A stretch of 64,000 nt of DNA from Kiloniella laminariae (GTDB lineage: Bacteria; Pseudomonadota; Alphaproteobacteria; Kiloniellales; Kiloniellaceae). A program made the position numbers and the translations under genes. Below the pieces are notes generated by a model. It saw only the letters and a list, made by a program, of their open reading frames with translations, made no database searches and was not told the DNA's origin. The first letter of the stretch is position 1. Every line of letters starts with the position of its first letter. This document shows, in pieces, positions 1-64,000 of this stretch. The stretch is from NCBI RefSeq assembly GCF_027214005.1, contig NZ_JAPWGY010000004.1:124001-188000 (forward strand), read 5' to 3'.

Positions 1-90
1 AACAGTTTTGCTTTCAAATGCATTTCGCAGAGAGGTAAATTCCTGCCCGATCCGGTTGGCCAATAGAGAAAGTTTTTGCTCCAGGGACAT
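1..90 (-). CDS. Phage tail fibre-like protein, N-terminal fragment (runs off window)
   Basis: Reading leftward from an ATG at 90, the frame stays open to the window edge, giving 30 residues that begin MSLEQKLSLLANRIGQEF. The start closely resembles that of the next gene to the right (MSLQNSLTNFATRLATE), so the two look like paralogous tail-tip or fibre proteins in tandem. Only 2 bases separate this ATG from the upstream stop, which implies translational coupling in the late operon. The function is inferred from position and from the shared N-terminal pattern; the remainder lies outside the window. Confidence 0.6.
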   Translation of the reverse strand, partial: MSLEQKLSLLANRIGQEFTSLRNAFESKTV

Positions 91-92
91 GA

Positions 93-587
93 TCAGGCCA
101 GCCCGGCTTCAAAAACCGCGATCAGGTCAATATCGGGATTGCCGATATCCGTTTTGGCGACGGCATCGATGTTGGTCCGGGCATTGGCCTGCTCTGCCGG
201 CAGCAACCCTTGGGATGCTGTGTCGGTTCTGACCCGTTTGGCCTGGGCGGTCAGGATTGTTGCGATATCCCCGTCATTACTGGCCAGAGCCGTGGCAAGT
301 TCGCTCAGGGTATCCAGAGCGCCGGGAGCACCATTAACGAGGGCATCCCTGGCGGCAATGATTTCGGCATTGATTTTGGTCGAGGACCAGGTCGATGACA
401 GGGCTGTTGCCGTGTCGTTAATCCCGGTGGCTGTATCAATCAGGCCCTTCAGTTCGTTAATTGCGGCAACCAGGCTGGCTTTATCACTGGTCGAGAGCGA
501 GGCCAGTGCCCCCATCTGATTGCGCAGGTTGTTTGTTTCGGTCGCCAGACGGGTGGCAAAATTGGTGAGAGAATTCTGGAGGGACAT
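93..587 (-). CDS. Phage tail fibre-like structural protein
   Basis: The protein has 164 residues and is alanine-, threonine- and serine-rich. It contains the segment ALVNGAPGALDTLSELATAL (about 86-105), a pattern common in phage tail fibre and collar proteins, and INDTATALSSTWSSTKI (about 56-72), another tail-fibre-type repeat. No enzyme motif is visible. It ends IGNPDIDLIAVFEAGLA, a motif echoed at the end of the upstream gpR-like protein. The start overlaps the upstream stop by one base, so it is co-translated in the P2-like late operon. A virion tail role is likely; the exact position in the tail is not determinable from sequence. Confidence 0.6.
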   Translation of the reverse strand: MSLQNSLTNFATRLATETNNLRNQMGALASLSTSDKASLVAAINELKGLIDTATGINDTATALSSTWSSTKINAEIIAARDALVNGAPGALDTLSELATALASNDGDIATILTAQAKRVRTDTASQGLLPAEQANARTNIDAVAKTDIGNPDIDLIAVFEAGLA

Positions 588-1189
588 TATCCGTTTCCTT
601 GACTGATCAGGTTATCAAAAAGCACCACCAGATTGACCGCGGGATCCCCGATGGTTTCGCTCAGCCGGCTTTCGGTTTTATGGCTTGAATAAACACTTGT
701 CTGGCTGACTGTATCGTCATCAATCAGAACCCCGCCGGGCGGAGGAGGATCGGTTGGGTCGTCTGGATCAGGGATTGGCAGGACCAATCCGTCCGGCATC
801 CCGATCTTGTGGATATTGGGTTCTGGCAGAGAAGTGATTTCGTGGCCATCGGCAACCGGGGAAACAAGGATGTCTTCGCTTAGCGGGATCAGCAGGGAAA
901 CATCGGCCCGTTTATGATCCTGGATATCTATATGATAGCTGATGGCCTCCGGTTTCATATGTGGTTCGTGATCTTCCAGCCAGCTCAGGATGATAAAAAT
1001 CAGGCCGTTAAAATCACCGGTGAAGTCGACCAGGATCACATTGGCATCGTACCGGGTAGCAAAGGAAGGATCGTCGGGATCAAAGTGATGCTGGACCGAT
1101 CCTTTTTCGGCAAAGGTCAGCAGGTTCGCCGGATCAATGCCGATCGGATGTGCAATCAGGAAATCGCGTAGATCGGCAAGCTTTTTCAT
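587..1189 (-). CDS. P2 gpR-like tail completion protein with a C-terminal extension
   Basis: Residues 1 to about 130 follow the P2 gpR pattern: an N-terminal helix, FAEKGSV, ANVILVDFTGDFNGLIF, LSWLEDHEP, then a beta-rich half with SEDILVSP. In P2, gpR with gpS completes the tail so that it can join the head. P2 gpR is about 155 residues; this one has 200, the extra part being a proline/aspartate-rich linker (about 136-155) and a tail containing IDDDTVSQTSVYSSHK and ending IGDPAVNLVVLFDNLIS plus four residues. That tail resembles the fibre-like protein encoded next. It overlaps the holin gene stop by 4 bases. The family call is firm; the role of the extension is unknown. Confidence 0.78.
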   Translation of the reverse strand: MKKLADLRDFLIAHPIGIDPANLLTFAEKGSVQHHFDPDDPSFATRYDANVILVDFTGDFNGLIFIILSWLEDHEPHMKPEAISYHIDIQDHKRADVSLLIPLSEDILVSPVADGHEITSLPEPNIHKIGMPDGLVLPIPDPDDPTDPPPPGGVLIDDDTVSQTSVYSSHKTESRLSETIGDPAVNLVVLFDNLISQGNG

Positions 1190-1641
1190 TGATCCCCCAT
1201 CTGGGTTTTCCGTTTTTCAAAACTCCGGAACGATCCCAGGCCCAGCATGCCGGTCAGGATCACCGAGAGTTCCATCCATTCGATCACCGGGAGGTATTCC
1301 ATGGGGAAAAGCTGGGCATCGGCATAAAACGCCGTGACCTGCAGGGCAAAAACCAGAAAGGGATAGAGAATAAATTTATAGGCCAGGGCAATGCCGCAAA
1401 CCCAGCCGCAGAAGGGGCGCCAGCCGCCTTTGAAATTGCCGCCGTGCTGGGCTTCCATCCGGTTGATTTCCAGCTGACCGGTCAGGACTTTCAGATCGGC
1501 TTCAAGAAAGGCCAGATCGCCACGCTGTTCCAGGTTTTTCATATTCAACAGCGCTTCAGCCCGTTGCGCCGGATCCGGCCAGACCCGTTCGATAACCTTT
1601 TCGGCGACACCAAAGACCGCAGAGATCGGGTCAAAGGACAT
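1186..1641 (-). CDS. Phage holin of the 3-TM type
   Basis: The protein has 151 residues. The N-terminal half (1-70) is soluble and helical, and the C-terminal half carries hydrophobic segments beginning near GWVCGIALAYKFILYPFLV and again near LSVILTGMLGLGSF, ending in a basic RSFEKRKT tail. This is the layout of the 3TM holin family of alphaproteobacterial phages. Start chosen at ATG 1641 (MSFDPISAVFG), which overlaps the lysozyme stop by 11 bases; a longer upstream frame only reads through the lysozyme gene out of frame. It would form the membrane lesion that releases the lysozyme. A second candidate holin lies on the other side of the lysozyme. Confidence 0.7.
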   Translation of the reverse strand: MSFDPISAVFGVAEKVIERVWPDPAQRAEALLNMKNLEQRGDLAFLEADLKVLTGQLEINRMEAQHGGNFKGGWRPFCGWVCGIALAYKFILYPFLVFALQVTAFYADAQLFPMEYLPVIEWMELSVILTGMLGLGSFRSFEKRKTQMGDQ

Positions 1642-2200
1642 GGTCAGACCCCGCCATACCGACACGATTGAGCAGCCAGCCATATATAAAGGTTTCATCC
1701 TTTTCCCGGGCCTCGGCCAAGGCGATATACTTGGCGCCCTGCAGGGCGTTGAGCGCCCGATAAAGCACGGTTTCCCCTTCGCGCTGTCGCAAGTGCAGGT
1801 AGCGCTGAAGGGCGTCAATGGTGGCATTGCCGATCGCGCCGTCGACCACAAGGTCGGGATAGAGCTGTTGCTGTTTGTTAAAAGCGTTGAGGCTGCGTTG
1901 CAGAAATTTTGCCGCCCGACCGACGCCCATATTGACGCCGGTATCCGCCAGCTCTTCGGCAATGAGCGGCGACAGGCCGACGACGTGATCCAGTTTCAGG
2001 CTGTGCCAGTAAAGATCGCTGTAAATCCGGAAAGCCAGATCCCGCGGCAGATCGCGCATCGGGCCTTTGTAGCCGTAATTCCGGGCGACCTGTGCGGTGA
2101 TGCCATACTTGGTTTCGCCGCCGGAATCATCGGGGTTGTTGCTGTAACCCCCTTCAATTTCGATAATGCCGTCAATAAACCGTTGTTTAAGGTCGGTCAT
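1631..2200 (-). CDS. Phage endolysin, glycosyl hydrolase 108 family (N-acetylmuramidase)
   Basis: The 189-residue protein starts with FIDGIIEIEGGYSNNPDDSG, the GH108 signature in which the Glu of EGGY is the catalytic acid, followed by GGETKYGIT. The N-terminal GH108 domain covers about 1-95 and the rest (about 98-180, with VVDGAIGNATIDALQ) fits the peptidoglycan-binding domain usually paired with it. It cleaves the glycan strand of murein at the end of the lytic cycle. No signal peptide is visible, so export depends on a holin. It sits between two small membrane proteins, the normal lysis cassette position after gpX in P2-like phages. Confidence 0.85.
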   Translation of the reverse strand: MTDLKQRFIDGIIEIEGGYSNNPDDSGGETKYGITAQVARNYGYKGPMRDLPRDLAFRIYSDLYWHSLKLDHVVGLSPLIAEELADTGVNMGVGRAAKFLQRSLNAFNKQQQLYPDLVVDGAIGNATIDALQRYLHLRQREGETVLYRALNALQGAKYIALAEAREKDETFIYGWLLNRVGMAGSDHVL

Positions 2201-2372
2201 GCTGTTTTTCCTTTTCCAGGCGGTAATGCAGATATTTAAAAATAAGGTTGGTCATAAAGGTCAGCAGGGCGATGGTGACCCCGGCGAAGGCGACGAATTC
2301 GTTAACCGTGAGACCGAAAATAGTGGCTACACCCGAAGCGATATAGGCCGTGGTGGTCGGGATTTTTTCCAT
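2187..2372 (-). CDS. Phage holin, HP1/P2 gpY-like
   Basis: This protein of about 61 residues has two membrane segments (TAYIASGVATIFGLTV and EFVAFAGVTIALLTFMTNLIF) and ends in a charged tail (RLEKEKQHDRP), as in the HP1-type holins that follow gene X in P2-like phages. The start at 2372 is preferred because GGGA lies about 7 bases upstream; an ATG at 2384 inside gene X is an alternative. It overlaps the lysozyme start by 14 bases. Together with the other small membrane protein it may form a holin/antiholin pair, which is inference. Confidence 0.65.
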   Translation of the reverse strand: MEKIPTTTAYIASGVATIFGLTVNEFVAFAGVTIALLTFMTNLIFKYLHYRLEKEKQHDRP

Positions 2373-2374
2373 AT

Positions 2375-2605
2375 TCAGTCCCATAATTTTATCGTTTTTT
2401 TTTCTGCCCGATCTGGTCCTTTAGCCTGGTCTGGCGCAGGCAGGGTGAGGGTCAGGCCAATCGGCAGGATGGTGCCGCGAGCGGCCAGACCGGGGTTGGC
2501 TTCCAGCACCTTTTCGACCATGGATGAGCCGCCGTAATGCCGAAAACAGATCGCATCGACGCTGTCGTTTTGTTGGCTGATGATGGTGATGGTTGATCCC
2601 GGCAT
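2375..2605 (-). CDS. Phage tail protein X (P2 gpX-like)
   Basis: The 76-residue protein has the LysM-like pattern of P2 gpX: residues around DSVDAICFRHYG, VEKVLEANPGLA and GTILPIGLTLTLP. It is a small tail structural component. It shares one base with the stop of the upstream head completion gene, and lies between L and the lysis genes exactly as in P2. It ends KKTIKLWD with no extension. Confidence 0.85.
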   Translation of the reverse strand: MPGSTITIISQQNDSVDAICFRHYGGSSMVEKVLEANPGLAARGTILPIGLTLTLPAPDQAKGPDRAEKKTIKLWD

Positions 2606-3066
2606 CAGATCAGCTCGATCACACTGCGCGGGCGGTTCATCAGCCGGGACAGGGCTTCGCGCGAGTACTGGAAATAATCATCGGCAGGCAGTTCGACCGT
2701 ATCAGCCTTGTCCCGTCCAGATTTGGTGCTGTCGTAATCGCGCCGGGTTGATATCAGCAGGGCACGAGCCCGGTTAAACACCGCGGATCTGTAGAGGTGG
2801 ACTTTTTCCGAAAGGCCGTCATAGAGCTGCGCCGGCACATCAGCCAGCGTTGTGTAGGTCAGCCCGGCCCGCCAGCTGGCGAGATCGTGGTTGATTTCGA
2901 TCATCGCCTGGCGCAGCAAGGCCACCAGCCGGGTGGCCTCATTGTCGTTGCCCAGGGCCATGTCCGCCTTGAATGCAGCAAGTTCCAGGACCGGATAAAA
3001 ACCATCGTTGGCAAGGGTTTCACTGGTTCCAGGATTGCTGTGGCTGCTGGGGACAAACGTGGACAT
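2605..3066 (-). CDS. Phage head completion/stabilisation protein (P2 gpL-like)
   Basis: This protein of about 153 residues matches gpL in its core: FYPVLELAAFKADMAL, then EATRLVALLRQAMIEINHDLASW, then LYRSAVFNRARALLIS, and DYFQYSREALSRLMNRPRSVIELI at the C terminus. gpL binds the portal and completes DNA-filled heads before tail joining. Start taken at ATG 3066; an in-frame GTG at 3075 is possible. It lies between the gpM-like terminase subunit and gpX as expected, but is separated from gpM by about 130 bases that hold a strong hairpin. Confidence 0.85.
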   Translation of the reverse strand: MSTFVPSSHSNPGTSETLANDGFYPVLELAAFKADMALGNDNEATRLVALLRQAMIEINHDLASWRAGLTYTTLADVPAQLYDGLSEKVHLYRSAVFNRARALLISTRRDYDSTKSGRDKADTVELPADDYFQYSREALSRLMNRPRSVIELI

Positions 3067-3089
3067 CAAGATCACACCATCTGCTGGTT

Positions 3090-3154
3090 AAAAAAAATGG
3101 CGACGGGACAGAAAAGAGATCTTCGGGGGAAAATCTTTTCTTCTGTCGCCGTCG
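3090..3154 (-). terminator. Intrinsic terminator-like hairpin between capsid genes M and L
   Basis: On the minus strand, arms 3154-3133 and 3120-3100 pair over about 20 bp with small bulges, around a 12-base loop (3132-3121). Two bases later comes a run of eight T (plus-strand A run 3090-3097). Orientation and U-tract place termination after gene M and before gene L, inside an operon that P2 transcribes as one unit. It may therefore attenuate, or mark a transcript processing point. Seen directly in the sequence; activity untested. Confidence 0.6.
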
Positions 3155-3195
3155 CACCGGGGGGAACCTCGTTAAACAACGACAGGGGAAACCCC

Positions 3196-3930
3196 TTATT
3201 TTTTAGCCTTCGTCGGCTGGGGAACTGGTTTTTGTTTCGGGTCCGGTTCAGAAGCGGTTGCGGGTTCCTCTTGCGAGGGCTTGAGCAACTTTTCCAACTG
3301 TCCGATTTTGGTTTTAACGCCACATTTTGGATTGAGGTCGAAAGCCGCTTTCAGGTTTTCCAGGGCCAGTTCAGGATTGCTGTCATACAGCAGATATCCC
3401 AGATACTTGAAAGCCTTGCTGCGAACTTCATCGGGCATATCAGTGCCGTCGGTCAGGGCAAAGGCTTCGTTCATCGCATCGATATAGGTCAGAGCCAGAT
3501 CACCTGTCGGCTGCAGCTGTTCCACCTGATCGGCGATTTCTTCCAGCACCAGCGTTGCGGCTGAGCGGGCAAATCGTTCGGGCAGTTGCAGATCGTGTTC
3601 CAGAACATAACTGGCCAGCTGCAAGGCACCGGAGAGATCGCCGACGTCAAAGCGCCAGACCATAACCGTGGTCACAACCAGATCCTGCAGCCCGGTACCC
3701 GCGGCCAGAATGCCATCAACATAACCCTCGTATTCTGGCAGGAATTCGCGTTTCTTGATGATCTTCTGGTTGCGCGACTGGATGCTTTTAAGAATAACTT
3801 CATGGGCACGCAGCCGGGCCAGCATCTGGTCGGTGGTGCTGCCATGAACGCGGTTCTGACCTTTTTCCTTTGAGGCCCCGGCTGAAATTTCAGCCGTGAC
3901 CTTTTCAAAGTGTTTGCGGGCAAGTGACAT
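3196..3930 (-). CDS. Phage terminase endonuclease subunit (P2 gpM-like, small subunit)
   Basis: The 244-residue protein starts MSLARKHFEKVTAEI, as gpM proteins do, then has LRAHEVILKSIQSRNQKIIKKREFLP (split here across residues about 43-68), GYVDGILA, and VVTTVMVWRFDVGD. The C terminus (about 210-244) is a lysine/proline-rich tail. In P2, gpM and gpP form the terminase that cuts cos DNA and packages it into proheads. It is preceded by the capsid gene and followed by a hairpin, then gpL. Confidence 0.85.
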   Translation of the reverse strand: MSLARKHFEKVTAEISAGASKEKGQNRVHGSTTDQMLARLRAHEVILKSIQSRNQKIIKKREFLPEYEGYVDGILAAGTGLQDLVVTTVMVWRFDVGDLSGALQLASYVLEHDLQLPERFARSAATLVLEEIADQVEQLQPTGDLALTYIDAMNEAFALTDGTDMPDEVRSKAFKYLGYLLYDSNPELALENLKAAFDLNPKCGVKTKIGQLEKLLKPSQEEPATASEPDPKQKPVPQPTKAKK

Positions 3931-3976
3931 TGGTGTTCCCCTTTTAATCTGTGATGGCCTGATGGTGCCGGGTCAA

Positions 3977-4993
3977 TCAGATCCAGCCATCATTGGTGGC
4001 GTTTGGCGTCTGGATGCCGTCGATAATGCAGCAGGCACCCAGTTCCTCGATCACATAGTCCTCGTTGACCGACTGGTAATCCTCGATCCTGTCGCGTTTG
4101 GCGTTGTCCGTGATCGTGCGGCGGCGCGATCCTTCCTGGTAATAGATCGAGAGGTTGTTCAATGGCGTGACCATGACCGATTTTGCCGGGAAGAACGGCA
4201 CCGTCATGGTGCGCTTGCCGCCCAGTTGCTTGTTCGCAAGAAGGGTCTGCAGGGCATTGCGTTCGGTCGGCGCCGGGTTGTTATCAACCAGGGACAGATA
4301 TTTATCGTGCAACAGGTCGCGCCCGCAGATCACCACCAGATCGGTGCCTTCGCGGAACCAGGGGTCGATCAGGGAGCCGACGATATCGTAGACGGCAGCA
4401 TCAATGTTTTTGTAATCATTGCCGCCGATATCGCCGACCTTGACGTTGTTCAGGACACGGGCGGGGGCTTTAACACGCATTTCCTGGATCCAGCCGATGT
4501 TGACATCCTGGAGCAGCGGATTTGTTGCCAGATCGGTATCTGTCGCGTGGCTGGTACCGTTAAAGCCGATCATCATGCGATCGCGGGCAATCTGCTCGAT
4601 GACCTGGTTGCGCATCCGTTCCTGAAAGTCCGGGAACTTGGCCCAGAGATCGACAGTAGAATACTTGATATAGCTGTCGAAATCGGTTTTGAAACATTCG
4701 TAACCGTCATCTTCGAGTTCATGAATATCGCGGGGGGTGCGGTCAGAAGAACTTGTATTGGTACGGCTGGCAATTGGCCCGGAGGTGCCGAGACGCAGTT
4801 TTTCCCCTTTGATTTCATCAACCGGAACAATATTGATGGATTTTAGAAAGTCGGAGCTTTCCTGAATCCGGTTTTCCAGTTTCTGTTCGATCGTCGGGTT
4901 GACCGCGAACTGTCTGGTCGGGTCGGTGACCCCGTTGATCTGGGCGATCTGCTGTGTGTAAGCATCAAAAATAACGCGGGATTCGTTTTTCAT
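3977..4993 (-). CDS. Phage major capsid protein (P2 gpN-like)
   Basis: The 338 residues match the P2 gpN family in length and layout: start MKNESRVIFDAYTQQIAQ, FAVNPTIEQKLENRIQESSDFL, a DLVVICGRDLLHDKYL segment near residue 215, and FFPAKSVMVTPLNNLSIYYQ near 270. gpN builds the icosahedral shell on the gpO scaffold. The N-terminal 30 or so residues are probably trimmed by the scaffold protease, as in P2 (inference). It is placed between O and M. Confidence 0.9.
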   Translation of the reverse strand: MKNESRVIFDAYTQQIAQINGVTDPTRQFAVNPTIEQKLENRIQESSDFLKSINIVPVDEIKGEKLRLGTSGPIASRTNTSSSDRTPRDIHELEDDGYECFKTDFDSYIKYSTVDLWAKFPDFQERMRNQVIEQIARDRMMIGFNGTSHATDTDLATNPLLQDVNIGWIQEMRVKAPARVLNNVKVGDIGGNDYKNIDAAVYDIVGSLIDPWFREGTDLVVICGRDLLHDKYLSLVDNNPAPTERNALQTLLANKQLGGKRTMTVPFFPAKSVMVTPLNNLSIYYQEGSRRRTITDNAKRDRIEDYQSVNEDYVIEELGACCIIDGIQTPNATNDGWI

Positions 4994-5052
4994 GTCAGTT
5001 TCCGGTTTCCGGTTGGGGGCAGCGTCGTGTCTGTCTGGGCAAAGGCGTGGCG

Positions 5053-5871
5053 TTAACAGTCGGTCAGGGCGTGTTCGCCGGTACCGTCAGAGGCCGGGCG
5101 GTGGAGATGATCGCCGGCGGGTTGTTTTGAAAGTTTGGTCAGGTTGTCGACCTCTGCCGACAGGCTGGTGATCCGGGCGGACAGCTTGGTGATATCAACC
5201 GTTGCCGCCTTGTCTTCGTTCTGTTTCTGCAGATCGGAAATTGTGCTGGCGCAGAGGGTGATGGCTTCTTGCAACTCGGCAAAAGCTTTTTTATCTGTTT
5301 TCTCAGAAGCGCCGATCATCCCTTTGATTTTTGAGAGCAAAGTTGGTTTGATTTCTTCGTCATCTGCGCTGTCGTCGGCAAAGTCCAGGTCATCTACTTC
5401 GATGGTATCGGTCAAAATCGAATCAGGAAGGTCAGATCCTTTGGAGAACTTTTCTTTGTTTTCCAGACAGAACTTGATCATTTCAGTGCCGATCGAGGCT
5501 GGACTATCCGTTACGGACAATCCCATCAGGTAGGCCTGGTTCGTGTCTGAAAATTTAGGATTCAATTCGATCGAGGAATAAACTTTCTGACCCCGCTTGT
5601 TCAGTTCGATCAGGTCGGCAGTCGGAGCAATCTGGGCCAGCAACACGCGCTTTCCATCTGGTCCGTCTTCTGCTTTGAGGCCGATTACATCACCGTAGGC
5701 CTTGAAAGGACCGTCCGGCATAATCGATCGGTAATGTTCCAGCCAGACCCGGGCCCCATAGGTTTGCGGGTTGTAATTCGCGGCCATCTGATTGATCTGT
5801 TCCGGGCTGATTTCCCGGCCATCAACGGTTTTTCCAGAAGTGGCGACACGGAAGAATTTGGATTTAAGCAT
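5053..5871 (-). CDS. Phage capsid scaffolding protein with protease domain (P2 gpO-like)
   Basis: The 272-residue protein opens with SKFFRVATSGKTVDGREI, the gpO pattern. It also carries ARVWLEHYRSIMPDG (His near residue 46), KVYSSIELNPKF (Ser near 99) and LMGLSVTDSPASIGTEM (near 117), consistent with the His-Ser-Asp catalytic centre of gpO. The second half (about 130-255) is acidic and then coiled-coil-like, the scaffold part. gpO assembles and then cleaves capsid proteins. It is the first gene of the leftward late operon, divergent from the terminase gene. Confidence 0.87.
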   Translation of the reverse strand: MLKSKFFRVATSGKTVDGREISPEQINQMAANYNPQTYGARVWLEHYRSIMPDGPFKAYGDVIGLKAEDGPDGKRVLLAQIAPTADLIELNKRGQKVYSSIELNPKFSDTNQAYLMGLSVTDSPASIGTEMIKFCLENKEKFSKGSDLPDSILTDTIEVDDLDFADDSADDEEIKPTLLSKIKGMIGASEKTDKKAFAELQEAITLCASTISDLQKQNEDKAATVDITKLSARITSLSAEVDNLTKLSKQPAGDHLHRPASDGTGEHALTDC

Positions 5872-6023
5872 GTTTGAGGTGCCTTGTTTGTCGGAACAGG
5901 AGGATCAATTTCACCTCATGGTCGCGGCAAAGCGTAGAAAACATCAAACATTGCCGGGTTGGATTGCGCCAATCCAACCAGCACCCGCGGTTTAAATGTC
6001 AGACATGTCGTTAATTTGAGGGC
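5872..6023. promoter_or_regulatory. Divergent late promoter region between scaffold O and terminase P
   Basis: These 152 bases separate two divergent phage late operons (O leftward, P rightward). In P2 the matching interval holds the two late promoters PP and PO, activated by the Ogr zinc-finger protein. No clear -35/-10 pair stands out here, which fits activator-dependent late promoters. The assignment is by position only. Confidence 0.45.
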
Positions 6024-7838
6024 ATGACCGAAAAGACAAGATCGCCAGATCAAAACCCAGATCAAAACGTTGTTGCCCACAATGCCCGCATACAGGCCCG
6101 TACCCTGTACTGGCAGGGCTATACGATTATGGAAATCTCCAAGGCCCTCAATCTGGCCTATCCCACGGTTGACAGCTGGAAGCGCCGGGACAAGTGGGAT
6201 GAGGCCACGGTTGCAGTTCAAGTAGAAGCCAACATTCACCTGCGTGTCAATCAGCTGATTATGAAGGCTGAGAAAAGCGAGGGCGATTATCGTGAAATCG
6301 ATAATCTGACCAAGGTGTTGGAACGCACCGCCCGGATTGTCCGCTATGCCGAAGGCGGCAAGGAATCTGATCTGAACCCCAAGATCAAGAATCGCAACAG
6401 CGGCAAAAAGAAAAAACCGGACGAGACAAAAAACGCGCTGAGTGAAGAACAGGTCGAGGCCCTGGTCACCGATTTTGACAAGAACCTTTTTGGTCATCAG
6501 CGAAAATGGCGCCGGGCCCGGAAAAAATACCGGCTGCGCAATATCCTGAAATCCCGGCAGATCGGCGCCACCTGGTACTTTGCCCGCGAAGCTTTTGTTG
6601 ATGCCATCACCACCGGTGACAACCAGATTTTTCTCTCGGCGTCAAAAGCCCAGGCCCATGTGTTCAAGGAATACATCATCCAGTGGGTCAAGGAAGTCTG
6701 CGATGTGACCCTGCGCGGTGATCCGATCAAACTGTGGAACGGGGCGACGCTGTATTTTCTGGGCACCAATTCCAGAACCGCCCAGTCCTATCACGGGCAC
6801 CTGTACATGGATGAATATTTCTGGATCCCGCGTTTTGCCGAATTCAGAAAAGTCGCTTCGGGCATGGCGGTTCACAAAAAATGGACCCAGACCTATTTTT
6901 CTACCCCCTCGACCATTGGTCACCAGGCCTATCCTTTCTGGTCTGGCGAAGCCTGGAACAAGGGCAAGGACCAGGCTGACAAGGTCCAGATCGATATCAG
7001 TCACACCGCCTTGAAAAGCGGGGTTCTCTGCGACGACGGCCAGTGGCGGCAGATCGTTACGGTCGAGGATGCGGCGCAAGCCGGCTGTGATCTGTTTGAC
7101 CTGGTGTCGCTGAAACTGGAATACAACGAACACGACTATCAGAATCTCTTCATGTGTCAGTTCGTTGACGACCACGTCAGCTTTTTCAAAATGAGCCAGC
7201 TGGAAAAGTGCATGGTCGATACCTGGACCGCCTGGCGCGACGTGGATTTTACCTCCTTGCGGCCCTATGGCGATCTGCCGGTCTGGATCGGTTATGACCC
7301 CAGCCGTTTCAAGGACGACGCCAGTGTTGTGGTGATCGCGCCGCCGGCGGTACCGGGCGGCAAGTACCGCATACTGGAACGGGTAAAATGGAAAGACACC
7401 GATTTTGAAACCCAGGCCAACGGTATCAAGCGCCTGACCGAAAAATATAACGTGGTCCATATCGGCATTGATACCAGCACCATCGGCCTGGGCGTGTTCG
7501 AGCTGGTGCAGAAGTTCTTTCCCCGGGCGGTGTCGATTTCCTATTCGGTCGAGGTCAAGAACCGCCTTGTGCTCAAAGCCTATCAGGTCATCAGCCGGCG
7601 CCGGCTGGAATTTGACAGCGGTTGGTCCGATCTGGCCATGGCTTTTATGACCATCCGCAAAACCGCGACGGCTTCGGGCCGTCAGACCACCTTTCAGGCC
7701 AGCCGAACCAGTGAAACCGGACATGCCGATGAAGCCTGGGCGGTGATGCATGCCCTGCAGGCCGAAGGCATCACCGCGATTGATGAGCCCGGCGACAACC
7801 CCGTTTCTTTTATGGAGATTTTTGATGGTAACGATTAA
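6024..7838 (+). CDS. Phage terminase ATPase (large) subunit (P2 gpP-like)
   Basis: The 604-residue protein has an N-terminal helix-turn-helix (about 33-55, YTIMEISKALNLAYPTVDSW) for binding the cos region. An adenosine-binding motif follows at about 176-183 (KSRQIGAT), then a Walker B (LYMDEYF, about 259-265). The C-terminal nuclease-like half has acidic residues at IGYDPSR (about 422) and GIDTS (about 480). It is the packaging motor and endonuclease partner of gpM. Start at ATG 6024 with GAGG just upstream. Its end overlaps the portal gene start by 14 bases, the usual P-Q arrangement. Confidence 0.92.
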   Translation: MTEKTRSPDQNPDQNVVAHNARIQARTLYWQGYTIMEISKALNLAYPTVDSWKRRDKWDEATVAVQVEANIHLRVNQLIMKAEKSEGDYREIDNLTKVLERTARIVRYAEGGKESDLNPKIKNRNSGKKKKPDETKNALSEEQVEALVTDFDKNLFGHQRKWRRARKKYRLRNILKSRQIGATWYFAREAFVDAITTGDNQIFLSASKAQAHVFKEYIIQWVKEVCDVTLRGDPIKLWNGATLYFLGTNSRTAQSYHGHLYMDEYFWIPRFAEFRKVASGMAVHKKWTQTYFSTPSTIGHQAYPFWSGEAWNKGKDQADKVQIDISHTALKSGVLCDDGQWRQIVTVEDAAQAGCDLFDLVSLKLEYNEHDYQNLFMCQFVDDHVSFFKMSQLEKCMVDTWTAWRDVDFTSLRPYGDLPVWIGYDPSRFKDDASVVVIAPPAVPGGKYRILERVKWKDTDFETQANGIKRLTEKYNVVHIGIDTSTIGLGVFELVQKFFPRAVSISYSVEVKNRLVLKAYQVISRRRLEFDSGWSDLAMAFMTIRKTATASGRQTTFQASRTSETGHADEAWAVMHALQAEGITAIDEPGDNPVSFMEIFDGND

Positions 7839-8862
7839 ATCGGTAACCAGGGATGAGGCTGTGCAGCCTGCTTCCGCCAGTTTCTTTTCCTTTGGCGATC
7901 CGGTCCCGGTGCTGCAGGGGCGCGATCTGCTCGGCTATTACCATTCTAACTGGAACGGAAAGTATTACACCCCTCCGATTTCCTTTGATGCCCTAGCCAA
8001 AAGCCAGACGGCCAATCCGCATCACAAATCGGCGATGGAGGTCAAGGTCAACATTCTGACCAGCTGTTACCGCGGTCATCGTTTGCTGCCCAAACAATCC
8101 TTCAAACGTTGGGCCACGGATTTTGTGTTTTTCGGCAATGGCTATCTGGAGCTGATCCGCAACGGCCTGGGCGGGAGTTATCAGCTCAAGCCGACTTTGG
8201 CGAAATACACCCGGGTCGGTCGGGAGGGGGCCTTCTGGTATCTGCATGAGATGGGCAAGGAACACGCCTTTAAAAGCCCGGTATTTCATCTGCTCGAGCC
8301 GGATATCAATCAGGAAATATACGGGATGCCTGGTTATCTGGCGGCGCTCAATTCCGCGCTTTTGAATGAAAGCGCCACCCTGTTCCGGCGTAAATATTAC
8401 GAAAACGGATCCCACGCCGGATTTATTCTCTATATGACCGATCCGTTGCAAAATCAGGAAGATATTGATTCCCTGCGCAAGGCCTTGAAGGACGCCAAGG
8501 GACCCGGCAATTTCAAGAACTTGTTTGCCTATTCCCCCAACGGCAAACCCGATGGCATGAAGGTGATCCCGATCGCCGAAGTCGGGGCCAAGGATGAGTT
8601 TCTCAATGTCAAGAATGTCACCCGCGACGATATCCTTGCCGCTCACCGGGTACCGCCGCAGCTGATGGGAATTGTCCCCAACAACACGGGCGGTTTTGGA
8701 TCCGCGACCGATGCCGCCAAGGTCTTCAGCCGCAACGAACTGGTACCGCTGCAATCATCGTTCAAAAGTCTCAATGACTGGATCGGCGAGGAAGTCATGG
8801 TCTTCGACGACTACGTGATCGAGGGGCTGAAAGAGGAATCCGGAACGGGGGAAGAAGAATAA
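7825..8862 (+). CDS. Phage portal protein (P2 gpQ-like)
   Basis: The 345-residue protein matches gpQ: SFFSFGDPVPVL at the N terminus, YYTPPISFDALAKSQTANPHH (around residue 50-70), FGNGYLELIRN, the GMPGYLAALNSALLNESATLFRRKYY region near 170, and the C-terminal RVPPQLMGI with NTGGFGSATDAAKVF. The dodecameric portal is the DNA gate of the head. Start chosen at ATG 7825 (MVTIKSV), inside the end of the terminase gene; longer readings enter the terminase in the wrong frame. Immediately downstream the gene content changes from conserved phage genes to AT-rich cargo. Confidence 0.92.
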   Translation: MVTIKSVTRDEAVQPASASFFSFGDPVPVLQGRDLLGYYHSNWNGKYYTPPISFDALAKSQTANPHHKSAMEVKVNILTSCYRGHRLLPKQSFKRWATDFVFFGNGYLELIRNGLGGSYQLKPTLAKYTRVGREGAFWYLHEMGKEHAFKSPVFHLLEPDINQEIYGMPGYLAALNSALLNESATLFRRKYYENGSHAGFILYMTDPLQNQEDIDSLRKALKDAKGPGNFKNLFAYSPNGKPDGMKVIPIAEVGAKDEFLNVKNVTRDDILAAHRVPPQLMGIVPNNTGGFGSATDAAKVFSRNELVPLQSSFKSLNDWIGEEVMVFDDYVIEGLKEESGTGEEE

Positions 8863-8864
8863 GC

Positions 8865-9176
8865 CTAATACTTCATACACCACAGGGGGATCATACTCTC
8901 CGGGTCTCTCAAGTTATCAAGAAAATAAAAACAGAATTGATGAGCAGCTTCTGCAGCACACATGTTTTTTGGGATTTTTACACTTGCCTCCAGTGCATCT
9001 GACATCATTCCCATAATTCCTGTTGCAGAATAGAGGTGCCGCAACTTGAGATCTTTATCGTCTACGCTCAGGGTAATGGCGTTCACGGTAAATATCGTCT
9101 GGCATATTGTCATGAACTGCTTTTCTTTTTTGTCTTTCTTGAGCTGCAGGAGGATTTCATCATTATTGTCTGACAT
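8865..9176 (-). CDS. Hypothetical small soluble protein at the phage/cargo junction
   Basis: The 103-residue protein is not recognised. It starts MSDNNDEILLQLKKDKKEKQ, a charged helix, then a mixed alpha/beta stretch with four cysteines (Cys near 25, 72, 81 and 99). No membrane segment is visible. A weak ribosome site (GCGGAA) precedes the ATG. Its stop lies 2 bases from the portal stop, so the two genes converge. Its GC content is lower than that of the late genes. Possible moron or defence cargo; no function can be assigned. Confidence 0.5.
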   Translation of the reverse strand: MSDNNDEILLQLKKDKKEKQFMTICQTIFTVNAITLSVDDKDLKLRHLYSATGIMGMMSDALEASVKIPKNMCAAEAAHQFCFYFLDNLRDPESMIPLWCMKY

Positions 9177-9339
9177 GATTCCGCTTCTTTTGGTTGTATA
9201 AAACTGGTCAATAAATCCCTATACCAAAAAAGCAGTGGTTTTGAAGACCGTTATTTGAAAAAATTTTAAATTTGGTAGATCTTCTCCTGGTTTTAAAAAA
9301 CTACTTGCAGAATTAATACAAAAAGTGCCGATCAAATAT
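9177..9339. other. AT-rich spacer without recognised gene
   Basis: These 163 bases lie between two leftward cargo genes. They are rich in A/T runs and carry no convincing ORF. They presumably hold the promoter of the 103-residue gene and the end of the upstream transcript, but no clear motif is visible. Confidence 0.4.
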
Positions 9340-10008
9340 TTATCGTAAATTATTTAAAATGAGCTTTAGTAATCCTGAGTCATAATCTAACTCTTTTTTG
9401 ATGTTAATTAAAATTTCTTTTTCATTCTGTATCCCTTGTTCATAATTAAGACGATACGTGACCAAATTTTTAAGGCGATTTGCGTTTGCCTTGAAATAAT
9501 CGAATTTTGTTTGTCGATTGATGTATTTAATTATATCGACTTTAGTATCATTACTTTCTATTTCTATAATAAATTCTACCAATTCGCTTAAGGATTTTAA
9601 AATTTGAGTTTCGATTAATTTGTTGATTTTATTTAAATATTTTTTATATTGAGCGATTTCTTGGTTTGTTGGTTTTTGTATTTCTGTACGGATAGCTTTA
9701 TAATATGCCAGAAAAAAATCATTCTGTGACTTCCTATCAGAAAAATAGCTTTTAAGTTCCAAAATCGCTTTTTCTTGTGATTTTTGAGTTATTTTTTTTA
9801 CTTTTGACCTTTCAAAATTTAGCTGGTGTTGCGCTACAATATAAACTCCACCAACGGCTATTATCGAGCCAATAATGGAACCTGAAAAAGTTACCCATTC
9901 CCCCTGAGATACAAGCGAAAAAAACAATGGGTTACGATCATAAATCATTGCAAAAATGACGGCAATAGTTACAGAAACTATTGTGATAATTAGAGTTATC
10001 TTTAACAC
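9340..10008 (-). CDS. Hypothetical two-TM membrane protein with cytoplasmic coiled coil
   Basis: The 222-residue protein has a membrane segment at 3-21, a second at about 41-60 containing GSIIGSIIAVGGVYIVAQHQ, then a Lys/Glu-rich, probably coiled-coil cytoplasmic region to the end. The WVTFSGSIIGSIIAVGG stretch recalls the small membrane module at the start of several phage-resistance membrane proteins and parallels the layout of the neighbouring putAbiC protein, but no family match is certain. Very AT-rich with many AAA/ATT codons, unlike the phage late genes, so probably acquired. A copy of a 42-bp direct repeat lies just upstream of its start. Confidence 0.6.
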   Translation of the reverse strand: MLKITLIITIVSVTIAVIFAMIYDRNPLFFSLVSQGEWVTFSGSIIGSIIAVGGVYIVAQHQLNFERSKVKKITQKSQEKAILELKSYFSDRKSQNDFFLAYYKAIRTEIQKPTNQEIAQYKKYLNKINKLIETQILKSLSELVEFIIEIESNDTKVDIIKYINRQTKFDYFKANANRLKNLVTYRLNYEQGIQNEKEILINIKKELDYDSGLLKLILNNLR

Positions 10009-10062
10009 TATTCCCCCTCCTCACTGCTACTACGCCTAAGCCGAGTGTACGGCAGGGGGCGA

Positions 10063-10104
10063 GAAAAACCACCTTAAAACGCAGTTCTCTCTCAGCCCCG
10101 CCTT
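10063..10104. repeat. Direct repeat copy 1 flanking the putAbiC pair
   Basis: This 42-base segment is about 80 percent identical, allowing small gaps, to 11706-11746, with a perfect 14-base core AAAACGCAGTTCTC (10076-10089 here, 11719-11732 there) and shared CCACC and CGCCTT flanks. The two copies bracket the putAbiC gene and the small membrane gene, and each lies just upstream of a leftward gene. It could be a module junction left by recombination or a shared upstream regulatory element. Confidence 0.6.
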
Positions 10105-10175
10105 CGACATCGAAACCGTCGAAACCACCTACTCGATCTCCTCCAGCAAATCAGGTCGGGGCTTTCTGTTATCAC

Positions 10176-11132
10176 CTATTCTTCTATCAGCTGGTTCAGG
10201 GATTGGACGATGATTTCGTTGTACTGGTCACGAAGAAACCCGTTATCCGGCAAGTGATCTTCGTTGAAATTATCCAATAATTGATAGCGTATTATGAAGA
10301 AGCGGTACTTTTCCCCCTTTTCTGTTAAGCAGTTAACGAAAAGAAGCCATAGTTCCTCATCAGTAAAATGCGCCCGAAAGAGCTTTGCATAACCGAGTTC
10401 TTTTGGACAAGGTTGCTCTTCCTTGGAACCAAAGTTCTCCCAGAGTAATTTAAATATTCTGTATGAGAGGCGTAAATATACAGCAAAAGGTAGTATGGGA
10501 TTTTTATCTATAATATAATTATTAAATTCATTTTTGGTCTTATTGCCGTTGTCCAAATGAGTGGAGTCAATTTTTCCAAAATGTCCAATTATTGCAAATG
10601 CTATATGATCAAAAGCAACTTGCGCTTCATAGCTGTTGCCTACAATTCTTAAAATAAATGAATTTTTAATAGCTTGATGCCTGTCGACTAGTTTGAAAAA
10701 AGTATTTTCGAAACTTTGCACAGCAAGATGGGCCGACTGTTCTTTTTGCGCTTCTGCTGCTGCTGTCAGCTGGTCTGTTGTCAGTTTTTGCTCTCTAATT
10801 TGAAGTGCTATTTGTTCATTCGTTTTCTTTAATTCTGTTCTTTGCAGGCCTAATTCTTTTTGTTGCAGGGTTATTGTGTAAATCAAAGCAACAAAGGCAG
10901 CAAAACTGACGATGGGATTTAAAAAACCTCCAAAGAAGTCCCCAGCAGATCCCCAGAGATTATTCGGAACTTCAGTAACGGATAACCAGCTAAAAAAGAA
11001 GGTCCGAATTTGTGGAAAGAAAGTAACTAGGCTGAATAGCGAAAATATCACGCAGACGAAAATGCCTAAGTATAATAGCGGCCTATAAGATTCAAAAAAG
11101 GGTGTTTCCTTGTCATTTTTTGTATCGGCCAT
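10176..11132 (-). CDS. PutAbiC-family phage abortive infection protein
   Basis: The protein has about 318 residues. Two membrane segments (about 18-45 and 66-88) bracket a short loop with WGSAGDFFGGFLNPIVSF, the signature of the putative AbiC family, followed by TLQQKELGLQRTELKKTNEQ, a coiled coil to about residue 138. Then comes SFENTFFKLVDRH (about 139-151) and a soluble helical domain to the end. In Lactococcus, AbiC-type proteins abort phage infection; membrane tethering with a cytosolic sensor or effector domain is typical. Start chosen at ATG 11132 (MADTKNDK) behind AGGA; an ATG at 11153 is possible. It sits in the P2-like cargo slot beside the portal gene, a usual place for superinfection-exclusion genes. 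Confidence 0.8.
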   Translation of the reverse strand: MADTKNDKETPFFESYRPLLYLGIFVCVIFSLFSLVTFFPQIRTFFFSWLSVTEVPNNLWGSAGDFFGGFLNPIVSFAAFVALIYTITLQQKELGLQRTELKKTNEQIALQIREQKLTTDQLTAAAEAQKEQSAHLAVQSFENTFFKLVDRHQAIKNSFILRIVGNSYEAQVAFDHIAFAIIGHFGKIDSTHLDNGNKTKNEFNNYIIDKNPILPFAVYLRLSYRIFKLLWENFGSKEEQPCPKELGYAKLFRAHFTDEELWLLFVNCLTEKGEKYRFFIIRYQLLDNFNEDHLPDNGFLRDQYNEIIVQSLNQLIEE

Positions 11133-11205
11133 AGACTTTCCTGCATATATCAATTTGATAAGCCAAGATCCTTGGCCTGTTAAGCAAATCTGGTTTCATT
11201 CGCAT

Positions 11206-11586
11206 CTAATCTGCTGGTTCAATAATAAAATTGTCGCTTTTGAGTTGGCCCTGTATAGGGCTTCCATCGTAACTCCAGCCCTCTGGTATTATCTTCCAGG
11301 GAAAATTGAAATACTGGAGTTCCCTTCGTGCACCAGGCGGGATGGGAATACCTGAATAGGTATCGATCACCGTCATGGCCCATTCCCGGATGGCTGTTGA
11401 ATCCTTACCGTTCTCTGTAATCGGTTGTTGAAGTATGGTAATCGCCAGTTCGACAGTTCGTAATCTGACTTCCTTGTCCTTGAGGGCTTCTGTCAGGCTA
11501 TTACTGCTGTATCCAATGACAAAGGGGATTACGATGGCAGAAACAACCACCAGCAGTTCCCTGATAATCACAAGCAATTCCTTCAT
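11206..11586 (-). CDS. Small membrane protein of unknown function
   Basis: The protein has about 126 residues. A hydrophobic segment (about 3-24, IRELLVVVSAIVIPFVIGY) is followed by a soluble part with VELAITILQQP, IREWAMTVIDTYSGIPIPPGA and FPWKIIPEGW. Small membrane proteins with a similar REWA/VI..YSG stretch occur in bacteria without known function (recollection, not a search). The start is uncertain: ATG 11586 gives a membrane anchor at the N terminus; ATG 11646 or TTG 11676 would add a poorly conserved-looking leader. It is upstream of putAbiC on the same strand by about 70 bases, so the two could be co-transcribed, and both lie between the direct repeats. Confidence 0.55.
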   Translation of the reverse strand: MKELLVIIRELLVVVSAIVIPFVIGYSSNSLTEALKDKEVRLRTVELAITILQQPITENGKDSTAIREWAMTVIDTYSGIPIPPGARRELQYFNFPWKIIPEGWSYDGSPIQGQLKSDNFIIEPAD

Positions 11587-11705
11587 AAAAGTCATAAAAG
11601 TCAGCCAGTTTTTACAAGAAGTTTGAGGAACTCTACCTGTCGTCATCACCAGTAATCCCCTGCCATGCGTTTTCAACTACCAGTAATGCTTACCGGAGCA
11701 CCCGG

Positions 11706-11746
11706 TAAAAATCCACCCAAAACGCAGTTCTCCCCCCGCCGCGCCT
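11706..11746. repeat. Direct repeat copy 2 flanking the putAbiC pair
   Basis: Partner of the 10063-10104 repeat, with the identical 14-base core at 11719-11732. After the core both copies continue with a C-rich stretch and CGCCTT. It lies just upstream of the small membrane gene and marks the right edge of the two-gene unit. Beyond it no coding sequence is convincing until 12755. Confidence 0.6.
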
Positions 11747-11820
11747 TGGGGCTTAATAGGTCGAAATTTTTGCACCGCAGAACATTCCTGAAACGGGTTA
11801 AAAGCTAGGGTTGATCAGAG

Positions 11821-11961
11821 AATAGTGGTGTTTAAATGTTCCGCATTTTTCTGCAATGGTCAGGTGATTTACAAGGTCACAATCCCAGAGAGATATTTAG
11901 GGTGGGGGGTGTGTTTTCAGTTCGGCGTCGGAAAAGCGTAACCTTTGTAATCACCACTATT
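11821..11961. repeat. Widely spaced inverted repeat AATAGTGGTG/CACCACTATT
   Basis: The 10-base arms 11821-11830 and 11952-11961 are perfectly complementary, and similarity extends 2-3 bases outward. The right arm abuts the left arm of the 281-bp inverted-repeat element. Spacing of about 120 bases makes a simple hairpin unlikely; paired protein sites or a recombination relic are possible. Confidence 0.4.
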
Positions 11962-12208
11962 TTCGTCATTTAAGATGCTGAAAAATAACAATTAAATAGG
12001 TTACAATATTTTGTAATTTTTTGTAATAAATATTACACTTGCTTGTTAATTCATTGATATTAAACAATAAAAATTTATCAAAAAATTACAACGAAAAGTG
12101 TAACCTGATTACGTTTGGGTTACTATATGCTGTAACCTTTATGTATCTTTTATATCAATAAGATAAGTTATGTTTTTTGTACTGATTACAGATGTTACGC
12201 TTTTCCGA
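11928..12208. repeat. 281-bp AT-rich element with 25-bp inverted ends and internal TGTAAY repeats
   Basis: The ends 11928-11952 and 12184-12208 are inverted repeats matching at 23 of 25 positions, with a perfect 15-base outer part TCGGAAAAGCGTAAC. Inside, the words TGTAAT/ATTACA (11946, 12012, 12022, 12032, 12085, 12185) and GTAACC/GGTTAC (11938, 11999, 12100, 12118, 12132) recur in both orientations in very AT-rich DNA. Related GTTACG/ATTACG words continue to about 12,327. No target-site duplication is obvious. It could be a MITE-like element, an iteron-type origin, or the arm-site region of a phage attachment site, the last being favoured by the tRNA-like sequence 160 bases to the right. 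Confidence 0.6.
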
Positions 12209-12365
12209 TGGTCAAAATAATTAAAAATCATTTTTATATATTGGGCTTGTTTACTCTACAGATATTACCGCTAAAATTTAGCCTTCTGTATTGTGTCACT
12301 AAAGACTGTGTTACGACTAAATTACGATTATTAAGAGTCATCTATTTGAAAATAAATGCAAGTCT
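12209..12365. other. AT-rich spacer between the inverted-repeat element and the candidate attR
   Basis: A 67-codon open frame runs rightward from 12208 through this stretch, the tRNA-like sequence and into the terminator stem. It has no ribosome binding site and no recognisable similarity, so it is not called as a gene. Two further GTTACG/ATTACG words occur at about 12310 and 12322. Confidence 0.4.
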
Positions 12366-12385
12366 AAGTCAGGCCGGGGGCACCA
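12366..12385 (+). other. Candidate prophage attR core: tRNA 3'-end-like sequence
   Basis: These 20 bases read like the end of a tRNA gene: half of a T loop (AAGTC), a T-stem strand, a seven-base acceptor strand CGGGGGC, a discriminator A and encoded CCA. No 5' part of a tRNA lies upstream, so it would be the displaced 3' fragment left when a phage integrates into a tRNA gene. A strong terminator follows 12 bases later, as at a real tRNA gene end. The intact gene, beginning GCCCCCG in its acceptor stem, would be at the other prophage end outside the window. Confidence 0.45.
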
Positions 12386-12396
12386 ATAGTTTGAAA

Positions 12397-12438
12397 AATA
12401 AAGAGGCTTGAGCAAATTGCTCGCCTCTTTATTTTTTT
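12397..12438. terminator. Strong intrinsic terminator after the tRNA-like sequence
   Basis: The stem AATAAAGAGGC (12397-12407) pairs with GCCTCTTTATT (12423-12433), with an additional GAGC/GCTC pair (12410-12413, 12419-12422) around an AAATT loop, followed by a T run (12432-12438). A-rich sequence on the left makes it potentially bidirectional. It would end the tRNA transcript at the original locus and insulates the prophage from the oxygenase gene. Confidence 0.8.
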
Positions 12439-12540
12439 GTCCGGATATTGCTCCCAGCAAGTCTCTTCTGCCTGGATGCCTTTGCTGTGGCATTTCTATG
12501 TGAAGCGTAAAAACAATCCCCTTGATAACCGCATTCATGG

Positions 12541-12566
12541 TTGAAATTTTAGCGATTGCTTATAAT
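12541..12566 (+). promoter_or_regulatory. Possible promoter with consensus -10 box
   Basis: TATAAT at 12561-12566 is a perfect -10. TTGAAA at 12541-12546 would be only 14 bases away, so the -35 is poor or shifted. It points toward the oxygenase gene about 190 bases downstream. Confidence 0.35.
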
Positions 12567-12754
12567 ACTTGAGTGTTCACGTCAGGTAATGATGGTCACA
12601 GCCTTTTTCAGCGTTTCGGGTTGGAATGGAGTTGTGATTTTTACGTTGAACAGGGGGATGTCCCGAGAATAAAGCCGGAAAATAAAACAGCCGAAACAGG
12701 CTTAGGCAGTCTGAAAAACGGACGATAGGGATGTCGGGGGAAAAGAGGGGTCTT

Positions 12755-13792
12755 ATGGTTAGTCTCCCGGTGATTGATATTGCGCCCCTTGCGGGAGATG
12801 ATCCGCTGGCGTGTCGACAGGCTGCGGATCAGTTGGGGGTAGCTGCGCGTGAGGTCGGGTTTTTCTATATCACCAATCATGGTGTTTCTTCGGATCTGAT
12901 TGCCCGTGCCTATGGGGCTGCAGAGGAGTTTTTTGCCCTGCCGGATGAGATCAAGTGGCGATATTACATCGGGAAAAGCGCCAATCATCGTGGTTATGTC
13001 CCCTTCACCGACAAGGGCGCCTATGATGATGAAGATCATCGCAGTTACGAGGCTTTTGACCTGGCATTTGAACTGCCGCGAGACGACCCGGACTATCTGG
13101 CAGGAAATCTGTTGCTGGGTCCGAATGTCTGGCCTGAATCCACGCATTTCCGGGAAACCATATCGACCTATTACCAGGCCATTTCCGGGGTTGGTTTTCG
13201 TCTCTGTTCTGCGCTGGAGCTGCACCTGGGGCTGGCGCGGGGGGAAATGACCAGCCTGATGCGTAAACCTATTGCCCAACTGCGGTTGTTACATTACCTG
13301 CACAGCCCCTCCAGTTTTGTGAATCAGAGTGTCAACATGGGGGCACATACGGATTATGAGTGCCTGACATTGCTGCATCAACGACAGAAGGGGCTGCAGA
13401 TTCTTGATTCTGCCAATAACTGGACTGATGTGCCGGTCATGCCGGAAAATTATATCGTCAATATCGGCGACATAATGGAGGCCTGGAGCAATGGCGCTTT
13501 CCGGGCGACCCCGCACCGGGTGCTCAATCTGGCACCAGAGCGCTTTTCCATGCCCTATTTTGTCGCCCCGGACTATCACACGCTGGTCAAGCCGTTTGAA
13601 AGCTTGATCTCACCGGAAAATCCGCCAAGATACGAAAGTTTTCTGGCGGGCATGCATCTGGAACGTATGTTGCGGCGGGATTTTTCCTATCTGCGCGAGC
13701 GCAAGAACGATTCGCTGTTTCCTGTACCGGGCAGTGATCTTGCCGATTTTCGCAATCCCTTTGAGAATCGTATCAACGCACTAAAAAGTTGA
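12755..13792 (+). CDS. 2-oxoglutarate/Fe(II) oxygenase, isopenicillin N synthase-like
   Basis: The 345-residue protein has the DIOX_N start (LPVIDIAPLAG, then REVGFFYITNHGV near residue 35). It also has the iron triad HTD in GAHTDYECLTLL (about residue 196) and the distal His in ATPHRVLNL (about 254), with the 2-oxoglutarate-binding RFSMPYF (about 265). Such enzymes in bacteria oxidise small molecules; the substrate cannot be read from the sequence. Start chosen at ATG 12755 (MVSLPVIDIAP), eight codons inside the longest frame, because the family starts there. Followed after 6 bases by a LysE-type exporter, so probably co-transcribed. It is the first clear chromosomal gene right of the prophage. 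Confidence 0.85.
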   Translation: MVSLPVIDIAPLAGDDPLACRQAADQLGVAAREVGFFYITNHGVSSDLIARAYGAAEEFFALPDEIKWRYYIGKSANHRGYVPFTDKGAYDDEDHRSYEAFDLAFELPRDDPDYLAGNLLLGPNVWPESTHFRETISTYYQAISGVGFRLCSALELHLGLARGEMTSLMRKPIAQLRLLHYLHSPSSFVNQSVNMGAHTDYECLTLLHQRQKGLQILDSANNWTDVPVMPENYIVNIGDIMEAWSNGAFRATPHRVLNLAPERFSMPYFVAPDYHTLVKPFESLISPENPPRYESFLAGMHLERMLRRDFSYLRERKNDSLFPVPGSDLADFRNPFENRINALKS

Positions 13793-13798
13793 AATGAA

Positions 13799-14428
13799 AT
13801 GCCCAGTCTGGATACCATCATTGCTGTAACAATTGCTGGCTTGTGGCTCAGTGCGACGCCGGGCCCCTCCATGCTTTATGTTGTGTCCAGGACAGTCGGG
13901 CAAAGCAGGTCTGCCGGACTGGCGTCGGCTATCGGCCTCGGTCTTGGCGGGGTGATATTGGCGTTGATTGCGGTGCTGGGGCTCGCGGTGGTTTTCCAGA
14001 AATCCTCGGTGGCCTATACTCTGTTGACCTTTGCCGGAGCTGGATACCTGACCTATCTCGGTCTTTCGATGATTAGGGAAGCAGTCAAGGGGGATCAGCG
14101 GACCCTGAGTGTGGAGAGGATCGAGCGTGCCAGTTTTGCCCGGATTGTCTGGCAAGGGATCCTGGTCGAGGTGCTTAACCCCAAAACGGTTCTCTTCTTC
14201 CTCGCTTTTTTGCCCCCCTTTATCGATACCAGTCGCGATGATGTGATGATGCAGATGCTGGTGCTTGGAATACTTGTGCCCTTGACTGCAATGCCGTCGG
14301 ATATCCTGATGGCCTTTGCCGGGGGCTGGGCTGCCGGACGGGTCAATAGCAACCCGGGGATCAAGCGGTTGTTTTCTCTCAGCGGCGGTCTGTTCCTGAT
14401 CGGAATTGCGATCTACCTGTTTATCTGA
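13799..14428 (+). CDS. LysE/RhtB family amino-acid exporter
   Basis: The 209-residue, six-TM protein has the family signature ATPGPSMLYVVSRTVGQ in its first membrane region (about 18-35), GAGYLTYLGLSMIREA (about 80-95), and the LVEVLNPKTVLFFLAFLPPFI segment near 120-140. It exports amino acids or related metabolites across the inner membrane; specificity is unknown. It lies 6 bases after the oxygenase and probably shares its transcript, suggesting export of a related compound (inference). Confidence 0.88.
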   Translation: MPSLDTIIAVTIAGLWLSATPGPSMLYVVSRTVGQSRSAGLASAIGLGLGGVILALIAVLGLAVVFQKSSVAYTLLTFAGAGYLTYLGLSMIREAVKGDQRTLSVERIERASFARIVWQGILVEVLNPKTVLFFLAFLPPFIDTSRDDVMMQMLVLGILVPLTAMPSDILMAFAGGWAAGRVNSNPGIKRLFSLSGGLFLIGIAIYLFI

Positions 14429-14571
14429 TCGATTTTTTTTGAAGGCGCGGGCAAAGATCTTGGCTTCGCAGATCAAACATCAGCTCGGGGCGATACCGGA
14501 TATCTTTTGATCACAGGTTCTGCAAAAGAATATCTGATGATGCTATCCAGGCCATTGGGGAGAGTTAACAA

Positions 14572-15030
14572 TTGGAAAAGCTGGATCCAGTGCGTGCGCA
14601 GGTGTTGGCTGAACTGGCCAAGGAGCAGGGAGCCCAACTGCGCTTTATGGCGGATCTGGATCTGCGTCTGGTGTTCGGATATCTGACAGCCCAGTTTATT
14701 CTGGTTGGCTGGATTTCGGCACAACAGTCTTTGACCCTGCCGCTGATCTGGGCAATTCTGCTGGTTAACGCCCTGCTGTTTTGTGTGATTGTCCTGTTGC
14801 TGGTTCGCCACGGTCGTCGCCGTCATCAGGCATCACTGACCCTGCGGAATATTGATACAGCCCTGCAGCTTTATGATGAAGGGGCTTATTTTGACGGACG
14901 GATCAAGAATCCGGACCGTCAGCGCAGCCGAAATCCGCTTCTGTTGTATTGGCATCCGATCTATATCGCTATCTGTTCTGTCGCCTTTGTTGTGGTTACC
15001 CTGCTGATCGGCTTGACGCGGATCTCGTGA
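14572..15030 (+). CDS. Hypothetical three-TM membrane protein
   Basis: The 152-residue protein is unrecognised. An amphipathic N terminus (1-30) is followed by two close membrane segments (about 35-50 and 60-82), a basic loop (HGRRRHQ), a soluble stretch with LYDEGAYFDGR, and a third membrane segment at the C terminus (about 130-148). The start is a TTG at 14572 behind GGGGAGAG, a good ribosome site; no ATG gives a better frame. Isolated between the exporter and a 370-base intergenic region. Confidence 0.6.
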   Translation: MEKLDPVRAQVLAELAKEQGAQLRFMADLDLRLVFGYLTAQFILVGWISAQQSLTLPLIWAILLVNALLFCVIVLLLVRHGRRRHQASLTLRNIDTALQLYDEGAYFDGRIKNPDRQRSRNPLLLYWHPIYIAICSVAFVVVTLLIGLTRIS

Positions 15031-15237
15031 ATTTGGGGAAAGAGGATATCTGCACCGCTGGCGGTTAGGCACGCCAACTGAGAAGCCATTTTCCCCGCAG
15101 ACCAATTGCCGCACTCATTCCCAGTCCGGGAAGAGAGGGGATGGCAACGCCTTTAAAAAGTCGCTTCAGAGTATAATAGAGAACCGGTTTTCAAATATCT
15201 CCACCTGTGATGGGTGCGTCGTGACGTGACTGGCTGT

Positions 15238-15267
15238 CTCGGGGGCGAACCGAGCTTGGGTTTTTTC
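15238..15267 (+). terminator. Possible weak terminator downstream of the three-TM gene
   Basis: CTCGG (15238-15242) pairs with CCGAG (15250-15254) around a GGGCGAA loop; six T (15261-15266) follow after a 6-base gap. The stem is short and the T run displaced, so efficiency is doubtful. The stretch 15031-15237 upstream shows no gene. Confidence 0.35.
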
Positions 15268-15313
15268 GGATGTCTCTTTGCTTTACAGGTCAGCATTTAA
15301 TTGATCATCAGTG

Positions 15314-15340
15314 AAAATTTATTGTTTATCGATAAATTTT
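15314..15340. promoter_or_regulatory. Nested palindromes upstream of the DUF2975/XRE pair
   Basis: The arms AAAATTTAT (15314-15322) and ATAAATTTT (15332-15340) are perfect inverted repeats, and overlapping them is the palindrome TTTATCGATAAA (15325-15336). They sit about 60 bases before the start of a gene pair that encodes its own XRE regulator, so this is a plausible autoregulatory operator overlapping the promoter. The role is inferred. Confidence 0.4.
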
Positions 15341-15398
15341 ACTTGTTAAACAAAATTATTTTTGGTTCTCTGTCTTTGCAATATCTATTGAGAGAGTT

Positions 15399-15944
15399 AT
15401 GAAAATGACAGGAATCAGTCTAAACCGTATTGGCCGTGCCAGTCGAAAATATCGTTTGCTCTTTACCTTGTTGCTTGTTCTGGTTCCGCTATTGGACCTG
15501 ATCTACTGGGGGGGCTTCAATCATCTGCCTGAAGGGTTCCATGACGATTTACCCGTATCCATTACTGGCGAGCTTTCGGCTTTATCGCTTTTGTTGGCGT
15601 TCTTGGCCAGCCTGATCCCTCTTTCTGTTACCCTTTATGGATTACTTGCCTTGAAAAAGCTGTTTGGCTTGTATGAGCAGGGTATTATCTTTGCCGAAGA
15701 GAATGTTCGTTGCTTTCAAAAGCTTGGTTATTGTTGCATTGCTTCAGTGGTGGCAGGAATTCTTTTCACCCCTTTGGCCAGTGTTGCCCTGACACTTGAT
15801 AACCTCCCGGGCCAGCGTGAGCTGGTGATTGATCTCAACAGTAACGATCTTTCTGCACTGGTTATCGGCGGTATTATTCTGCTGGTGTCCTGGGTTATGG
15901 AAGAGGGCAAAAAGCTTGAAGACGAACAGCGGCACACGGTTTAG
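15399..15944 (+). CDS. DUF2975 family membrane protein
   Basis: The 181-residue protein has four predicted membrane segments (about 18-38, 58-85, 107-130 and 150-168) and the DUF2975 hallmark KLFGLYEQGIIFAEENVRCF (about 87-106) between TM2 and TM3. The family is typically encoded directly before a small XRE-type regulator, as here; together they are thought to form a membrane-linked regulatory unit, with no established mechanism. Ends in a charged EEGKKLEDEQRH tail. The gap to the regulator gene is 9 bases. Confidence 0.8.
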   Translation: MKMTGISLNRIGRASRKYRLLFTLLLVLVPLLDLIYWGGFNHLPEGFHDDLPVSITGELSALSLLLAFLASLIPLSVTLYGLLALKKLFGLYEQGIIFAEENVRCFQKLGYCCIASVVAGILFTPLASVALTLDNLPGQRELVIDLNSNDLSALVIGGIILLVSWVMEEGKKLEDEQRHTV

Positions 15945-15953
15945 GTAAGGTCC

Positions 15954-16160
15954 ATGGCAATTGTACTGAACCTTGATGTTATGTTGGCCAAGCGCAAGAT
16001 GAAATCGGGTGAACTGGCCCGACGGATCGGCATCACTGAACAGAACCTTTCCATTCTCAAGACAGGCAAGGCAAAGGCGGTGCGTTTTACAACGCTGGAT
16101 GCGATCTGTCGGGAACTGGAATGTCAACCGGGGGATCTGCTGGAGTTTCAGGAGATTTGA
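15954..16160 (+). CDS. Small XRE-type HTH regulator (YozG-like)
   Basis: The 68-residue protein is a single Cro/CI-type HTH: VMLAKRKMKSGELARRIGIT (about 9-28), EQNLSILKTGKAKAVRF for the recognition helix, and TLDAICRELECQPGDLLEF at the C terminus. This is the compact form that follows DUF2975 genes. It probably controls its own operon, perhaps through the nested palindromes upstream. Start at ATG 15954 with an AGGTAAGGT ribosome site. Confidence 0.85.
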   Translation: MAIVLNLDVMLAKRKMKSGELARRIGITEQNLSILKTGKAKAVRFTTLDAICRELECQPGDLLEFQEI

Positions 16161-16168
16161 CGATTTTT

Positions 16169-17098
16169 TTACACCGAAGCTTTACTGACCAACAGGTTCC
16201 GAGCAGCTTCTTTGAACAGTCCGGCCAGATAGGAAATCGCGGTTTCCTTGCGTGATGATCTTTTGCGCAATAACAGGATCTGCCTTGCGTATTCTGTATC
16301 AGGTAAAATAACCTTGTCCAGCTTCAGCCCTTGGATCCAGGGCTGAGGCCAATCCGGGACAAGAGCAAGGCCGAGGCCGGAATTGACCAATACAGCAATG
16401 GCTTCAAGAGCGTCGAGTTCACAAAACTCTTTCACCTGAATCTGATGCACCCGAAGATAACGTTCAACCAGCCTGCCGCCCCAGGCATTTCGGTCATAGC
16501 GTATGAAGGGGGCCTGACGGATCAAATCATGCAGCTGTTCCGGCTTTGGTTGCTGGTCGGATGCGGTGATCTGTCCGGCAGCTCCAATCAGGCATAAGGG
16601 TTCCTGGTGCAACTGGTCAGAGATCAGGGTTTTAGGCAGGGCAAAGGGGGCTGCAGAGATAACAATCGCATCCAGCTCGTCCTGTAACATTCTGTTGTAA
16701 AGTTGAGCTGAAGTACCCGGATGAAGTTTGACTTCCAAATCTTTTCCCGGGCTTTCCTTTGCTCCGAGCTTGCAGAGAACAGAAGGGAGAAGACCCGTCA
16801 TGCCGGTTGAGATTACCCCGAGTTCAACCCGTCCGCAAAGACTCTGCTGGTCAAGTGCCTGTAACAGTCTGCGTTGTTCATCGAGTACCTGTCGGGCATG
16901 AGGTAGAATACGTTGCCCGGCTTCAGTCAGAGCAACTGTTTTTCCTGAGCGGGCGATCAGGGCCGTTCCTGTTAACCCCTCCAGAGCTTTTAAGCGTTGG
17001 CTTACAGCTGTTGCAGTAAGCCCCTGGGCTCGTGCGGCTTCTGCTAGAGACCCAAGATTGGCGACATAGACCAGACTTTCCAGAAACAAGAGATTCAA
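16169..17098 (-). CDS. LysR family transcriptional regulator
   Basis: The 309-residue protein has an N-terminal winged HTH (about 1-60: LESLVYVANLGSLAEAARAQG, then AVSQRLKALEGLTG) and a periplasmic-binding-like effector domain (about 90-300, with RYDRNAWGGRLVERY near 195 and VLVNSGLGLALVPDW). The start is a TTG at 17098 (MNLLFLESL) behind AGAAGGA, giving the canonical LysR N terminus. A much longer open frame to 17593 runs antisense through the VOC gene and is rejected. It diverges from the VOC/dehydrogenase pair, which it probably regulates, as LysR genes often control divergent neighbours. Confidence 0.85.
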   Translation of the reverse strand: MNLLFLESLVYVANLGSLAEAARAQGLTATAVSQRLKALEGLTGTALIARSGKTVALTEAGQRILPHARQVLDEQRRLLQALDQQSLCGRVELGVISTGMTGLLPSVLCKLGAKESPGKDLEVKLHPGTSAQLYNRMLQDELDAIVISAAPFALPKTLISDQLHQEPLCLIGAAGQITASDQQPKPEQLHDLIRQAPFIRYDRNAWGGRLVERYLRVHQIQVKEFCELDALEAIAVLVNSGLGLALVPDWPQPWIQGLKLDKVILPDTEYARQILLLRKRSSRKETAISYLAGLFKEAARNLLVSKASV

Positions 17099-17226
17099 AA
17101 GAAAGAATTCCTTCTGTTTGATCAAACAATAATACAGTAATTCTTTTGTTGTGATTGTGCTAGAAGATCCTGGAAACTGTTGCGTTGTTAATAATCCCAA
17201 CAGACATAGCAAGCCAGGAGCCCCAG

Positions 17227-17640
17227 ATGAGAAGCCTGTTCCACCTCGCCTATAATGTACGTGACCTAAGCGACGCACGGTTGTTTTACGGAGCGCTGCT
17301 TGGCTGTCCGGAGGGACGGTCGGCACCGACATGGGTTGATTTTGACTTCTTTGGCCATGAAATTTCCCTGCATCTGGGGGAGCCTTTTGCCGTTGCAAAT
17401 ACAGGTCGTGTGGGCGAACATCTCGTGCCGATGCCGCATCTCGGGGTGATCCTGGACTATGACAACTGGCGCGAACTCGCAGATCGCTTGCTAAAGGCCA
17501 ATGTATCCTTTGTCCTGGAGCCAATGGTTCGCTTTGAAGGTGAGCCGGGAGAACAATGGACCATGTTTTTTTATGATCCCTCTGGTAATCCAATAGAAAT
17601 CAAGGGTTTCAAATCTCTCGACAAGGTATTTGCATCATGA
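17227..17640 (+). CDS. VOC-fold protein (glyoxalase/extradiol dioxygenase-like)
   Basis: The 137-residue single-module VOC protein has LFHLAYNVRDLSDARLFYG (N-terminal metal His in HLAY), EISLHLGEP, HLGVILDY (second His region) and FYDPSGNPIEIKGF with the C-terminal Glu. This is the pattern of metal-dependent VOC enzymes acting on small molecules. Start chosen at ATG 17227 behind AGGAG; a longer frame from 17185 lacks a ribosome site. Overlaps the next gene by 4 bases (ATGA), so the two are translationally coupled. Substrate unknown. Confidence 0.82.
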   Translation: MRSLFHLAYNVRDLSDARLFYGALLGCPEGRSAPTWVDFDFFGHEISLHLGEPFAVANTGRVGEHLVPMPHLGVILDYDNWRELADRLLKANVSFVLEPMVRFEGEPGEQWTMFFYDPSGNPIEIKGFKSLDKVFAS

Positions 17641-18572
17641 CGATTTTGCTTCTGACCTCTGTGCCTGCTGACGAGGAAAACCAGTGGCTTGGCTCTTTGC
17701 GTGCGGCGTTGCCAGAAGAAGAAATTCTGCTGCCCCGGGATATGAATGACAAAGCGACTGTGGAGCTTGCGGTTGTTGCTAATCCGCCCAAGGGAGTGTT
17801 GGCAGAACTGCCAAACCTGCGCTGGATCCAGAGCCTGTGGGCCGGAGTGGACGCTCTTTTGATGGACCCGACCTTGCCAGAAGACGTGCCACTGGTGCGG
17901 TTGGTCGACCCAACCCTGGCCCGGTCTATGGCCGAAGCGGTGGCAACCCATGTGCTGGCTCTGCACAGGAACCTGCCTCTATATGCCAAGCAACAGCAGC
18001 AGGCAAAATGGCAGCAACATATACTGGCTCTGGCTTCTGATCGTGAGATCGGAGTGATGGGGCTTGGGGAAATGGGTGCGCTTTCTGCGGCACAGTTACA
18101 TCAGCTTGGTTTCAAGGTGCGTGGCTGGAGCCGTTCACCCAAATCACTTGCCGGAGTTGGCTGTTTTGCCGGGCCGGAAAGCCTGCCTGCTTTTCTCTCG
18201 GGACTAGATGTGCTGGTGAATCTCTTGCCGCTTACCGACGAAACAAGGGGAATTCTGTCGAGGGAGCTTTTTGATCGCTTGCCCAAGGGGGCAGGTCTGA
18301 TCAATTTCGGCAGAGGCGGACATCAGATCGAAGAGGATATTCTGGTTGCACTGGATTCCGGGCAGCTGTCGCATGCTGTGCTGGATGTTTTCTCGCAGGA
18401 GCCGTTGCCTGCTGATCATGCCTTCTGGCGCCATCCGGATATTACCCTGTTGCCGCATGTGGCCGCCCCGACCAATCCCCGCAGCGCGGTAGAGATCGTG
18501 GCCGGGAATATCCGGTGCTACAGATCAACAGGTGAACTGCCCAAAACAGTTGAGCGTTTAACAGGCTATTAG
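17637..18572 (+). CDS. ghrA: D-2-hydroxyacid dehydrogenase, GhrA-like glyoxylate/hydroxypyruvate reductase
   Basis: The 311-residue NAD(P)-dependent reductase has the Rossmann motif GVMGLGEMGALSA (about 138-150), RGWSRSPK as the cofactor-selecting strand (an Arg after the turn suggests NADPH), INFGRGGHQIEE with catalytic Arg (about 225), DVFSQEPLP with the Glu (about 256), and LLPHVAAPT with the catalytic His (about 274). It reduces glyoxylate or hydroxypyruvate, or a related 2-ketoacid. Coupled to the VOC gene by a 4-base overlap, so the pair may process one substrate. Confidence 0.85.
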   Translation: MTILLLTSVPADEENQWLGSLRAALPEEEILLPRDMNDKATVELAVVANPPKGVLAELPNLRWIQSLWAGVDALLMDPTLPEDVPLVRLVDPTLARSMAEAVATHVLALHRNLPLYAKQQQQAKWQQHILALASDREIGVMGLGEMGALSAAQLHQLGFKVRGWSRSPKSLAGVGCFAGPESLPAFLSGLDVLVNLLPLTDETRGILSRELFDRLPKGAGLINFGRGGHQIEEDILVALDSGQLSHAVLDVFSQEPLPADHAFWRHPDITLLPHVAAPTNPRSAVEIVAGNIRCYRSTGELPKTVERLTGY

Positions 18573-18591
18573 AGGCTGTTTAAGAAAGCAG

Positions 18592-19779
18592 CTATACGGC
18601 TTGCCCGGCAGCATGACCACAGGCCCAGGCCCACTGGAAGTTGAAGCCGCCGAGATGCCCGGTGACATCCATCACCTCGCCGATAAAAAACAGGCCGGGC
18701 TGGGTTTTGCTTTCCATGGTGGCGGATGAAAGGTCTTTGGTGTCGACGCCGCCCAGAGTGACTTCGGCCTTGGCATAACCTTCATCACCTGCCGGGGTAA
18801 TGACCCAGTTATGGATATCTTCGGCGATCTTGCGCAGTTTCTTGCTGCCGAGATCTGCGGGGGTCCTGTTCTGGGCGTAGCGTTCAACCCACTCCTGGGC
18901 AAAGCGTTTGCTCAGGAAAGGCGCCAGGACATTGGTCAGGGTTTTTTTGCTGTTTTCAGCCGCGGTCAGATCGGCCTCGATATTGTGATCGGGCAGCAGA
19001 TTGAGGGTAATGCTTTTCCCCGGCTCCCAATAGGAGGAGATCTGGAGAATGGCCGGACCGCTGAGGCCGCGGTGAGTGAAGAGGAGATTTTCCTGAAATT
19101 TCTGCTTTTTGACCGAGGTGATGCAGTTCTGAGAGACACCGCTTAACGTTTTGCAGAATTCCTTGTCGGCTGCGTCAAGAGTCAGAGGTACCAGAGCCGG
19201 GCGCAGGGGCGTCAGAGGCACACCAAATTGCTTTGCAATCCGGTGACCAAAATCTGTCGCGCCGATTTTGGGAATGGACAGGCCGCCTGTCGCGATCACC
19301 AGAGAGTGACAGCACAGGGTGCCGTCACTGCTTTCAAGAGAGAATTTTTCTCCCGAGGCCTGTTTTGGCAAGGGGCGCACGTTCTTGACAGTCACAGGAT
19401 GCTTGATGGTGACGGAGGCAGAACGGCATTCTTCCAGTAACAGGTTGATGATCTCTTGTGCTGAGGTATCACAAAACAGCTGACCCAATGTTTTCTCGTG
19501 CCATTTGATGCTGTGTTTTTCCACCAGATCAAGAAAATCGCGTGGCGTGTAGCGCGCCAGAGCTGACTTGGCAAAGTGACGGTTGTTTGAAAGGAAATCA
19601 GCCGCCGTGGTGTGGATATTGGTGAAATTGCAACGTCCGCCGCCGGAAATGCGGATTTTCTCGCAGAGTTTCGTGGCATGATCAAGAACCAGAACCTTGC
19701 GGCCCCGCTTGCCTGCCTCGATGGCACACATCAGGCCTGCTGCCCCTGCACCGATGATGATCACATCCCAGCTTTGCAT
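18592..19779 (-). CDS. HI0933/YhiN-type FAD-dependent oxidoreductase
   Basis: The 395-residue flavoprotein has the dinucleotide-binding motif VIIIGAGAAGLMCAIEAG (about 5-22), ISGGGRCNFTN (about 44-54), the second FAD motif SLVIATGGLSIPKIGATD (about 143-160), and the C-terminal GEVMDVTGHLGGFNFQWAWACG (about 367-388). The family is widespread and annotated as BaiN-like or aminoacetone oxidase-like, with no settled physiological role. It converges with the dehydrogenase gene; only 19 bases separate the stops and no clear terminator is seen. Confidence 0.87.
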   Translation of the reverse strand: MQSWDVIIIGAGAAGLMCAIEAGKRGRKVLVLDHATKLCEKIRISGGGRCNFTNIHTTAADFLSNNRHFAKSALARYTPRDFLDLVEKHSIKWHEKTLGQLFCDTSAQEIINLLLEECRSASVTIKHPVTVKNVRPLPKQASGEKFSLESSDGTLCCHSLVIATGGLSIPKIGATDFGHRIAKQFGVPLTPLRPALVPLTLDAADKEFCKTLSGVSQNCITSVKKQKFQENLLFTHRGLSGPAILQISSYWEPGKSITLNLLPDHNIEADLTAAENSKKTLTNVLAPFLSKRFAQEWVERYAQNRTPADLGSKKLRKIAEDIHNWVITPAGDEGYAKAEVTLGGVDTKDLSSATMESKTQPGLFFIGEVMDVTGHLGGFNFQWAWACGHAAGQAV

Positions 19780-19975
19780 CTGCTTTTACTCTGTAATGGC
19801 GATTAAGATGTGGGTCTTACCTGAAAACAGATTTAAATCCAAGAACAAGCTCCTTGTTTCGGGGCATCCAAAGCTCGGTGCCATGGATTTCAGGCTTGTC
19901 CTCTGCCGGGTATGACATATGCTGGGAGCCTTGAGGCTGGCTTGCTGAAAAGACAAAAGCGGGGAGAACAGGGCA

Positions 19976-20638
19976 ATGGCTGAGCAGATGGGAACGGTGA
20001 TGCTGATCGGCGGACTTCTGGTCTTCGCGCTGTTGCATCTGGCGACAGCGAGCCGGTCCTTACGGTCTGTTTTGGCTCGGCGTCTGGGTGAAGGGCCGTA
20101 TAAGGGTGTTTTTGCTCTTCTGTCCCTGATCAGTTTTGCTGTGGCTCTCCACGGTTATGCAGTCAGTGACTTTCAGGAATACTGGCAGAGTGGACGCATC
20201 GCGATATTGCTTCAGAGCTTTCTTATCATGCCGCTTGCCCTGATTCTTCTGGTCAGTTCCTATGTCTCACGCGGGACGCAACGTTTGACCCGGCACCCCA
20301 TGTTGAGCGGTGTGGCGCTGGCCTGTTTCGGTCATCTTCTGGTAAATGGCGATCAGGCCGCTGTTCTCCTTTTCGGGGGGCTGGGGGGCTATAGCATTCT
20401 GGCGATGTTCTGGAGCGATTATCAGCGCCGTCACTCTTCTGAAGAACGGGACCGGCTGTTTCTGTCCCAGACGGGATACCTGCCTGGATTGGCTCGGTTG
20501 AAGCTTCAACCCGATGATGTCCTTCCACGTTTGGGAATAATGGGCCCCGCCATCGGGTTTGTGGTTTATGGTCTGGCGTTGAGCTATCATGGCCAGCTTA
20601 TCGGTGTTTCGCCACTGGCATCTTTGGGCAGCGGGTAG
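19976..20638 (+). CDS. NnrU family membrane protein
   Basis: The 220-residue protein has about five membrane segments, with ATASRSLRSVLARRLGEGPYKG (about 22-44) and the family-defining TRHPMLSGVALACFGHLLVNGD (about 102-123). NnrU was found in nitrate/nitrite/NO respiration clusters of alphaproteobacteria; relatives occur in many genomes without denitrification genes, as in this window, and a role in isoprenoid-like or porphyrin-linked membrane chemistry has been proposed for the superfamily. Start at ATG 19976. Confidence 0.82.
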   Translation: MAEQMGTVMLIGGLLVFALLHLATASRSLRSVLARRLGEGPYKGVFALLSLISFAVALHGYAVSDFQEYWQSGRIAILLQSFLIMPLALILLVSSYVSRGTQRLTRHPMLSGVALACFGHLLVNGDQAAVLLFGGLGGYSILAMFWSDYQRRHSSEERDRLFLSQTGYLPGLARLKLQPDDVLPRLGIMGPAIGFVVYGLALSYHGQLIGVSPLASLGSG

Positions 20639-20741
20639 CAGCATTGCGTTTTGCCAGACGGAGTTTGCTTGCATTTTTCGCGCAGATCTTTACCTAGAGC
20701 ATCAATCGAGACTGTTCATGAATTATATCTGGAAGTAACCG

Positions 20742-21095
20742 ATGGCTGTGACCACCACGATCCATGGAATCAAAAACTGTGATACCTGTCGCAAGGCCCT
20801 GAAGGTTTTTGCCGACAAGGCCCTGCCTCACAGTTATCACGACTTTCGTGTTGATGGACTGTCGGAGCAGCAGCTTGATCGCTGGCTCAAGGTTGTCAGC
20901 TGGGACAAACTACTTAATCGACGCGGTACAAGCTGGCGCGCGCTGCCCGATGGAGTGAAAGAAGCGATTGATGCTGCTTCGGCAAAAAAACTGATGATGG
21001 AAAACCCGACCCTGATCAAACGACCTGTGTTCGAGACTGGAAACACTGTCGTTGTCGGGTTCACCAAAGCTGAACAAGAAACACTGGGACTTTAG
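20742..21095 (+). CDS. ArsC/Spx-family thioredoxin-fold protein (YffB-like)
   Basis: The 117-residue protein has a glutaredoxin-like fold with GIKNCDTCRKALKVF (about 9-23), in which CxxC replaces the single Cys of arsenate reductases, then YHDFRVDGL, LLNRRGTSWR and NPTLIKRPVF with the conserved basic residues of the family. YffB-type members are not proven arsenate reductases; some bind glutathione. Lies 9 bases before the RNA methyltransferase gene and probably in the same operon. Confidence 0.85.
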   Translation: MAVTTTIHGIKNCDTCRKALKVFADKALPHSYHDFRVDGLSEQQLDRWLKVVSWDKLLNRRGTSWRALPDGVKEAIDAASAKKLMMENPTLIKRPVFETGNTVVVGFTKAEQETLGL

Positions 21096-21104
21096 GAAAC
21101 GCGT

Positions 21105-22889
21105 ATGGCTGACAGGTCTGATCCAAAGAAGAGCGGTAAAGTCCTTAGCGGACCTGAAAAACAACAGGCCCGAAAAGAACGCTTCACTGCCAGCAGGGCG
21201 CCAAAGGAAGACGCTCCGTCCTCGAAGCGACCGGTTGGTCGTTCAACTGATCGTTCAGCCGACCGTTCTGGAGATCGTTTTGAGGAACGATCTGGCGGAA
21301 GATCGGGCAGTTCTGCATCGGACCGTCCTCATGGACGTTCGCGCGACCAAAAGCCTGGTTATCAAAAGCCCAGTTACCAAAAGACCGACAGTGATAAAAA
21401 CAGGACGGTAAAACCAGACAGATCTGTCCGGCAGACACCTGTGTTAGAGACCCGCGCCTCGGCCTTGAAAGTAGAAGACGAACGCCCCAAAAGCGGGGCG
21501 CGCCCCGGACGGGATTTCCAGCGCGTTGATCTCCCGCTGGGCCGTTTACTGTTTCATGTGCACCAAATTCTGGAAAATGCTTCGGCAACCAACAGTCCGA
21601 TTGACCGGGAGCTTGCATCACACTTTGCCAATATCAAAGGGCGTCTGACCGATCGGGATCATAGCCGCATTCGCGATATGGTCTGGGGTGTTATCCGGCG
21701 CTACCGCCGATTGCTCTGGTGGCTTGAGATCAAGGGACAGACAAAGCAGCTGCGTAAGCTTCTGTTGGCGGATCTGGCGTTGACCTATAACAAGTCTGTG
21801 GCTGATATCACAGCGCTTTGCCGTGGCGGTGGCGGATATCTTGCGCGTCTGACAGATTCCGAGGCCCGGGTTTTGAGCTCGATGGAAGGAAAAAATCTGG
21901 CGGAAGAAACCATGCCGGAAGGGGCAATGAACGAATGTCCCCCTTGGGCTGAAAGCGGCTTGCGTGCCGTCTTTGGAGAGCGGTTTGGTGAAGAAGCTGC
22001 AGCGCTCAATGGGTCTGCCCCGCTTGATCTAAGGGTTAATCCTTTCAAGGGAAATCGTGAAGATCTGCTTCCGCGTCTGGAAAAAGCGGGTTGTAAGGCT
22101 GAAGCAATTGACTGGCTTCCCCACGGTATCCGCGTTTTGAACGATCCGAAAAAAGCCCATCTGCCGTTTTATGAACGGGGAGAGATCGAGATTCAGGATG
22201 CCGGGTCTCAGGTTTTGTCTGTACTGGTGGCTGTTGAGCCCGGTCAGAGAGTGATTGATTTCTGTGCGGGCGCGGGTGGAAAGACCCTGGCGCTTGCCGC
22301 AGATATGGACAACAGGGGCCAATTGGTTGCAGCTGATGTCCACAGCAAGCGCCTGGCACGTGCTGCACAGCGTCTAAAACGTGCGGGTGTGTTCAATGCC
22401 GAGCGTAAAATTCTTGAAAGTGAACGGGACCCTTGGGTCAAGAAGAACAAGGGCAAATTTGATCGGGTTCTGGTTGATGCCCCTTGCAGTGGAACCGGAG
22501 CCTGGCGGCGCTCGCCTGATTCCAAATGGCGGCGTGATGAAGAGGATCTGGCTGAGCTGGTTGCCTTGCAGGAAAGCATCCTGACTTCTGCGGCCCGTCT
22601 GGTAAAGCCTGGGGGGCGGCTGGTCTATGCAACCTGTTCGCTGTTGCCTGACGAGAATGAAGAGCAGGTCGAAAAGTTTCTCCGTTCCCGGCCTGATTTC
22701 AAACTTTTACCCGTAGCTGAAATCTGGAAAGAGCGGATGCCCCGGGAAATGCCTGAACACATTGGCGATATGTTGCGTTTGAGCCCGGCGCGAGATGAGA
22801 CAGATGGTTTCTTTGCCGCTGTGTTGGTGCGTGAGGATGCTGCCCCGATTGCTGTTCCTGCCCAAGAAGAAGACAAGTCAGTGAACTGA
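21105..22889 (+). CDS. RsmB-like RNA (cytosine-5) methyltransferase with long disordered N-terminal arm
   Basis: The protein has 594 residues. Residues 1-140 are low-complexity and basic, rich in RS, DR and GR steps (repeated DRS-type units about 45-65, then YQKP/YQKT repeats near 88). Residues about 145-230 resemble the NusB-like RNA-binding domain. The SAM-dependent domain has VIDFCAGAGGKTLALAADM (about 384-402) and the two Nop2/Sun cysteines in DAPCSGTGAW (about 457-466) and YATCSLLPDEN (about 507-517). It methylates cytosine C5 in rRNA, 16S C967 in E. coli. The arm is unlike E. coli RsmB and resembles RGG-type RNA-binding tails. Confidence 0.85.
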   Translation: MADRSDPKKSGKVLSGPEKQQARKERFTASRAPKEDAPSSKRPVGRSTDRSADRSGDRFEERSGGRSGSSASDRPHGRSRDQKPGYQKPSYQKTDSDKNRTVKPDRSVRQTPVLETRASALKVEDERPKSGARPGRDFQRVDLPLGRLLFHVHQILENASATNSPIDRELASHFANIKGRLTDRDHSRIRDMVWGVIRRYRRLLWWLEIKGQTKQLRKLLLADLALTYNKSVADITALCRGGGGYLARLTDSEARVLSSMEGKNLAEETMPEGAMNECPPWAESGLRAVFGERFGEEAAALNGSAPLDLRVNPFKGNREDLLPRLEKAGCKAEAIDWLPHGIRVLNDPKKAHLPFYERGEIEIQDAGSQVLSVLVAVEPGQRVIDFCAGAGGKTLALAADMDNRGQLVAADVHSKRLARAAQRLKRAGVFNAERKILESERDPWVKKNKGKFDRVLVDAPCSGTGAWRRSPDSKWRRDEEDLAELVALQESILTSAARLVKPGGRLVYATCSLLPDENEEQVEKFLRSRPDFKLLPVAEIWKERMPREMPEHIGDMLRLSPARDETDGFFAAVLVREDAAPIAVPAQEEDKSVN

Positions 22890-22914
22890 TAGTTGAATGT
22901 GATAGTTAGAATGT

Positions 22915-23349
22915 TCAGGGAAGAAGCTTTTGCCCTTTAAGATCCTCCAGGGCTTCTTCTTCTGACACCTCTTCGATTGTCAAATAGGTTCTTATCACCG
23001 ACGTCGTGCCGAATGCCCGTATATAATAGGTCTCTCCCGGCTTTAGGGTCAGCGGCAATATTTTCTTCATGTGCGAGGAAATCTGGATTTCATAGTTTCC
23101 GGGTAATGCATCCCGGAAAAATACCTGGTTGAGCACAGCGGTTCCCACTGCTTTGCCGTTGACCAGAAATTCAGGCTGCACCGCGGCAAGAAAAGGGACT
23201 TTTGAGCGATAGAAATAAATCCGGGCCTGCTCAGATGAAGCCTGGGGGAGGCTGCTGGTGATCGGACGGGCATTTTTATCCGGGCCACAAGCGACAAGCA
23301 ATGCAAGGACAAGAAAGCCTATAGTGGTCTTTAGAGATTGATAGAGCAT
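22915..23349 (-). CDS. DUF2846-type lipoprotein
   Basis: The protein of about 144 residues has a signal peptide (TTIGFLVLALLVAC, lipobox LVAC at about residue 20) and a small beta domain beginning ARIYFYRSKVPFLAAVQPEF, typical of DUF2846 lipoproteins, which carry a PEGA-like fold with a GETYYIRAF strand near 105. Predicted to be anchored in the outer or inner membrane facing the periplasm; function unknown. Start chosen at ATG 23349; ATGs at 23379 and 23460 would put extra residues in front of the signal. Confidence 0.75.
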   Translation of the reverse strand: MLYQSLKTTIGFLVLALLVACGPDKNARPITSSLPQASSEQARIYFYRSKVPFLAAVQPEFLVNGKAVGTAVLNQVFFRDALPGNYEIQISSHMKKILPLTLKPGETYYIRAFGTTSVIRTYLTIEEVSEEEALEDLKGQKLLP

Positions 23350-23581
23350 CACTGTTCCAGAGCTGAATTGATGGCTCATAGTAAAACGGGGACTCACAAA
23401 AGGACAACCTGAGTTTATATACCATCGTCCCTTGCGGTCAGGTGGTTTGCTGCAGTGCAAAAATAGCTTGTTTTACATTCTTTGAAAAGCTAGCGTGAGA
23501 CAGTAAATTACAGTTATTCGCCCTATCGCGAAATAAAACAATAATTTTTTGGGCTGGCAACGGTTTAACAGGGGAATAGGT

Positions 23582-24001
23582 ATGCAGGGTTATTATCTTG
23601 AAGATCTCAGTGCAGGGATGGAAGCATCTTTCGCCAAAACAGTGACGGAAGCTGACATTGTGCTGTTTTCCGGAATTTCCGGTGATACGAACCCGGTACA
23701 TATCAACGAAGAGCTGGCGCGGACGAGTGTTTTTGAAGGCCGCATTGCCCATGGAATGCTGACAGCCTCTTTTCTCTCGGCTGTTCTGGGCACAAAATTA
23801 CCTGGCCCGGGCAGTATTTATCTTTCGCAGTCGCTGAAATTCAAGGCACCTGTACGCATTGGCGATACTGTGACTGCTACCGCACGGGTGAAAGAAGTTA
23901 TTGTCGAGAAGAAACGCGTTGTTCTTGAAACCTTTTGTCAGGTTTCTGGCAAGACGGTTCTTGAAGGTGAAGCTGTGATCATGGTCTCTTCCCGCGCCTG
24001 A
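23582..24001 (+). CDS. MaoC-like (R)-specific enoyl-CoA hydratase, PhaJ type
   Basis: The 139-residue single hot-dog domain has the hydratase 2 motif around FSGISGDTNPVHINEELA (about 26-44, catalytic Asp and His) and RIAHGMLTASFLSAVLGTKLPGPG (about 53-76). PhaJ-type enzymes convert trans-2-enoyl-CoA to (R)-3-hydroxyacyl-CoA, linking fatty acid oxidation to polyhydroxyalkanoate synthesis. No PHA synthase gene is visible here, so the physiological link is inferred. Start at ATG 23582 behind GGGGAATAGG. Confidence 0.85.
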   Translation: MQGYYLEDLSAGMEASFAKTVTEADIVLFSGISGDTNPVHINEELARTSVFEGRIAHGMLTASFLSAVLGTKLPGPGSIYLSQSLKFKAPVRIGDTVTATARVKEVIVEKKRVVLETFCQVSGKTVLEGEAVIMVSSRA

Positions 24002-24324
24002 TCTGCGGTGTGTCTGAAGAACTTTGGTATTTCTGGTTTTCTCTGATTTTATTTCTCTGATTTTTTTTCGGGGTTCTCCCGGGTGTTTTATCGGGCTGTT
24101 CAACACAAGTATCAGCGCATTTCCCGGGTATTCTTTTGGAAAAAGGCCACTCGCCTGTTTTCAAGCGCTTGCTGAGCGAGTATTCATAGGCGCTTGAAGC
24201 GAGTCCCCGGTTAATGGGGCTCGGGTAGCTATCTCTTCGAAACAGTACGGGCGCGGCAAGTAGAACAAGGCTGTGACTATGTCTGTCGGGGATATATATG
24301 GGATAAGCAGGGCCAGATCAGAAC
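24002..24324. other. Intergenic region with overlapping dyads upstream of ribF
   Basis: No gene is supported in these 323 bases. TTCAAGCGC (24160-24168) pairs with GCGCTTGAA (24190-24198), and ACTCGC (24149-24154) can pair with GCGAGT at 24176-24181 or at 24199-24204, so two alternative folds compete. CCCCGG/GGGG (24205-24219) forms another small hairpin. FMN riboswitch consensus elements were looked for and not seen. The region may be a structured leader of ribF or a relic of a repeat. Confidence 0.35.
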
Positions 24325-25320
24325 ATGGCAGTTTTTCATAATTTTTCCAATTTACCCGCTGAAGCCAGGGGCGCCGTTGTCGCGATTGGCAATTTTGACG
24401 GGGTGCATCTTGGTCACCAGGCTGTCATAGAACAGGCTGGCAAGAGTGCCAAAAAACTCAATTTGCCGCTGGCGGTCCTGACTTTTGAACCGCACCCGCG
24501 GTCTCTGTTTCAGCCCGATCGGCCCTGTTTTCGACTGACACCGATGATTGCAAAGGCTCATGCTTTGCATAAAGCCGGGGTGGATCATGTTTTTGTCCAG
24601 GATTTCACCAGGGAATTCTCGCAACAGTCTGCCGAGGCCTTTGTCCTGGATACACTGGTTCGGGACCTCGGTGCCAAACAGTTGGTGATTGGATGGGACT
24701 TCTGCTTTGGTAAAGATCGTCAGGGCAATGCCCAGCTGCTGGAGAAGATGGGGGCTGAGCACGGCTTTTCTGTCCATGCAGCAAAAGCTGTGACAGACCA
24801 AAGTGGCGCGGCTCTTTCCTCGTCAAGGGTGCGTGATTATCTGCAGCAGGGAAAGCCTGTTGCCGCGGCAAAAATTCTTGGACGTTACTGGGAAATTGAT
24901 GGTCCGGTCCTGCATGGTTTCCAGCGGGGCAGGACAATCGGCTTTCCAACGGCCAACCTGTCAATGGATAACTATCTTGTTCCGGCTCTCGGGGTCTATG
25001 CCGTACGCGTTGCCAAGGCAGGGGTCGAAGGTCTGGGACGCACCCACTGGTATCACGGTGTTGCCAACATCGGTACGCGCCCGACCCTGGACGGAGATAC
25101 GGTTAATCTTGAGGTCTTTATCTTTGACTTTGATGAAGATATTTATGATATGGACCTTCGGGTGCAAATCGTGGAATATCTCCGCCCCGAAAAGAAATTT
25201 GATGGGCTGACGGCCCTGAAAGAACAGATCGACAAGGACAGCAAGCAGGCCAGAGAGCTTTTGCTGTCGTTACGAGATCATCCCCTAGAGCTTGTTGTTC
25301 CGACAGCAAGTGAAGAATAA
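24325..25320 (+). CDS. ribF: Bifunctional riboflavin kinase/FAD synthetase
   Basis: The 331-residue protein has an N-terminal FMN adenylyltransferase domain (about 15-180) with IGNFDGVHLGHQAVIEQA (about 22-39, HxGH-type nucleotidyl site) and SSRVRDYLQQG (about 165-175). The C-terminal riboflavin kinase domain (about 190-320) has GRTIGFPTANL (about 202-212) and IGTRPTLDG. It makes FMN and then FAD in the cytosol. Followed after 30 bases by ileS, as in many proteobacteria (ribF-ileS-lspA). Confidence 0.93.
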   Translation: MAVFHNFSNLPAEARGAVVAIGNFDGVHLGHQAVIEQAGKSAKKLNLPLAVLTFEPHPRSLFQPDRPCFRLTPMIAKAHALHKAGVDHVFVQDFTREFSQQSAEAFVLDTLVRDLGAKQLVIGWDFCFGKDRQGNAQLLEKMGAEHGFSVHAAKAVTDQSGAALSSSRVRDYLQQGKPVAAAKILGRYWEIDGPVLHGFQRGRTIGFPTANLSMDNYLVPALGVYAVRVAKAGVEGLGRTHWYHGVANIGTRPTLDGDTVNLEVFIFDFDEDIYDMDLRVQIVEYLRPEKKFDGLTALKEQIDKDSKQARELLLSLRDHPLELVVPTASEE

Positions 25321-25350
25321 GCCCAATATCGTAGACGGAAGAGTGGCTCC

Positions 25351-28191
25351 ATGAGCACGGATTATAAAGATACAGTTTTTCTCCCCAAGACCGATTTCCC
25401 CATGCGTGCAGGACTGCCGGCAAAAGAGCCGGAAATCCTGAAGCACTGGATTGATATTGGCCTGTTCGAAAAACTGCGTGCGACGAGCAAGGATCGTGAA
25501 AAGTTCGTTCTTCACGATGGTCCTCCCTACGCAAACGGTCACCTTCACATGGGACATGCCCTGAACAAGGTGCTGAAAGATGTTATCAACCGCTCTCAGC
25601 AGATGATGGGCAAGAATGCCCACTATGTTCCGGGATGGGATTGTCACGGCCTGCCGATCGAGTGGAAAATTGAAGAGGGCTATCGCGCACGCGGACAGGA
25701 CAAGGACGAAGTTCCTGTCATCGAATTCCGCAAGGAGTGTCGCGAGTTTGCAGATAAATGGATTGCAACCCAGATCGATGAGTTCAAGCGCCTCGGGATT
25801 GAGGCTGACTGGGACAAGCCATACAAGACAATGGACTTTGCCTCGGAAGCCCTGATTGTAAAAGAGATGGGCAAGTTTCTGATGAACAAGGGACTTTACA
25901 TGGGCACCAAGGCGGTGCTCTGGTCCGTTGTCGAGAAAACTGCCCTGGCGGACGCCGAAGTCGAATACCATGAGCACAAATCGCCGACCATCTGGGTGCG
26001 TTTCCCGATTGCCAGCAGCAAGGATCCGCTGCTTGAGGGCGCCTCTATTGTCATCTGGACAACGACACCCTGGACCATTCCGGCCAACCGGGCTGTAGCC
26101 TGTGGCGCTGAGTTTGAATACGTGGTGTACGAGGTTGAGGCACTTGGCGAAGGCAGTTTGGCCAAGGTTGGGGAACGTCTGGTTCTCAATCGCGAATTGT
26201 CCGAACAGGTACGTCTTGATGCTCGGATCGAGAAGTGGCGGGAAGTCGGTGTTGTCTCAGACCTGACTGAAGTTCGTGCTCAGCATCCGTTGCGTGGCCT
26301 TGAAGGTGCCGATGGCGGGTATGACTATGAAGTCCCTTTGCTGCAGGCCGACTTTGTCACCAATGAAGCTGGTACGGGGTTTGTCCATATTGCACCAAGT
26401 CATGGTGCCGACGATAATGAACTGGGGCGTAAACACGGTCTTGAAGTGCCGATGATGCTGGATGAAGCCGGGATCTATTATGATCATGTTCCCTTCTTTG
26501 CCGGCGCTTGCGTCTATACCCAGGAAGGCAAGCCGGGTGATGCCAATGGCAAAGCGATCAAGGCCCTGATTGATACCGGCGGGTTGTTGGCTAAAGGATC
26601 CATGCGTCATAGCTATCCGCATTCCTGGCGTTCAAAAGCACCATTGATTTTCCGCAGCACGCCACAGTGGTTTATTTCCATGGAGACCAATGATCTCCGG
26701 AAAAAGGCGCTCAAGGCAATTGATGACACCCGCTTTGTGCCAGAGCAGGGAAGTAACAGACTCTATAAAATGGTTGAGGGGCGCCCCGACTGGTGTGTTT
26801 CACGCCAGCGTGTCTGGGGAGTGCCCTTGCCGATTTTCATGGAAAAGAAAACCGGTGAACCACTAAGAGATCAGAAAGTTCTCGACCGGATTGTCGCTGC
26901 TTTCCATGCTGAAGGTGGAGATGCCTGGTTTAACAGCGCGCCTGAACGTTTCTTGGGGAATGAGTATAAAGCAGACGATTTCGAACAGATCATGGATGTG
27001 ATCGAGGTCTGGTTTGATTCCGGCTCTACCCACAGCTTTGTGCTGGAAGCTCGTCCCGAGCTGAAATGGCCAGCGGATCTCTATCTTGAAGGTTCGGATC
27101 AACATCGGGGCTGGTTCCATACCTCACTGCTGGAATCTGCGGGAACCAGAAACCGCGCTCCCTACGATGCGGTTCTGACCCATGGCTTTGTGCTGGATGA
27201 CAAGGGCCGCAAGATGTCCAAGTCCTTGGGCAACATTATCGCTCCAGCAGAAATCATTGCCAAATATGGTGCTGATATTCTGCGTCTGTGGGTGGTGGCT
27301 TCGGATTATTCCCAGGATTTGCGTGTTGGTGATGAAATCCTCAAATATCAGGCCGACGCCTATCGTCGCCTGCGAAACACGCTGCGCTTTCTGTTGGGAA
27401 GCCTGGACGGTTTCTCGGATGAGGAACGCCTGCCTGCTGAAGAGATGCCTGAACTGGAAAAGTGGGTTCTGCATCGCCTGACAGAGCTTGATGTGATCGT
27501 TCGAAAAAGCTGTGATGACTATGACTATCATGCAATGTTCCAGGCGCTGCACAATTTCTGTGCTGTAGATCTGTCTGCTTTCTATCTCGATCTGCGTAAG
27601 GATGCGCTCTATTGTGACGCTTCTGACAGCACAGTACGTCGTGCAGCCCGCACGGTTATCGATATTCTTTTTGATAGTCTGACAGCATGGCTGGCACCGA
27701 TCCTTTGCTTTACCACTGAAGAAGCCTGGCTGGCCCGGGGCAAAAAAGGCGCTGAAGAGTCTGTTCATCTGCGTACTTTTGCCGAAATTCCGGCGAGTTG
27801 GAAGAATGAAGAGCTGGCAAGCCGTTGGGATAAAATTCGTGAAGTGCGCCGGGTCGTTACCGGTGCAATTGAAGTTCTGCGGGCAGAAAAGAAAATCGGA
27901 TCCAGCCTCCAGGCCCGTCCGGCAGTCTATGTTTCCCGTAATGAACTGATGGAAGCCATTGGTGATCTTGATATGGCAGATATCTGTATTACTTCCCAGA
28001 TCGAGCTGGTTAGTGCGGATGCTCCAGAGGAGGCCTACAGGATTCAGGACGTGGAAGGTGTCGGTGTCGTTGTCGATATCGCAGAAGGGGACAAGTGTCA
28101 GCGTTGCTGGAAGGTTTTGCCGGACGTCGGAAGCCATCCTCAGGCCGAAGATACCTGCAGCCGTTGTGCGGACGTTCTGGTGAAGTCATAA
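25351..28191 (+). CDS. ileS: Isoleucyl-tRNA synthetase
   Basis: The 946-residue class I synthetase has the HIGH-type motif in PPYANGHLHMGHALNK (about 55-70), WDCHGLPIEWKIEE, the editing domain region with TTPWTIPANRA (about 232-246), the KMSKS motif in KGRKMSKSLGN (about 618-628), and a C-terminal zinc finger CQRCWKV...CSRCADV (about 912-943). It charges tRNA-Ile and edits valine. No T-box or other leader is seen in the 30-base gap after ribF. The length and the presence of the zinc finger fit the bacterial type I enzyme. Confidence 0.96.
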   Translation: MSTDYKDTVFLPKTDFPMRAGLPAKEPEILKHWIDIGLFEKLRATSKDREKFVLHDGPPYANGHLHMGHALNKVLKDVINRSQQMMGKNAHYVPGWDCHGLPIEWKIEEGYRARGQDKDEVPVIEFRKECREFADKWIATQIDEFKRLGIEADWDKPYKTMDFASEALIVKEMGKFLMNKGLYMGTKAVLWSVVEKTALADAEVEYHEHKSPTIWVRFPIASSKDPLLEGASIVIWTTTPWTIPANRAVACGAEFEYVVYEVEALGEGSLAKVGERLVLNRELSEQVRLDARIEKWREVGVVSDLTEVRAQHPLRGLEGADGGYDYEVPLLQADFVTNEAGTGFVHIAPSHGADDNELGRKHGLEVPMMLDEAGIYYDHVPFFAGACVYTQEGKPGDANGKAIKALIDTGGLLAKGSMRHSYPHSWRSKAPLIFRSTPQWFISMETNDLRKKALKAIDDTRFVPEQGSNRLYKMVEGRPDWCVSRQRVWGVPLPIFMEKKTGEPLRDQKVLDRIVAAFHAEGGDAWFNSAPERFLGNEYKADDFEQIMDVIEVWFDSGSTHSFVLEARPELKWPADLYLEGSDQHRGWFHTSLLESAGTRNRAPYDAVLTHGFVLDDKGRKMSKSLGNIIAPAEIIAKYGADILRLWVVASDYSQDLRVGDEILKYQADAYRRLRNTLRFLLGSLDGFSDEERLPAEEMPELEKWVLHRLTELDVIVRKSCDDYDYHAMFQALHNFCAVDLSAFYLDLRKDALYCDASDSTVRRAARTVIDILFDSLTAWLAPILCFTTEEAWLARGKKGAEESVHLRTFAEIPASWKNEELASRWDKIREVRRVVTGAIEVLRAEKKIGSSLQARPAVYVSRNELMEAIGDLDMADICITSQIELVSADAPEEAYRIQDVEGVGVVVDIAEGDKCQRCWKVLPDVGSHPQAEDTCSRCADVLVKS

Positions 28192-28193
28192 AA

Positions 28194-28715
28194 ATGAACG
28201 GGGTGACAACAAAAGGTTCAGCGATGTTGATCCGGGCTTTGCTCCTGGCGATCCTGATTCTCGGGCTGGATCAGGCGAGCAAGTGGTTCATTCTGATCGA
28301 AGTGATGAACCCGCCTCGCGTTATTGAGGTTACAGACTTTTTTGATCTGGTTCTCACCTACAATACGGGGGTGAGCTTCGGTCTTTTTGGAAGTGATTCC
28401 CCTTGGCGTCCCTTCATCCTTGCGGGGGCTGCTATGGCAATCGTCATTGGCATGTTTGTCTGGTTGTATAAAGAACCATCCTGCAGATTGGCCCTGTCCG
28501 TGGGTCTGATTTGTGGGGGAGCGATGGGAAATGTGATTGACCGGATCCTCCATGTTGGTGTGGTGGATTTCCTCAGCTTTACCCTTTCGTGGCTTCCCTG
28601 GCAGATTTTCAATCCCTGGCCCGCATTTAATCTGGCAGACAGCACGATTTTTATCGGTGTGGTGATTTTACTCTGTGATGGCTTGTTCTTGACGCAATCT
28701 AAGGGTAATAAATAG
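28194..28715 (+). CDS. lspA: Lipoprotein signal peptidase (signal peptidase II)
   Basis: The protein has 173 residues and four TM segments. The catalytic aspartates lie in GNVIDRILHVGVVDF (about 118-132) and FNLADSTIFIG (about 149-159). It cleaves the signal peptide of prolipoproteins at the inner membrane; the DUF3035, DUF2846 and other lipoproteins of this window are likely clients. The start is either ATG 28194 or ATG 28224 (MLIRALLLA), the latter behind AAGG; the shorter form is just as typical. Follows ileS by 2 bases. Confidence 0.92.
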   Translation: MNGVTTKGSAMLIRALLLAILILGLDQASKWFILIEVMNPPRVIEVTDFFDLVLTYNTGVSFGLFGSDSPWRPFILAGAAMAIVIGMFVWLYKEPSCRLALSVGLICGGAMGNVIDRILHVGVVDFLSFTLSWLPWQIFNPWPAFNLADSTIFIGVVILLCDGLFLTQSKGNK

Positions 28716-28745
28716 GGACCTTTTAAAGGGACGCAGGTTGAACGG

Positions 28746-29327
28746 ATGAAAAGTTTGAAAATTTTGGGAGTCCTCGGGATCTCCCTCGCAGTTACCGGAT
28801 GCGGTGATACCTTGAAAGAACAGATCGGTTTGGGCAAACGCTCTCCCGATGAGTTCAAAGTTGTATCGCGTGCTCCTTTGAGCTTGCCACCTGATTATAA
28901 CCTTGCCCCGCCCCGCCCGGGCGCATTGCGCCCGCAGGAAGCATCCCCGCAAGGGAAAGCCCGTCGGGCGGTCTTCAATCTGGACGGCAGTGCCGGGCCA
29001 GCTGAAGACTTTGCCTTGTCCCAAGGCAACCGTAGTGAAGGTGAGATGTCCTTGCTGAAATCAGCTGGTGCCGACGAGGCGCCAAGTGATATCCGGTTGT
29101 TGGTTGATCGTGAAACCCGCCAGCTGAATGCGGAGAGCGAACAGGTGGTCGATACCCTGATTTTCTGGAAAGACCAGCCGACACCAAATTCTGTGGTTGA
29201 TCCGGTCAAGGAAGCCAAACGCTTGCAGGAAAATGCAGCCCTTGGTACCAGAGGAAAAGGTGAAACACCGACGATTGTCCGCAACCGCGAGGCACCTCTT
29301 GAAGGTGTTCTGGATGGCATCTTCTAA
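28746..29327 (+). CDS. DUF3035 outer-membrane lipoprotein (BamF-like)
   Basis: The 193-residue lipoprotein has the signal LKILGVLGISLAVTGC with Cys at about 19. The mature start is GDTLKEQIGLGKRSPDEFKV followed by APLSLPPDYNLAPPRPGA (about 46-63), the hallmark of DUF3035, which in alphaproteobacteria corresponds to the BamF component of the beta-barrel assembly machine. The rest is low-complexity and probably disordered in the periplasm. Adjacent to the signal peptidase gene, as usual in this class. A clear terminator follows. Confidence 0.83.
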   Translation: MKSLKILGVLGISLAVTGCGDTLKEQIGLGKRSPDEFKVVSRAPLSLPPDYNLAPPRPGALRPQEASPQGKARRAVFNLDGSAGPAEDFALSQGNRSEGEMSLLKSAGADEAPSDIRLLVDRETRQLNAESEQVVDTLIFWKDQPTPNSVVDPVKEAKRLQENAALGTRGKGETPTIVRNREAPLEGVLDGIF

Positions 29328-29347
29328 CGCCAAGCGTAACCCAGTCT

Positions 29348-29376
29348 AAAAGCTCCGGTTCTCCGGAGCTTTTTTA
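29348..29376 (+). terminator. Intrinsic terminator after the DUF3035 gene
   Basis: AAAAGCTCCGG (29348-29358) and CCGGAGCTTTT form a perfect stem around a TTCT loop, followed by a T run (29370-29375). It closes the ribF-ileS-lspA-DUF3035 unit. Confidence 0.9.
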
Positions 29377-29573
29377 CGTCGGAGCCAAGCTGGGCGTTAT
29401 GGAAACCGACATAAACTCTGTTCCTGTTCCTCAATGGTATTCGGTGTGATCAAAACCGGTTTCCGGTGGATAAATTTATCCGCCACCCTTGTGTAGAGAT
29501 TGAACAGGATCTACTTATTTTCCTAGCATCAGGGGAAACTCTCTCCTGGGATAAGGGGCGAACCGATCTGCTC

Positions 29574-30947
29574 ATGAATAGAGTCATGTTTTCCAAACTG
29601 AAGTGCTTGTCTTCCGTGATTGCCGGACTGTGTTTTCTCGCCGGGGCTAATCCTGTTCACGCCGAAATCTTCAAACCAGAGACCTTCAGCCTTGATAACG
29701 GGTTGCAGGTGGTGGTGATTTCCAATCATCGCGCGCCGATTGTCACACAGATGCTGTGGTACAAGGTTGGTGCTGCAGATGAAGTGGCCGGAGAATCCGG
29801 GAATGCCCATTTCCTTGAGCATTTGATGTTTAAGGGAACCAAACGGTTTAAAAACGGCGAGTTCTCGGCCATCGTGGCTAAGAATGGGGGGGAAGAAAAT
29901 GCTTTCACCTCGTGGGATTACACTGCTTACCACCAGACGGTTGCCAAGGATCGCCTGGCACTCGTGATGGAACTTGAAGCAGATAGAATGACCGGATTGG
30001 TTCTGACGGATGACATCGTTCTGCCTGAACGCGAAGTGGTGCGGGAAGAACGTCGGAGCAGGGTTGATAACAATCCGGCTGCTCAGCTTGGAGAAGTCAT
30101 GCAGGCGAGTCAGTATCTTAATCATCCCTACCGGATACCTGTCATTGGATGGGATCATGAAATCGAGGAGCTCAGCACCGAGACCGCTTTGCGGTTTTAT
30201 CACAAATGGTACGCGCCGAATAATGCTGTGCTGATAATTGCTGGAGATACCACAGCCGAAGAGGTCCGGCCTCTGGCAGAGAAATTCTATGGCGTGATTC
30301 CTGCGCGCGATGTCCCGGAACGAAACCGGATATCCGAACCTCCCCAGAATGCAGCCCGTCGGGTCGAGCTGGAGAGCAAGCTGGTCACCAGTCCAACGCT
30401 CTCAATACGGTATCTTGCCCCGAGTTATCGCACGGCAGAAGGCAATGATCCCTTTGCCTTGCAGGTTCTGGATGAAATCATTGGCAGTGGTGCAACAAGC
30501 AAATTGTATAAAACACTGGCAATTGAGGAGGGAACGGCAGCTTCTGTTGGCACCTCCTATAATCCAGGGGCCTATGATCTGGGCAGTTTTATTTTCTATA
30601 TTTCTCCACGCCCTGACATTCCTCTTGAACAGGCAGAAAGTCGTCTGCGCGAGGAGATTCAGAAAATTATTGAAACCGGGGTAACGGCGGAAGACGTCCG
30701 GAAAGCGCAGAGCCGGATGGCTGATGCTGCAGTATTTGCCCGCGACCCGCTTTCGGCGGCCCCCAATATATTCGGCCGTGCCCTGACGACAGGGCGTACG
30801 GTAGCAGATGTAGAGAACTGGCCTGAACGCATTGCCGAGGTAACACCAGAAGATGTTAATCGCGCCATGAAACAGATTGTTGTTGCCAATCAGTCGGTGA
30901 CCGGTGTGTTGTTGCCTGCAGGACTGTCCGAGGAAGTAACAGAATGA
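29574..30947 (+). CDS. M16 family zinc metallopeptidase, catalytic subunit
   Basis: This protein of about 457 residues has a signal peptide (cleavage after NPVHA near residue 30), the inverted zinc motif HFLEH (about 79-83) followed by LMFKGTKRF, and the distal Glu in the LALVMELEADRM helix (about 150). Two M16 domains cover about 40-245 and 250-450. It is predicted to act in the periplasm on peptides or misfolded envelope proteins. Start taken at ATG 29574; ATG 29586 is equally good, and a frame to 29466 lacks signal logic. Overlaps the next M16 gene by 4 bases; the pair is probably an alpha/beta heterodimer. Confidence 0.87.
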   Translation: MNRVMFSKLKCLSSVIAGLCFLAGANPVHAEIFKPETFSLDNGLQVVVISNHRAPIVTQMLWYKVGAADEVAGESGNAHFLEHLMFKGTKRFKNGEFSAIVAKNGGEENAFTSWDYTAYHQTVAKDRLALVMELEADRMTGLVLTDDIVLPEREVVREERRSRVDNNPAAQLGEVMQASQYLNHPYRIPVIGWDHEIEELSTETALRFYHKWYAPNNAVLIIAGDTTAEEVRPLAEKFYGVIPARDVPERNRISEPPQNAARRVELESKLVTSPTLSIRYLAPSYRTAEGNDPFALQVLDEIIGSGATSKLYKTLAIEEGTAASVGTSYNPGAYDLGSFIFYISPRPDIPLEQAESRLREEIQKIIETGVTAEDVRKAQSRMADAAVFARDPLSAAPNIFGRALTTGRTVADVENWPERIAEVTPEDVNRAMKQIVVANQSVTGVLLPAGLSEEVTE

Positions 30948-32338
30948 GTTTTTTTCTTGATAGCCACAGCTCCTTTGCCGGGAAATTGGCCAAGTCTGGC
31001 AGCAAACTCTTGTATCTTCTCCTCATCTCGTTCCTCCTGACAACAGCTCTCCCGGGATCATCGTTTGCGGTAGAGGTCAAGCAGGTGGTTTCTCCGGGCG
31101 GGATAAAGGCCTGGCTGGTGGAAAACCCTAGAAACCCTATTGTTGCGATCAATTTTGCTTTCGGTGGAGGGTCTTCTGTAGATCCTCACGGTAAAGAAGG
31201 CTTGGCAAATTTTGTTGCAGCGACAATTGATGAGGGCTCCGGGGATCTTGATTCTCAAGCATTCCAGGGAAAATTGAACGATCTTTCCATTTCACTCCGT
31301 TTTGATGCAGGGCGCGACCAGCTGAATGGAAGCCTTTTTACGTTGAAAAAAAATCAGGCCACGGCAATCGAGCTGTTGCGTTCAGCCCTGACAGAGCCCC
31401 GATTTGACCCGGAACCGGTAGAAAGAATCCGCTCTCAAATCAAGCTGACACTCGAACGTCGTCAGGAAGATCCCAACTACAAGACCCAGGATACTCTCAG
31501 ACAGCTGTTCTACCCCGGTCATGTTTTCGGGCGCCCAAATGATGGGACGCCTGAAAGCCTTTCGTCGATTGCTGTCGAGGATATGCGGCACTACATGAGT
31601 AACTTTATCGGACAGGATAATCTTACTGTTGCAGCCGTTGGGGATATTTCGGCTGAAGAACTCGGGATCGTTCTGGATCAGGCCTTCTCGGGCGTTGCAG
31701 AACAATCCAGGTCCAGCGAGATTGTTGATGTTACTCCTGCAGTAGCAGGGGGAACCATTGTGATTAAAGAAGACATCCCCCAAAGCGAAGTTTTGTTGGC
31801 TCAGGTCGGTATCGCGCGTGATGATCCCGATTATTATGCCGCGGTTATCGTGAACCATATTCTGGGAGGAGGGAGCTTCTCCTCACGCCTTTATCAGGAG
31901 GTCCGAGAAAAGAGAGGTTTGGCCTACTCCGTTGGCAGCTATCTCTCCGCCCAAGAGCAGGCACCACTTCTTATTGCGACTGTGGCAACCCAAAATGACC
32001 GGGTTTCTGAGTCCATCCAGATTATTCGGGATCAATGGCGCCTGATGGCAGATGAAGGGCCGAGCCAGCAGGAACTGTCCGATGCGGTAACCTATCTGAC
32101 GGGATCTTTTCCGCTGAATTTTACCAGCACGGAACAGGTTTCGGATATTCTTTTGGCGATGCAGCTTAACAAACTGGGTATTGATTATCTGGATAAGCGG
32201 AACAGCTATCTGGAGGCGGTGACGCTGGAGGATGCCCGGCGTGTTGCGCGCAGACTGTATGATGCGGATAGCCTGACCGTTATTGTCGCGGGGGATCCTG
32301 TGGGATTGAAAGAGGAAAATCCGGTGCCAAGACGCTGA
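30944..32338 (+). CDS. M16 family peptidase-like protein lacking the zinc motif
   Basis: The 464-residue protein has an N-terminal hydrophobic signal (about 25-47) and the same two-domain M16 layout, but the HxxEH position reads GLANFVAATIDEG, so zinc cannot be bound. The conserved R/Y substrate motif is kept in SFSSRLYQEVREKRGLAYSVGSYL (about 308-331). In two-subunit M16 systems one partner is catalytic and the other carries this R/Y motif, which fits the coupled upstream gene. Known organisation of the family; partner assignment is inference. Confidence 0.85.
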   Translation: MSFFLDSHSSFAGKLAKSGSKLLYLLLISFLLTTALPGSSFAVEVKQVVSPGGIKAWLVENPRNPIVAINFAFGGGSSVDPHGKEGLANFVAATIDEGSGDLDSQAFQGKLNDLSISLRFDAGRDQLNGSLFTLKKNQATAIELLRSALTEPRFDPEPVERIRSQIKLTLERRQEDPNYKTQDTLRQLFYPGHVFGRPNDGTPESLSSIAVEDMRHYMSNFIGQDNLTVAAVGDISAEELGIVLDQAFSGVAEQSRSSEIVDVTPAVAGGTIVIKEDIPQSEVLLAQVGIARDDPDYYAAVIVNHILGGGSFSSRLYQEVREKRGLAYSVGSYLSAQEQAPLLIATVATQNDRVSESIQIIRDQWRLMADEGPSQQELSDAVTYLTGSFPLNFTSTEQVSDILLAMQLNKLGIDYLDKRNSYLEAVTLEDARRVARRLYDADSLTVIVAGDPVGLKEENPVPRR

Positions 32339-32445
32339 TCAATCAGGTTTCATGGAAACCAGGGAGTGTTTGTGCTTTTGGTACAAACCCCAGTTTGTTA
32401 CGGTTCAGTTTCAGCGCGTCGGCTGTTGCCGATAGAAAATAATCT

Positions 32446-33774
32446 GTGGATACGATGTCTTATACTCACGATGTAAATTTTTGCCTTGAGGAATTCCTTG
32501 GTGAAGGTGGCCTTAAGCGCCAGATATTTGACGAGCAACTTGCCAGTTGTGCGCAAAGCCTTGTGCGCTTGAAAGAAGACAAAGACAGTGGCCGTCTGCC
32601 GTTTCTTTCCATTCCGGAAGAGCGTGAAGATCTTGTTGCCTGCCAGTCACTGGTTTCGTCATATCGGGATAATTGTAGTGATGTGATCGTTTTGGGAACC
32701 GGGGGATCATCTCTTGGCGGGCGAACGCTTTATGGTCTGGCGAACAGTCCCTTTGGTCCGGTCAACGGAGGGCCACGGCTGCATTTCGTGGACAACATTG
32801 ATCCCTACAGTTTTGCTGTCCTGCTCAAAAGACTGGATATTTCGACCACAGGTCTGATTACGCTTTCAAAATCAGGATCGACTGCCGAGACGGTGGCGCA
32901 GTTTATGGCCTTGCTCCCGGCTTTCCAGAAGGCCTATGGCCCGGATAAGCTGGCGGAAAGGGTGACAATTATCACCGAGCCAAAACCCAATCCCTTGCGC
33001 AAGCTTGCCCGGGATCTTGGGCTGGAGTGTCTGGACCAGAATCCGCTGATCGGCGGACGTTTCTGCCTTTTGACGATTGTCGGACTGTTACCTGCCATGA
33101 TCGCAGGCCTTGATGTCAATGCGTTGCGGGAGGCAGCAGCCAAAGTGGTTCACCAGGCACTGAACACAAAGGATATGGAGGCGATTGCCCCGGTTGTCGG
33201 AGCTTCTGTTGCCACAGGCCTGTTACGGCAGCGCAATATTTCCCAAACGGTGATCATGCCCTATGAGGATCGTCTGGCGGATCTGGGTCTCTGGTATAAC
33301 CAGCTCTGGGCTGAAAGTCTGGGCAAGGAAGGCAAGGGAACAACCCCGATCCGGGCTCTGGGAACTGTTGACCAGCACAGTCAGTTGCAGCTTTATCTTG
33401 ATGGTCCTCAGGACAAGATGTTCACCATGATCTATCATGATGCCCGCGGTGAAGGTTTGCCGGTGGATTCCGCCTTGCCTGATGGTGAGGATACGTTGAG
33501 TTATCTGCGTGGCCGGACATTGGGTGATCTCTTGACGGTATCTGCTGAAGCCACGGCGCAAACCCTGGCCAAGAATGGTCGGCCGGTGCGCAAGATCACG
33601 TTGAATCAGATTGACGAGCAGGCGCTTGGGGCGCTGACCATGCACTACATGCTTGAAACGGTGATCGCCGCTGATCTTTTGGGTGTGAATCCCTATGATC
33701 AACCTGCTGTAGAGCAGGGCAAGGTTCTTGCCCGTCGTTTCTTGCGGGATCTGAATGACAACAGCGCCGCATAG
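32446..33774 (+). CDS. pgi: Glucose-6-phosphate isomerase
   Basis: The 442-residue protein is shorter than the approximately 550-residue E. coli enzyme. It has two SIS sugar-isomerase domains with [19 protein letters not shown] (about 80-98), [16 protein letters not shown] (about 138-153, sugar phosphate loop), [35 protein letters not shown] (about 284-318, split signature with catalytic Glu and the His of DQHSQ). It interconverts glucose-6-P and fructose-6-P. ATG 32446 or 32455 can serve as start. Confidence 0.88.
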
Positions 33775-33802
33775 ATCGCTTTGTTCTGAACAGGAGTTCG
33801 TT

Positions 33803-35716
33803 TTGTCTATCCGCCGTCTTCCGGAAACCCTGGTCAACCAGATTGCTGCTGGAGAGGTTCTTGAGCGTCCGGCTGCGGCAGTAAAGGAACTGGTGGAGAA
33901 CGCTCTGGATGCCGGGGCGACTCATATTGATGTACAGATGCGCGACGGTGGGCGCAGCTATATCGCTGTGAGCGATGATGGTTGCGGGATGAGCAAAGAG
34001 GGGCTGTCTCTCTGTATCGAGCGGCATGCCACCTCCAAGCTTCCCAGCGATGATCTGGTTCATATTGAAACACTGGGGTTTCGGGGAGAGGCATTGCCCT
34101 CAATTGGCGCGGTGGCGCGCCTTCAGATTACCAGCCGCGAAAAACAGGCGGAAGATGCCTGGATGATTCGGGTCGAAGGAGGCACTGTTTCGCCTGTTCA
34201 ACCTGCTGCCTGTAATCCGGGTACCAGGGTCGAGATCAGGGATCTGTTTTTTGCCACTCCGGCACGACTGAAGTTTCTCAAGGTCGCAAGGACAGAGCTC
34301 AGTCATGCCGAAGATGTCATGAAGCGTCTGGCGATGGCGCATCCGGAAGTCGGTTTTTCCCTCTCCGATGAAAAACGTACCTTGCTGCGCTTACCAGCGA
34401 ATGGCGGAGACCTTTTCGAAGCGCGTCTGAAACGCCTGTCCTCGGTTATGGCCAGAGAGTTTGGGGAAAATGCTCTCAGGGTTGATGCCGAAAGGGAATA
34501 CCTTACACTATCGGGCTATATCGGTCTGCCCACACTGAACCGCGGCAATGCCCAGCACCAGTATCTGTTTGTCAATGGTCGCCCGGTCAAGGATCGTCTG
34601 TTGCAAGGCGCTGTTCGCGGAGCCTATCAGGATTTTCTGGCGCGCGATCGTCATCCCTTGCTGGCCCTGTTTCTGGAAATGCCGCCAGAGATGGTTGATG
34701 TCAACGTCCATCCGGCCAAAACTGAAGTCCGTTTCCGCGATGCGGCACTGGTCCGCGGGCTGATTGTCGGGGCTTGCAAACATGCCCTGGCTGAGGCCGG
34801 GCATCGCGCTTCTACATCTGTTGCCAATTCGGCTCTCGGTATGTTGGAGGCGGCGAGAAGCCGTCAGGAACAGGGGGGGGCAGAGGGACGTTCTGGTGGG
34901 GCTTATAGCTGGCAACCACGACCTTCTGTGAGCTATCCATCTGGTCGCTTGTCAGAGGCAGTTTTTGCAGCACAGGCCCCCCTTGGAAACAGCCAGACGG
35001 CCTTGCCTGGATCAGAGAGTTTTATACCCCAGGCACGCAGCGGAGATCCTGTTCCGGGATTGGCTGAGGCGGGAAATCGTTGGAGTTCTCCGTCAGAGGG
35101 AACAGGAGAGCCTGAGGCTTTTGACCATGCTGCACATCCTCTGGGGGCGGCACGGGCGCAATATCACGAGAATTATATCATTGCGCAGACAGAAACAGGT
35201 ATCGTTATTGTCGACCAGCATGCTGCACATGAACGGCTTGTTTTGGAGAAAATGAAAGAACAGATGGCGGCACAGGGCGTGAAGTCCCAGATGTTGCTGC
35301 TGCCGGAAGTGGTCGAACTGGACGAAGACGCCGCACATCGTTTGGTTAAACGGGCGGAGGAACTGGCAGAGCTTGGTCTGGTTCTGGAGGCATTTGGTCC
35401 TGGTGCTGTCGTCGTGCGAGAGGTCCCGGCGATTCTTGGCGAGCGAGCCAATGCAACGGCGCTTGTCATGGATCTTGCTGATGAACTGGCCGAACTGGGC
35501 GAGACACTGGCGCTGAAAGAACGCGTAGAGCGGGTGCTCGGAACCATGGCCTGTCATGGATCAGTACGATCAGGGCGGCGACTGAACAGCGAGGAAATGA
35601 ATGCGCTGTTACGGCAGATGGAAGTGACCCCCCATTCTGGTCAATGCAATCACGGCAGGCCGACCTATATAGAATTGAAGCTGACTGACATCGAAAAGCT
35701 TTTTTCACGAAGATGA
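33803..35716 (+). CDS. mutL: DNA mismatch repair protein MutL with endonuclease motif
   Basis: The 637-residue protein has an N-terminal GHKL ATPase with [23 protein letters not shown] (ATP-site Glu) and [13 protein letters not shown], and the DNA-binding fold to about 330. A variable glycine/serine-rich linker covers about 350-440. The C-terminal dimerisation domain has [12 protein letters not shown] (about 471-482), matching the DQHA(X)2E(X)4E endonuclease motif, then ACHGSVRSG and CNHGRP. This form nicks DNA itself in species without MutH. The start is a TTG at 33803 behind CAGGAG; the longer ATG frame would overlap pgi and add a non-family leader. Confidence 0.93.
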
Positions 35717-35790
35717 AGCACTACGTATAAGAGGGGCAGGTTGTCTGACTGTTCCATATGGAAATTCCCTCTGGCGAGTGAAGGTGATCT

Positions 35791-36927
35791 ATGGAATTCG
35801 ATTTTCTGACGTTGCCCCCAGCGAAACGTTTTGCTGATGCCTTTTCCAAAGACTTTTATCATCCGGTGCCCGAAGGCTGGTGGGTTGTGACAACAGATGT
35901 CGTCCATTCGACCAAGGCTATCCAGAACGGACGTTACAAAGATATCAATATGTTGGGTGCAGCAGGGATCACGGCTGTGTTTAACCTGTTGGGGGGTGCT
36001 AAAATCCCCTTTGTCTTTGGGGGTGATGGTGCAAGCTTTCTCTGCTCAAGTGCACAACAGCCTGATCTGGTAAAAGAGCTTCTGGCCGTCCAACACTTCG
36101 GGCGTGAGTTCTTTGATCTGGAGCTCAGGGTTGGTGCAGTTCCCTTAAGCCAAATCAGAAAAATGGGAAAAGATGTTCTGGTTGCGCGTCTGGAGCTTTC
36201 TCCGGGGAACAACCTTGCGCTGTTCAGTGGCGGTGGTCTGGACCTGGCGGACCAGATAATCAAGGCAGATAGCACAGGCCAGTATTGCAAACAGGAGATT
36301 TCCGACAGATTGCCAAATCTGGAAGGCCTGAGCTGTCGCTGGCAACCTTTGAAACCCCGGAATGGTACGATACTGACACTGTTGATCCAGGCTCATGAAG
36401 AAGCCGATTACCAGCGGGTTGTCGAGGAGGTGCAGGGAATCATTGAACGCGATGTTGAAGATATCAATCCGGTCAAAATTGCTGACTTGAAGATCAGAAA
36501 GTTTTTCGAAGATTTTACACTGGAAAACTTTACCCTAAGTGCCGGAAAGGGTGGCTTCATCAGGCCCTTTTTCCTGCAAATTCTGACCAAGGTATGGCAC
36601 CGGGTGGCTCATTGGATCAATGCACAGCATGGACCGTACAAACCGGAAGTCTATCTGAAAGAACTGCGCAGCAACTCGGATTTCAGGAAATTTGACGACA
36701 TGGTGCGCATGGTTGTCGATTGCCGCCCTGAATCCATTGCTGATCTGAGAAAATATCTGGAAGAAAAACGCTCTGCCGGGATTATCCGCTATGGTCTTCA
36801 CCTGTCCCCGGAAGCATTGATGACCTGCCTGGTTCTGGACTTCGCCTGTTCGCAGCACCTTCATTTCATTGATGGCGCTGATGGGGGCTATGCGATGGCA
36901 GCCAAAGAGCTTAAAGCCCAGTCATAG
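35791..36927 (+). CDS. DUF3095 family protein
   Basis: The 378-residue protein has WWVVTTDVVHSTKAIQNGRYKDIN (about 30-53), FVFGGDGASFLC (about 71-82) and KMGKDVLVARLELSPGNNLALFSGGGLD (about 125-152), the DUF3095 pattern. The TDVVHSTKAI...GGDGA arrangement resembles class III nucleotide cyclases in its metal-binding aspartates, but cyclase activity is not established. No membrane segment. Alone on its strand between mutL and a convergent gene pair. Confidence 0.8.
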   Translation: MEFDFLTLPPAKRFADAFSKDFYHPVPEGWWVVTTDVVHSTKAIQNGRYKDINMLGAAGITAVFNLLGGAKIPFVFGGDGASFLCSSAQQPDLVKELLAVQHFGREFFDLELRVGAVPLSQIRKMGKDVLVARLELSPGNNLALFSGGGLDLADQIIKADSTGQYCKQEISDRLPNLEGLSCRWQPLKPRNGTILTLLIQAHEEADYQRVVEEVQGIIERDVEDINPVKIADLKIRKFFEDFTLENFTLSAGKGGFIRPFFLQILTKVWHRVAHWINAQHGPYKPEVYLKELRSNSDFRKFDDMVRMVVDCRPESIADLRKYLEEKRSAGIIRYGLHLSPEALMTCLVLDFACSQHLHFIDGADGGYAMAAKELKAQS

Positions 36928-36953
36928 CCACCAGTCTAACCAAGCACACTGAT

Positions 36954-37541
36954 TTAAACGGCTTCGGTTCTGAGGAAAAAGAAGATTCTGGCTTTGCCGT
37001 ATTTTCGGGTATCGACCAGCTCAAAATCCGGAGGGGCCGTGAGAGTTTCCTTGGCTTCTGCCTCGGCAGCGATCAGGGCTGTGGGAGCGATCCATCCGGC
37101 ACGATCCAGCGCGGCAATCGCCGGATCACTCAGACCCTGATTATAAGGGGCATCCATCAGGATCAGGCTACAGGCTTCAGTGGCTTTGGGGGGAGCAAGA
37201 ACGTCAGCGGCAATCACATGAGTAGCGACTTGCTCGCGCAGGCTTTTGACATTTTCCCGGAGAGCGGCAAGGCTCTCCGGGGCTTTTTCGATAAAGGTAA
37301 CTTTTCGAGCGCCACGGGAAAGGGCTTCCAGCCCCAAGGCCCCGGTTCCGGCAAAGACATCAAGAACATGCTGATCGACCAGAAGTCGCGCAGTACCAGA
37401 GGGCAGCAGGCCCTTGCTGACATCCCCCTGTAACAGGATGTTGAAGAGTGATTCACGGGTACGATCCTGGGTCGGGCGGGCAATATTTCCCTCCGGACAG
37501 CTAAGCGGTCGTCCGCGATGTCGGCCTCCAACAATGCGCAT
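36954..37541 (-). CDS. rsmD: 16S rRNA (guanine-N2)-methyltransferase RsmD
   Basis: The 195-residue SAM-dependent methyltransferase has IVGGRHRGRPLSCP at the start, RPTQDRTRESLFNIL (about 26-40), VLDVFAGTGALGLEALSRGA (about 58-77, SAM site) and LILMDAPYNQG (about 130-140), a DPPY-type catalytic motif with Ala for the first Pro. It modifies 16S G966. Its ATG lies 1 base after the stop of the pseudouridine synthase gene, so the two RNA-modification genes form one operon. Confidence 0.9.
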   Translation of the reverse strand: MRIVGGRHRGRPLSCPEGNIARPTQDRTRESLFNILLQGDVSKGLLPSGTARLLVDQHVLDVFAGTGALGLEALSRGARKVTFIEKAPESLAALRENVKSLREQVATHVIAADVLAPPKATEACSLILMDAPYNQGLSDPAIAALDRAGWIAPTALIAAEAEAKETLTAPPDFELVDTRKYGKARIFFFLRTEAV

Positions 37542-37542
37542 A

Positions 37543-38823
37543 TCAGGAACGCTTGCCTTTGAGGGTCAAGCGACCTTTTCCTTTGGCAGCAGGTCTTTTA
37601 CTCGCGGGTCGGTCACTGCTTTCGTGTTTTGAGGCCTCACGCTTTGGCGCTTCGCGACGGGAGCTTTGCTTCCCTGCACCAGCTTTTGAAATTGAGGTCC
37701 GTTTGGCATCACGAGGGCCACTTCCTCCCGGCTTTGTTGAAGCCGCTCGGCCTTTCAGCGGAGGCCGCTTCCCCCCTTTGGCAGGGGTGTCTTCAGGATC
37801 AGTATCGGCTTCCTCTCCCTGCAGACCCAGTTGGTCTTTCAGCAAGCGAGGCGGGATTTCGGTAATTTCCCCCGGCGGAAGGTCGCCTAACTGGAACGGG
37901 CCGTAGGAAATGCGGAGCAGTCGGTTAACAATTAAGCCAAGATGTTCGCAAACCCGGCGAATTTCCCGGTTTTTCCCTTCGCGCAGGGACATCAGCATCC
38001 AGGCATTGGTCTGAGCCTGATGAGCTATTGTCGCCTCGATCGGTCCGTATTGAATGCCGTCGATGTTCAGGCCATCGGCCAGAGCCTTGATGTGGTGTTC
38101 CTCTACCTGACCATGAACACGAACCCGGTAGCGGCGTTTCCATCCTGTTGAAGGCAGCTCGAGCCGTCGTTTGATTTCGCCGTCATTGGTAAAGAGCAAC
38201 AGGCCTTCGGAATTGAAATCGAGCCGTCCGACAGGTTGAAGGCGGGGCAGATCCTTTGGCAGATTGTCAAAGACAGTTGGTCTGCCTTCGGGGTCGCGAA
38301 CCGCTGTGATCAGTCCCTTTGGCTTATGAAACTTCCACAGGCGGGCGCGTTCTGCCTGGGGCAGTGCGACACCATCAACCTTGATCTGGCTCTTGGGTCC
38401 AACAACCACCGCCGGGCTGTCGAGCAGCTTGCCGTCGAGCTGTACCCGACCTTCGGCAATCCAGCGCTCGGCATCGCGGCGTGAACAGAGGCCTGCCCGG
38501 GCGATGACCTTGGCAATGCGCTCTTCCTTGTTCGAGGCGGGAGCCGCAACAAAAGCTGGCCCAGCCGGAGCTGTCCCTGTTGCTACATCCTTGCCATCTC
38601 TGCGAGGACGAGAGGAGGGGGAGCCTCCTTTCCGCACAGATGATGCTCTGCTGTCAGCAGGTTTGCCTCTGGCTGGACGTGATCCGGATGATTTCCGTTC
38701 AGGAGATCTGTCGTCAAAGGACCTGTCGTCAAAAGCTCTTCCCTTTCCGCCAGAGCGGGTTTGGGTGCTGGTTGAGCGCGGGGCTCCGGATTTTGTGGTT
38801 CTGGGTTTTGTTGGTTTTGTCAT
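37543..38823 (-). CDS. RluB/RsuA-family rRNA pseudouridine synthase with long disordered ends
   Basis: The protein has 426 residues. An S4 domain (about 99-145, ERIAKVIARAGLCSRRDAER...GRVQLDG) is followed by the catalytic domain with GRLDFNSEGLLLFTNDGEIKR (about 196-216, catalytic Asp) and EGKNREIRRVCEHLGL (about 278-293). The first 95 residues and the last 90 are low-complexity, Arg/Ser/Lys/Gly-rich, presumably RNA-binding arms. RluB modifies 23S U2605, RsuA 16S U516; the length and motifs fit RluB better. Co-transcribed with rsmD. Confidence 0.87.
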   Translation of the reverse strand: MTKPTKPRTTKSGAPRSTSTQTRSGGKGRAFDDRSFDDRSPERKSSGSRPARGKPADSRASSVRKGGSPSSRPRRDGKDVATGTAPAGPAFVAAPASNKEERIAKVIARAGLCSRRDAERWIAEGRVQLDGKLLDSPAVVVGPKSQIKVDGVALPQAERARLWKFHKPKGLITAVRDPEGRPTVFDNLPKDLPRLQPVGRLDFNSEGLLLFTNDGEIKRRLELPSTGWKRRYRVRVHGQVEEHHIKALADGLNIDGIQYGPIEATIAHQAQTNAWMLMSLREGKNREIRRVCEHLGLIVNRLLRISYGPFQLGDLPPGEITEIPPRLLKDQLGLQGEEADTDPEDTPAKGGKRPPLKGRAASTKPGGSGPRDAKRTSISKAGAGKQSSRREAPKREASKHESSDRPASKRPAAKGKGRLTLKGKRS

Positions 38824-38968
38824 GGCCGGGAATGTATGCCTGAGAAGGTCGGCTGTCTACTGTGAATAGAGCAAAAGACCTATGCGTTTATTTAAGCTCC
38901 GCCTTGAGATGATCTGGTATCTGATCACCCCCTTGACCAAGGGCGTATTTGCAAGGAAAGTCGACGGC

Positions 38969-39463
38969 ATGAAAAGTGATCAGCACACAGTTTATTGCAA
39001 GAAGCCCGGAGAAGCCATGGCAATCGCCCTGGGCGAGGCAAATAGGGCTGCGCAAGCCGGGGAAGTGCCGGTTGGAGCCGTGATTGTCGAGAGTTCGACC
39101 GGGCGGGTTCTGGCACAGGCGCACAACAGGGTGGAGAGGGACAATGATCCCACAGCACATGCTGAGGTGCTGGTGATCAGAGCCGCCTGTGAGATGCAGG
39201 GAAGTCCCCGATTGGGTGACTGTGACCTTTATGTGACGCTGGAACCCTGTCCGCTTTGCGCCACGGCGATATCCTTCGCCCGTTTACGGCGGGTTTACTA
39301 TGGCGCCTATGACCCCAAAGGAGGCGGTGTGGATCACGGCCCCCGGATCTATGAACAGGCGACCTGTCACCACAAACCAGAGGTTTATGGAGGGCTGAGT
39401 GAAGAGGCCTGTGCGACTTTGCTCAAGGAGTTTTTTCAGTCCCGCCGGAACGCCTCTGACTAG
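38969..39463 (+). CDS. tadA: tRNA-specific adenosine deaminase TadA
   Basis: The 164-residue cytidine-deaminase-fold enzyme has the zinc/proton-shuttle motif HAEVLVIRAA (about 61-70) and PCPLCATAI (about 95-103), with NRVERDNDPTAHAE preceding. It converts adenosine to inosine at the wobble position of tRNA-Arg(ACG). Start chosen at ATG 38969 behind AGGAAAG; the frame extends to 38882 but the extra 29 residues are not family-like. Diverges from the rluB-rsmD operon. Confidence 0.9.
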   Translation: MKSDQHTVYCKKPGEAMAIALGEANRAAQAGEVPVGAVIVESSTGRVLAQAHNRVERDNDPTAHAEVLVIRAACEMQGSPRLGDCDLYVTLEPCPLCATAISFARLRRVYYGAYDPKGGGVDHGPRIYEQATCHHKPEVYGGLSEEACATLLKEFFQSRRNASD

Positions 39464-39466
39464 AAA

Positions 39467-40741
39467 TCAGCGGCTGAGTTCGCGCCAGCCGATATCCCTG
39501 CGACAAATACCATCTGGCCAGGAAATCTGGTCAACCGCCTGATAGGCATTTTTCTGAGCGGTCCGGATATCTGAACCCAAGGCTGTAACGCCAAGCACCC
39601 GCCCGCCTGTAGCGAGAAGGTTCCCGTTGCTGTCACGGGCTGTTCCTGCATGAAAAACAGTCACACCTGTTGTCGCATTGGCCTGTTCCAATCCGTCAAT
39701 CCGGGTGTTTTTTTCGTAACTGCCCGGATAACCTTTGGCGGCCATAACCACGAGTAGTGCGGTTTCGTCATGCCACTCGAGGTCAATTTTATCAAGACCG
39801 CCCTTTGCTGTTGCGATAAGCGCTGGCAGGAGATCTGATTTGAGGCGCAGGCAAAGAGTCTGGCATTCGGGATCACCAAAGCGAACGTTGTATTCGATCA
39901 GTCTTGGGCCTTGGTCCGTCAGCATCAGACCTGCAAACAACACGCCTTTATAGGGGTGACCTTCTGATTTCATGCCTTCGATCGTTGGTTTGATCAGCCG
40001 TTCGAGTGTCTGTTGCTCGAGCTCTGCAGTTAAAACAGGGGCAGGAGAGTAAGCCCCCATTCCGCCTGTGTTCGGGCCGGTGTCACCTTCTCCGACACGC
40101 TTGTGATCTTGCGCAGAAGCAAGAGGCAGGTAATTCTCGCCGTCGGTGAGGACAAAGAAGCTGACTTCTTCGCCCTGCATGAATTCCTCAATCACGACTT
40201 CGGTTCCGGCGTCACCAAAAGCCCGGCCAGAGAGAGCCTCTTCCAGGGCCTGTTTGGCTTCTTCCATGCTCATGGCAACGGTAACGCCTTTTCCTGCTGC
40301 CAGACCGTCAGTTTTGATAACAATCGGTGCGCCCTGTTCCTCAAGATAAGCCTGGGCTTTTGCCAGATCGGTAAAGCGCGCGTAGGCCGCTGTCGGGATA
40401 TTGTACTTGGCGCAGAAGTCTTTCATATAGCCTTTTGAGCCTTCCAGCTGTGCGGCAGCAGCCGAGGGGCCAAAGGCCGGAATGCCTATTGTCTCAAGCC
40501 TGTCGACAAGCCCGGCAACAAGTTGTGCCTCGGCGCCAACGACAACAAAGCCAATATCATTTTTCTGAACAAAATTGACCAGCCCATCGAGATCTTCTGC
40601 CTTGATCGGCAGGCATTCTGCGACTTCGGCTATGCCAGCGTTCCCGGGAGCACAGTAGAGTTTCTCGCAGAGAGGCGATTTGGCGATAGACCAGCTGAGG
40701 GCATGCTCTCGGCCACCAGATCCAACGACGAGAATTTTCAT
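39467..40741 (-). CDS. purD: Phosphoribosylamine-glycine ligase (GAR synthetase)
   Basis: The 424-residue ATP-grasp enzyme has VVGSGGREHALSW at the N terminus, CAPGNAGIAEVAECLP (about 31-46), VIKTDGLAAGKGV (about 142-154), GPNTGGMGAYSPAP (about 222-235) and EYNVRFGDPECQ (about 287-298). It makes glycinamide ribonucleotide in purine synthesis. Its stop lies 3 bases from the tadA stop (convergent), without room for a separate terminator. Confidence 0.94.
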   Translation of the reverse strand: MKILVVGSGGREHALSWSIAKSPLCEKLYCAPGNAGIAEVAECLPIKAEDLDGLVNFVQKNDIGFVVVGAEAQLVAGLVDRLETIGIPAFGPSAAAAQLEGSKGYMKDFCAKYNIPTAAYARFTDLAKAQAYLEEQGAPIVIKTDGLAAGKGVTVAMSMEEAKQALEEALSGRAFGDAGTEVVIEEFMQGEEVSFFVLTDGENYLPLASAQDHKRVGEGDTGPNTGGMGAYSPAPVLTAELEQQTLERLIKPTIEGMKSEGHPYKGVLFAGLMLTDQGPRLIEYNVRFGDPECQTLCLRLKSDLLPALIATAKGGLDKIDLEWHDETALLVVMAAKGYPGSYEKNTRIDGLEQANATTGVTVFHAGTARDSNGNLLATGGRVLGVTALGSDIRTAQKNAYQAVDQISWPDGICRRDIGWRELSR

Positions 40742-40923
40742 TTCAGGCTCCCGGTTTTGACAGGTCGATATTTCAGGTTCATAATTCTGGCAAGCTTATG
40801 CCCTATTCCGCTGCTCAAGACCAGACTCAGGCCTCTGATTGAGGCAGAAATATTTCTGCTTCCGGGGCGGAATCACAGCTTTGCTCTGTCGACTTTCCCA
40901 ACGGGGCTGTTTAGGATGCGGGC

Positions 40924-42489
40924 ATGAACGATCTTTTCACACCCCCACCTTCTGCTCCAGCCGCTTCGGGAACCACTGAACGCGGAAATAACGCCCCTGC
41001 GCTCAGTGTTTCAGAGATTTCCAACTCGATCAAACGCGAGCTTGAAACCCGATTTGATCGCGTGCGGGTACGCGGGGAGATATCAGGTTTCAAGCAGGCT
41101 GCTTCAGGGCATATGTATATGTCTCTGAAAGACGATAATGCGGTGCTTAGCGTTATCTGCTGGCGCGGTGTTGCAAGCAAGCTTTCGATCCGCCCCCAGG
41201 ATGGTCTTGAAGTCATTGTCACCGGGCGGATTACCAGTTATCCGGGACGCTCGAACTATCAGATTGTTATCGAGAGTATGGAACTGGCTGGCGAAGGTGC
41301 GCTGCTCAAGTTACTTGAAGAGCGCAAGCGTATGTTGGCCGGAGAAGGACTCTTCGCCGAAGAACGCAAACGTCGTATTCCCTTTTTGCCGGAAGTAATC
41401 GGTGTGGTGACGTCGCCGACGGGGGCAGTTATCCGGGATATCATGCACCGGCTTTCAGATCGTTTCCCGCGTCGCGTTCTGGTCTGGCCTGTTCTGGTGC
41501 AGGGCGATGGGGCGGCAGAGCAGATTGCCAGGGCGATTGAAGGCTTTAACAAGCTTCCCCTGACAGGCCCTGTACCACGCCCGGATGTTCTGATTGTTGC
41601 CCGTGGTGGCGGAAGTCTTGAGGATCTCTGGGCTTTTAACGAGGAAGTTGTGGTGCGGGCTGCAGCGAACTCGGCGATTCCGCTGATTTCGGCTGTCGGG
41701 CACGAGACCGATACTACGCTGATTGATTTTGCATCAGACCGTCGGGCGCCGACGCCAACAGCGGCTGCGGAAATGGCGGTGCCGGTACGGGCTGATCTGA
41801 TCGGTGAAAATCAGGAAATCGGACGCCGGATCTATGCCGGGGCAAATCGCCTGCTCAATGAACGAAAAATGCAACTTGAAGCTCTTGCAAGAGGGCTCCC
41901 AGATCCTCGGCGACTGGTAGAAGAGAAAACCCAGCGGCTGGATGATCGGGTGGAGAGGATGCGCAATGCAGTGCGTGGTTATTTACGCAACCACACAGCG
42001 CAGCTTTCAGAAATTTCGGCACGCCTGCCCCATCCCAGACAGCAGATCCTGTTGGCAAGCCATCAACTCGACAGTTTGAAAGAGCGTATGTCTGTTTCCC
42101 TGAGGCAGGTCCTGCCCAAACGGCAACAAGAATTTGATCAGCTGGATGCGGCGCGACGTATGCAGGCGGCAACAGGGCTTCGTCTTGAACGGAGTGCCAC
42201 GGCCCTGCAATCTCTGGATCGTGTCCTTGAGAGTGTGTCCTATAAAAATGTACTGAAACGCGGATTTTCCGTTGTGCGGGGTGAAGATGGTGCTGTGCTC
42301 GCTCCGGACCAGATATCCGACGGTATGCATCTGAATATTGAGTTTGCCAATGATCGTTCTGTCGCGGCTGTTGCCGGGAGCGAGACAAATCCTTCAGCCA
42401 CTTCCAGTGGAGCTTCGGGGAAATCCGGTTCCAAACAGAAAAAGAAACCGGGTATTCCAGGCGACGCTGTTCAGGGGAGCCTTTTGTAA
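40924..42489 (+). CDS. xseA: Exodeoxyribonuclease VII large subunit
   Basis: The 521-residue protein has an OB-fold DNA-binding domain (about 18-118, with LSVSEISNSIKRELE and VRGEISGF). The catalytic domain follows with GVVTSPTGAVIRDIMHRLSDRFP (about 160-182), VARGGGSLEDLWAFNEE (about 225-241) and ISAVGHETDTTLIDFASDRRAPTPTAAAE (about 255-283). A coiled-coil region then leads to a Ser/Lys-rich C terminus. With XseB it degrades single-stranded DNA. Its last base overlaps the M23 peptidase start (TAATG). Confidence 0.93.
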   Translation: MNDLFTPPPSAPAASGTTERGNNAPALSVSEISNSIKRELETRFDRVRVRGEISGFKQAASGHMYMSLKDDNAVLSVICWRGVASKLSIRPQDGLEVIVTGRITSYPGRSNYQIVIESMELAGEGALLKLLEERKRMLAGEGLFAEERKRRIPFLPEVIGVVTSPTGAVIRDIMHRLSDRFPRRVLVWPVLVQGDGAAEQIARAIEGFNKLPLTGPVPRPDVLIVARGGGSLEDLWAFNEEVVVRAAANSAIPLISAVGHETDTTLIDFASDRRAPTPTAAAEMAVPVRADLIGENQEIGRRIYAGANRLLNERKMQLEALARGLPDPRRLVEEKTQRLDDRVERMRNAVRGYLRNHTAQLSEISARLPHPRQQILLASHQLDSLKERMSVSLRQVLPKRQQEFDQLDAARRMQAATGLRLERSATALQSLDRVLESVSYKNVLKRGFSVVRGEDGAVLAPDQISDGMHLNIEFANDRSVAAVAGSETNPSATSSGASGKSGSKQKKKPGIPGDAVQGSLL

Positions 42490-43304
42490 TGCGATTGATT
42501 CCACTTCTTTTTGTATTGTTACTGCAAACGGGTGCTGTCTTGGGGGAAGAGGCTGTTTCGTTAAAAGGTCAGCTCATCCAGGGGGGAATCATTATCGGCA
42601 AAACGGCGCCGGGTTCACAAATTTTGCTGGATGGGCAGGCCTTGAGAGTCTCGGCAGTCGGGGATTTTGTCTTCGGCTTTGATCGCGACGCAGAACCACA
42701 GGCTCTCCTAACGGTTATCGCACCGGGTCAAGCGCCACTTATCCAGAAACTGGAGATCGCCCGCCGGGATTACGACATTCAGAAGATTGAAGGCGTTGAG
42801 CAGAAATATGTTTCCCCGCCAAAAGAGGTGACGGAGCGGATCAGCAGGGATGCACAGCTCGTTGCTGCTGCCCGTAAGGATGATATCGACAAGCCGATGT
42901 TTGCCTCTGGATTTTCCTGGCCTGCACAGGGGCGGATCTCAGGGGTTTATGGCAGTCAGAGAGTTTTTAACGGGGTGCCCAAACGACCACATTATGGTGT
43001 TGACGTTGCCGCACCTGTGGGGACGCCGATACTGGCCCCGGCAGAGGGGATTGTCACCCTGGCCGAGCCGGATCTCTATTATTCAGGCGGGACGGTTATT
43101 CTGGATCATGGACATGGCCTGTCCTCGACCTTTCTGCATATGGACAGTGTGACGGTTCGTGTCGGGGAGTATCTCAAGTCTGGGGATCAACTCGGAACCC
43201 TTGGTGCAACGGGACGTGTTACCGGGCCGCATCTGGATTGGCGGATGAACTGGTTCGAGCAGCGGGTTGACCCGCAAACACTGGTTGAGGCTATGCCGCA
43301 GTAA
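42489..43304 (+). CDS. M23 family metallopeptidase (periplasmic, LytM-like)
   Basis: The 271-residue protein has a signal peptide (about 1-19, LLFVLLLQTGAVLG). The LytM domain (about 155-265) has RPHYGVDVAAPVGTP (zinc His and Asp) and HGLSSTFLHMDSV, and ends GPHLDWRMNWF, where the usual HxH third ligand is HxD. This HLDW form appears in many alphaproteobacterial members (recollection), so it need not be inactive. It probably cleaves murein or activates amidases. Coupled to xseA by overlap. Confidence 0.85.
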   Translation: MRLIPLLFVLLLQTGAVLGEEAVSLKGQLIQGGIIIGKTAPGSQILLDGQALRVSAVGDFVFGFDRDAEPQALLTVIAPGQAPLIQKLEIARRDYDIQKIEGVEQKYVSPPKEVTERISRDAQLVAAARKDDIDKPMFASGFSWPAQGRISGVYGSQRVFNGVPKRPHYGVDVAAPVGTPILAPAEGIVTLAEPDLYYSGGTVILDHGHGLSSTFLHMDSVTVRVGEYLKSGDQLGTLGATGRVTGPHLDWRMNWFEQRVDPQTLVEAMPQ

Positions 43305-43333
43305 ATGCACGACTGAGTCGGGCAAAACAGGTT

Positions 43334-44245
43334 TTATTCGCTCTTTTCCTTCAGTTTTTTGTAAGCGGCCTTTGGCCAGCGGCGATGAAGCCAGAGCCAT
43401 TGGCCGGGTGTTTCTCTGATCCAGCCTTCGAAAATCCGGTTTAGTTCTGTCATGCCTTCGAGACAATCCTGGTCTCGTTTGCCACTGTTGGGGAACTCGA
43501 GCGCATCATGGCAGATCAGATGAAAAGAGGCTGGCCCAGTTCGTTTGCATTGAATGGGAAAGACTGCAACGTCTGTTTTTGCCCCGAGAATGGCCGGAGC
43601 GGCAGGGCTCATTGCCGGGATTCCAAAGAAGGGAACTTCGACCCCGTCATTCATCTTCTGGTCGGCAAGCAAGCCAACAGCCTCTTTGTTACGAAGTGCC
43701 TTTAAGGAGGCTCTCGCGCCATCCACGCCCTTGGATGCTGAATGATTTCCGGTTGAGGTCCGGATATCGTCAATTATTTTGGCAACAAGCGGGTTGTTAG
43801 GCTGGCGCACAAGAATGGTCTGGGGATAGCCGAGCAACGCTGCCGTCATCGGCAGAATTTCCCAATTGCCAATATGGGCACCGATAAAAAGCAGGGCTTT
43901 GCCCTCTTTGCGCGGTTGCTGGAACTTCTCCAGCCCGCTTACTGTGATGTATTGGTCGTGCTTCTGGACAATTTCCCGCAGATGGGGGTATTCGAAGATA
44001 ACCCGGCCGAGATTATCCCACATGTCCCGGATTATCTGCTTGCGCTCAGTTGCAGAAAGCTCTGGCAAAGCCAGTTTCAGGTTCAAATCCGCCTTGCGGG
44101 TAATGCCGAGTGAAGGGCCAATAGACCGACCAAGAAACCCGCCAAAATTCGAACAGGCCTGAACTGGAAAAAGGCGAACCAGACGTAAAAGGGCGCGCAA
44201 GCCAAGAGCTTCAAATCTGTGACGGTAAGTGGGAACAGAGTTCAT
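43334..44245 (-). CDS. Lipid A late acyltransferase (LpxL/HtrB family)
   Basis: The 303-residue protein has a hydrophobic N terminus and the acyltransferase motif FIGAHIGNWEILPM (about 117-130, catalytic His of HxGNWE) and GLLADQKMNDGVEVPFFG (about 185-202). It transfers secondary acyl chains to lipid A at the inner membrane. Follows lpxK by 3 bases and ends the lipid A run; acyl chain and position cannot be told from the sequence. Confidence 0.86.
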   Translation of the reverse strand: MNSVPTYRHRFEALGLRALLRLVRLFPVQACSNFGGFLGRSIGPSLGITRKADLNLKLALPELSATERKQIIRDMWDNLGRVIFEYPHLREIVQKHDQYITVSGLEKFQQPRKEGKALLFIGAHIGNWEILPMTAALLGYPQTILVRQPNNPLVAKIIDDIRTSTGNHSASKGVDGARASLKALRNKEAVGLLADQKMNDGVEVPFFGIPAMSPAAPAILGAKTDVAVFPIQCKRTGPASFHLICHDALEFPNSGKRDQDCLEGMTELNRIFEGWIRETPGQWLWLHRRWPKAAYKKLKEKSE

Positions 44246-44248
44246 GGT

Positions 44249-45262
44249 CTAGTTGCCTGTAGCCTTGGAAAGCAAATCCTTGATAACCCCGGGATTATCC
44301 CAAACAGCGCGAATGGGCAAGCTGATGATTTCAAGTGGGGAGGCCGAAGGGATCAGACCATTAAGCTTTACGGTGTCTTTTTCCGTGGTCAGAATGAGTT
44401 TGGCTCCCTTGTGCTGGGCTTCCTGAATAATCTGTTGGATATCATGAGAGCTGTAGGGATGGTGATCGGGAAAATCCCGACGGCCAACCAGCTTCACACC
44501 AAGCTGTTCCAATGTTGTATAGAATTTTGACGGATAGCCGATACCTGCAAAGGCAAAGACCATTTTGTGATGCAAGTCAGGAAGGGTGCCCCCGCCAGCC
44601 CGAGGTCCAGGTTCTATATGAGCCTGGATGAGAGGGCAGTCCTGCAGGGAAGCAAAGATTTCCTGGTTTATCTCTGCTTGGGCCGATGGTTTAAGAAAAA
44701 CCACAGCATCAGCGCGGGAAAGTCCGGTTTTTATCGGTTCACGCAACGGGCCGGCAGGGAGAACGCGGCCATTGGAAAAGCCGTGCGTGGCATCGACAAC
44801 AATAAGAGATAAGTCCTTATAGAGGCCAGGATTTTGAAAGCCGTCATCCAGGAGAAGAATATCCGCACCTGCCGCGATGGCTGCTTTAGCACCGGCAACA
44901 CGATCCTTGCTGACCCAGATGGGAAAATCCCGGGCAAGAAGCAGGGGTTCGTCTCCGACTTCGGCTGGACTGTGAACTTCAGTTTGAACCAGCAGGGGAC
45001 CTGTGGCGCTTCCGCCGTAGCCACGGGAGATGATATGCGGGTTCTTGCCTTCTTCACTGAGCAACTGTGCCAGCGCGGCTGTAACGGGGGTTTTGCCGCT
45101 GCCTCCAGCCGTCAGGTTTCCAATGCAGATCACGGGTACGGATACATGCCTGGGTCGGGTGAAGCGGTGGCGCAGATTGCTGCCAAGGCTGTAGAGCAGA
45201 GAGGCAGGCAGAAGCAGAGTGCTGAGAATATTGCGGTGTTGCCAGAAATCAGGGGCGTGCAT
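44249..45262 (-). CDS. lpxK: Tetraacyldisaccharide 4'-kinase
   Basis: The 337-residue protein has an N-terminal membrane anchor (about 16-35), IGNLTAGGSGKTPVTAALAQ (about 48-67, Walker A), ISRGYGG (about 76-82), LLLDDGFQNPGLYKDLSLIVVD (about 134-155) and AFAGIGYPSKFY (about 238-249). It phosphorylates the lipid A disaccharide at 4'. The start at ATG 45262 (MHAPDFWQ) has AAGGGAG 6 bases upstream and overlaps the DUF374 stop by 14 bases. No waaA/kdtA gene lies between it and the acyltransferase-like gene, unlike several relatives. Confidence 0.9.
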   Translation of the reverse strand: MHAPDFWQHRNILSTLLLPASLLYSLGSNLRHRFTRPRHVSVPVICIGNLTAGGSGKTPVTAALAQLLSEEGKNPHIISRGYGGSATGPLLVQTEVHSPAEVGDEPLLLARDFPIWVSKDRVAGAKAAIAAGADILLLDDGFQNPGLYKDLSLIVVDATHGFSNGRVLPAGPLREPIKTGLSRADAVVFLKPSAQAEINQEIFASLQDCPLIQAHIEPGPRAGGGTLPDLHHKMVFAFAGIGYPSKFYTTLEQLGVKLVGRRDFPDHHPYSSHDIQQIIQEAQHKGAKLILTTEKDTVKLNGLIPSASPLEIISLPIRAVWDNPGVIKDLLSKATGN

Positions 45263-46010
45263 CCGCTGCTCCCTTTTCTGGCGGTGCTTCAAGGTCATTT
45301 GCCCTGAGAGGAGTTGCAGGCGTAATAGGGACGTGGCCAAAACAAAGATCAGCTTTACGCGTCAATTCGTTCAATTGCTCTTCCAGTTCAAGCCGATAAC
45401 TTTCCAGCTCCTCTTTACTCGCGTCTCTGGGAACAGCAATTGGCGTTCCCCAATGTATGATCCCGCGACCAAAAGGGAGAGGCAGGCAAAAACGATCCCA
45501 GGAATCAAAGATCTTGCGCGAGGAGACGTTGCCAGAGATCGCGATCATCGGACGCCCGGTCATTTGCGCAGCCTTGACCGCACCGTTCTTGGCGCGCATT
45601 CGGGGACCTTTAGGACCATCGGGTGTAATGCCGATCGCTCCGCCTTTATCAAGAGTACGTTTTAAGGTGACCAGTGCAGAAGCTCCACCGCGGCGACTGG
45701 AGCCTTCTACTGTTCTGAACCCGAGGTTTTCAATTGCCCTGGCAATCACCCGGCCATCGCGGTGGGCTGAAATCAGCATGTGAAAGCGACTGCGATCACT
45801 GTGTTTCCATGCATGAAACATCATGACCATTCTCGAGTGCCAGAAACAGCCAATGATATTGGCTTCCTGGTCGAGAAAAAGCCTTGTCTCATCGGGCATC
45901 ACTTCCTGCCAGCGGGTGGTCGCCCGAACCAGGGCAATATAGCTCGACATCATGCGGGCTATCAGGTTCTGAACCGGTACTGAACGGAGGAGCCGTTTGG
46001 AAAGTTTCAT
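45249..46010 (-). CDS. DUF374 lysophospholipid acyltransferase-like protein
   Basis: The 253-residue protein has GCFWHSRMVMMFHAWKH (about 54-70, catalytic HSR), LISAHRDGRVIARAIENLGF (about 79-98), GSSRRGGASAL and GITPDGPKGPRMRAK (about 127-141). This is the DUF374 subgroup of the LPLAT superfamily usually found in alphaproteobacterial LPS clusters, probably acylating a lipid A or Kdo-lipid A precursor. Lies 8 bases after msbA and overlaps lpxK. Confidence 0.85.
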   Translation of the reverse strand: MKLSKRLLRSVPVQNLIARMMSSYIALVRATTRWQEVMPDETRLFLDQEANIIGCFWHSRMVMMFHAWKHSDRSRFHMLISAHRDGRVIARAIENLGFRTVEGSSRRGGASALVTLKRTLDKGGAIGITPDGPKGPRMRAKNGAVKAAQMTGRPMIAISGNVSSRKIFDSWDRFCLPLPFGRGIIHWGTPIAVPRDASKEELESYRLELEEQLNELTRKADLCFGHVPITPATPLRANDLEAPPEKGAADARP

Positions 46011-46017
46011 TATACCT

Positions 46018-47880
46018 TTATCCGGGGAGGCCGATCTGGTTTTTTGCCATCAGGTTGGTTTCTGTCAGCGGTGATGCTGCCTCTGTATCAGACTGGGCTT
46101 CTTCGGCAAACTGCAGGCTGTAAAGTCGGGCATAGGCGCCGTCTTTTTCCAGCAATTCGCCATGTGATCCCTGTTCAATAATCTTTCCTCGATCCATAAC
46201 ATAGATGATATCAGCGTCAATAACCGTGGAAAGACGATGGGCTATCACCAGCGTTGTTCTTCCTTCCATAAGGATCTTCAGGGCATCCTGAACGTGGCGT
46301 TCTGATTCTGTGTCGAGGGCTGAAGTCGCTTCATCAAGCAGCAGGATCGGTGCATTCTTGATCATGGCCCGGGCGATGGCGACTCTCTGGCGTTGTCCAC
46401 CGGACAGACGTGAGCCCCGGGGGCCAACCAGGGTGTCATAACCATCAGGCAAGCTGCTGATAAAGTCATGGGCGTGGGCATTGCGTGCTGCTGTGATGAT
46501 CTCTTCTTCACTGGCAGCCGGGTTGCCGTAGGCGATGTTAGCACGGATGCTGTCATCAAAAAGTTGAATTTCCTGGCTGACCAAGGCAATGGACTGGCGC
46601 AGGCTTTCCAGCGTGGCATCGCGCACATCCTGCCCGTCAAGCGTGATACTGCCTTCGCTGACGTCATAGAAGCGGGGGATCAAATTGAGAATTGATGTCT
46701 TTCCTGCTCCTGAGGCACCCACCAGTGCAATGGTTTTATTGGCGGGGGCGTGAAGATTAATGTTTTGAAGAGCAGGGGCCTCATCACTGTATTTAAAGGT
46801 GACGTTGTTAAAGAAGACCTCACCCTTTTCGATCGTCAGTGGCCTCGCGTTCGGGACATCCTGGATATCAGGCTGGCTGTCCAGGACTGCGTAGACCCTG
46901 TGCGCGGAAGCAAGCCCGGCCTGCATGCTGGCGTTAAGTTTTGACAGTTTTTTGATCGGCTCATAAGCAAGCAGCAAAGCGGTTATGAAAGCAAAAAAAG
47001 AACCAGGGTCTTTGGTTCCCTGTATTACTTCATTGCCGCCATAAAGAATAACGACAGCAATCGCGATGCCACCCAGCGTTTCCATAATGGGAGACAGCAG
47101 GGAACTTGTCCTTGCTGATTTTATGTTCAGGTTCAAAACCTTGTGGATTACAGCTGAAACCCGCCGGGTTTCATGCTCTTCCATGTTATAGGCTTTGACA
47201 TGGCGAATTCCCTGGAAAGCTTCATCCAGCCGGGTGGTCAAGAGGCCGAGGCTTTCCTGCGTGTTATTTGAAACTTTGCGGATGCGACGGCCGGTTTTGG
47301 CAATAGGAAGAATTGCAGTCGGAAATGCTGCAAAGGCAACGGAAGCAAGAATCCAGTCTTGATAAAACATCATCCCAATCAGGCCCGCTGCCGTAAGGGT
47401 GTCTTTACCAATAGAGGTCAGCGTATTGGAGACAACACCTTTGAGCATGTTTGCGTCATTGAGAAAACGGGAGACCAGATTTCCGGGGGATTCTTCATGG
47501 AAATAGGCAAGATCCGCGCGCATCAATTTTCTGAAAAGCTGCTCCTGGATAGTGGCAATGATTTCCAGGCCGACACGTTGCATCAGCATTGTCTGGGCGT
47601 AGGTGGCAGCACCTTTAACCACAAAGATGGCAATAACACCCATGGCAATCGGCACAAGTAAATCAGCCTGTTTGTTCAGGAAAATATCATTGATGATAGG
47701 TTCCATCTGTTTGGCCAGCATGACGGTGCAGGCGGAAACCAGCGCCATAGCCAGGAGCGAGAGCCCGATTTTACCGAGTTGTCCGGTAACATAGTCCTTG
47801 AACAGGCGCTTGAGAAGAAAACGGGTTGAAGGATCACCCAATTTCATCTTGTTACTTTTATCATTCGACATCTTGTTCAT
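46018..47880 (-). CDS. msbA: Lipid A exporter, MsbA-type ABC transporter
   Basis: The 620-residue half-transporter has six TM helices (about 35-340). The nucleotide-binding domain has VGASGAGKTSILNLI (about 405-419, Walker A), the signature LSGGQRQRVAIARA (about 510-523) and ILLLDEATSALD (Walker B, about 531-542), then AHRLSTV. As a homodimer it flips core-lipid A across the inner membrane. The start is uncertain among ATGs at 47880 and 47871. Placed between pmbA and the DUF374/lpxK genes, supporting the lipid A role over a general drug exporter. Confidence 0.87.
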   Translation of the reverse strand: MNKMSNDKSNKMKLGDPSTRFLLKRLFKDYVTGQLGKIGLSLLAMALVSACTVMLAKQMEPIINDIFLNKQADLLVPIAMGVIAIFVVKGAATYAQTMLMQRVGLEIIATIQEQLFRKLMRADLAYFHEESPGNLVSRFLNDANMLKGVVSNTLTSIGKDTLTAAGLIGMMFYQDWILASVAFAAFPTAILPIAKTGRRIRKVSNNTQESLGLLTTRLDEAFQGIRHVKAYNMEEHETRRVSAVIHKVLNLNIKSARTSSLLSPIMETLGGIAIAVVILYGGNEVIQGTKDPGSFFAFITALLLAYEPIKKLSKLNASMQAGLASAHRVYAVLDSQPDIQDVPNARPLTIEKGEVFFNNVTFKYSDEAPALQNINLHAPANKTIALVGASGAGKTSILNLIPRFYDVSEGSITLDGQDVRDATLESLRQSIALVSQEIQLFDDSIRANIAYGNPAASEEEIITAARNAHAHDFISSLPDGYDTLVGPRGSRLSGGQRQRVAIARAMIKNAPILLLDEATSALDTESERHVQDALKILMEGRTTLVIAHRLSTVIDADIIYVMDRGKIIEQGSHGELLEKDGAYARLYSLQFAEEAQSDTEAASPLTETNLMAKNQIGLPG

Positions 47881-47957
47881 TTCTATTTGTCGCGGACCTT
47901 CAGGCGGTTTTATCCTGAATTCTCGTAAACTTCATATCCTTTTTACCGGGGGGCATA

Positions 47958-49304
47958 TTAGTTCCCGGCAACGGTCATTCCGTCAATTCTTACCGTAGGA
48001 GCATTACTGCCGTAGCGGAAAGTAAGGTCATTGGCGGGTGTCAGGTTAAGGAACATATCCTTAAGGTTTCCTGCAATAGTCGCCTCTGAAACCGGATAGA
48101 GTATTTCACCATTTTCAATCCAGTACCCACCTGCACCGCGGCTGTAATCCCCCGTCAGCCCGTTCACGCTCGAGCCCATCATCTCAGTGACAAACAGGCC
48201 TTGTTTGATATCCTTGATCAGCTCTTCCGGGGGCAGTTTTCCGGCTTCCATATAGAGGTTCGTCGGAGAAGGACCGGGGTTTCCTGATGTTCCGCGTGAA
48301 GCGTGCGCTGTACTGGTCAAGCCAAGCTGGCGCGCAGAACTCAGGCTGAGCAGCCAGGTCAAGAGTTCACCATTCTCAACGATGTTCTGCTTTCGATTGG
48401 CCAATCCTTCGCCATCAAAGGGTTTGGAACGTAATCCCCGGGCAAGGTGGGGATCATCAACGATGTTGATGCCCCGAGAGAAAATCTGTTTCCCGAGAGA
48501 GTTTTTGAGGAAACTGGTGCCGCGGGCAATGGCTGGTCCTGTAATCGCACCGATCATGTGCCCCATAATACTTGTCGAGACCCGGGGGTCAAAAACAACA
48601 GAGATATTGTTGGTGGTCTTCGGTTTACGAGGATTTAGCCGTCGCATAGCCTTGTTGCCAGCACTGAGTCCGATTTCCTGTGCAGACATCAGGTCGTTGC
48701 CATAAACGGCGCTGGAAAAATCATAATCTCGTTCCATCCCGGCTTTTTCCCCGGCGAGAACCGAGACCGAAAGGGAGTGACCGGACGAATTGTACGCTCC
48801 GGCAAAGCCGTTGGAAGCGACCATGGCAATGGAGGCCTCGCCCCAACTGGCTTCGGCGCCACCTGAATTACTTACACCTTCAATTGAAAGTGCAGCTTCT
48901 TCACAGTCCCGAGCCCGGGCAATCAGTTCTTCGGCTGTCGGTTCAACCGGGTCATATATATCCAGCTCCGGGATTGTACGGGCAATATCTTTGGGATCTG
49001 CTATTCCGGAATAAGGATCTTCGGGCACTGCGCGCGCCATGGCAACTACGCGTTCAACCAGCTGATCAAGAGCTTCTGATGATGTGTCTGTGGAGGAAAC
49101 AACCGCGTTGCGTTTTCCAATGAAAACCCGAAGCCCGAGATCTTTGCTTTCTTCGCGTTCGAGTTTCTCCATTTTCCCCATACGTTGGGCATGGGATACA
49201 GATACGGACCTGAACATCACGGCATCCGCCGAATCAGCTCCTGAGGACTTCGCTTTTTTTAAAAGGTCTTCAAGCAGATTCAGGGATTCGTTGGGTGCTG
49301 ACAT
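47958..49304 (-). CDS. pmbA: TldE/PmbA-type metalloprotease subunit
   Basis: The 448-residue protein has the N-terminal region with KKAKSSGADSADAVMFRS, RVFIGKRNAVVSST, the ISVVFDPRVSTSIMGHMIGAI stretch (about 225-245) and the C-terminal GLTGDYSRGAGGYWIENGEI (about 384-403). It lacks the HExxxH zinc motif of TldD, so it is the TldE partner; TldD/TldE act on small peptides such as microcin precursors and gyrase-inhibitor toxins. No tldD is in the window. First gene of the leftward lipid A run, a common alphaproteobacterial neighbour. Confidence 0.88.
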   Translation of the reverse strand: MSAPNESLNLLEDLLKKAKSSGADSADAVMFRSVSVSHAQRMGKMEKLEREESKDLGLRVFIGKRNAVVSSTDTSSEALDQLVERVVAMARAVPEDPYSGIADPKDIARTIPELDIYDPVEPTAEELIARARDCEEAALSIEGVSNSGGAEASWGEASIAMVASNGFAGAYNSSGHSLSVSVLAGEKAGMERDYDFSSAVYGNDLMSAQEIGLSAGNKAMRRLNPRKPKTTNNISVVFDPRVSTSIMGHMIGAITGPAIARGTSFLKNSLGKQIFSRGINIVDDPHLARGLRSKPFDGEGLANRKQNIVENGELLTWLLSLSSARQLGLTSTAHASRGTSGNPGPSPTNLYMEAGKLPPEELIKDIKQGLFVTEMMGSSVNGLTGDYSRGAGGYWIENGEILYPVSEATIAGNLKDMFLNLTPANDLTFRYGSNAPTVRIDGMTVAGN

Positions 49305-49539
49305 CGGGGATCCTTATGTAAAATATCTTTGAGCCTATATATAGGCCAGCTCGGCCTGACGATAAAGCAGCTGCTGCAGGTTTATTTCTGTATGACGGGA
49401 AGTAGACGACATGGAATGAGTTCAGAAGTTCTGTTTTGTTTATGTCGCGTCGTTTGTGCCACATATCTAAAGTTGAAAGTTGTGCTGGTGAAAGGGGGAA
49501 TTCTCATCTAAACAAAAATATCATTTTTTTGGAGGTATT

Positions 49540-49920
49540 ATGGGTTTTCTTGGAAACAGACAGTGTATTGGGCTTTCAGTTTTAGCGATTTCACTTGGAC
49601 TTATGGGGTGCCAGACAACGGGGTCAAGTATTCCTGGAGAAGGGAAAGTTTTAGCTGATTATCCGCTGGTTTTTTGTGCAAAGGATGGCTCTAAAACTCA
49701 ACTGGTTGCCTATAAGAATCTGGACCATGCTCCGCGTACGAATTCAGTTTCTCCCTATTGTGATAAAGCAGCCTATGAAAAAGGAGAAATTTCCGGGTAC
49801 CTTAAGGAAAACGGATACTTCTTTTCTGGCTTGAAGGGCGAATTTCATATCGTCTGTGCAGAAGGTTTCATTTCCCTTTCCGATCCGTTCGAAATTCCAG
49901 ATTCCTGTTCATTGCAATAA
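49540..49920 (+). CDS. Small lipoprotein of unknown function
   Basis: The 126-residue lipoprotein has the signal GLSVLAISLGLMGC (lipobox LMGC, Cys about 24). The mature part has four cysteines (about 46, 73, 104 and 122) likely to form two disulfides in the periplasm; the LVFCAKDGSKTQL and FHIVCAEGF strands suggest a small beta domain. No family recognised. Preceded by a good ribosome site (GGAGG) and followed by a terminator shared with leuA. Confidence 0.68.
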   Translation: MGFLGNRQCIGLSVLAISLGLMGCQTTGSSIPGEGKVLADYPLVFCAKDGSKTQLVAYKNLDHAPRTNSVSPYCDKAAYEKGEISGYLKENGYFFSGLKGEFHIVCAEGFISLSDPFEIPDSCSLQ

Positions 49921-49969
49921 TCTGGTTTGAGAAGGCTTCTGTAACTCTGCTTCGTTACACAGGTAAGTA

Positions 49970-50008
49970 AAAACAGCCGTGGGAAATTTATCCTACGGCT
50001 GTTTTTAT
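49970..50008. terminator. Bidirectional terminator between the lipoprotein gene and leuA
   Basis: AAAACAGCCGT (about 49970-49980) pairs with ACGGCTGTTTTT (about 49996-50007) around a GGGAAATTTATCCT loop; T and A runs on both sides serve both convergent genes. Confidence 0.85.
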
Positions 50009-50030
50009 GAATACTCTGTCGAAGGATAGA

Positions 50031-51704
50031 TTATTTGCCCAGAATCTGATTGGTCGCAGATACTATTGCCCGGATTGAGGCAACGGTGGTGTTCGAATCG
50101 ATACCGATACCCCAGACAGTTTGACCGTCATCGGTTTTCAGTTCGAGGTAGGCGACAGCCTTTGCGTCGGATCCGTGGGTCAGAGAATGCTGATGATAGT
50201 CTTCGACACTGAGGCTGACACCCAGGTTTTCGGCAACAGCGTTGATAAAACCTGCGACGGGACCATTGCCTTTACCCATGATCTGCCGGGCTTCGCCGTT
50301 AAAATTGATCTGGGCAGTCAGGTGGCGGATCTCTGCCGCATGCGTGTCCGGCACCGTGGTGTGGCTTTTGAATTGCAAAGGTGTTGACCAGCGCAGATAG
50401 GACTCGTCAAAAGTCTCCCAGATGACTTCTGGGGTGATTTCTTTTCCCGTGGTTTCGGCAATATGTTGAATTCTTTTCGAGAAGTCCACCTGCAGTGCCT
50501 TGGGCAGCTCCATGTGATAGTCGGTTTGCATGATATAGGCTACGCCGCCTTTACCAGACTGGCTATTGATCCGGATGATCGCTTCATAACTGCGCCCAAT
50601 ATCCTGGGGATCGATGGGCAGATAGGGAACTTCCCAGAGATCTTCATTACTTGCCTTCAGTGCGGTCATGCCTTTTTTGATCGCGTCCTGATGCGAGCCA
50701 GAGAAGGCGGTGTAGACCAGTTCTCCGACCCAGGGATGACGGGGGTGAACAGGAAGCTGGTTGCAGTATTCCGCAGTATCCTTGATCCTGTTGATATCCG
50801 AGATGTCCAGCTTTGGATCAACGCCCTGAGTCATCATATTAACAGCCAGAGTGACAAGGTCGACGTTTCCTGTGCGTTCGCCATTGCCAAACAGTGTTCC
50901 TTCAACACGGTCAGCCCCTGCGAGTAAACCCAGCTCGGTTGCCGCAATTCCTGTACCGCGATCATTGTGCGGGTGCAGACTGATTATGACAGAATCCCGG
51001 TTTTTGATGTTGGCACAGAACCATTCAATCTGGTCTGCGTGAACGTTAGGGGTAGACATCTCGACGGTGGCTGGCAGATTCAGGATAACCTTGTTTTCGG
51101 GGCTGGCTTCCCAAACATCCATTACAGCCTCACAGATATCACGGGCAAAAGGCAACTCCGTTCCGGTGAAGCTCTCTGGCGAATACTGGTGGATGATTTT
51201 GGTGCCAGGGACTGTCGGGATCAATTCCTTGATCAGCTCTGCCCCCTTGACAGCAATATCGATGATTCCCTGCTTGTCTTCCCGGAAAACCACACGTCTT
51301 TGCAGCTCTGAAGTCGAGTTATAGAGATGTACAATGGCGCTTTTGGCACCCTGGATGCTTTCAAAAGTCCGCCTGATCAGATGCTCGCGGGCCTGGGTCA
51401 GAACCTGAATGGTGACGTCATCAGGAATCATGTCCTTTTCAATGAGCATGCGCAGGAAATCAAAATCGGTCTGGGAAGCGGAAGGAAAGCCAACCTCGAT
51501 TTCCTTGAAGCCCATCTCAACCAGCAGATTGAACATTTTTTTCTTGCGAGTGGTATCCATTGGCTCAATGAGAGCCTGGTTGCCGTCGCGAAGATCAACG
51601 GAACACCAAATCGGGGCCTGGGTGATGGTCTTGTTCGGCCAGGAGCGGTTTTCCAGTTTTACCTGTTCAAAGGCACGGTATCTCTCAAATGGCATTTTCT
51701 GCAT
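50031..51704 (-). CDS. leuA: 2-isopropylmalate synthase
   Basis: This protein of about 557 residues belongs to the longer LeuA type. It has FERYRAFEQVKLENRSWP, then the catalytic WCSVDLRDGNQALIEPMD (about 34-51), ISLHPHNDRGTGIAATELGL (about 239-258, metal His), FGNGERTGNVDLV, and a C-terminal LeuA regulatory domain (about 430-550) for leucine feedback. It condenses 2-ketoisovalerate and acetyl-CoA. Start chosen at ATG 51704 behind GGAGAG with 7-base spacing; the frame extends 19 codons further without family likeness. A long leader with small ORFs precedes it. Confidence 0.93.
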   Translation of the reverse strand: MQKMPFERYRAFEQVKLENRSWPNKTITQAPIWCSVDLRDGNQALIEPMDTTRKKKMFNLLVEMGFKEIEVGFPSASQTDFDFLRMLIEKDMIPDDVTIQVLTQAREHLIRRTFESIQGAKSAIVHLYNSTSELQRRVVFREDKQGIIDIAVKGAELIKELIPTVPGTKIIHQYSPESFTGTELPFARDICEAVMDVWEASPENKVILNLPATVEMSTPNVHADQIEWFCANIKNRDSVIISLHPHNDRGTGIAATELGLLAGADRVEGTLFGNGERTGNVDLVTLAVNMMTQGVDPKLDISDINRIKDTAEYCNQLPVHPRHPWVGELVYTAFSGSHQDAIKKGMTALKASNEDLWEVPYLPIDPQDIGRSYEAIIRINSQSGKGGVAYIMQTDYHMELPKALQVDFSKRIQHIAETTGKEITPEVIWETFDESYLRWSTPLQFKSHTTVPDTHAAEIRHLTAQINFNGEARQIMGKGNGPVAGFINAVAENLGVSLSVEDYHQHSLTHGSDAKAVAYLELKTDDGQTVWGIGIDSNTTVASIRAIVSATNQILGK

Positions 51705-51836
51705 TTTTATGCTCTCCAACGGTCCGGGGCGCTCTGGCATCTGTGCTTTTCGGCGCAACATCCGGCATGTCTAAACTTTTATCTGATATTTGGAAATAGC
51801 GGCAGTGCATAGGAAGCATCTTCAGTTCATATACAT

Positions 51837-51874
51837 ACGATCACCGGGGGCCGCTTACAGGCCCCGATGATCGT
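51837..51874 (-). promoter_or_regulatory. Strong leader hairpin upstream of leuA
   Basis: Minus-strand arms 51874-51860 and 51852-51837 pair over about 15 bp with one mismatch around the 7-base loop 51859-51853. The stop codon of a 41-codon open frame lies in the loop. No T run follows, so it is not a classical terminator; it may act on translation or message stability. Confidence 0.5.
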
Positions 51875-51980
51875 GGGTAAGTCGCAGGTTGCCCCAAGTC
51901 TGACGCAGGACAAAACGTTGTTCGTAAGTACCAGATGGCTCTAACAAAAGACGAGCCGACAAAATATGAGAAGTAATCAT
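51855..51980 (-). CDS. Possible 41-residue leader ORF upstream of leuA
   Basis: The ATG at 51980 opens 41 codons ending at a TAA in the loop of the strong hairpin. It contains eight Leu codons, three of them consecutive (CTT TTG TTA, residues 11-13). The ribosome site is weak (GGAATACCG). The placement and the Leu run fit a leucine-sensing leader peptide or a regulatory reading frame, but expression is unproven and no known leader family was recognised. Confidence 0.3.
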   Translation of the reverse strand: MITSHILSARLLLEPSGTYEQRFVLRQTWGNLRLTHDHRGL

Positions 51981-52034
51981 TACAGCGGTATTCCGTTAAT
52001 TCCGAGTTGCAAATAGCAGCACGACCGGCTCTCT

Positions 52035-52100
52035 TCAGGAGGCCGGGGTGATAAGTCGCCCTAGAAGGCGTGTGCTCAGAATGGGTCCGCGTTTAATCAT
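52035..52100 (-). CDS. Possible 21-residue Leu/Ile-rich leader peptide of leuA
   Basis: The ATG at 52100 opens 21 codons (start MIKRGPILSTRLLGRLI) with four Leu and three Ile, ending at a TGA within a small CCGGC/GCCGG hairpin (52046-52042 with 52029-52025). The predicted transcription start is at or next to the ATG, so the peptide could be read from a leaderless message, as reported for the trp leader of rhizobia. Attenuation control of leuA is inferred, not shown. Confidence 0.4.
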   Translation of the reverse strand: MIKRGPILSTRLLGRLITPAS

Positions 52101-52106
52101 GAGGTA

Positions 52107-52135
52107 AAGATGCGGTGCAATGCAGCCAGGGTCAA
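52107..52135 (-). promoter_or_regulatory. Likely leuA promoter
   Basis: On the minus strand, TTGACC (52135-52130) and CATCTT (52112-52107) are separated by 17 bases. The -35 is close to consensus, the -10 modest. The transcript would start near 52100, about 400 bases before the leuA start codon, which leaves a long leader. Confidence 0.5.
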
Positions 52136-52223
52136 GCCCTTAATCCGACAATTTGTCTCAATATCGTAAATTAAAAAAGGTAAACTGGATTACTCTGTTT
52201 AAATCATAATGTTGTGTTTGAAC

Positions 52224-52601
52224 TCATTGTGATTTAAGGCGGAATAGCATCCAGACAAAAAGAGCCGTTCCGAGAAGTGTGAGCATTGAACCGACCGCAA
52301 CGGGGGCATTGTTACTGGTATCAAGCGCAACGAAGATTTTCCCCAGAACCAGTATGATGGCCCCAGCCTGAAACAGCCAGAATTGCAGTTTTGCCTGAGG
52401 GTGTCCTGCCAGGTCAGGAAAATGTTTGAGGGTAAAGCCAAAGGTCAGGGATAACAGAAAACCAACAAGATTGGTGTGGGCATGGGCATTCGAAAAATGA
52501 AAGCTTTCGGTGATTCCCATCCAGATCCCAAAAACCATACCGCTGAGCAGCCAGACAAAACCTGTTTTAATATAGCGCTCAGAGAGAGAAGCGTTGGTCA
52601 T
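52224..52601 (-). CDS. Small four-TM membrane protein with HAH motif, cbb3/NorB subunit I-like
   Basis: This protein of about 125 residues has four membrane segments. TM2 begins with FSNAHAHTNLVGFLLSLTFGF, resembling the HAHLNLLG helix of cytochrome oxidase/NO reductase subunit I, but the other haem ligands are missing because the protein is too short. Such stand-alone four-TM proteins are common and of unknown role, perhaps haem-binding. Start at ATG 52601 behind AAGGAG with 7-base spacing. Divergent from no close neighbour; terminates before the leuA leader. Confidence 0.65.
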   Translation of the reverse strand: MTNASLSERYIKTGFVWLLSGMVFGIWMGITESFHFSNAHAHTNLVGFLLSLTFGFTLKHFPDLAGHPQAKLQFWLFQAGAIILVLGKIFVALDTSNNAPVAVGSMLTLLGTALFVWMLFRLKSQ

Positions 52602-52719
52602 AATTATCTCCTTTGCTATTTTCTTGTGAAAATCAGACAAATTCAGAAACAATGTATACCCGAAACGTTTTGTTCCTTGTTGAAAAGAGAATAAAAGAAG
52701 GCTTGCCTATACCGAAGCA

Positions 52720-53175
52720 TCATTGCTTGTTGGATAAGAAGTCGACACAGATAAATAACATATTTACCTTCACACCGTCGATAGAGAGCGGAAGAATGAC
52801 ATCCTCAATACTTTTATGTGCCTTGTAGCGACCAATATAAGGTGGGTTGGCGATAACCGGCGCTTTTTCTGTGACGGCTTTTTCCAGATAAGACCATAGT
52901 CTGCTGGGTTTTTTCTGGTGAGGGATGCTTGACATCCAGCGGCCTGTCGGGTTTTCGGTGAGATGCCTGACAATCTCAGATCCAATCAGGCGATACCTGA
53001 AATCCAGCGGTTCGAGCTGTACCTCGTGTATCAGAATATTCGGGAGCAAATTCCGTAGATCGGCAGGGTCAAGATCTGCTCTGGCAGGCATCAGGCGATC
53101 CCCCCTCTTCGCATCCCAGTACTGATACATTTCAAAATTCTTGATCGACTTGATCTGGGAGGGATCAAAACTCAT
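52720..53175 (-). CDS. PAS domain protein (PAS_5 type)
   Basis: The 151-residue protein is a single PAS_5-like domain. It has MYQYWDAKRGDRLMPARADLDPADLRNLLPNILIHEV (split, about 16-52), FRYRLIGSEIVRHLTENPTGRWMSSI and VILPLSIDGVKVNMLFICVDF at the C terminus. This form, without effector domains, is abundant in Rhodospirillales-type alphaproteobacteria; the ligand is unknown. Start at ATG 53175. Confidence 0.82.
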   Translation of the reverse strand: MSFDPSQIKSIKNFEMYQYWDAKRGDRLMPARADLDPADLRNLLPNILIHEVQLEPLDFRYRLIGSEIVRHLTENPTGRWMSSIPHQKKPSRLWSYLEKAVTEKAPVIANPPYIGRYKAHKSIEDVILPLSIDGVKVNMLFICVDFLSNKQ

Positions 53176-53265
53176 GGGTCTTCTCGCTAGGCTTGTCTAT
53201 GCCGGATGTGGAGCGGCAGTAGTCTTTAAATAGTAATAAAAAAACAGTCTTCAGGATGCAGAAAA

Positions 53266-54777
53266 CTATTTTTTCCAGATAGATTTTCCTGACCCGGGGA
53301 GGCCCAACTGACTCCAGATATCATCGATTTTTTCGATGACAGCTTCATCCATGCGAATTTCCTCGCCCCATTCCCGTTTGGTCTCAGGTTCCCATTTGTC
53401 TGTGGCATCAAGTCCAATCTTGGAACCAAGCCCGCTTTCGGGAGAGGCGAAATCCAGGTAATCAATCGGAGTACCTTCGATGACTGTAATATCGCGGGCC
53501 GGGTCCATCTTTGTGGACACCGCCCACATCACATCTTTCCAGTCACGCGCATTGATTGTGTCATCCACGACAATGACCCATTTGGTATACATAAACTGAC
53601 GCAGGTAGGACCAGACCCCCATCATCACTCTTTTAGCGTGACCCGGGTAAGCTTTTTTCATCGACACGACGGCAATTCTGTAGCTGCAGCCTTCCGGCGG
53701 TAACCAGAAATCACTGATTTCCGGAAACTGCTGCTGTATCAGCGGAATAAACACTTCGTTCAAGGCTTCTCCAAGCACGGAGGGTTCATCGGGCGGGCGT
53801 CCGGTGAAGGTCGAAAGATAGATAGGTTTTTTCCGCATGGTAATGGCGGTAATGGTAAAAACCGGGAAGGGTTCGACCGAATTGTAATAACCGGTGTGGT
53901 CGCCATAAGGACCTTCATCACCATATTCATCGAGGCTGACAAAACCTTCGAGAATGATTTCGGCATTGGCCGGGACCTTGAGCGGGACGGTTTTACAATC
54001 AACCAGCTCTACTTTTTTACCACGGAGCAAGCCCGCAAACTGATACTCTGACAGGGTATCCGGTACAGGGGTTACTGCGGCAATAATTGTCCCCGGGTCG
54101 GACCCGAGAACCACGGCAGCAGGTAAGGGATCCGGTTTTTGTTTCTTCCAGCGGGCATAATGCTGAGCCCCGCCGCGATGTTTGAGCCAGCGCATCAGGG
54201 TTTTGTTCTTGCCCAGAACCTGCATGCGATAGATGCCAAGATTGAAGACGTCGGTTTTTTCGCCGCCGGGACCTTTGGTGACGACCAGCGGCCAGGTTAT
54301 CAGGGGGGCGGGTTCGCCGGGCCAGCAGGTCTGGATGGGCAGTTTGGCAAGATCAATGTCATCACCCGTCAGGACGATTTCCTGGCAGGGGGCCGAAGAA
54401 ACACTTTTCGGTTTCATGGCCATGACCGTTTTCAGGATTGGAAGATTGTTCCAGGCCTCTTTAAGACTCCCTGGTGGTTCAGGTTGCCTCAAAAAGGCCA
54501 GAGTCTCTCCGACTTCACGCAGTTCTTCCGGGCTGCGCTCCATGCCCCATGCGACCCGTTCAACTGTGCCAAAAAGATTGACCAGAACAGGCATGCCATA
54601 CGGGGTCCCATCCTCCTGTATGACGTTTTCAAACAAGACAGCAGGCCCGCCCTCGGCCAGAAGTCTGGTCTGGATTTCGGTCATTTCCAGCAGCGGTGAA
54701 ACAGGGTGGGAAACCCGGATCAGGCGCCCTTGGTCTTCAAGGTGGGTAATAAAATCCCGCAAGGAGGAGTATGGCAT
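53266..54777 (-). CDS. ubiD: UbiD family decarboxylase (3-octaprenyl-4-hydroxybenzoate carboxy-lyase)
   Basis: The 503-residue prenylated-FMN-dependent decarboxylase has [17 protein letters not shown] at the N terminus, [28 protein letters not shown] (about 175-202), [19 protein letters not shown] (about 276-294, catalytic Glu region) and the C-terminal [17 protein letters not shown] (about 400-416). It decarboxylates the ubiquinone precursor. The gene follows the NfeD gene by only 3 bases. UbiA is encoded about 7 kb away in this window. Confidence 0.92.
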
Positions 54778-54780
54778 TGG

Positions 54781-55236
54781 TTATGACGGTGCTTCTTCTG
54801 GTTCAACAATCAGGGCTGTGCCTTCTACGCTGGTTATACGCACCTTGCTCCCCTCGGGTAAATCCCCTCCCTTGATTTTCCAGATGACACCGTTGATGGT
54901 TTCCCGACTGCCCCCCTGTGTGAGGGGTTTTTTCAGGGTCAGAGTTTGACCTATAAGGTCTTGTCCCCGTTTATTGAGGCCGGGTTGATCCGTGAGAGTC
55001 GGGTGTCTTTTGGCATAGTTGCGCCAAACAACAATCGAGATAACGGACAAGACGGCAAAGATAAGGATCTGGTGTTCCCAGGCCATGTCGGGAAACAGAT
55101 AGAGCAGCCCGCCGACTATTGCCGCGGCGATGCCCATCCAGAGAGCAACAGCGCCGGGGGCAAAGACCTCTACCGAGATGAGAAACAGGGCAAAGACCCA
55201 CCAGTACCAAAATTCGATCTGTGTCAGAATAAACAT
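54781..55236 (-). CDS. NfeD-like membrane protein
   Basis: The 151-residue protein has three membrane segments (about 9-28, 30-46 and 52-68). The C-terminal OB-fold (about 88-148) has GQTLTLKKPLTQGGSRETING and KVRITSVEGTALIVEPEE. This short NfeD form pairs with slipin/stomatin proteins, and here its gene follows the SPFH gene by 15 bases. Thought to help organise membrane protein quality control; no protease domain is present. Confidence 0.85.
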   Translation of the reverse strand: MFILTQIEFWYWWVFALFLISVEVFAPGAVALWMGIAAAIVGGLLYLFPDMAWEHQILIFAVLSVISIVVWRNYAKRHPTLTDQPGLNKRGQDLIGQTLTLKKPLTQGGSRETINGVIWKIKGGDLPEGSKVRITSVEGTALIVEPEEAPS

Positions 55237-55251
55237 GGTGTTTGAAAGTCC

Positions 55252-56235
55252 TTAGTTGTCGGGACTGTTTTGCTTGTCACCTTTCCAGGGGGAAGGTTTT
55301 TTCTTGGCGGGAGCTTTGTCGTCCCCAAGCATGGATTTTGCCAGTTCTGCCACTCCGGCAATGGAGCCGAGTATGCCAGTTGCCTCCATTGGCAGGATCA
55401 TGGTTTTCTGGTTTGGTGAATCTGCAAAACGTCCAAAAGCTTCAACATATTTCTGAGCGACAAAGTAGTTGATGGCCTGGATATCACCTTCGGCGATTGC
55501 CTGTGAGACCACAGTCGCGGCCTTGGCTTCTGCTTCGGCTTCCCGTTCGCGAGCTTCGGCGTCACGGTAAGCCGATTCACGTCTCCCTTCGGCTTCAAGA
55601 ATTGCTGATTGTTTCATGCCTTCTGCCCGAAGTATCTGGGCCTGGCGTACGCCTTCAGCTTCCAGAATACTGGCGCGTTTATCACGCTCGGCTTTCATCT
55701 GTCTCCCCATCGATTGTACCAGATCCGCCGGGGGGGTAATATCCTTTATCTCAACCCTGGTAACCTTCACGCCCCAAGGTTCTGTCGCATCATCGACCAC
55801 CCTGATCAGCTCGGCATTGATTTTGTCCCGTTGGGAAAGTAGCTCATCCAGATCCATTGACCCCATAACGGTTCGGATGTTGGTCATGGTCAGGTTGAGG
55901 ATTGCGCGCTCAAGATCGCGAACTTCGTAAGCTGCTTTTGCGGCATCGAGGATCTGATAAAAAACCACGCCATCAACCTGAACAACTGCGTTGTCTTTTG
56001 TAATCACCTCCTGCGAGGGAACATCCATGACGGTTTCCATCATGTTGAGGACAGCACCGATTCTGTCCACGATGGGAACAATGAGATGTAGACCAGGAGA
56101 AAGGGTTTTGGTGTAGCGCCCAAAGCGTTCGATTGTATATTCGCTTCCCTGTGGAACAGATTTGACCCCCATCAATACAAGGATAAAAGAGAGTACGACT
56201 GCGGCAATGGCGAAAATTGAAAAAGCTGACAACAT
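55252..56235 (-). CDS. SPFH/band 7 protein (paraslipin/stomatin-like)
   Basis: The 327-residue protein has an N-terminal membrane anchor (about 2-22) and the SPFH domain (about 25-190) with [19 protein letters not shown] (about 28-46) and [23 protein letters not shown] long charged Ala/Glu coiled coil (about 190-265, REAEAEAKA) leads to a C-terminal region with [20 protein letters not shown]. It oligomerises at the membrane; with NfeD it is a standard operon. Start at ATG 56235. Confidence 0.88.
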
Positions 56236-56522
56236 GGGAAAGCCTCATAGATAAAAATTCATGCAAGAACGAAACGGTAATAATTTATCTATGACAGAAT
56301 GAACAAAGCAGTGGCTACAGGGAAACAATTTTTTACCAAATGGCAGCATAGACACTTTGTTTCGCCAAATTATGGACTTTCAATAACTTTGTTACGGGAA
56401 ATGTGATATTTTTTTTAATAAATTTAGGGTTTTTTTCTATTCCTCTGGAAACAAGAAGCCTATAGTACCAGAAGTTTGTATGTACCGAGACAATTTCGGG
56501 ATTGGTATCTAGAGTGGCTGGA
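56236..56522. other. Intergenic region between divergent slipin and DUF4170 genes
   Basis: This AT-rich 287-base region holds T runs (about 56409-56437). It presumably carries promoters for both sides; no unambiguous -35/-10 pair or structured element is seen. Confidence 0.35.
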
Positions 56523-56735
56523 ATGACTCAATTTTTTGTGGTTGGCGGTGAATATGCGGATAGTTCTTTCTGCGAAGCCGTCGGGGGGGACGAAGAGTGG
56601 ATTGGTCCGTTTTCGAATTATGAATCGGCACAAAAGGAGTGGTCACGCAGAGCGTGGCTAACCGTCGATGATTGTACAACCCGGTTTCGTATCGAACGGG
56701 TTGATGCGGATGCGCCCCCACCTTGTACAGACTAG
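56523..56735 (+). CDS. DUF4170 family small protein
   Basis: The 70-residue protein follows the DUF4170 pattern: MTQFFVVGGEYADSSFCE, GPFSNYESAQKEWSRRAW and TVDDCTTRFRIERV. The family is confined mostly to alphaproteobacteria and is often found near LPS genes; here it is 11 kb from the lipid A cluster. Start at ATG 56523 rather than 56502, because the conserved domain begins there. Followed by a hypothetical gene 14 bases on. Confidence 0.8.
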   Translation: MTQFFVVGGEYADSSFCEAVGGDEEWIGPFSNYESAQKEWSRRAWLTVDDCTTRFRIERVDADAPPPCTD

Positions 56736-56749
56736 ATAAGGCTTCCTGA

Positions 56750-57577
56750 ATGTCCTGGGTTTTACCCGGCGACCAGGAGACCCGATTGAGGATTGCCAAA
56801 GGCTATCCTTTTGAAGCTCCGCCTTCTTCTTATCTTTTCGAAGATGGGCAGGTCAGGCTTTTCTCTGAGCTCCAGGGGGAAGAGCTTGCTCATTGGAACA
56901 CCGTTGTTCGACAGAGAACAGCGGTGATTGCGCATGGCTCCAATCGAGCTCCCGAGCAGCTGGCCCGCAAGTTTGCAGGGCATCTCTCGGCTGGAGAGGC
57001 GATTCCTGTTACCGCCATATGGCTGAAAGATCACGAAGTGGTCTATTCTGCACATGTGACACGTTATGGCTCGGTTGCTGCAGAGTTGATCCATTGTCCG
57101 GGAACTGCAGTGCAGGTGTTTGTAACCTGGCTTGATCAAGCGCAATTGTTACGGATGCATGAGAGCGAGCTGCCTTCAGAGAACTATACCTATGGGCATC
57201 TGGATTGCGACTGGATATCTGCGGACCTGCGGACGGATCATGACGCGGAGCAAGGGAGTGTTTGCCGGGATATCTCTCTGCCCTCAGTTAAGCTCATGGT
57301 TTATCGCAGCACGGCTGGGGCCTTGAGCTTCAGGGGGGAAGCTGTGGCGATTTCCGCACTTCCTGCCCGGGGCAGATCCTTGCAAGCCTGGCAACAATGC
57401 GAGGTATTGCAGCATGTTCATCAGGTTCATGGCTTGAGGCAATGTGACCTGCCAGAATTGCTTGATCAGGCAATCCTTGAAGCTATCGACTCTTCCGACT
57501 ATCGGCGGAGGTTGGTGCGAAGTTTAAAAAAACAATCATTGGATGTTCCTCACCCTTCCTATACTATTTACCTGTAA
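56750..57577 (+). CDS. Hypothetical protein with a gamma-glutamylcyclotransferase-like N-terminal motif
   Basis: The 275-residue protein is not firmly recognised. It contains AVIAHGSNRAPEQLARKF (about 57-74), recalling the YGSN phosphate loop of gamma-glutamylcyclotransferase-like enzymes, then AIWLKDHEVVYSAHVTRYGSVAAEL and VQVFVTWLDQAQLLRMHESE, the latter like the loop carrying their catalytic Glu. The C terminus (about 200-275) is helical with a KKQS tail. No signal or membrane segment. Spacing to DUF4170 suggests co-expression; enzyme activity is speculative. Confidence 0.55.
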   Translation: MSWVLPGDQETRLRIAKGYPFEAPPSSYLFEDGQVRLFSELQGEELAHWNTVVRQRTAVIAHGSNRAPEQLARKFAGHLSAGEAIPVTAIWLKDHEVVYSAHVTRYGSVAAELIHCPGTAVQVFVTWLDQAQLLRMHESELPSENYTYGHLDCDWISADLRTDHDAEQGSVCRDISLPSVKLMVYRSTAGALSFRGEAVAISALPARGRSLQAWQQCEVLQHVHQVHGLRQCDLPELLDQAILEAIDSSDYRRRLVRSLKKQSLDVPHPSYTIYL

Positions 57578-57712
57578 TAAAGTTTATTTTTCTTGCAAAT
57601 AAAAAGGCAGTTCTTTAAAGAGCGCGCTTCACGGGGCCATACTGGGATCTGTACTGAAAAGGAACAGATCACGATTGAGCCAAAGTCATCTACTGGTTGG
57701 GGAGGACGCAGA

Positions 57713-58240
57713 GTGTCTAAAGCACACGCCCTCTTCCAATTGGGGATGGACTTGAATCAAGGTTCAAGCACCACCCAAACGGAAGAAAACAAAACAGCTG
57801 TTCAGGACGCTATCAAAGCAACAGGCAGCGGAATTTCGAACGTGGTTAATCTTGATGATGACCGGAAAGATTATTTTATCGAGCGCGATGGTATCCGTTT
57901 TGCCGGGACTCATCTGATCATTGATCTTCTCGGGGCATCACGACTCGACGACCTGGAATTCATACAAGAAACACTGATTGAATGTGTTGAGAAGTCCAAG
58001 GCGACCCTGTTGCACATTCACCTGCACCACTTCACGCCTAATGGCGGTGTGTCGGGCGTAGCTGTTCTGGCTGAATCGCACATTTCCATTCATACCTGGC
58101 CTGAAAAAGGCTATGCGGCCCTGGATGTGTTTATGTGCGGTGATGCAGAGCCACATAATGCGATCACGGTTCTGAAGGACGCCTTTGGGCCGGATAAAGT
58201 GGTTGTGGATGAGTTCCGTCGTGGGAAGGAAGTGGGATGA
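57713..58240 (+). CDS. speD: S-adenosylmethionine decarboxylase proenzyme
   Basis: The 175-residue protein is of the short SpeD type with GTHLIIDLLGAS (about 64-75) and the self-cleavage site LAESHISIHTWPEKGYAALDVFMCG, where Glu121-Ser122 would be cut to give the pyruvoyl group. The first 50 residues are an extension compared with the minimal enzyme. The start is a GTG at 57713 behind GGAGG with 7-base spacing; a frame from 57593 has no such site. It supplies decarboxylated SAM to the coupled spermidine synthase gene. Confidence 0.88.
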   Translation: MSKAHALFQLGMDLNQGSSTTQTEENKTAVQDAIKATGSGISNVVNLDDDRKDYFIERDGIRFAGTHLIIDLLGASRLDDLEFIQETLIECVEKSKATLLHIHLHHFTPNGGVSGVAVLAESHISIHTWPEKGYAALDVFMCGDAEPHNAITVLKDAFGPDKVVVDEFRRGKEVG

Positions 58241-59085
58241 ACAAGTGGGTTACGGAAGGTTTGCATGGGGACCTTCGTACCAGCTATGGCATCAAGAAAG
58301 TCCTCTTTGATAACCAAACCGAACACCAGAATCTTGTAATTTACGAAAATGAGATCTATGGCCGGATCATGGCCCTGGATGGTGTGACCCAGGTCACGGA
58401 ACGCGACGAATTTATCTATCATGAAATGCTCGCCCATGTGCCGATCCTGGCGCATGGTGCTGTGCAAAGGGTACTGATCATCGGGGGTGGTGATGGCGGT
58501 ATGCTTGAAGAGGTTCTAAAGCACAAGTCTGTGGAAAAGGTCACGATGGTTGAAATCGACCGAACGGTGATTGATCTGAGCAAAGAGCATCTGCCAATGA
58601 TCTGTGGCAATGCTTTTGAGGATCCCCGTCTTGATCTGGTTATTACAGATGGCTGTCAGTTTGTTGAGAACACGTCGGAAAAATATGACGTCATTATTGT
58701 TGATTCCACGGACCCGATCGGGCCGGGGGAAGTTCTCTTCACCAACAATTTTTACACCCGCTGCAAGGCCTGTCTCAGGAAGGGGGGCGTACTTGTCACC
58801 CAGAACGGTGTTCCATTCCATCAGGCTTCAGAGCTGAAGTCGACACTGCGATATTTTCGGCCGATTTTTGCTGAGGCAACCTGCTATATGGCAAGTGTTC
58901 CGACCTATGTCGGTGGTGCTATGGCCTTTGGCTGGGGCACGGATCAGCAGGGGCTGAAGGATATTTCTCTGGATGTTCTAGAGGCCCGTTTCCGCCGTGC
59001 GCAGATTGATACAGGCTATTATACGCCTGAAGTCCACAGAGCTGCCTTTGCCTTGCCCGGCTATGTTCAAAGGCTGGTGGCCTGA
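58237..59085 (+). CDS. speE: Spermidine synthase
   Basis: The 282-residue aminopropyltransferase has QNLVIYENEIYGRIMALDGVTQVTERDEFIYHEMLAHVP (split, about 29-68), VLIIGGGDGGMLEEVLKH (about 78-95) and VIIVDSTDPIGPGEVLFT (about 153-170, catalytic Asp). It transfers aminopropyl from decarboxylated SAM to putrescine. Overlaps speD by 4 bases (ATGA), so the pair is translationally coupled. Confidence 0.94.
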   Translation: MNKWVTEGLHGDLRTSYGIKKVLFDNQTEHQNLVIYENEIYGRIMALDGVTQVTERDEFIYHEMLAHVPILAHGAVQRVLIIGGGDGGMLEEVLKHKSVEKVTMVEIDRTVIDLSKEHLPMICGNAFEDPRLDLVITDGCQFVENTSEKYDVIIVDSTDPIGPGEVLFTNNFYTRCKACLRKGGVLVTQNGVPFHQASELKSTLRYFRPIFAEATCYMASVPTYVGGAMAFGWGTDQQGLKDISLDVLEARFRRAQIDTGYYTPEVHRAAFALPGYVQRLVA

Positions 59086-59113
59086 AGAGGTTTGTTTTAA
59101 ACACAGCTGGTGA

Positions 59114-59137
59114 TCAGGAAGTCTTGAGGCTTCCTGA
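59114..59137. terminator. Hairpin between speE and the convergent pabBC gene
   Basis: TCAGGAAG (59114-59121) and CTTCCTGA (59130-59137) form a perfect 8-bp stem with an 8-base loop. No T run follows on either strand, so Rho-independent termination is doubtful; it may still end or protect the transcripts. Confidence 0.4.
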
Positions 59138-59141
59138 CAGG

Positions 59142-60974
59142 CTAAACCGGGCATTCTGGCCGCTTAATCAGTTTTGCTGGCATCAGATTCCGTACAGAAT
59201 TGCCAAAGTATATAGCTTCTGCTTTTTCAAGATCTTCTATCGACAGTTTTTTCTCGCTTAACTCTTTGAAGTTCTCCTTGAGCAGGCGGGTTCTCAAGGT
59301 GCCATTAAGGACACCGCAGTCGAGAGCTGGCGTGTAAAGGCGTCCTCCGATTTCAATGAAAACATTGGTCCGGGAACCTTCTGTTAGCTCGCCTCTTTCA
59401 TTCAAGAAAAGGACTTCGTCACAACCCGAGTCTTTTTGTCTTGCAGCCAGCTCATCTTCGTAAAAATCCCGTTTCGTCGTTTTGTGGTAAAAGAAGATAT
59501 CGCTGCTATCGACTTTTTTATCTGAAATAACAAAGGTGATTTCCTGTCGCGGATCCTGAAGGGGGATCGGCGTTGCAGTGAGACTGCTTGATCCATCTTT
59601 GTGGAGCAGCAGACGGGCGCGCTGGGTACCTTCGAGTGAGAGCTGGTCCAGCTGGTTCTCTATGGCCGCCCTGTCAAAGGGATAGCCGAAGAACCCGGCG
59701 GAGTTTTCAAGGCGTTGCAGATGTTCTTCTCTGAGGTGATATCCCTGACCTTCTTCCCAGCGCAATGTTTCCAGCAGGTCAAACTGAGGTTTGCTGTATC
59801 CCGCAGTGTTGCCTGAGAGAAAACGTCCCTTGAGCAGGCATTCCTGATATTCTGCAGCTGGTTCAGAGTCATAAACGATACCGCTGCCGATGCCCATTTC
59901 CCCTTTGCCATCCCGTCCGATGGCAAGGGTGCGTATGGCAACGTTGAAGCGGGTGTCGCCATTGGGTGCGATGTGGCCGATGCTTCCGGTGTAAATTCCG
60001 CGTGGGCGGGCTTCAAGCTCATGGATGATTTCCATTGTGCGCAGTTTGGGTGCCCCAGTGATTGATCCACAGGGGAAAAGTCGTTTGATCAGGTCGGTTG
60101 ATGTAATTTCAGGTCTGAGTTCCCCTGTGATGTTCGACGTCATCTGATGGAGAGAGCGGTAGGTTTCAACCGTAAAAAGTTCCGTTACCTTAATGCTGCC
60201 TGTGGTGCAGACCCGCCCCATGTCATTGCGAAGCAGATCGACAATCATCAGGTTTTCGGCCCGGGACTTTTCATCCCTTGTCAGCCAGATCTTGTTTTCG
60301 ACATCTACGGCTGGCGTATTGCCTCTTGCCGCGGTTCCTTTCATTGGCCGGGTTCTGGCTTTTCGTCCCTCTGTGGAGAGGAAAATCTCGGGCGAGAGAG
60401 ACAGAAACGTCTGGTCCTCTGTTCTGATAAAGGCGCCATTGGCAACATTCTGTCGCTGGCGCAGTTCCTGAAACAGGCCGACAGGATCTCCGGATAATTC
60501 GAAATCGTGCTTGAAGGTGTAGTTCACCTGATAGGTATCACCTGCCGCGATGTAATCTCTTACCTTCTCTACTGCGCGGCAATAGTCGGCTTCTGTCATC
60601 GACGGGGTGAGGTTATCCAACTGATAATCCCCCCAGCGTTGTCGGGCGAGAAAACGGTTGGTCTCTTCCGGAGTCAGAAGCAGTGCCTGATCGAACACCC
60701 CGAACCAGAGCAGTGGCGTGTCGGGGGTGAGCTGTTTCAGAAGCCCCTGCAGCCTGGGCTCAAAGTGATAGCCGAGTTCATAGGACAGGTAGCCAGCCAG
60801 ATGCTTTCCTGCTTTTTGTGCTTTTTCCATATCGGAAAAACACATTTCAAGAGTGGTGGCTTCGGTGCACTGGATAACGGCTTCCGGCTTGATAAACAAA
60901 ACAGAGCCCGCACCGGAGAGCGTATCGTCCAGCAGCACAAAGGGGTCTGTCTGTTTTTCCAAATGCGCGTTCAT
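59142..60974 (-). CDS. pabBC: Fused aminodeoxychorismate synthase component I / 4-amino-4-deoxychorismate lyase
   Basis: The protein has 610 residues. The PabB domain (about 90-385) has RPMKGTAARGNTPA (about 211-224, Lys of the PIKGT-type site), DLLRNDMGRVCTTGS, HQMTSNITGEL and CGSITGAPKLRTMEIIHELE. The PLP-dependent lyase domain (about 400-605) has TTKRDFYED (candidate PLP Lys about 487), CDEVLFLNERGELTEGSRTNVF and CGVLNGTLRTRLL. It converts chorismate to p-aminobenzoate for folate, with a separate glutaminase. The fusion is known in several proteobacteria; no pabA is in the window. Confidence 0.9.
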   Translation of the reverse strand: MNAHLEKQTDPFVLLDDTLSGAGSVLFIKPEAVIQCTEATTLEMCFSDMEKAQKAGKHLAGYLSYELGYHFEPRLQGLLKQLTPDTPLLWFGVFDQALLLTPEETNRFLARQRWGDYQLDNLTPSMTEADYCRAVEKVRDYIAAGDTYQVNYTFKHDFELSGDPVGLFQELRQRQNVANGAFIRTEDQTFLSLSPEIFLSTEGRKARTRPMKGTAARGNTPAVDVENKIWLTRDEKSRAENLMIVDLLRNDMGRVCTTGSIKVTELFTVETYRSLHQMTSNITGELRPEITSTDLIKRLFPCGSITGAPKLRTMEIIHELEARPRGIYTGSIGHIAPNGDTRFNVAIRTLAIGRDGKGEMGIGSGIVYDSEPAAEYQECLLKGRFLSGNTAGYSKPQFDLLETLRWEEGQGYHLREEHLQRLENSAGFFGYPFDRAAIENQLDQLSLEGTQRARLLLHKDGSSSLTATPIPLQDPRQEITFVISDKKVDSSDIFFYHKTTKRDFYEDELAARQKDSGCDEVLFLNERGELTEGSRTNVFIEIGGRLYTPALDCGVLNGTLRTRLLKENFKELSEKKLSIEDLEKAEAIYFGNSVRNLMPAKLIKRPECPV

Positions 60975-61116
60975 CGGTCTGATATGGATTCCATTTTGTG
61001 AAGAGCTTTAACCTGCTCTTTGCCTGAGGTCCAGTTCTCTTTGAAAACAGGTTTTCTTACCAGGACATTTTAGGAAAACAACAAAACCGGGACTGTCTGT
61101 TTGCGTCCTTTCCTGA

Positions 61117-61854
61117 TCATGAAAAGCTCTTTTCCTCTTGGTCTTTCCCATATTTTTGTTCGGACGGGATCAGCTCCCATACAACCGCATTGCGGACATC
61201 GGTATCTTCAAGGGCTGAAGTGGTCTGGACAGAGTAGGATATCAGTCGTTGCAATCCCTGCCTGGGAAGGTAGGTTCGCCCGGGGTCGCCCAGCAGGACC
61301 TGTGTCCCTGAAGCTGCAAGTTTATGCAGCCATGTCATGATTTCGTCTGCCATGGGGCCATCGTAACAGACGTCTCCGGCGAGCACGAGGTCCCAGCCCG
61401 GATTGGATCTGCCGATCAGATTTTCCGAAGTGGTTATGAGCCTGACCTGGTTGAGTGCAGCATTCAGATCTGTGGCGGCAATGGCATGGGGATCTATGTC
61501 GGCTGCGAGCACTTCTGCGGCCCCGGCTTTTAGTGCTGCGATGCCTTGCAATCCCGACCCGCAAGCAAAATCGAGGACTCGTTTCCCTTTAACAAGATCG
61601 GGATTGTCGAGAATATATTGCGCGAGGGCCTGTCCTCCTGCCCAGGCAAAAGCCCAAAAGGGAGGCGCAATGCCCAGTTTTTCGAGCTCTTTTTCACCGG
61701 CTTGCCAGAGCGGCAGGTCTTCCGCTGCAAGATATAGGCGGATAATATCACCAAGCAGAGCTGTGCCACCGGGTCGCGTATTGGCAAGGATCAGTTCTTT
61801 CATCCTGTGACTGTCAGGATCAGAGAATTTGTCTTGAAAGTCCTGTAGAGACAT
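61117..61854 (-). CDS. Class I SAM methyltransferase, ETF-beta lysine methyltransferase-like
   Basis: This protein of about 245 residues has APPFWAFAWAGGQALAQYIL (about 68-87), GKRVLDFACGSGLQGIAALKAGA (about 94-116, SAM site), EVLAADIDPHA and DLVLAGDVCYDGPMADE (about 155-171). This matches the METTL20-like group that methylates lysines of electron transfer flavoprotein beta, present in alphaproteobacteria and mitochondria. Start taken at ATG 61854, 12 bases after the ubiA stop; an ATG at 61914 inside ubiA is possible. Ends near the pabBC start region without a visible terminator. Confidence 0.75.
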   Translation of the reverse strand: MSLQDFQDKFSDPDSHRMKELILANTRPGGTALLGDIIRLYLAAEDLPLWQAGEKELEKLGIAPPFWAFAWAGGQALAQYILDNPDLVKGKRVLDFACGSGLQGIAALKAGAAEVLAADIDPHAIAATDLNAALNQVRLITTSENLIGRSNPGWDLVLAGDVCYDGPMADEIMTWLHKLAASGTQVLLGDPGRTYLPRQGLQRLISYSVQTTSALEDTDVRNAVVWELIPSEQKYGKDQEEKSFS

Positions 61855-61865
61855 CGTTGTCAGCT

Positions 61866-62822
61866 TTAACCCGAAGCCAGGCTGGTCGCAGCAATGCCAG
61901 CCAGAAAGATCCATCCGATGGTCCGGTTGGATTTGAAGAGATAGAGGCAGTTGTGAGGGTCATCGATATCAAGCCGCAGGATCTGCCAGCTGAAGTGTAT
62001 CACCATACTGACAATCCCTAACCAGAAAGGCCACGGCAGAGCGAGTAACCAGCCTGAGAGAGCAAAACAAAGGCTGCAGATGCTGTAAAAAAGTATCAGC
62101 CAGTTCCTGGTTTTATGACCAAGCCTGAGCGCAGTCGATTTGACACCAACCAGAGCGTCGTCCTCTTTATCCTGGTGGGCATAAATGGTGTCATACCCGA
62201 GAGTCCAGGCCAGGCCGCCGATGTAGAGAAGCAGAGGCGCAAGTGAGAGATCCCCGCGGACAGCCGCCCAGCCGACCAAAGCCCCCCAGTTGAAGGTGAG
62301 GCCCAGCCAGGCCTGGGGCCAATAGGTAATCCGTTTCATAAAAGGGTAGAAAACGACGAGGAGAAGGGACGCGGTAGCAAGGAGGATTGTAAAGTTGTTG
62401 AACTGTAAAATAACCAGAAATCCGAGAAGCAGCTGCAGAGCAAGGAAGGCAATAGCCTGACGCATGGAAAGTTCTCCGCTTGCCAGCGGACGGGTTGCTG
62501 TGCGGGCAACCTTGCGATCGAAATCCCGATCAGCCATGTCATTCAGTGTGCAGCCGGCCCCCCGCATAACAATAGCGCCAACGGCGAACAGCAGGGGCAT
62601 ATACCAGGGTGTGTAGGGGCTGCCGAATTGATAGCCAGGAGCTGTGGCAGCCAGGGCCAGTGACCACCAGCAGGGGAAAAGCAACAGCCAGGTGCCGATA
62701 GGCCGGTCAAGGCGGGCCAATCGCAGGTAGGGTCGCATACAAGCGGGTGAAAGACGGATAATCAAATGATCATCCACGATGTCGCTTGCACTATCGTTTC
62801 TTGCTGACAATGTGCTATCCAT
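61866..62822 (-). CDS. ubiA: 4-hydroxybenzoate polyprenyltransferase
   Basis: The 318-residue protein has about eight TM helices. The first Asp-rich motif is NDMADRDFDRKVARTATRPLASG (split, about 95-117), the second YDTIYAHQDKEDD (about 215-227), as in UbiA. It prenylates 4-hydroxybenzoate in ubiquinone synthesis at the inner membrane. Start chosen at ATG 62822; the open frame to 63290 is antisense to rsmE and not family-like. Diverges from rsmE and is followed by the methyltransferase gene. Confidence 0.9.
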   Translation of the reverse strand: MDSTLSARNDSASDIVDDHLIIRLSPACMRPYLRLARLDRPIGTWLLLFPCWWSLALAATAPGYQFGSPYTPWYMPLLFAVGAIVMRGAGCTLNDMADRDFDRKVARTATRPLASGELSMRQAIAFLALQLLLGFLVILQFNNFTILLATASLLLVVFYPFMKRITYWPQAWLGLTFNWGALVGWAAVRGDLSLAPLLLYIGGLAWTLGYDTIYAHQDKEDDALVGVKSTALRLGHKTRNWLILFYSICSLCFALSGWLLALPWPFWLGIVSMVIHFSWQILRLDIDDPHNCLYLFKSNRTIGWIFLAGIAATSLASG

Positions 62823-62903
62823 TTGTTTCGTACATGATAAAAACACGCTGTTATCCGTGATAGATACACGGGACATTAGGCTTTGTGAAGGTGGGTTCTG
62901 AAG

Positions 62904-63695
62904 ATGGAAAGGGTCAATACCAGACTCTATGTTGAAGACAAGCTCTTCGAAGGTGCAACCGTTGGCCTTGATTCGGCTGCGGCGCATTATCTCAGGTCGG
63001 TCCTCAGATTGGAACCGGGGGCCAGAGTCGGTTTGTTCAACGAGCGTGAAGGTGAATGGCTTGGTATTATCGATGGACTTGGCAAAGGCTGGTGTTCGCT
63101 TCGGGTTAAGGAATGCCGACGTGAAATCGAAGCCGAACGGGACATCTGGCTGGTATTCGCTCCGATAAAGCGCTCCCGTATTGATTTCCTTGCCGAGAAA
63201 GCAGGGGAGTTGGGTTGTTCGCGTATTCTGCCGGTATTTACCCGCTATACAGATGTGAAACGGGTAAATACGGAACGTCTGGCAGCACATGCCAAGGAAT
63301 CAGCCGAACAGTGCGAGAGACTGTCCGTAACCCGTGTGGACGAAGCTGTATCCCTAGAGAAGATGATTCAAAACTGGCCCGCAGATCGACGTCTGGTGGT
63401 CTGTGCCGAATTTGGCGAGGCGCGGCCCATTGCCGAGGTCTTTACCGAACTGCTGAGAGATGAACCGGATGCGGGATTAAAGCCCTGGGCTGTTTTGATC
63501 GGCCCGGAAGGCGGATTTTCAAAAGAAGAGCTTGAAGCTCTCTCTAGACTTTCTTATGTGACACCAGTTGGCCTCGGCCCCAGAGTATTACGGGCTGATA
63601 CCGCTGCTGTTGCTGCTCTGTCCTGTTGGCAGGCTATTTTAGGTGATGGGGGCATGCGCCCTCCAAAAGGAACAACGCCGGTTACGATTACCTGA
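62904..63695 (+). CDS. rsmE: 16S rRNA (uracil-N3)-methyltransferase RsmE
   Basis: The 263-residue SPOUT methyltransferase has an N-terminal PUA-like part with AAHYLRSVLRLEPGARVGLFNEREGEW (split, about 27-53), AEKAGELGCSRILPVFTRYT (about 99-118), ESAEQCERLSV and the knot motif VLIGPEGGFSKEELEAL (about 201-217), GLGPRVLRADTAAVAAL. It methylates 16S U1498. A ribosome site (GAAGGTGGG) precedes the gene. Followed 54 bases later by the glutamate-cysteine ligase gene, a common pairing in alphaproteobacteria. Confidence 0.92.
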   Translation: MERVNTRLYVEDKLFEGATVGLDSAAAHYLRSVLRLEPGARVGLFNEREGEWLGIIDGLGKGWCSLRVKECRREIEAERDIWLVFAPIKRSRIDFLAEKAGELGCSRILPVFTRYTDVKRVNTERLAAHAKESAEQCERLSVTRVDEAVSLEKMIQNWPADRRLVVCAEFGEARPIAEVFTELLRDEPDAGLKPWAVLIGPEGGFSKEELEALSRLSYVTPVGLGPRVLRADTAAVAALSCWQAILGDGGMRPPKGTTPVTIT

Positions 63696-63749
63696 TACCC
63701 AGCGGTATCTATAATTGTGTGATCTTTCGGCCTCAATGGAATTTGTACT

Positions 63750-64000
63750 ATGTCCGACGCTACGTCCTCTGCTGCGATAACTGAAAAATCCCAGCTTATT
63801 TCTTATTTTGAAAGCGGCAATAAGCCAAAGGATCAGTGGCGAATTGGCACTGAACACGAGAAGTTTGCCTTTTGTGACGAAAGCTTCAAGTCATTGACGT
63901 ATGATGGCACAAAATCGATCAAGGCGATCTTGGAGGGGTTGGCGGGTCGCTTTGGCTGGACGCCGGTTTACGAAGCAGGGAATATTATCGCCCTTACGGA
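63750..64000 (+). CDS. gshA: Glutamate-cysteine ligase, N-terminal part (runs off window)
   Basis: The visible 83 residues contain SQLISYFESGNKPKDQWRIG, TEHEKFAF, YDGTKSIKAILEGLAGRFGW and YEAGNIIAL, the start of the plant/alphaproteobacterial type of GshA, which makes gamma-glutamylcysteine for glutathione. The catalytic core extends beyond the window. Start at ATG 63750. Position after rsmE supports the call. Confidence 0.85.
   Translation, partial: MSDATSSAAITEKSQLISYFESGNKPKDQWRIGTEHEKFAFCDESFKSLTYDGTKSIKAILEGLAGRFGWTPVYEAGNIIALT

Follow-up and report, generated by a model that had tools for sequence, protein, structure and literature searches.

P2-like phages of Escherichia coli carry tested defence genes beside cos, as far as the available text of two accounts goes (Rousset et al. 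2022, PMC9122126; Vassallo et al. 2022, PMC9519451), and these cos-adjacent hotspots have been the source of many anti-phage genes. How their content turns over is left to speculation in the accessible part of Rousset et al. 2022 (PMC9122126), where exchange of cargo at cos is put forward in that spirit. A prophage-encoded, membrane-anchored defence protein, Pdp-Sau, is described as AbiP-like by model and as acting by abortive infection, in which the membrane potential is lost (PMC10127798, available text).

Here we analyse a 64,000 nt stretch of Kiloniella laminariae DNA (the window), in which a P2-like prophage carries four cargo genes beside its portal gene. We read this cargo, with a probability of roughly 0.6, as defence modules stacked in the P2 hotspot already known beside cos. 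There would be two independent modules, ORF4 with the putAbiC gene ORF3 and ORF2 with ORF1, and ORF3 would be an Abi protein.

Results

The prophage and its cargo genes

The prophage is about 39.7 kb long and lies at a tRNA-Leu gene, with the cargo cluster adjoining its portal gene (Table 1). This left neighbour of the cargo is of the P2 type (phrog_68, E 8.5e-144) and is preceded by the terminase gene; on the other side, beyond cos-like copy 2, come the attR core and then host genes. A transposable, Mu-like phage had been raised by a Ner-like gene spotted by eye in the relative G008, and was ruled out by the finding of a Phage_integrase protein (PF00589, E 5.5e-22) and of the 20-nt att core at tRNA-Leu.

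The cargo consists of four leftward ORFs at 8865–11646. The G+C content over 9–12 kb is 31–44%, against 51–56% in the phage genes of 1–9000 (1-kb windows). The original prediction had described four such AT-rich genes beside portal gene Q, with putAbiC as the sole named family and membrane stretches in three of the four proteins. All of this agrees with our analysis: the genes are present where it put them, only ORF3 has a named family, and a simple hydropathy scan finds two membrane stretches in ORF2, two in ORF3, one in ORF4 and none in ORF1. For ORF1, ORF2 and ORF4, nothing was found in Pfam or NCBIfam above the curated cut-off or in PADLOC at E ≤ 1, and PHROG matches were at E 0.0088 or worse. 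ORF2 and ORF4 had no match in phage or plasmid records, and ORF1 had none in phage records. Over the region, Rfam gave one match, under its cut-off, while scans for promoters (17 promoter-like sites versus 10.6 ± 3.0 in shuffles) and terminators (3 terminator-like sites versus 3.5 in shuffles) were uninformative.

Table 1. Features of the cos-to-portal slot and its surroundings, in window coordinates
Feature	Position	Strand	Description
Terminase large subunit, gpP type	6024..7838	+	assigned by profile matches
Portal gene Q	7825..8862	+	open frame from 7750, likely start 7825; convergent with cargo
ORF1	8865..9176	-	103 aa; cytosolic helical orphan family; second gene of portal-side module
ORF2	9340..10008	-	222 aa, GTG start; two membrane stretches, then mostly charged helical-looking tail; first gene of portal-side module
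cos-like copy 1	10064..10104	-	degenerate; ahead of ORF2
ORF3, putAbiC protein (PF16872)	10176..11132	-	318 aa from ATG with likely ribosome-binding site, 325 aa from upstream TTG; start chosen by us
ORF4	11206..11646	-	146 aa from ATG, 156 aa from upstream TTG; one N-terminal membrane stretch; first gene of putAbiC module; start chosen by us
cos-like copy 2	11707..11747	-	conserved; likely prophage cos
attR core	12367..12386	+	20 nt identical to tRNA-Leu 3' end (L023 12637-12721)

Two cos-like elements

A direct repeat of 41 nt, 78% alike and missed by the original prediction, lies ahead of both ORF2 and ORF4. Its copies are the two best placements of the P2 cos core in the entire 64 kb. Copy 2 matches this core at 19/23 positions, beyond all 100 simulated windows, and copy 1 at 18/23, a score reached by 2 of 100; the copies match each other at 23/27, compared with at most 20/27 in 200 simulated windows. 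Both are oriented relative to Q as cos is in P2, and the element opens with a pattern that is common to the cohesive ends of Smp131 and P2 as given in the available part of PMC3931495. Homology with G008 extends along the attachment arm as far as the copy 2 element, where a 29-nt identical run is shared inside a flank about 71% alike. On sequence grounds, copy 2 is likely to be the cos of the prophage. The exact cos pattern had 0 matches in viral contigs, and no comparable cos-like site was seen in the portal relatives L052-L057. When the stretch from ORF3 to copy 1 was compared with the other loci by blastn, the cos match was the only one, with no gene remnant or attachment-arm similarity.

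Could the repeat be mainly a promoter or leader common to cargo operons, with a partly accidental likeness to P2 cos and no cos duplication? All four copies (two in the window, one each in G008 and G004) stand directly ahead of the first cargo gene, and the cos assignment is by similarity alone. Past the core, likeness to copy 1 is seen in both copy 2 and the G008 element (0/300 shuffles reached either score). The copy 2, G008 and G004 elements show no detectable likeness to one another just past the core (3/6 pairs fell within shuffles). We nevertheless consider this account unlikely in view of the placement of the two best cos core matches at exactly these copies, their orientation, the cohesive-end pattern and the G008 homology; a cos and a promoter could also coexist.

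The putAbiC and portal-side modules

ORF3 is a member of the putAbiC family, scoring 47.6 bits against Pfam PF16872 (cut-off 22), and it matches phrog_8999 with E 3.2e-24. Taken alone it has a weak match to the PADLOC AbiP profile (E 0.005), but across 25 aligned family members the AbiP profile matches 20 (best 8e-17) and the AbiC profile 7. Two N-terminal hydrophobic stretches in the hydropathy scan predict a membrane anchor, and the structure model is all but helical. At the sequence level, putAbiC is a membrane-anchored family tied by profile to lactococcal AbiP and AbiC, and ORF3 is probably, by analogy, a membrane-anchored abortive-infection protein. Searches of defence databases and structural models had been suggested with the original prediction; PADLOC reported no system among the four genes, and fold comparison of the ORF3 and ORF1 models with the PDB gave no solved fold at E ≤ 0.001. 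A sequence search of solved structures with putAbiC gave E ≥ 0.23 only. Relatives were not found by single-protein scans of viral contigs, or by a putAbiC scan of genome contigs. ORF4 has a relative in G022 (E 3.9e-14).

In the portal-side module, ORF2 is weakly related to the protein encoded at the corresponding position in G008 (BLASTP E 5e-5). Relatives of ORF1 occur in G008, two B. glumae plasmids, a plasmid labelled B. safensis, Cupriavidus, Robbsia and G595, and its structure model is all-helical (mean pLDDT 81.6).

The same slot in relatives

Congeneric relatives have different contents in the same cos-to-portal slot. G008 carries an ORF2-like gene and ORF1 as a pair beside the portal, with a single cos and no putAbiC. 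In G004, a protein matching PADLOC PD-T7-4 (E 4.1e-64) is accompanied by a putAbiC protein (48% identical); erosion has reduced this prophage to cos, the cargo, whose reading frames are still open, and a remnant of the portal 3' end. The idea that G004 is a free-standing, cos-bearing mini-island was ruled out by that portal remnant and by a partial second copy of a tRNA-Gln end, the latter identified by eye. In G202, an Abi_alpha protein (E 2.5e-17) is encoded two genes away from the portal. Slot content is variable among these three, and includes the PD-T7-4-like and Abi_alpha defence genes. PADLOC found nothing in 6 of the 8 scanned slot proteins of kin lacking a known family. A putAbiC relative on a Cupriavidus plasmid is flanked by SbcC-like/DUF4194/DUF3375 genes on one side and a HEPN gene on the other.

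These neighbourhoods bear on whether the cargo might instead be lysogenic-conversion or fitness genes with no anti-phage role. The putAbiC family is 'putative' by name, the literature searched yielded no paper that names putAbiC or PF16872, and ORF1, ORF2 and ORF4 are orphans without known function. The defence genes in the same slot of kin and the company of the plasmid-borne relative argue against this account, which we regard as rather improbable.

The original prediction had also offered a single membrane-based, multi-gene defence system. The four genes are adjacent on one strand, three with membrane stretches, but the modules are 168 nt apart and the gap holds a cos-like element. A check for co-occurrence, proposed at that time, covered 37 viral putAbiC loci and 8 portal loci and found the four genes together in none; putAbiC stands without ORF1, ORF2 and ORF4 in 37/37 viral-contig loci (tblastn, E ≤ 1e-3), and partners differ in G004 and G008. 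Because the set has no second occurrence in the loci searched and partners are swapped, we reject the single system as highly improbable. The alternative offered with it, several stacked single-gene defences, is right about stacking in the P2 cargo slot, but the units are two two-gene modules. That a packaged P4-like satellite landed beside the prophage and left the roughly 1.6 kb flanked by the cos-like copies as its remnant is very improbable too, for although P4 likewise has cos next to cargo (PMC9122126, available text), only ORF4 and ORF3 lie between the copies, with no integrase, primase or capsid-sizing gene, and no relative with cos, ORF4 and putAbiC beside satellite genes was seen.

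Discussion

The reading of two stacked defence modules suggests the following scheme. Assembly: Both modules would be read from the cos side towards the portal gene. The ORF2 and ORF1 module would be the counterpart of what G008 carries alone behind its single cos. To judge from the anatomy of the slot, the ORF4 and putAbiC module, headed by the conserved cos, may have inserted between the older cos and the attachment-site arm, so that the older cos remained as an internal, decaying copy. Action: putAbiC would be anchored in the inner membrane through its N-terminal helix pair, and its long helix and an AbiP/AbiC-like domain at the C terminus would lie in the cytoplasm. On infection by another phage, the cytoplasmic part would respond to a phage product or nucleic acid. 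By analogy with AbiP and Pdp-Sau, putAbiC would then halt phage replication and/or depolarise the membrane, so that the cell is lost and the lysogen population survives. Partners: Operon position hints that ORF4 might be a small accessory membrane partner, and that ORF2 and ORF1 might be a second membrane effector and its small cytosolic partner.

A further suggestion, which we hold only tentatively and rate as somewhat unlikely, is that cos doubles as the boundary of a defence cassette. Modules would move as 'cos + operon' and be joined in at the cohesive ends or close to them, and the older cos that they displace would decay inside the slot. The decayed internal copy is a possible footprint of cargo exchange at cos. 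If true, the window would be a physical record of one exchange event and direct evidence for the route so far speculated on. This slot, in which each of the two modules has a cos-like copy ahead of it and one of the copies is decayed, makes the turnover question testable through internal cos relics in P2-like prophages. In the eroded G004 prophage, the cos-like site and cargo outlast nearly everything else, which points to a route from phage cargo to chromosomal gene. Together with the proteins that share their slot in relatives (PD-T7-4-like, Abi_alpha and the ORF1 family), the four proteins make up a small set of candidates for defence in a host group other than E. coli.

Among known proteins, AbiP and AbiC of Lactococcus and Pdp-Sau of Staphylococcus prophages have an N-terminal membrane anchor and a cytoplasmic domain, as predicted for ORF3, and Pdp-Sau is prophage-borne like ORF3. 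AbiP is characterised by nucleic acid binding and by a block to phage development. ORF3 differs in having a helix pair and a long helix, and the OB-like fold described for Pdp-Sau (PMC10127798, available text) is not seen in its model. PD-T7-4 (DUF4145-type, Vassallo et al. 2022), a relative of which shares the slot with putAbiC in G004, does not occur in the window, its position being occupied by ORF4.

P2 itself has lysogenic-conversion genes, old and tin, next to cos, and the original prediction had equated their position with the present slot. The cargo is indeed beside Q in a P2-like prophage, but it lies between Q and cos, whereas old and tin are on the far side of cos from Q and are different genes. 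Between cos and Q, P2 has only an annotated terminator where four genes are found here.

The closest likeness is to the E. coli P2/P4 cos-proximal hotspot, which, in the available text of Rousset et al. 2022 (PMC9122126) and Vassallo et al. 2022 (PMC9519451), shares with this locus variable AT-rich cargo beside cos and portal and defence-type genes that differ from relative to relative. The cargo here occupies the hotspot position, between the portal gene and copy 2 (a cos by similarity). Unlike in E. coli, the cargo is on the portal side of cos, the other boundary is attR rather than the replication gene gpA, and the host is not E. coli. The cargo also forms two modules, which are separated by a second, degenerate cos-like copy, and this decayed internal copy is the unusual element relative to the known hotspot.

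Cargo genes beside the portal

The four leftward genes originally predicted beside the portal were confirmed, and are bracketed by the end of the P2-type portal gene and a 41-nt element (table below) in a genome of 4.38 Mb. The cargo stretch at 9–12 kb is AT-rich, with 31–44% G+C in 1-kb windows vs 51–56% for the phage genes at 1–9000. As predicted, only putAbiC has a named family: ORF3 scored 47.6 bits against Pfam putAbiC (cut-off 22), and ORF1, ORF2 and ORF4 gave no Pfam or NCBIfam match above curated cut-offs, their best PHROG value being E 0.0088. A hydropathy scan predicted two membrane stretches each in ORF2 and ORF3, one in ORF4 and none in ORF1, in keeping with the three membrane proteins expected. 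In the proposed search of defence databases, the PADLOC AbiP profile matched ORF3 itself at E 0.005 only and no PADLOC profile matched the other three.

Coordinates of the cargo genes and of associated prophage features (L014 and L023 are loci left of the window; other positions are in the window)
Feature	Position	Strand	Basis
Portal gene end	8862
ORF1	8865–9176	leftward	ORF call
ORF2	9340–10008	leftward	ORF call
cos-like copy 1	10064–10104
ORF3	10176–11132	leftward	ORF call; putAbiC
ORF4	11206–11646	leftward	ORF call
41-nt element, cos-like copy 2	11707–11747
attR core, 20 nt	12367–12386		identical to tRNA-Leu 3′ end
tRNA-Leu	L023 12637–12721
C5 cytosine DNA methylase	L023 14421–15821		PF00145, E 3.9e-50
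LuxR-type receptor	L014 2872–3594		PF03472, E 9e-20
LuxI-type autoinducer synthase	L014 3691–4272		PF00765, E 2.8e-25

Two cos-like elements

The two best places for the 23-nt P2 cos core in the 64 kb were 11723 (19/23) and 10080 (18/23); among 100 simulated windows, none exceeded 18 matches and two reached 18. The cohesive ends of Smp131 and P2, as given in PMC3931495, open with the same pattern. Judged by its sequence, the 41-nt repeat is a cos-like site. Reading from cos, P2 has a terminator and then the 3′ end of Q; the window has the same orientation, with the cargo interposed. On the attachment side, ~510 bp at 71% are common to the window and G008, a MAG contig of an uncultured Rhodospirillales bearing a related prophage, with a 29-nt identical run at copy 2, and this similarity fades soon past the cos core, about at the cargo start.

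Allowing up to three mismatches, the motif was found in 3/61 genomes of the order (the window's own, G004 and G008), each time directly before cargo, and its reversed control in none of the 61. The class sample, which does not include G008, gave 2/385 genomes (the window's own and G004). Against the cos reading, the exact pattern had no match in the viral contigs, and the more distant portal relatives L052–L057 had no comparable site.

The two copies agree at 23/27 core positions, where 200 simulations gave 20 at most. Beyond the core, none of 300 shuffles attained the similarity seen for copy 1/copy 2, copy 1/G008 and G008/G004, but it was within the shuffles for copy 1/G004 (score reached by 49/300), copy 2/G008 (77/300) and copy 2/G004 (104/300). 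The decayed internal copy is the part that deserves further work.

Slot contents in related prophages

The G008 integrase (E 6e-22) adjoins a tRNA-Leu with the same anticodon, and its portal is 73.5% identical to that of the window over residues 29–363. Its slot opens, on the cos side, with a 258-aa membrane protein that weakly resembles ORF2 (BLASTP E 5e-5). A relative of ORF1 (54.5%), a short frame rich in Ala and Lys, and a convergent 240-aa gene come next, ahead of the portal. At the tail-gene end of this prophage (L010 13531–14553; G008:C14 about 53530–54552), a 340-aa membrane protein has a putAbiC-like N-terminal pattern, no Pfam family above cut-off and a weak second ORF3 match (E 5.6e-5).

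In G004, the cos-like site is followed by a 215-aa PD-T7-4-like protein (PADLOC E 4.1e-64; DUF4145 E 8.3e-14), a putAbiC protein sharing 48% identity with ORF3, and an antisense remnant of the portal 3′ end (residues 284–367, 56%, E 1.6e-22). The locus is bounded on one side by a tRNA-Gln gene and on the other by what looks by eye like part of a second copy of that gene's 3′ end. The sequences flanking these ~2.26 kb lie 54 bp apart in G007. The G004 prophage has thus worn down until cos, the cargo and a fragment of the portal are what is left.

Among the eight portal or portal-remnant loci besides the window (L009 of G008, L011 of G004 and L052–L057), some of which stop soon past the portal and show the slot incompletely, ORF1 with an ORF2-like gene was found in one (L009), putAbiC in one (L011) and ORF4 in none (tblastn E ≤ 0.01). 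In the proposed count of co-occurrence, the four genes stood together in 0/8 of these loci and 0/37 viral putAbiC loci. The original interpretation was partly right, stacked putative defences being favoured over a single four-gene system: the cargo reads as two modules, ORF4 with putAbiC and ORF2 with ORF1, whose partners are swapped in G004 and G008.

G202, of another alphaproteobacterial family, has an Abi_alpha protein (PF14337, E 2.5e-17) in the slot, codirectional with the portal rather than convergent. The four genes that follow this P2-like portal in its direction (L056 1222–5005) include this protein and a weak HEPN match (E 0.0033); this is apparently another defence slot.

Counting the window's own genome, ORF4 relatives occur in 2/23 family and 3/385 class genomes, ORF1 relatives in 2/23 family and 2/398 phylum genomes, and ORF2 in that genome alone (1/23 family genomes). 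ORF1 relatives were also found on three plasmid records (two from Burkholderia glumae, the third under the label Bacillus safensis) and at three loci in genome contigs (that of G008, Cupriavidus and Robbsia); beside those of L015, L034 and L035, ORF2 had no tblastn match (E ≤ 1e-3). In L034 (Cupriavidus basilensis, 6001–7086), the ORF1 relative directly precedes a 202-aa membrane/coiled-coil-looking protein with no Pfam family and no tblastn match to ORF2. ORF1 may tend to accompany membrane proteins. The record labelled B. safensis (L016; NZ_CP015609.1, 22 kb) carries other proteobacterial-looking frames, and its label may be wrong.

Prophage layout

The tRNA-Leu gene lies ~39.7 kb left of the attR core and adjoins a Phage_integrase gene (E 5.5e-22). 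The order from there is integrase, C5 cytosine methylase, a primase-like gene (named by eye), helix-turn-helix (PF01381, 20.7 bits, below the cut-off of 23), LuxR, LuxI, tail genes from gpD (PF05954, 28.3 bits, below 30.1), capsid-side genes, terminase, portal, cargo, cos and attR. To the left of the window start, the methylase, near the integrase end, is some 25.6 to 24.2 kb away and the adjacent LuxR and LuxI genes some 17.1 to 15.7 kb; by eye, the G008 prophage has apparently the same pair. A review mentions a predicted LuxI–LuxR pair for one uncharacterised Myoviridae phage (PMC7790227).

The putAbiC family and proposed function

ORF3 relatives were present in 3/58 genomes (own included, one a weak partial match) and, at E ≤ 0.01, in 6 phage and 26 plasmid records. 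A five-member alignment retrieved 37 viral-contig loci, which, with flanks of up to 5 kb and no ORF recovered in 3/37, contained no ORF1, ORF2, ORF4, G008 membrane protein or PD-T7-4-like gene (tblastn E ≤ 1e-3); a portal was present in two (L086, L087). When ORF3 was aligned with 24 of the 37 viral members, these 25 matched Pfam putAbiC (20), DUF6082 (13), PADLOC AbiP (20, best 8e-17) and AbiC (7, best 1.6e-14). One plasmid putAbiC neighbours a HEPN gene and SbcC-like/DUF4194/DUF3375 genes; the latter trio may be Wadjet-like. On two Vibrio plasmids, putAbiC lies amid short unrelated genes that give the impression of gene cassettes.

The AlphaFold2 model of ORF3 (mean pLDDT 82.0, pTM 0.62) has helices at 17–49 and 58–158, two short strands and a helical C-terminal part, and matched no PDB fold with E ≤ 0.001. 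The open-licence literature yielded no paper naming putAbiC or PF16872. In PMC10127798, Pdp-Sau is described as a prophage-encoded membrane protein, AbiP-like by model, causing abortive infection with lowered membrane potential, and AbiP is cited as anchored in the membrane and able to bind nucleic acid. ORF3, by analogy to these proteins and from its family and layout, would be a membrane-anchored abortive-infection protein. More tentatively, operon position suggests that ORF4 may be its small partner and that ORF2/ORF1 might form a second effector–partner pair.

Relation to the P2 hotspot

Rousset et al. 2022 describe a P2 hotspot between gpA and gpQ, adjoining cos, and put forward the cohesive ends, as a speculation, as the driver of exchange (PMC9122126); Vassallo et al. 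2022 place four tested systems at that position (PMC9519451). Among the titles listed from the open-licence literature on duplicated cos sites, none was a P2-like case. The window slot is of the same kind as this hotspot, but differs from it in that the cargo sits between cos and the portal gene, the slot is bounded by attR rather than gpA, and two modules are present, each preceded by a cos-like copy.
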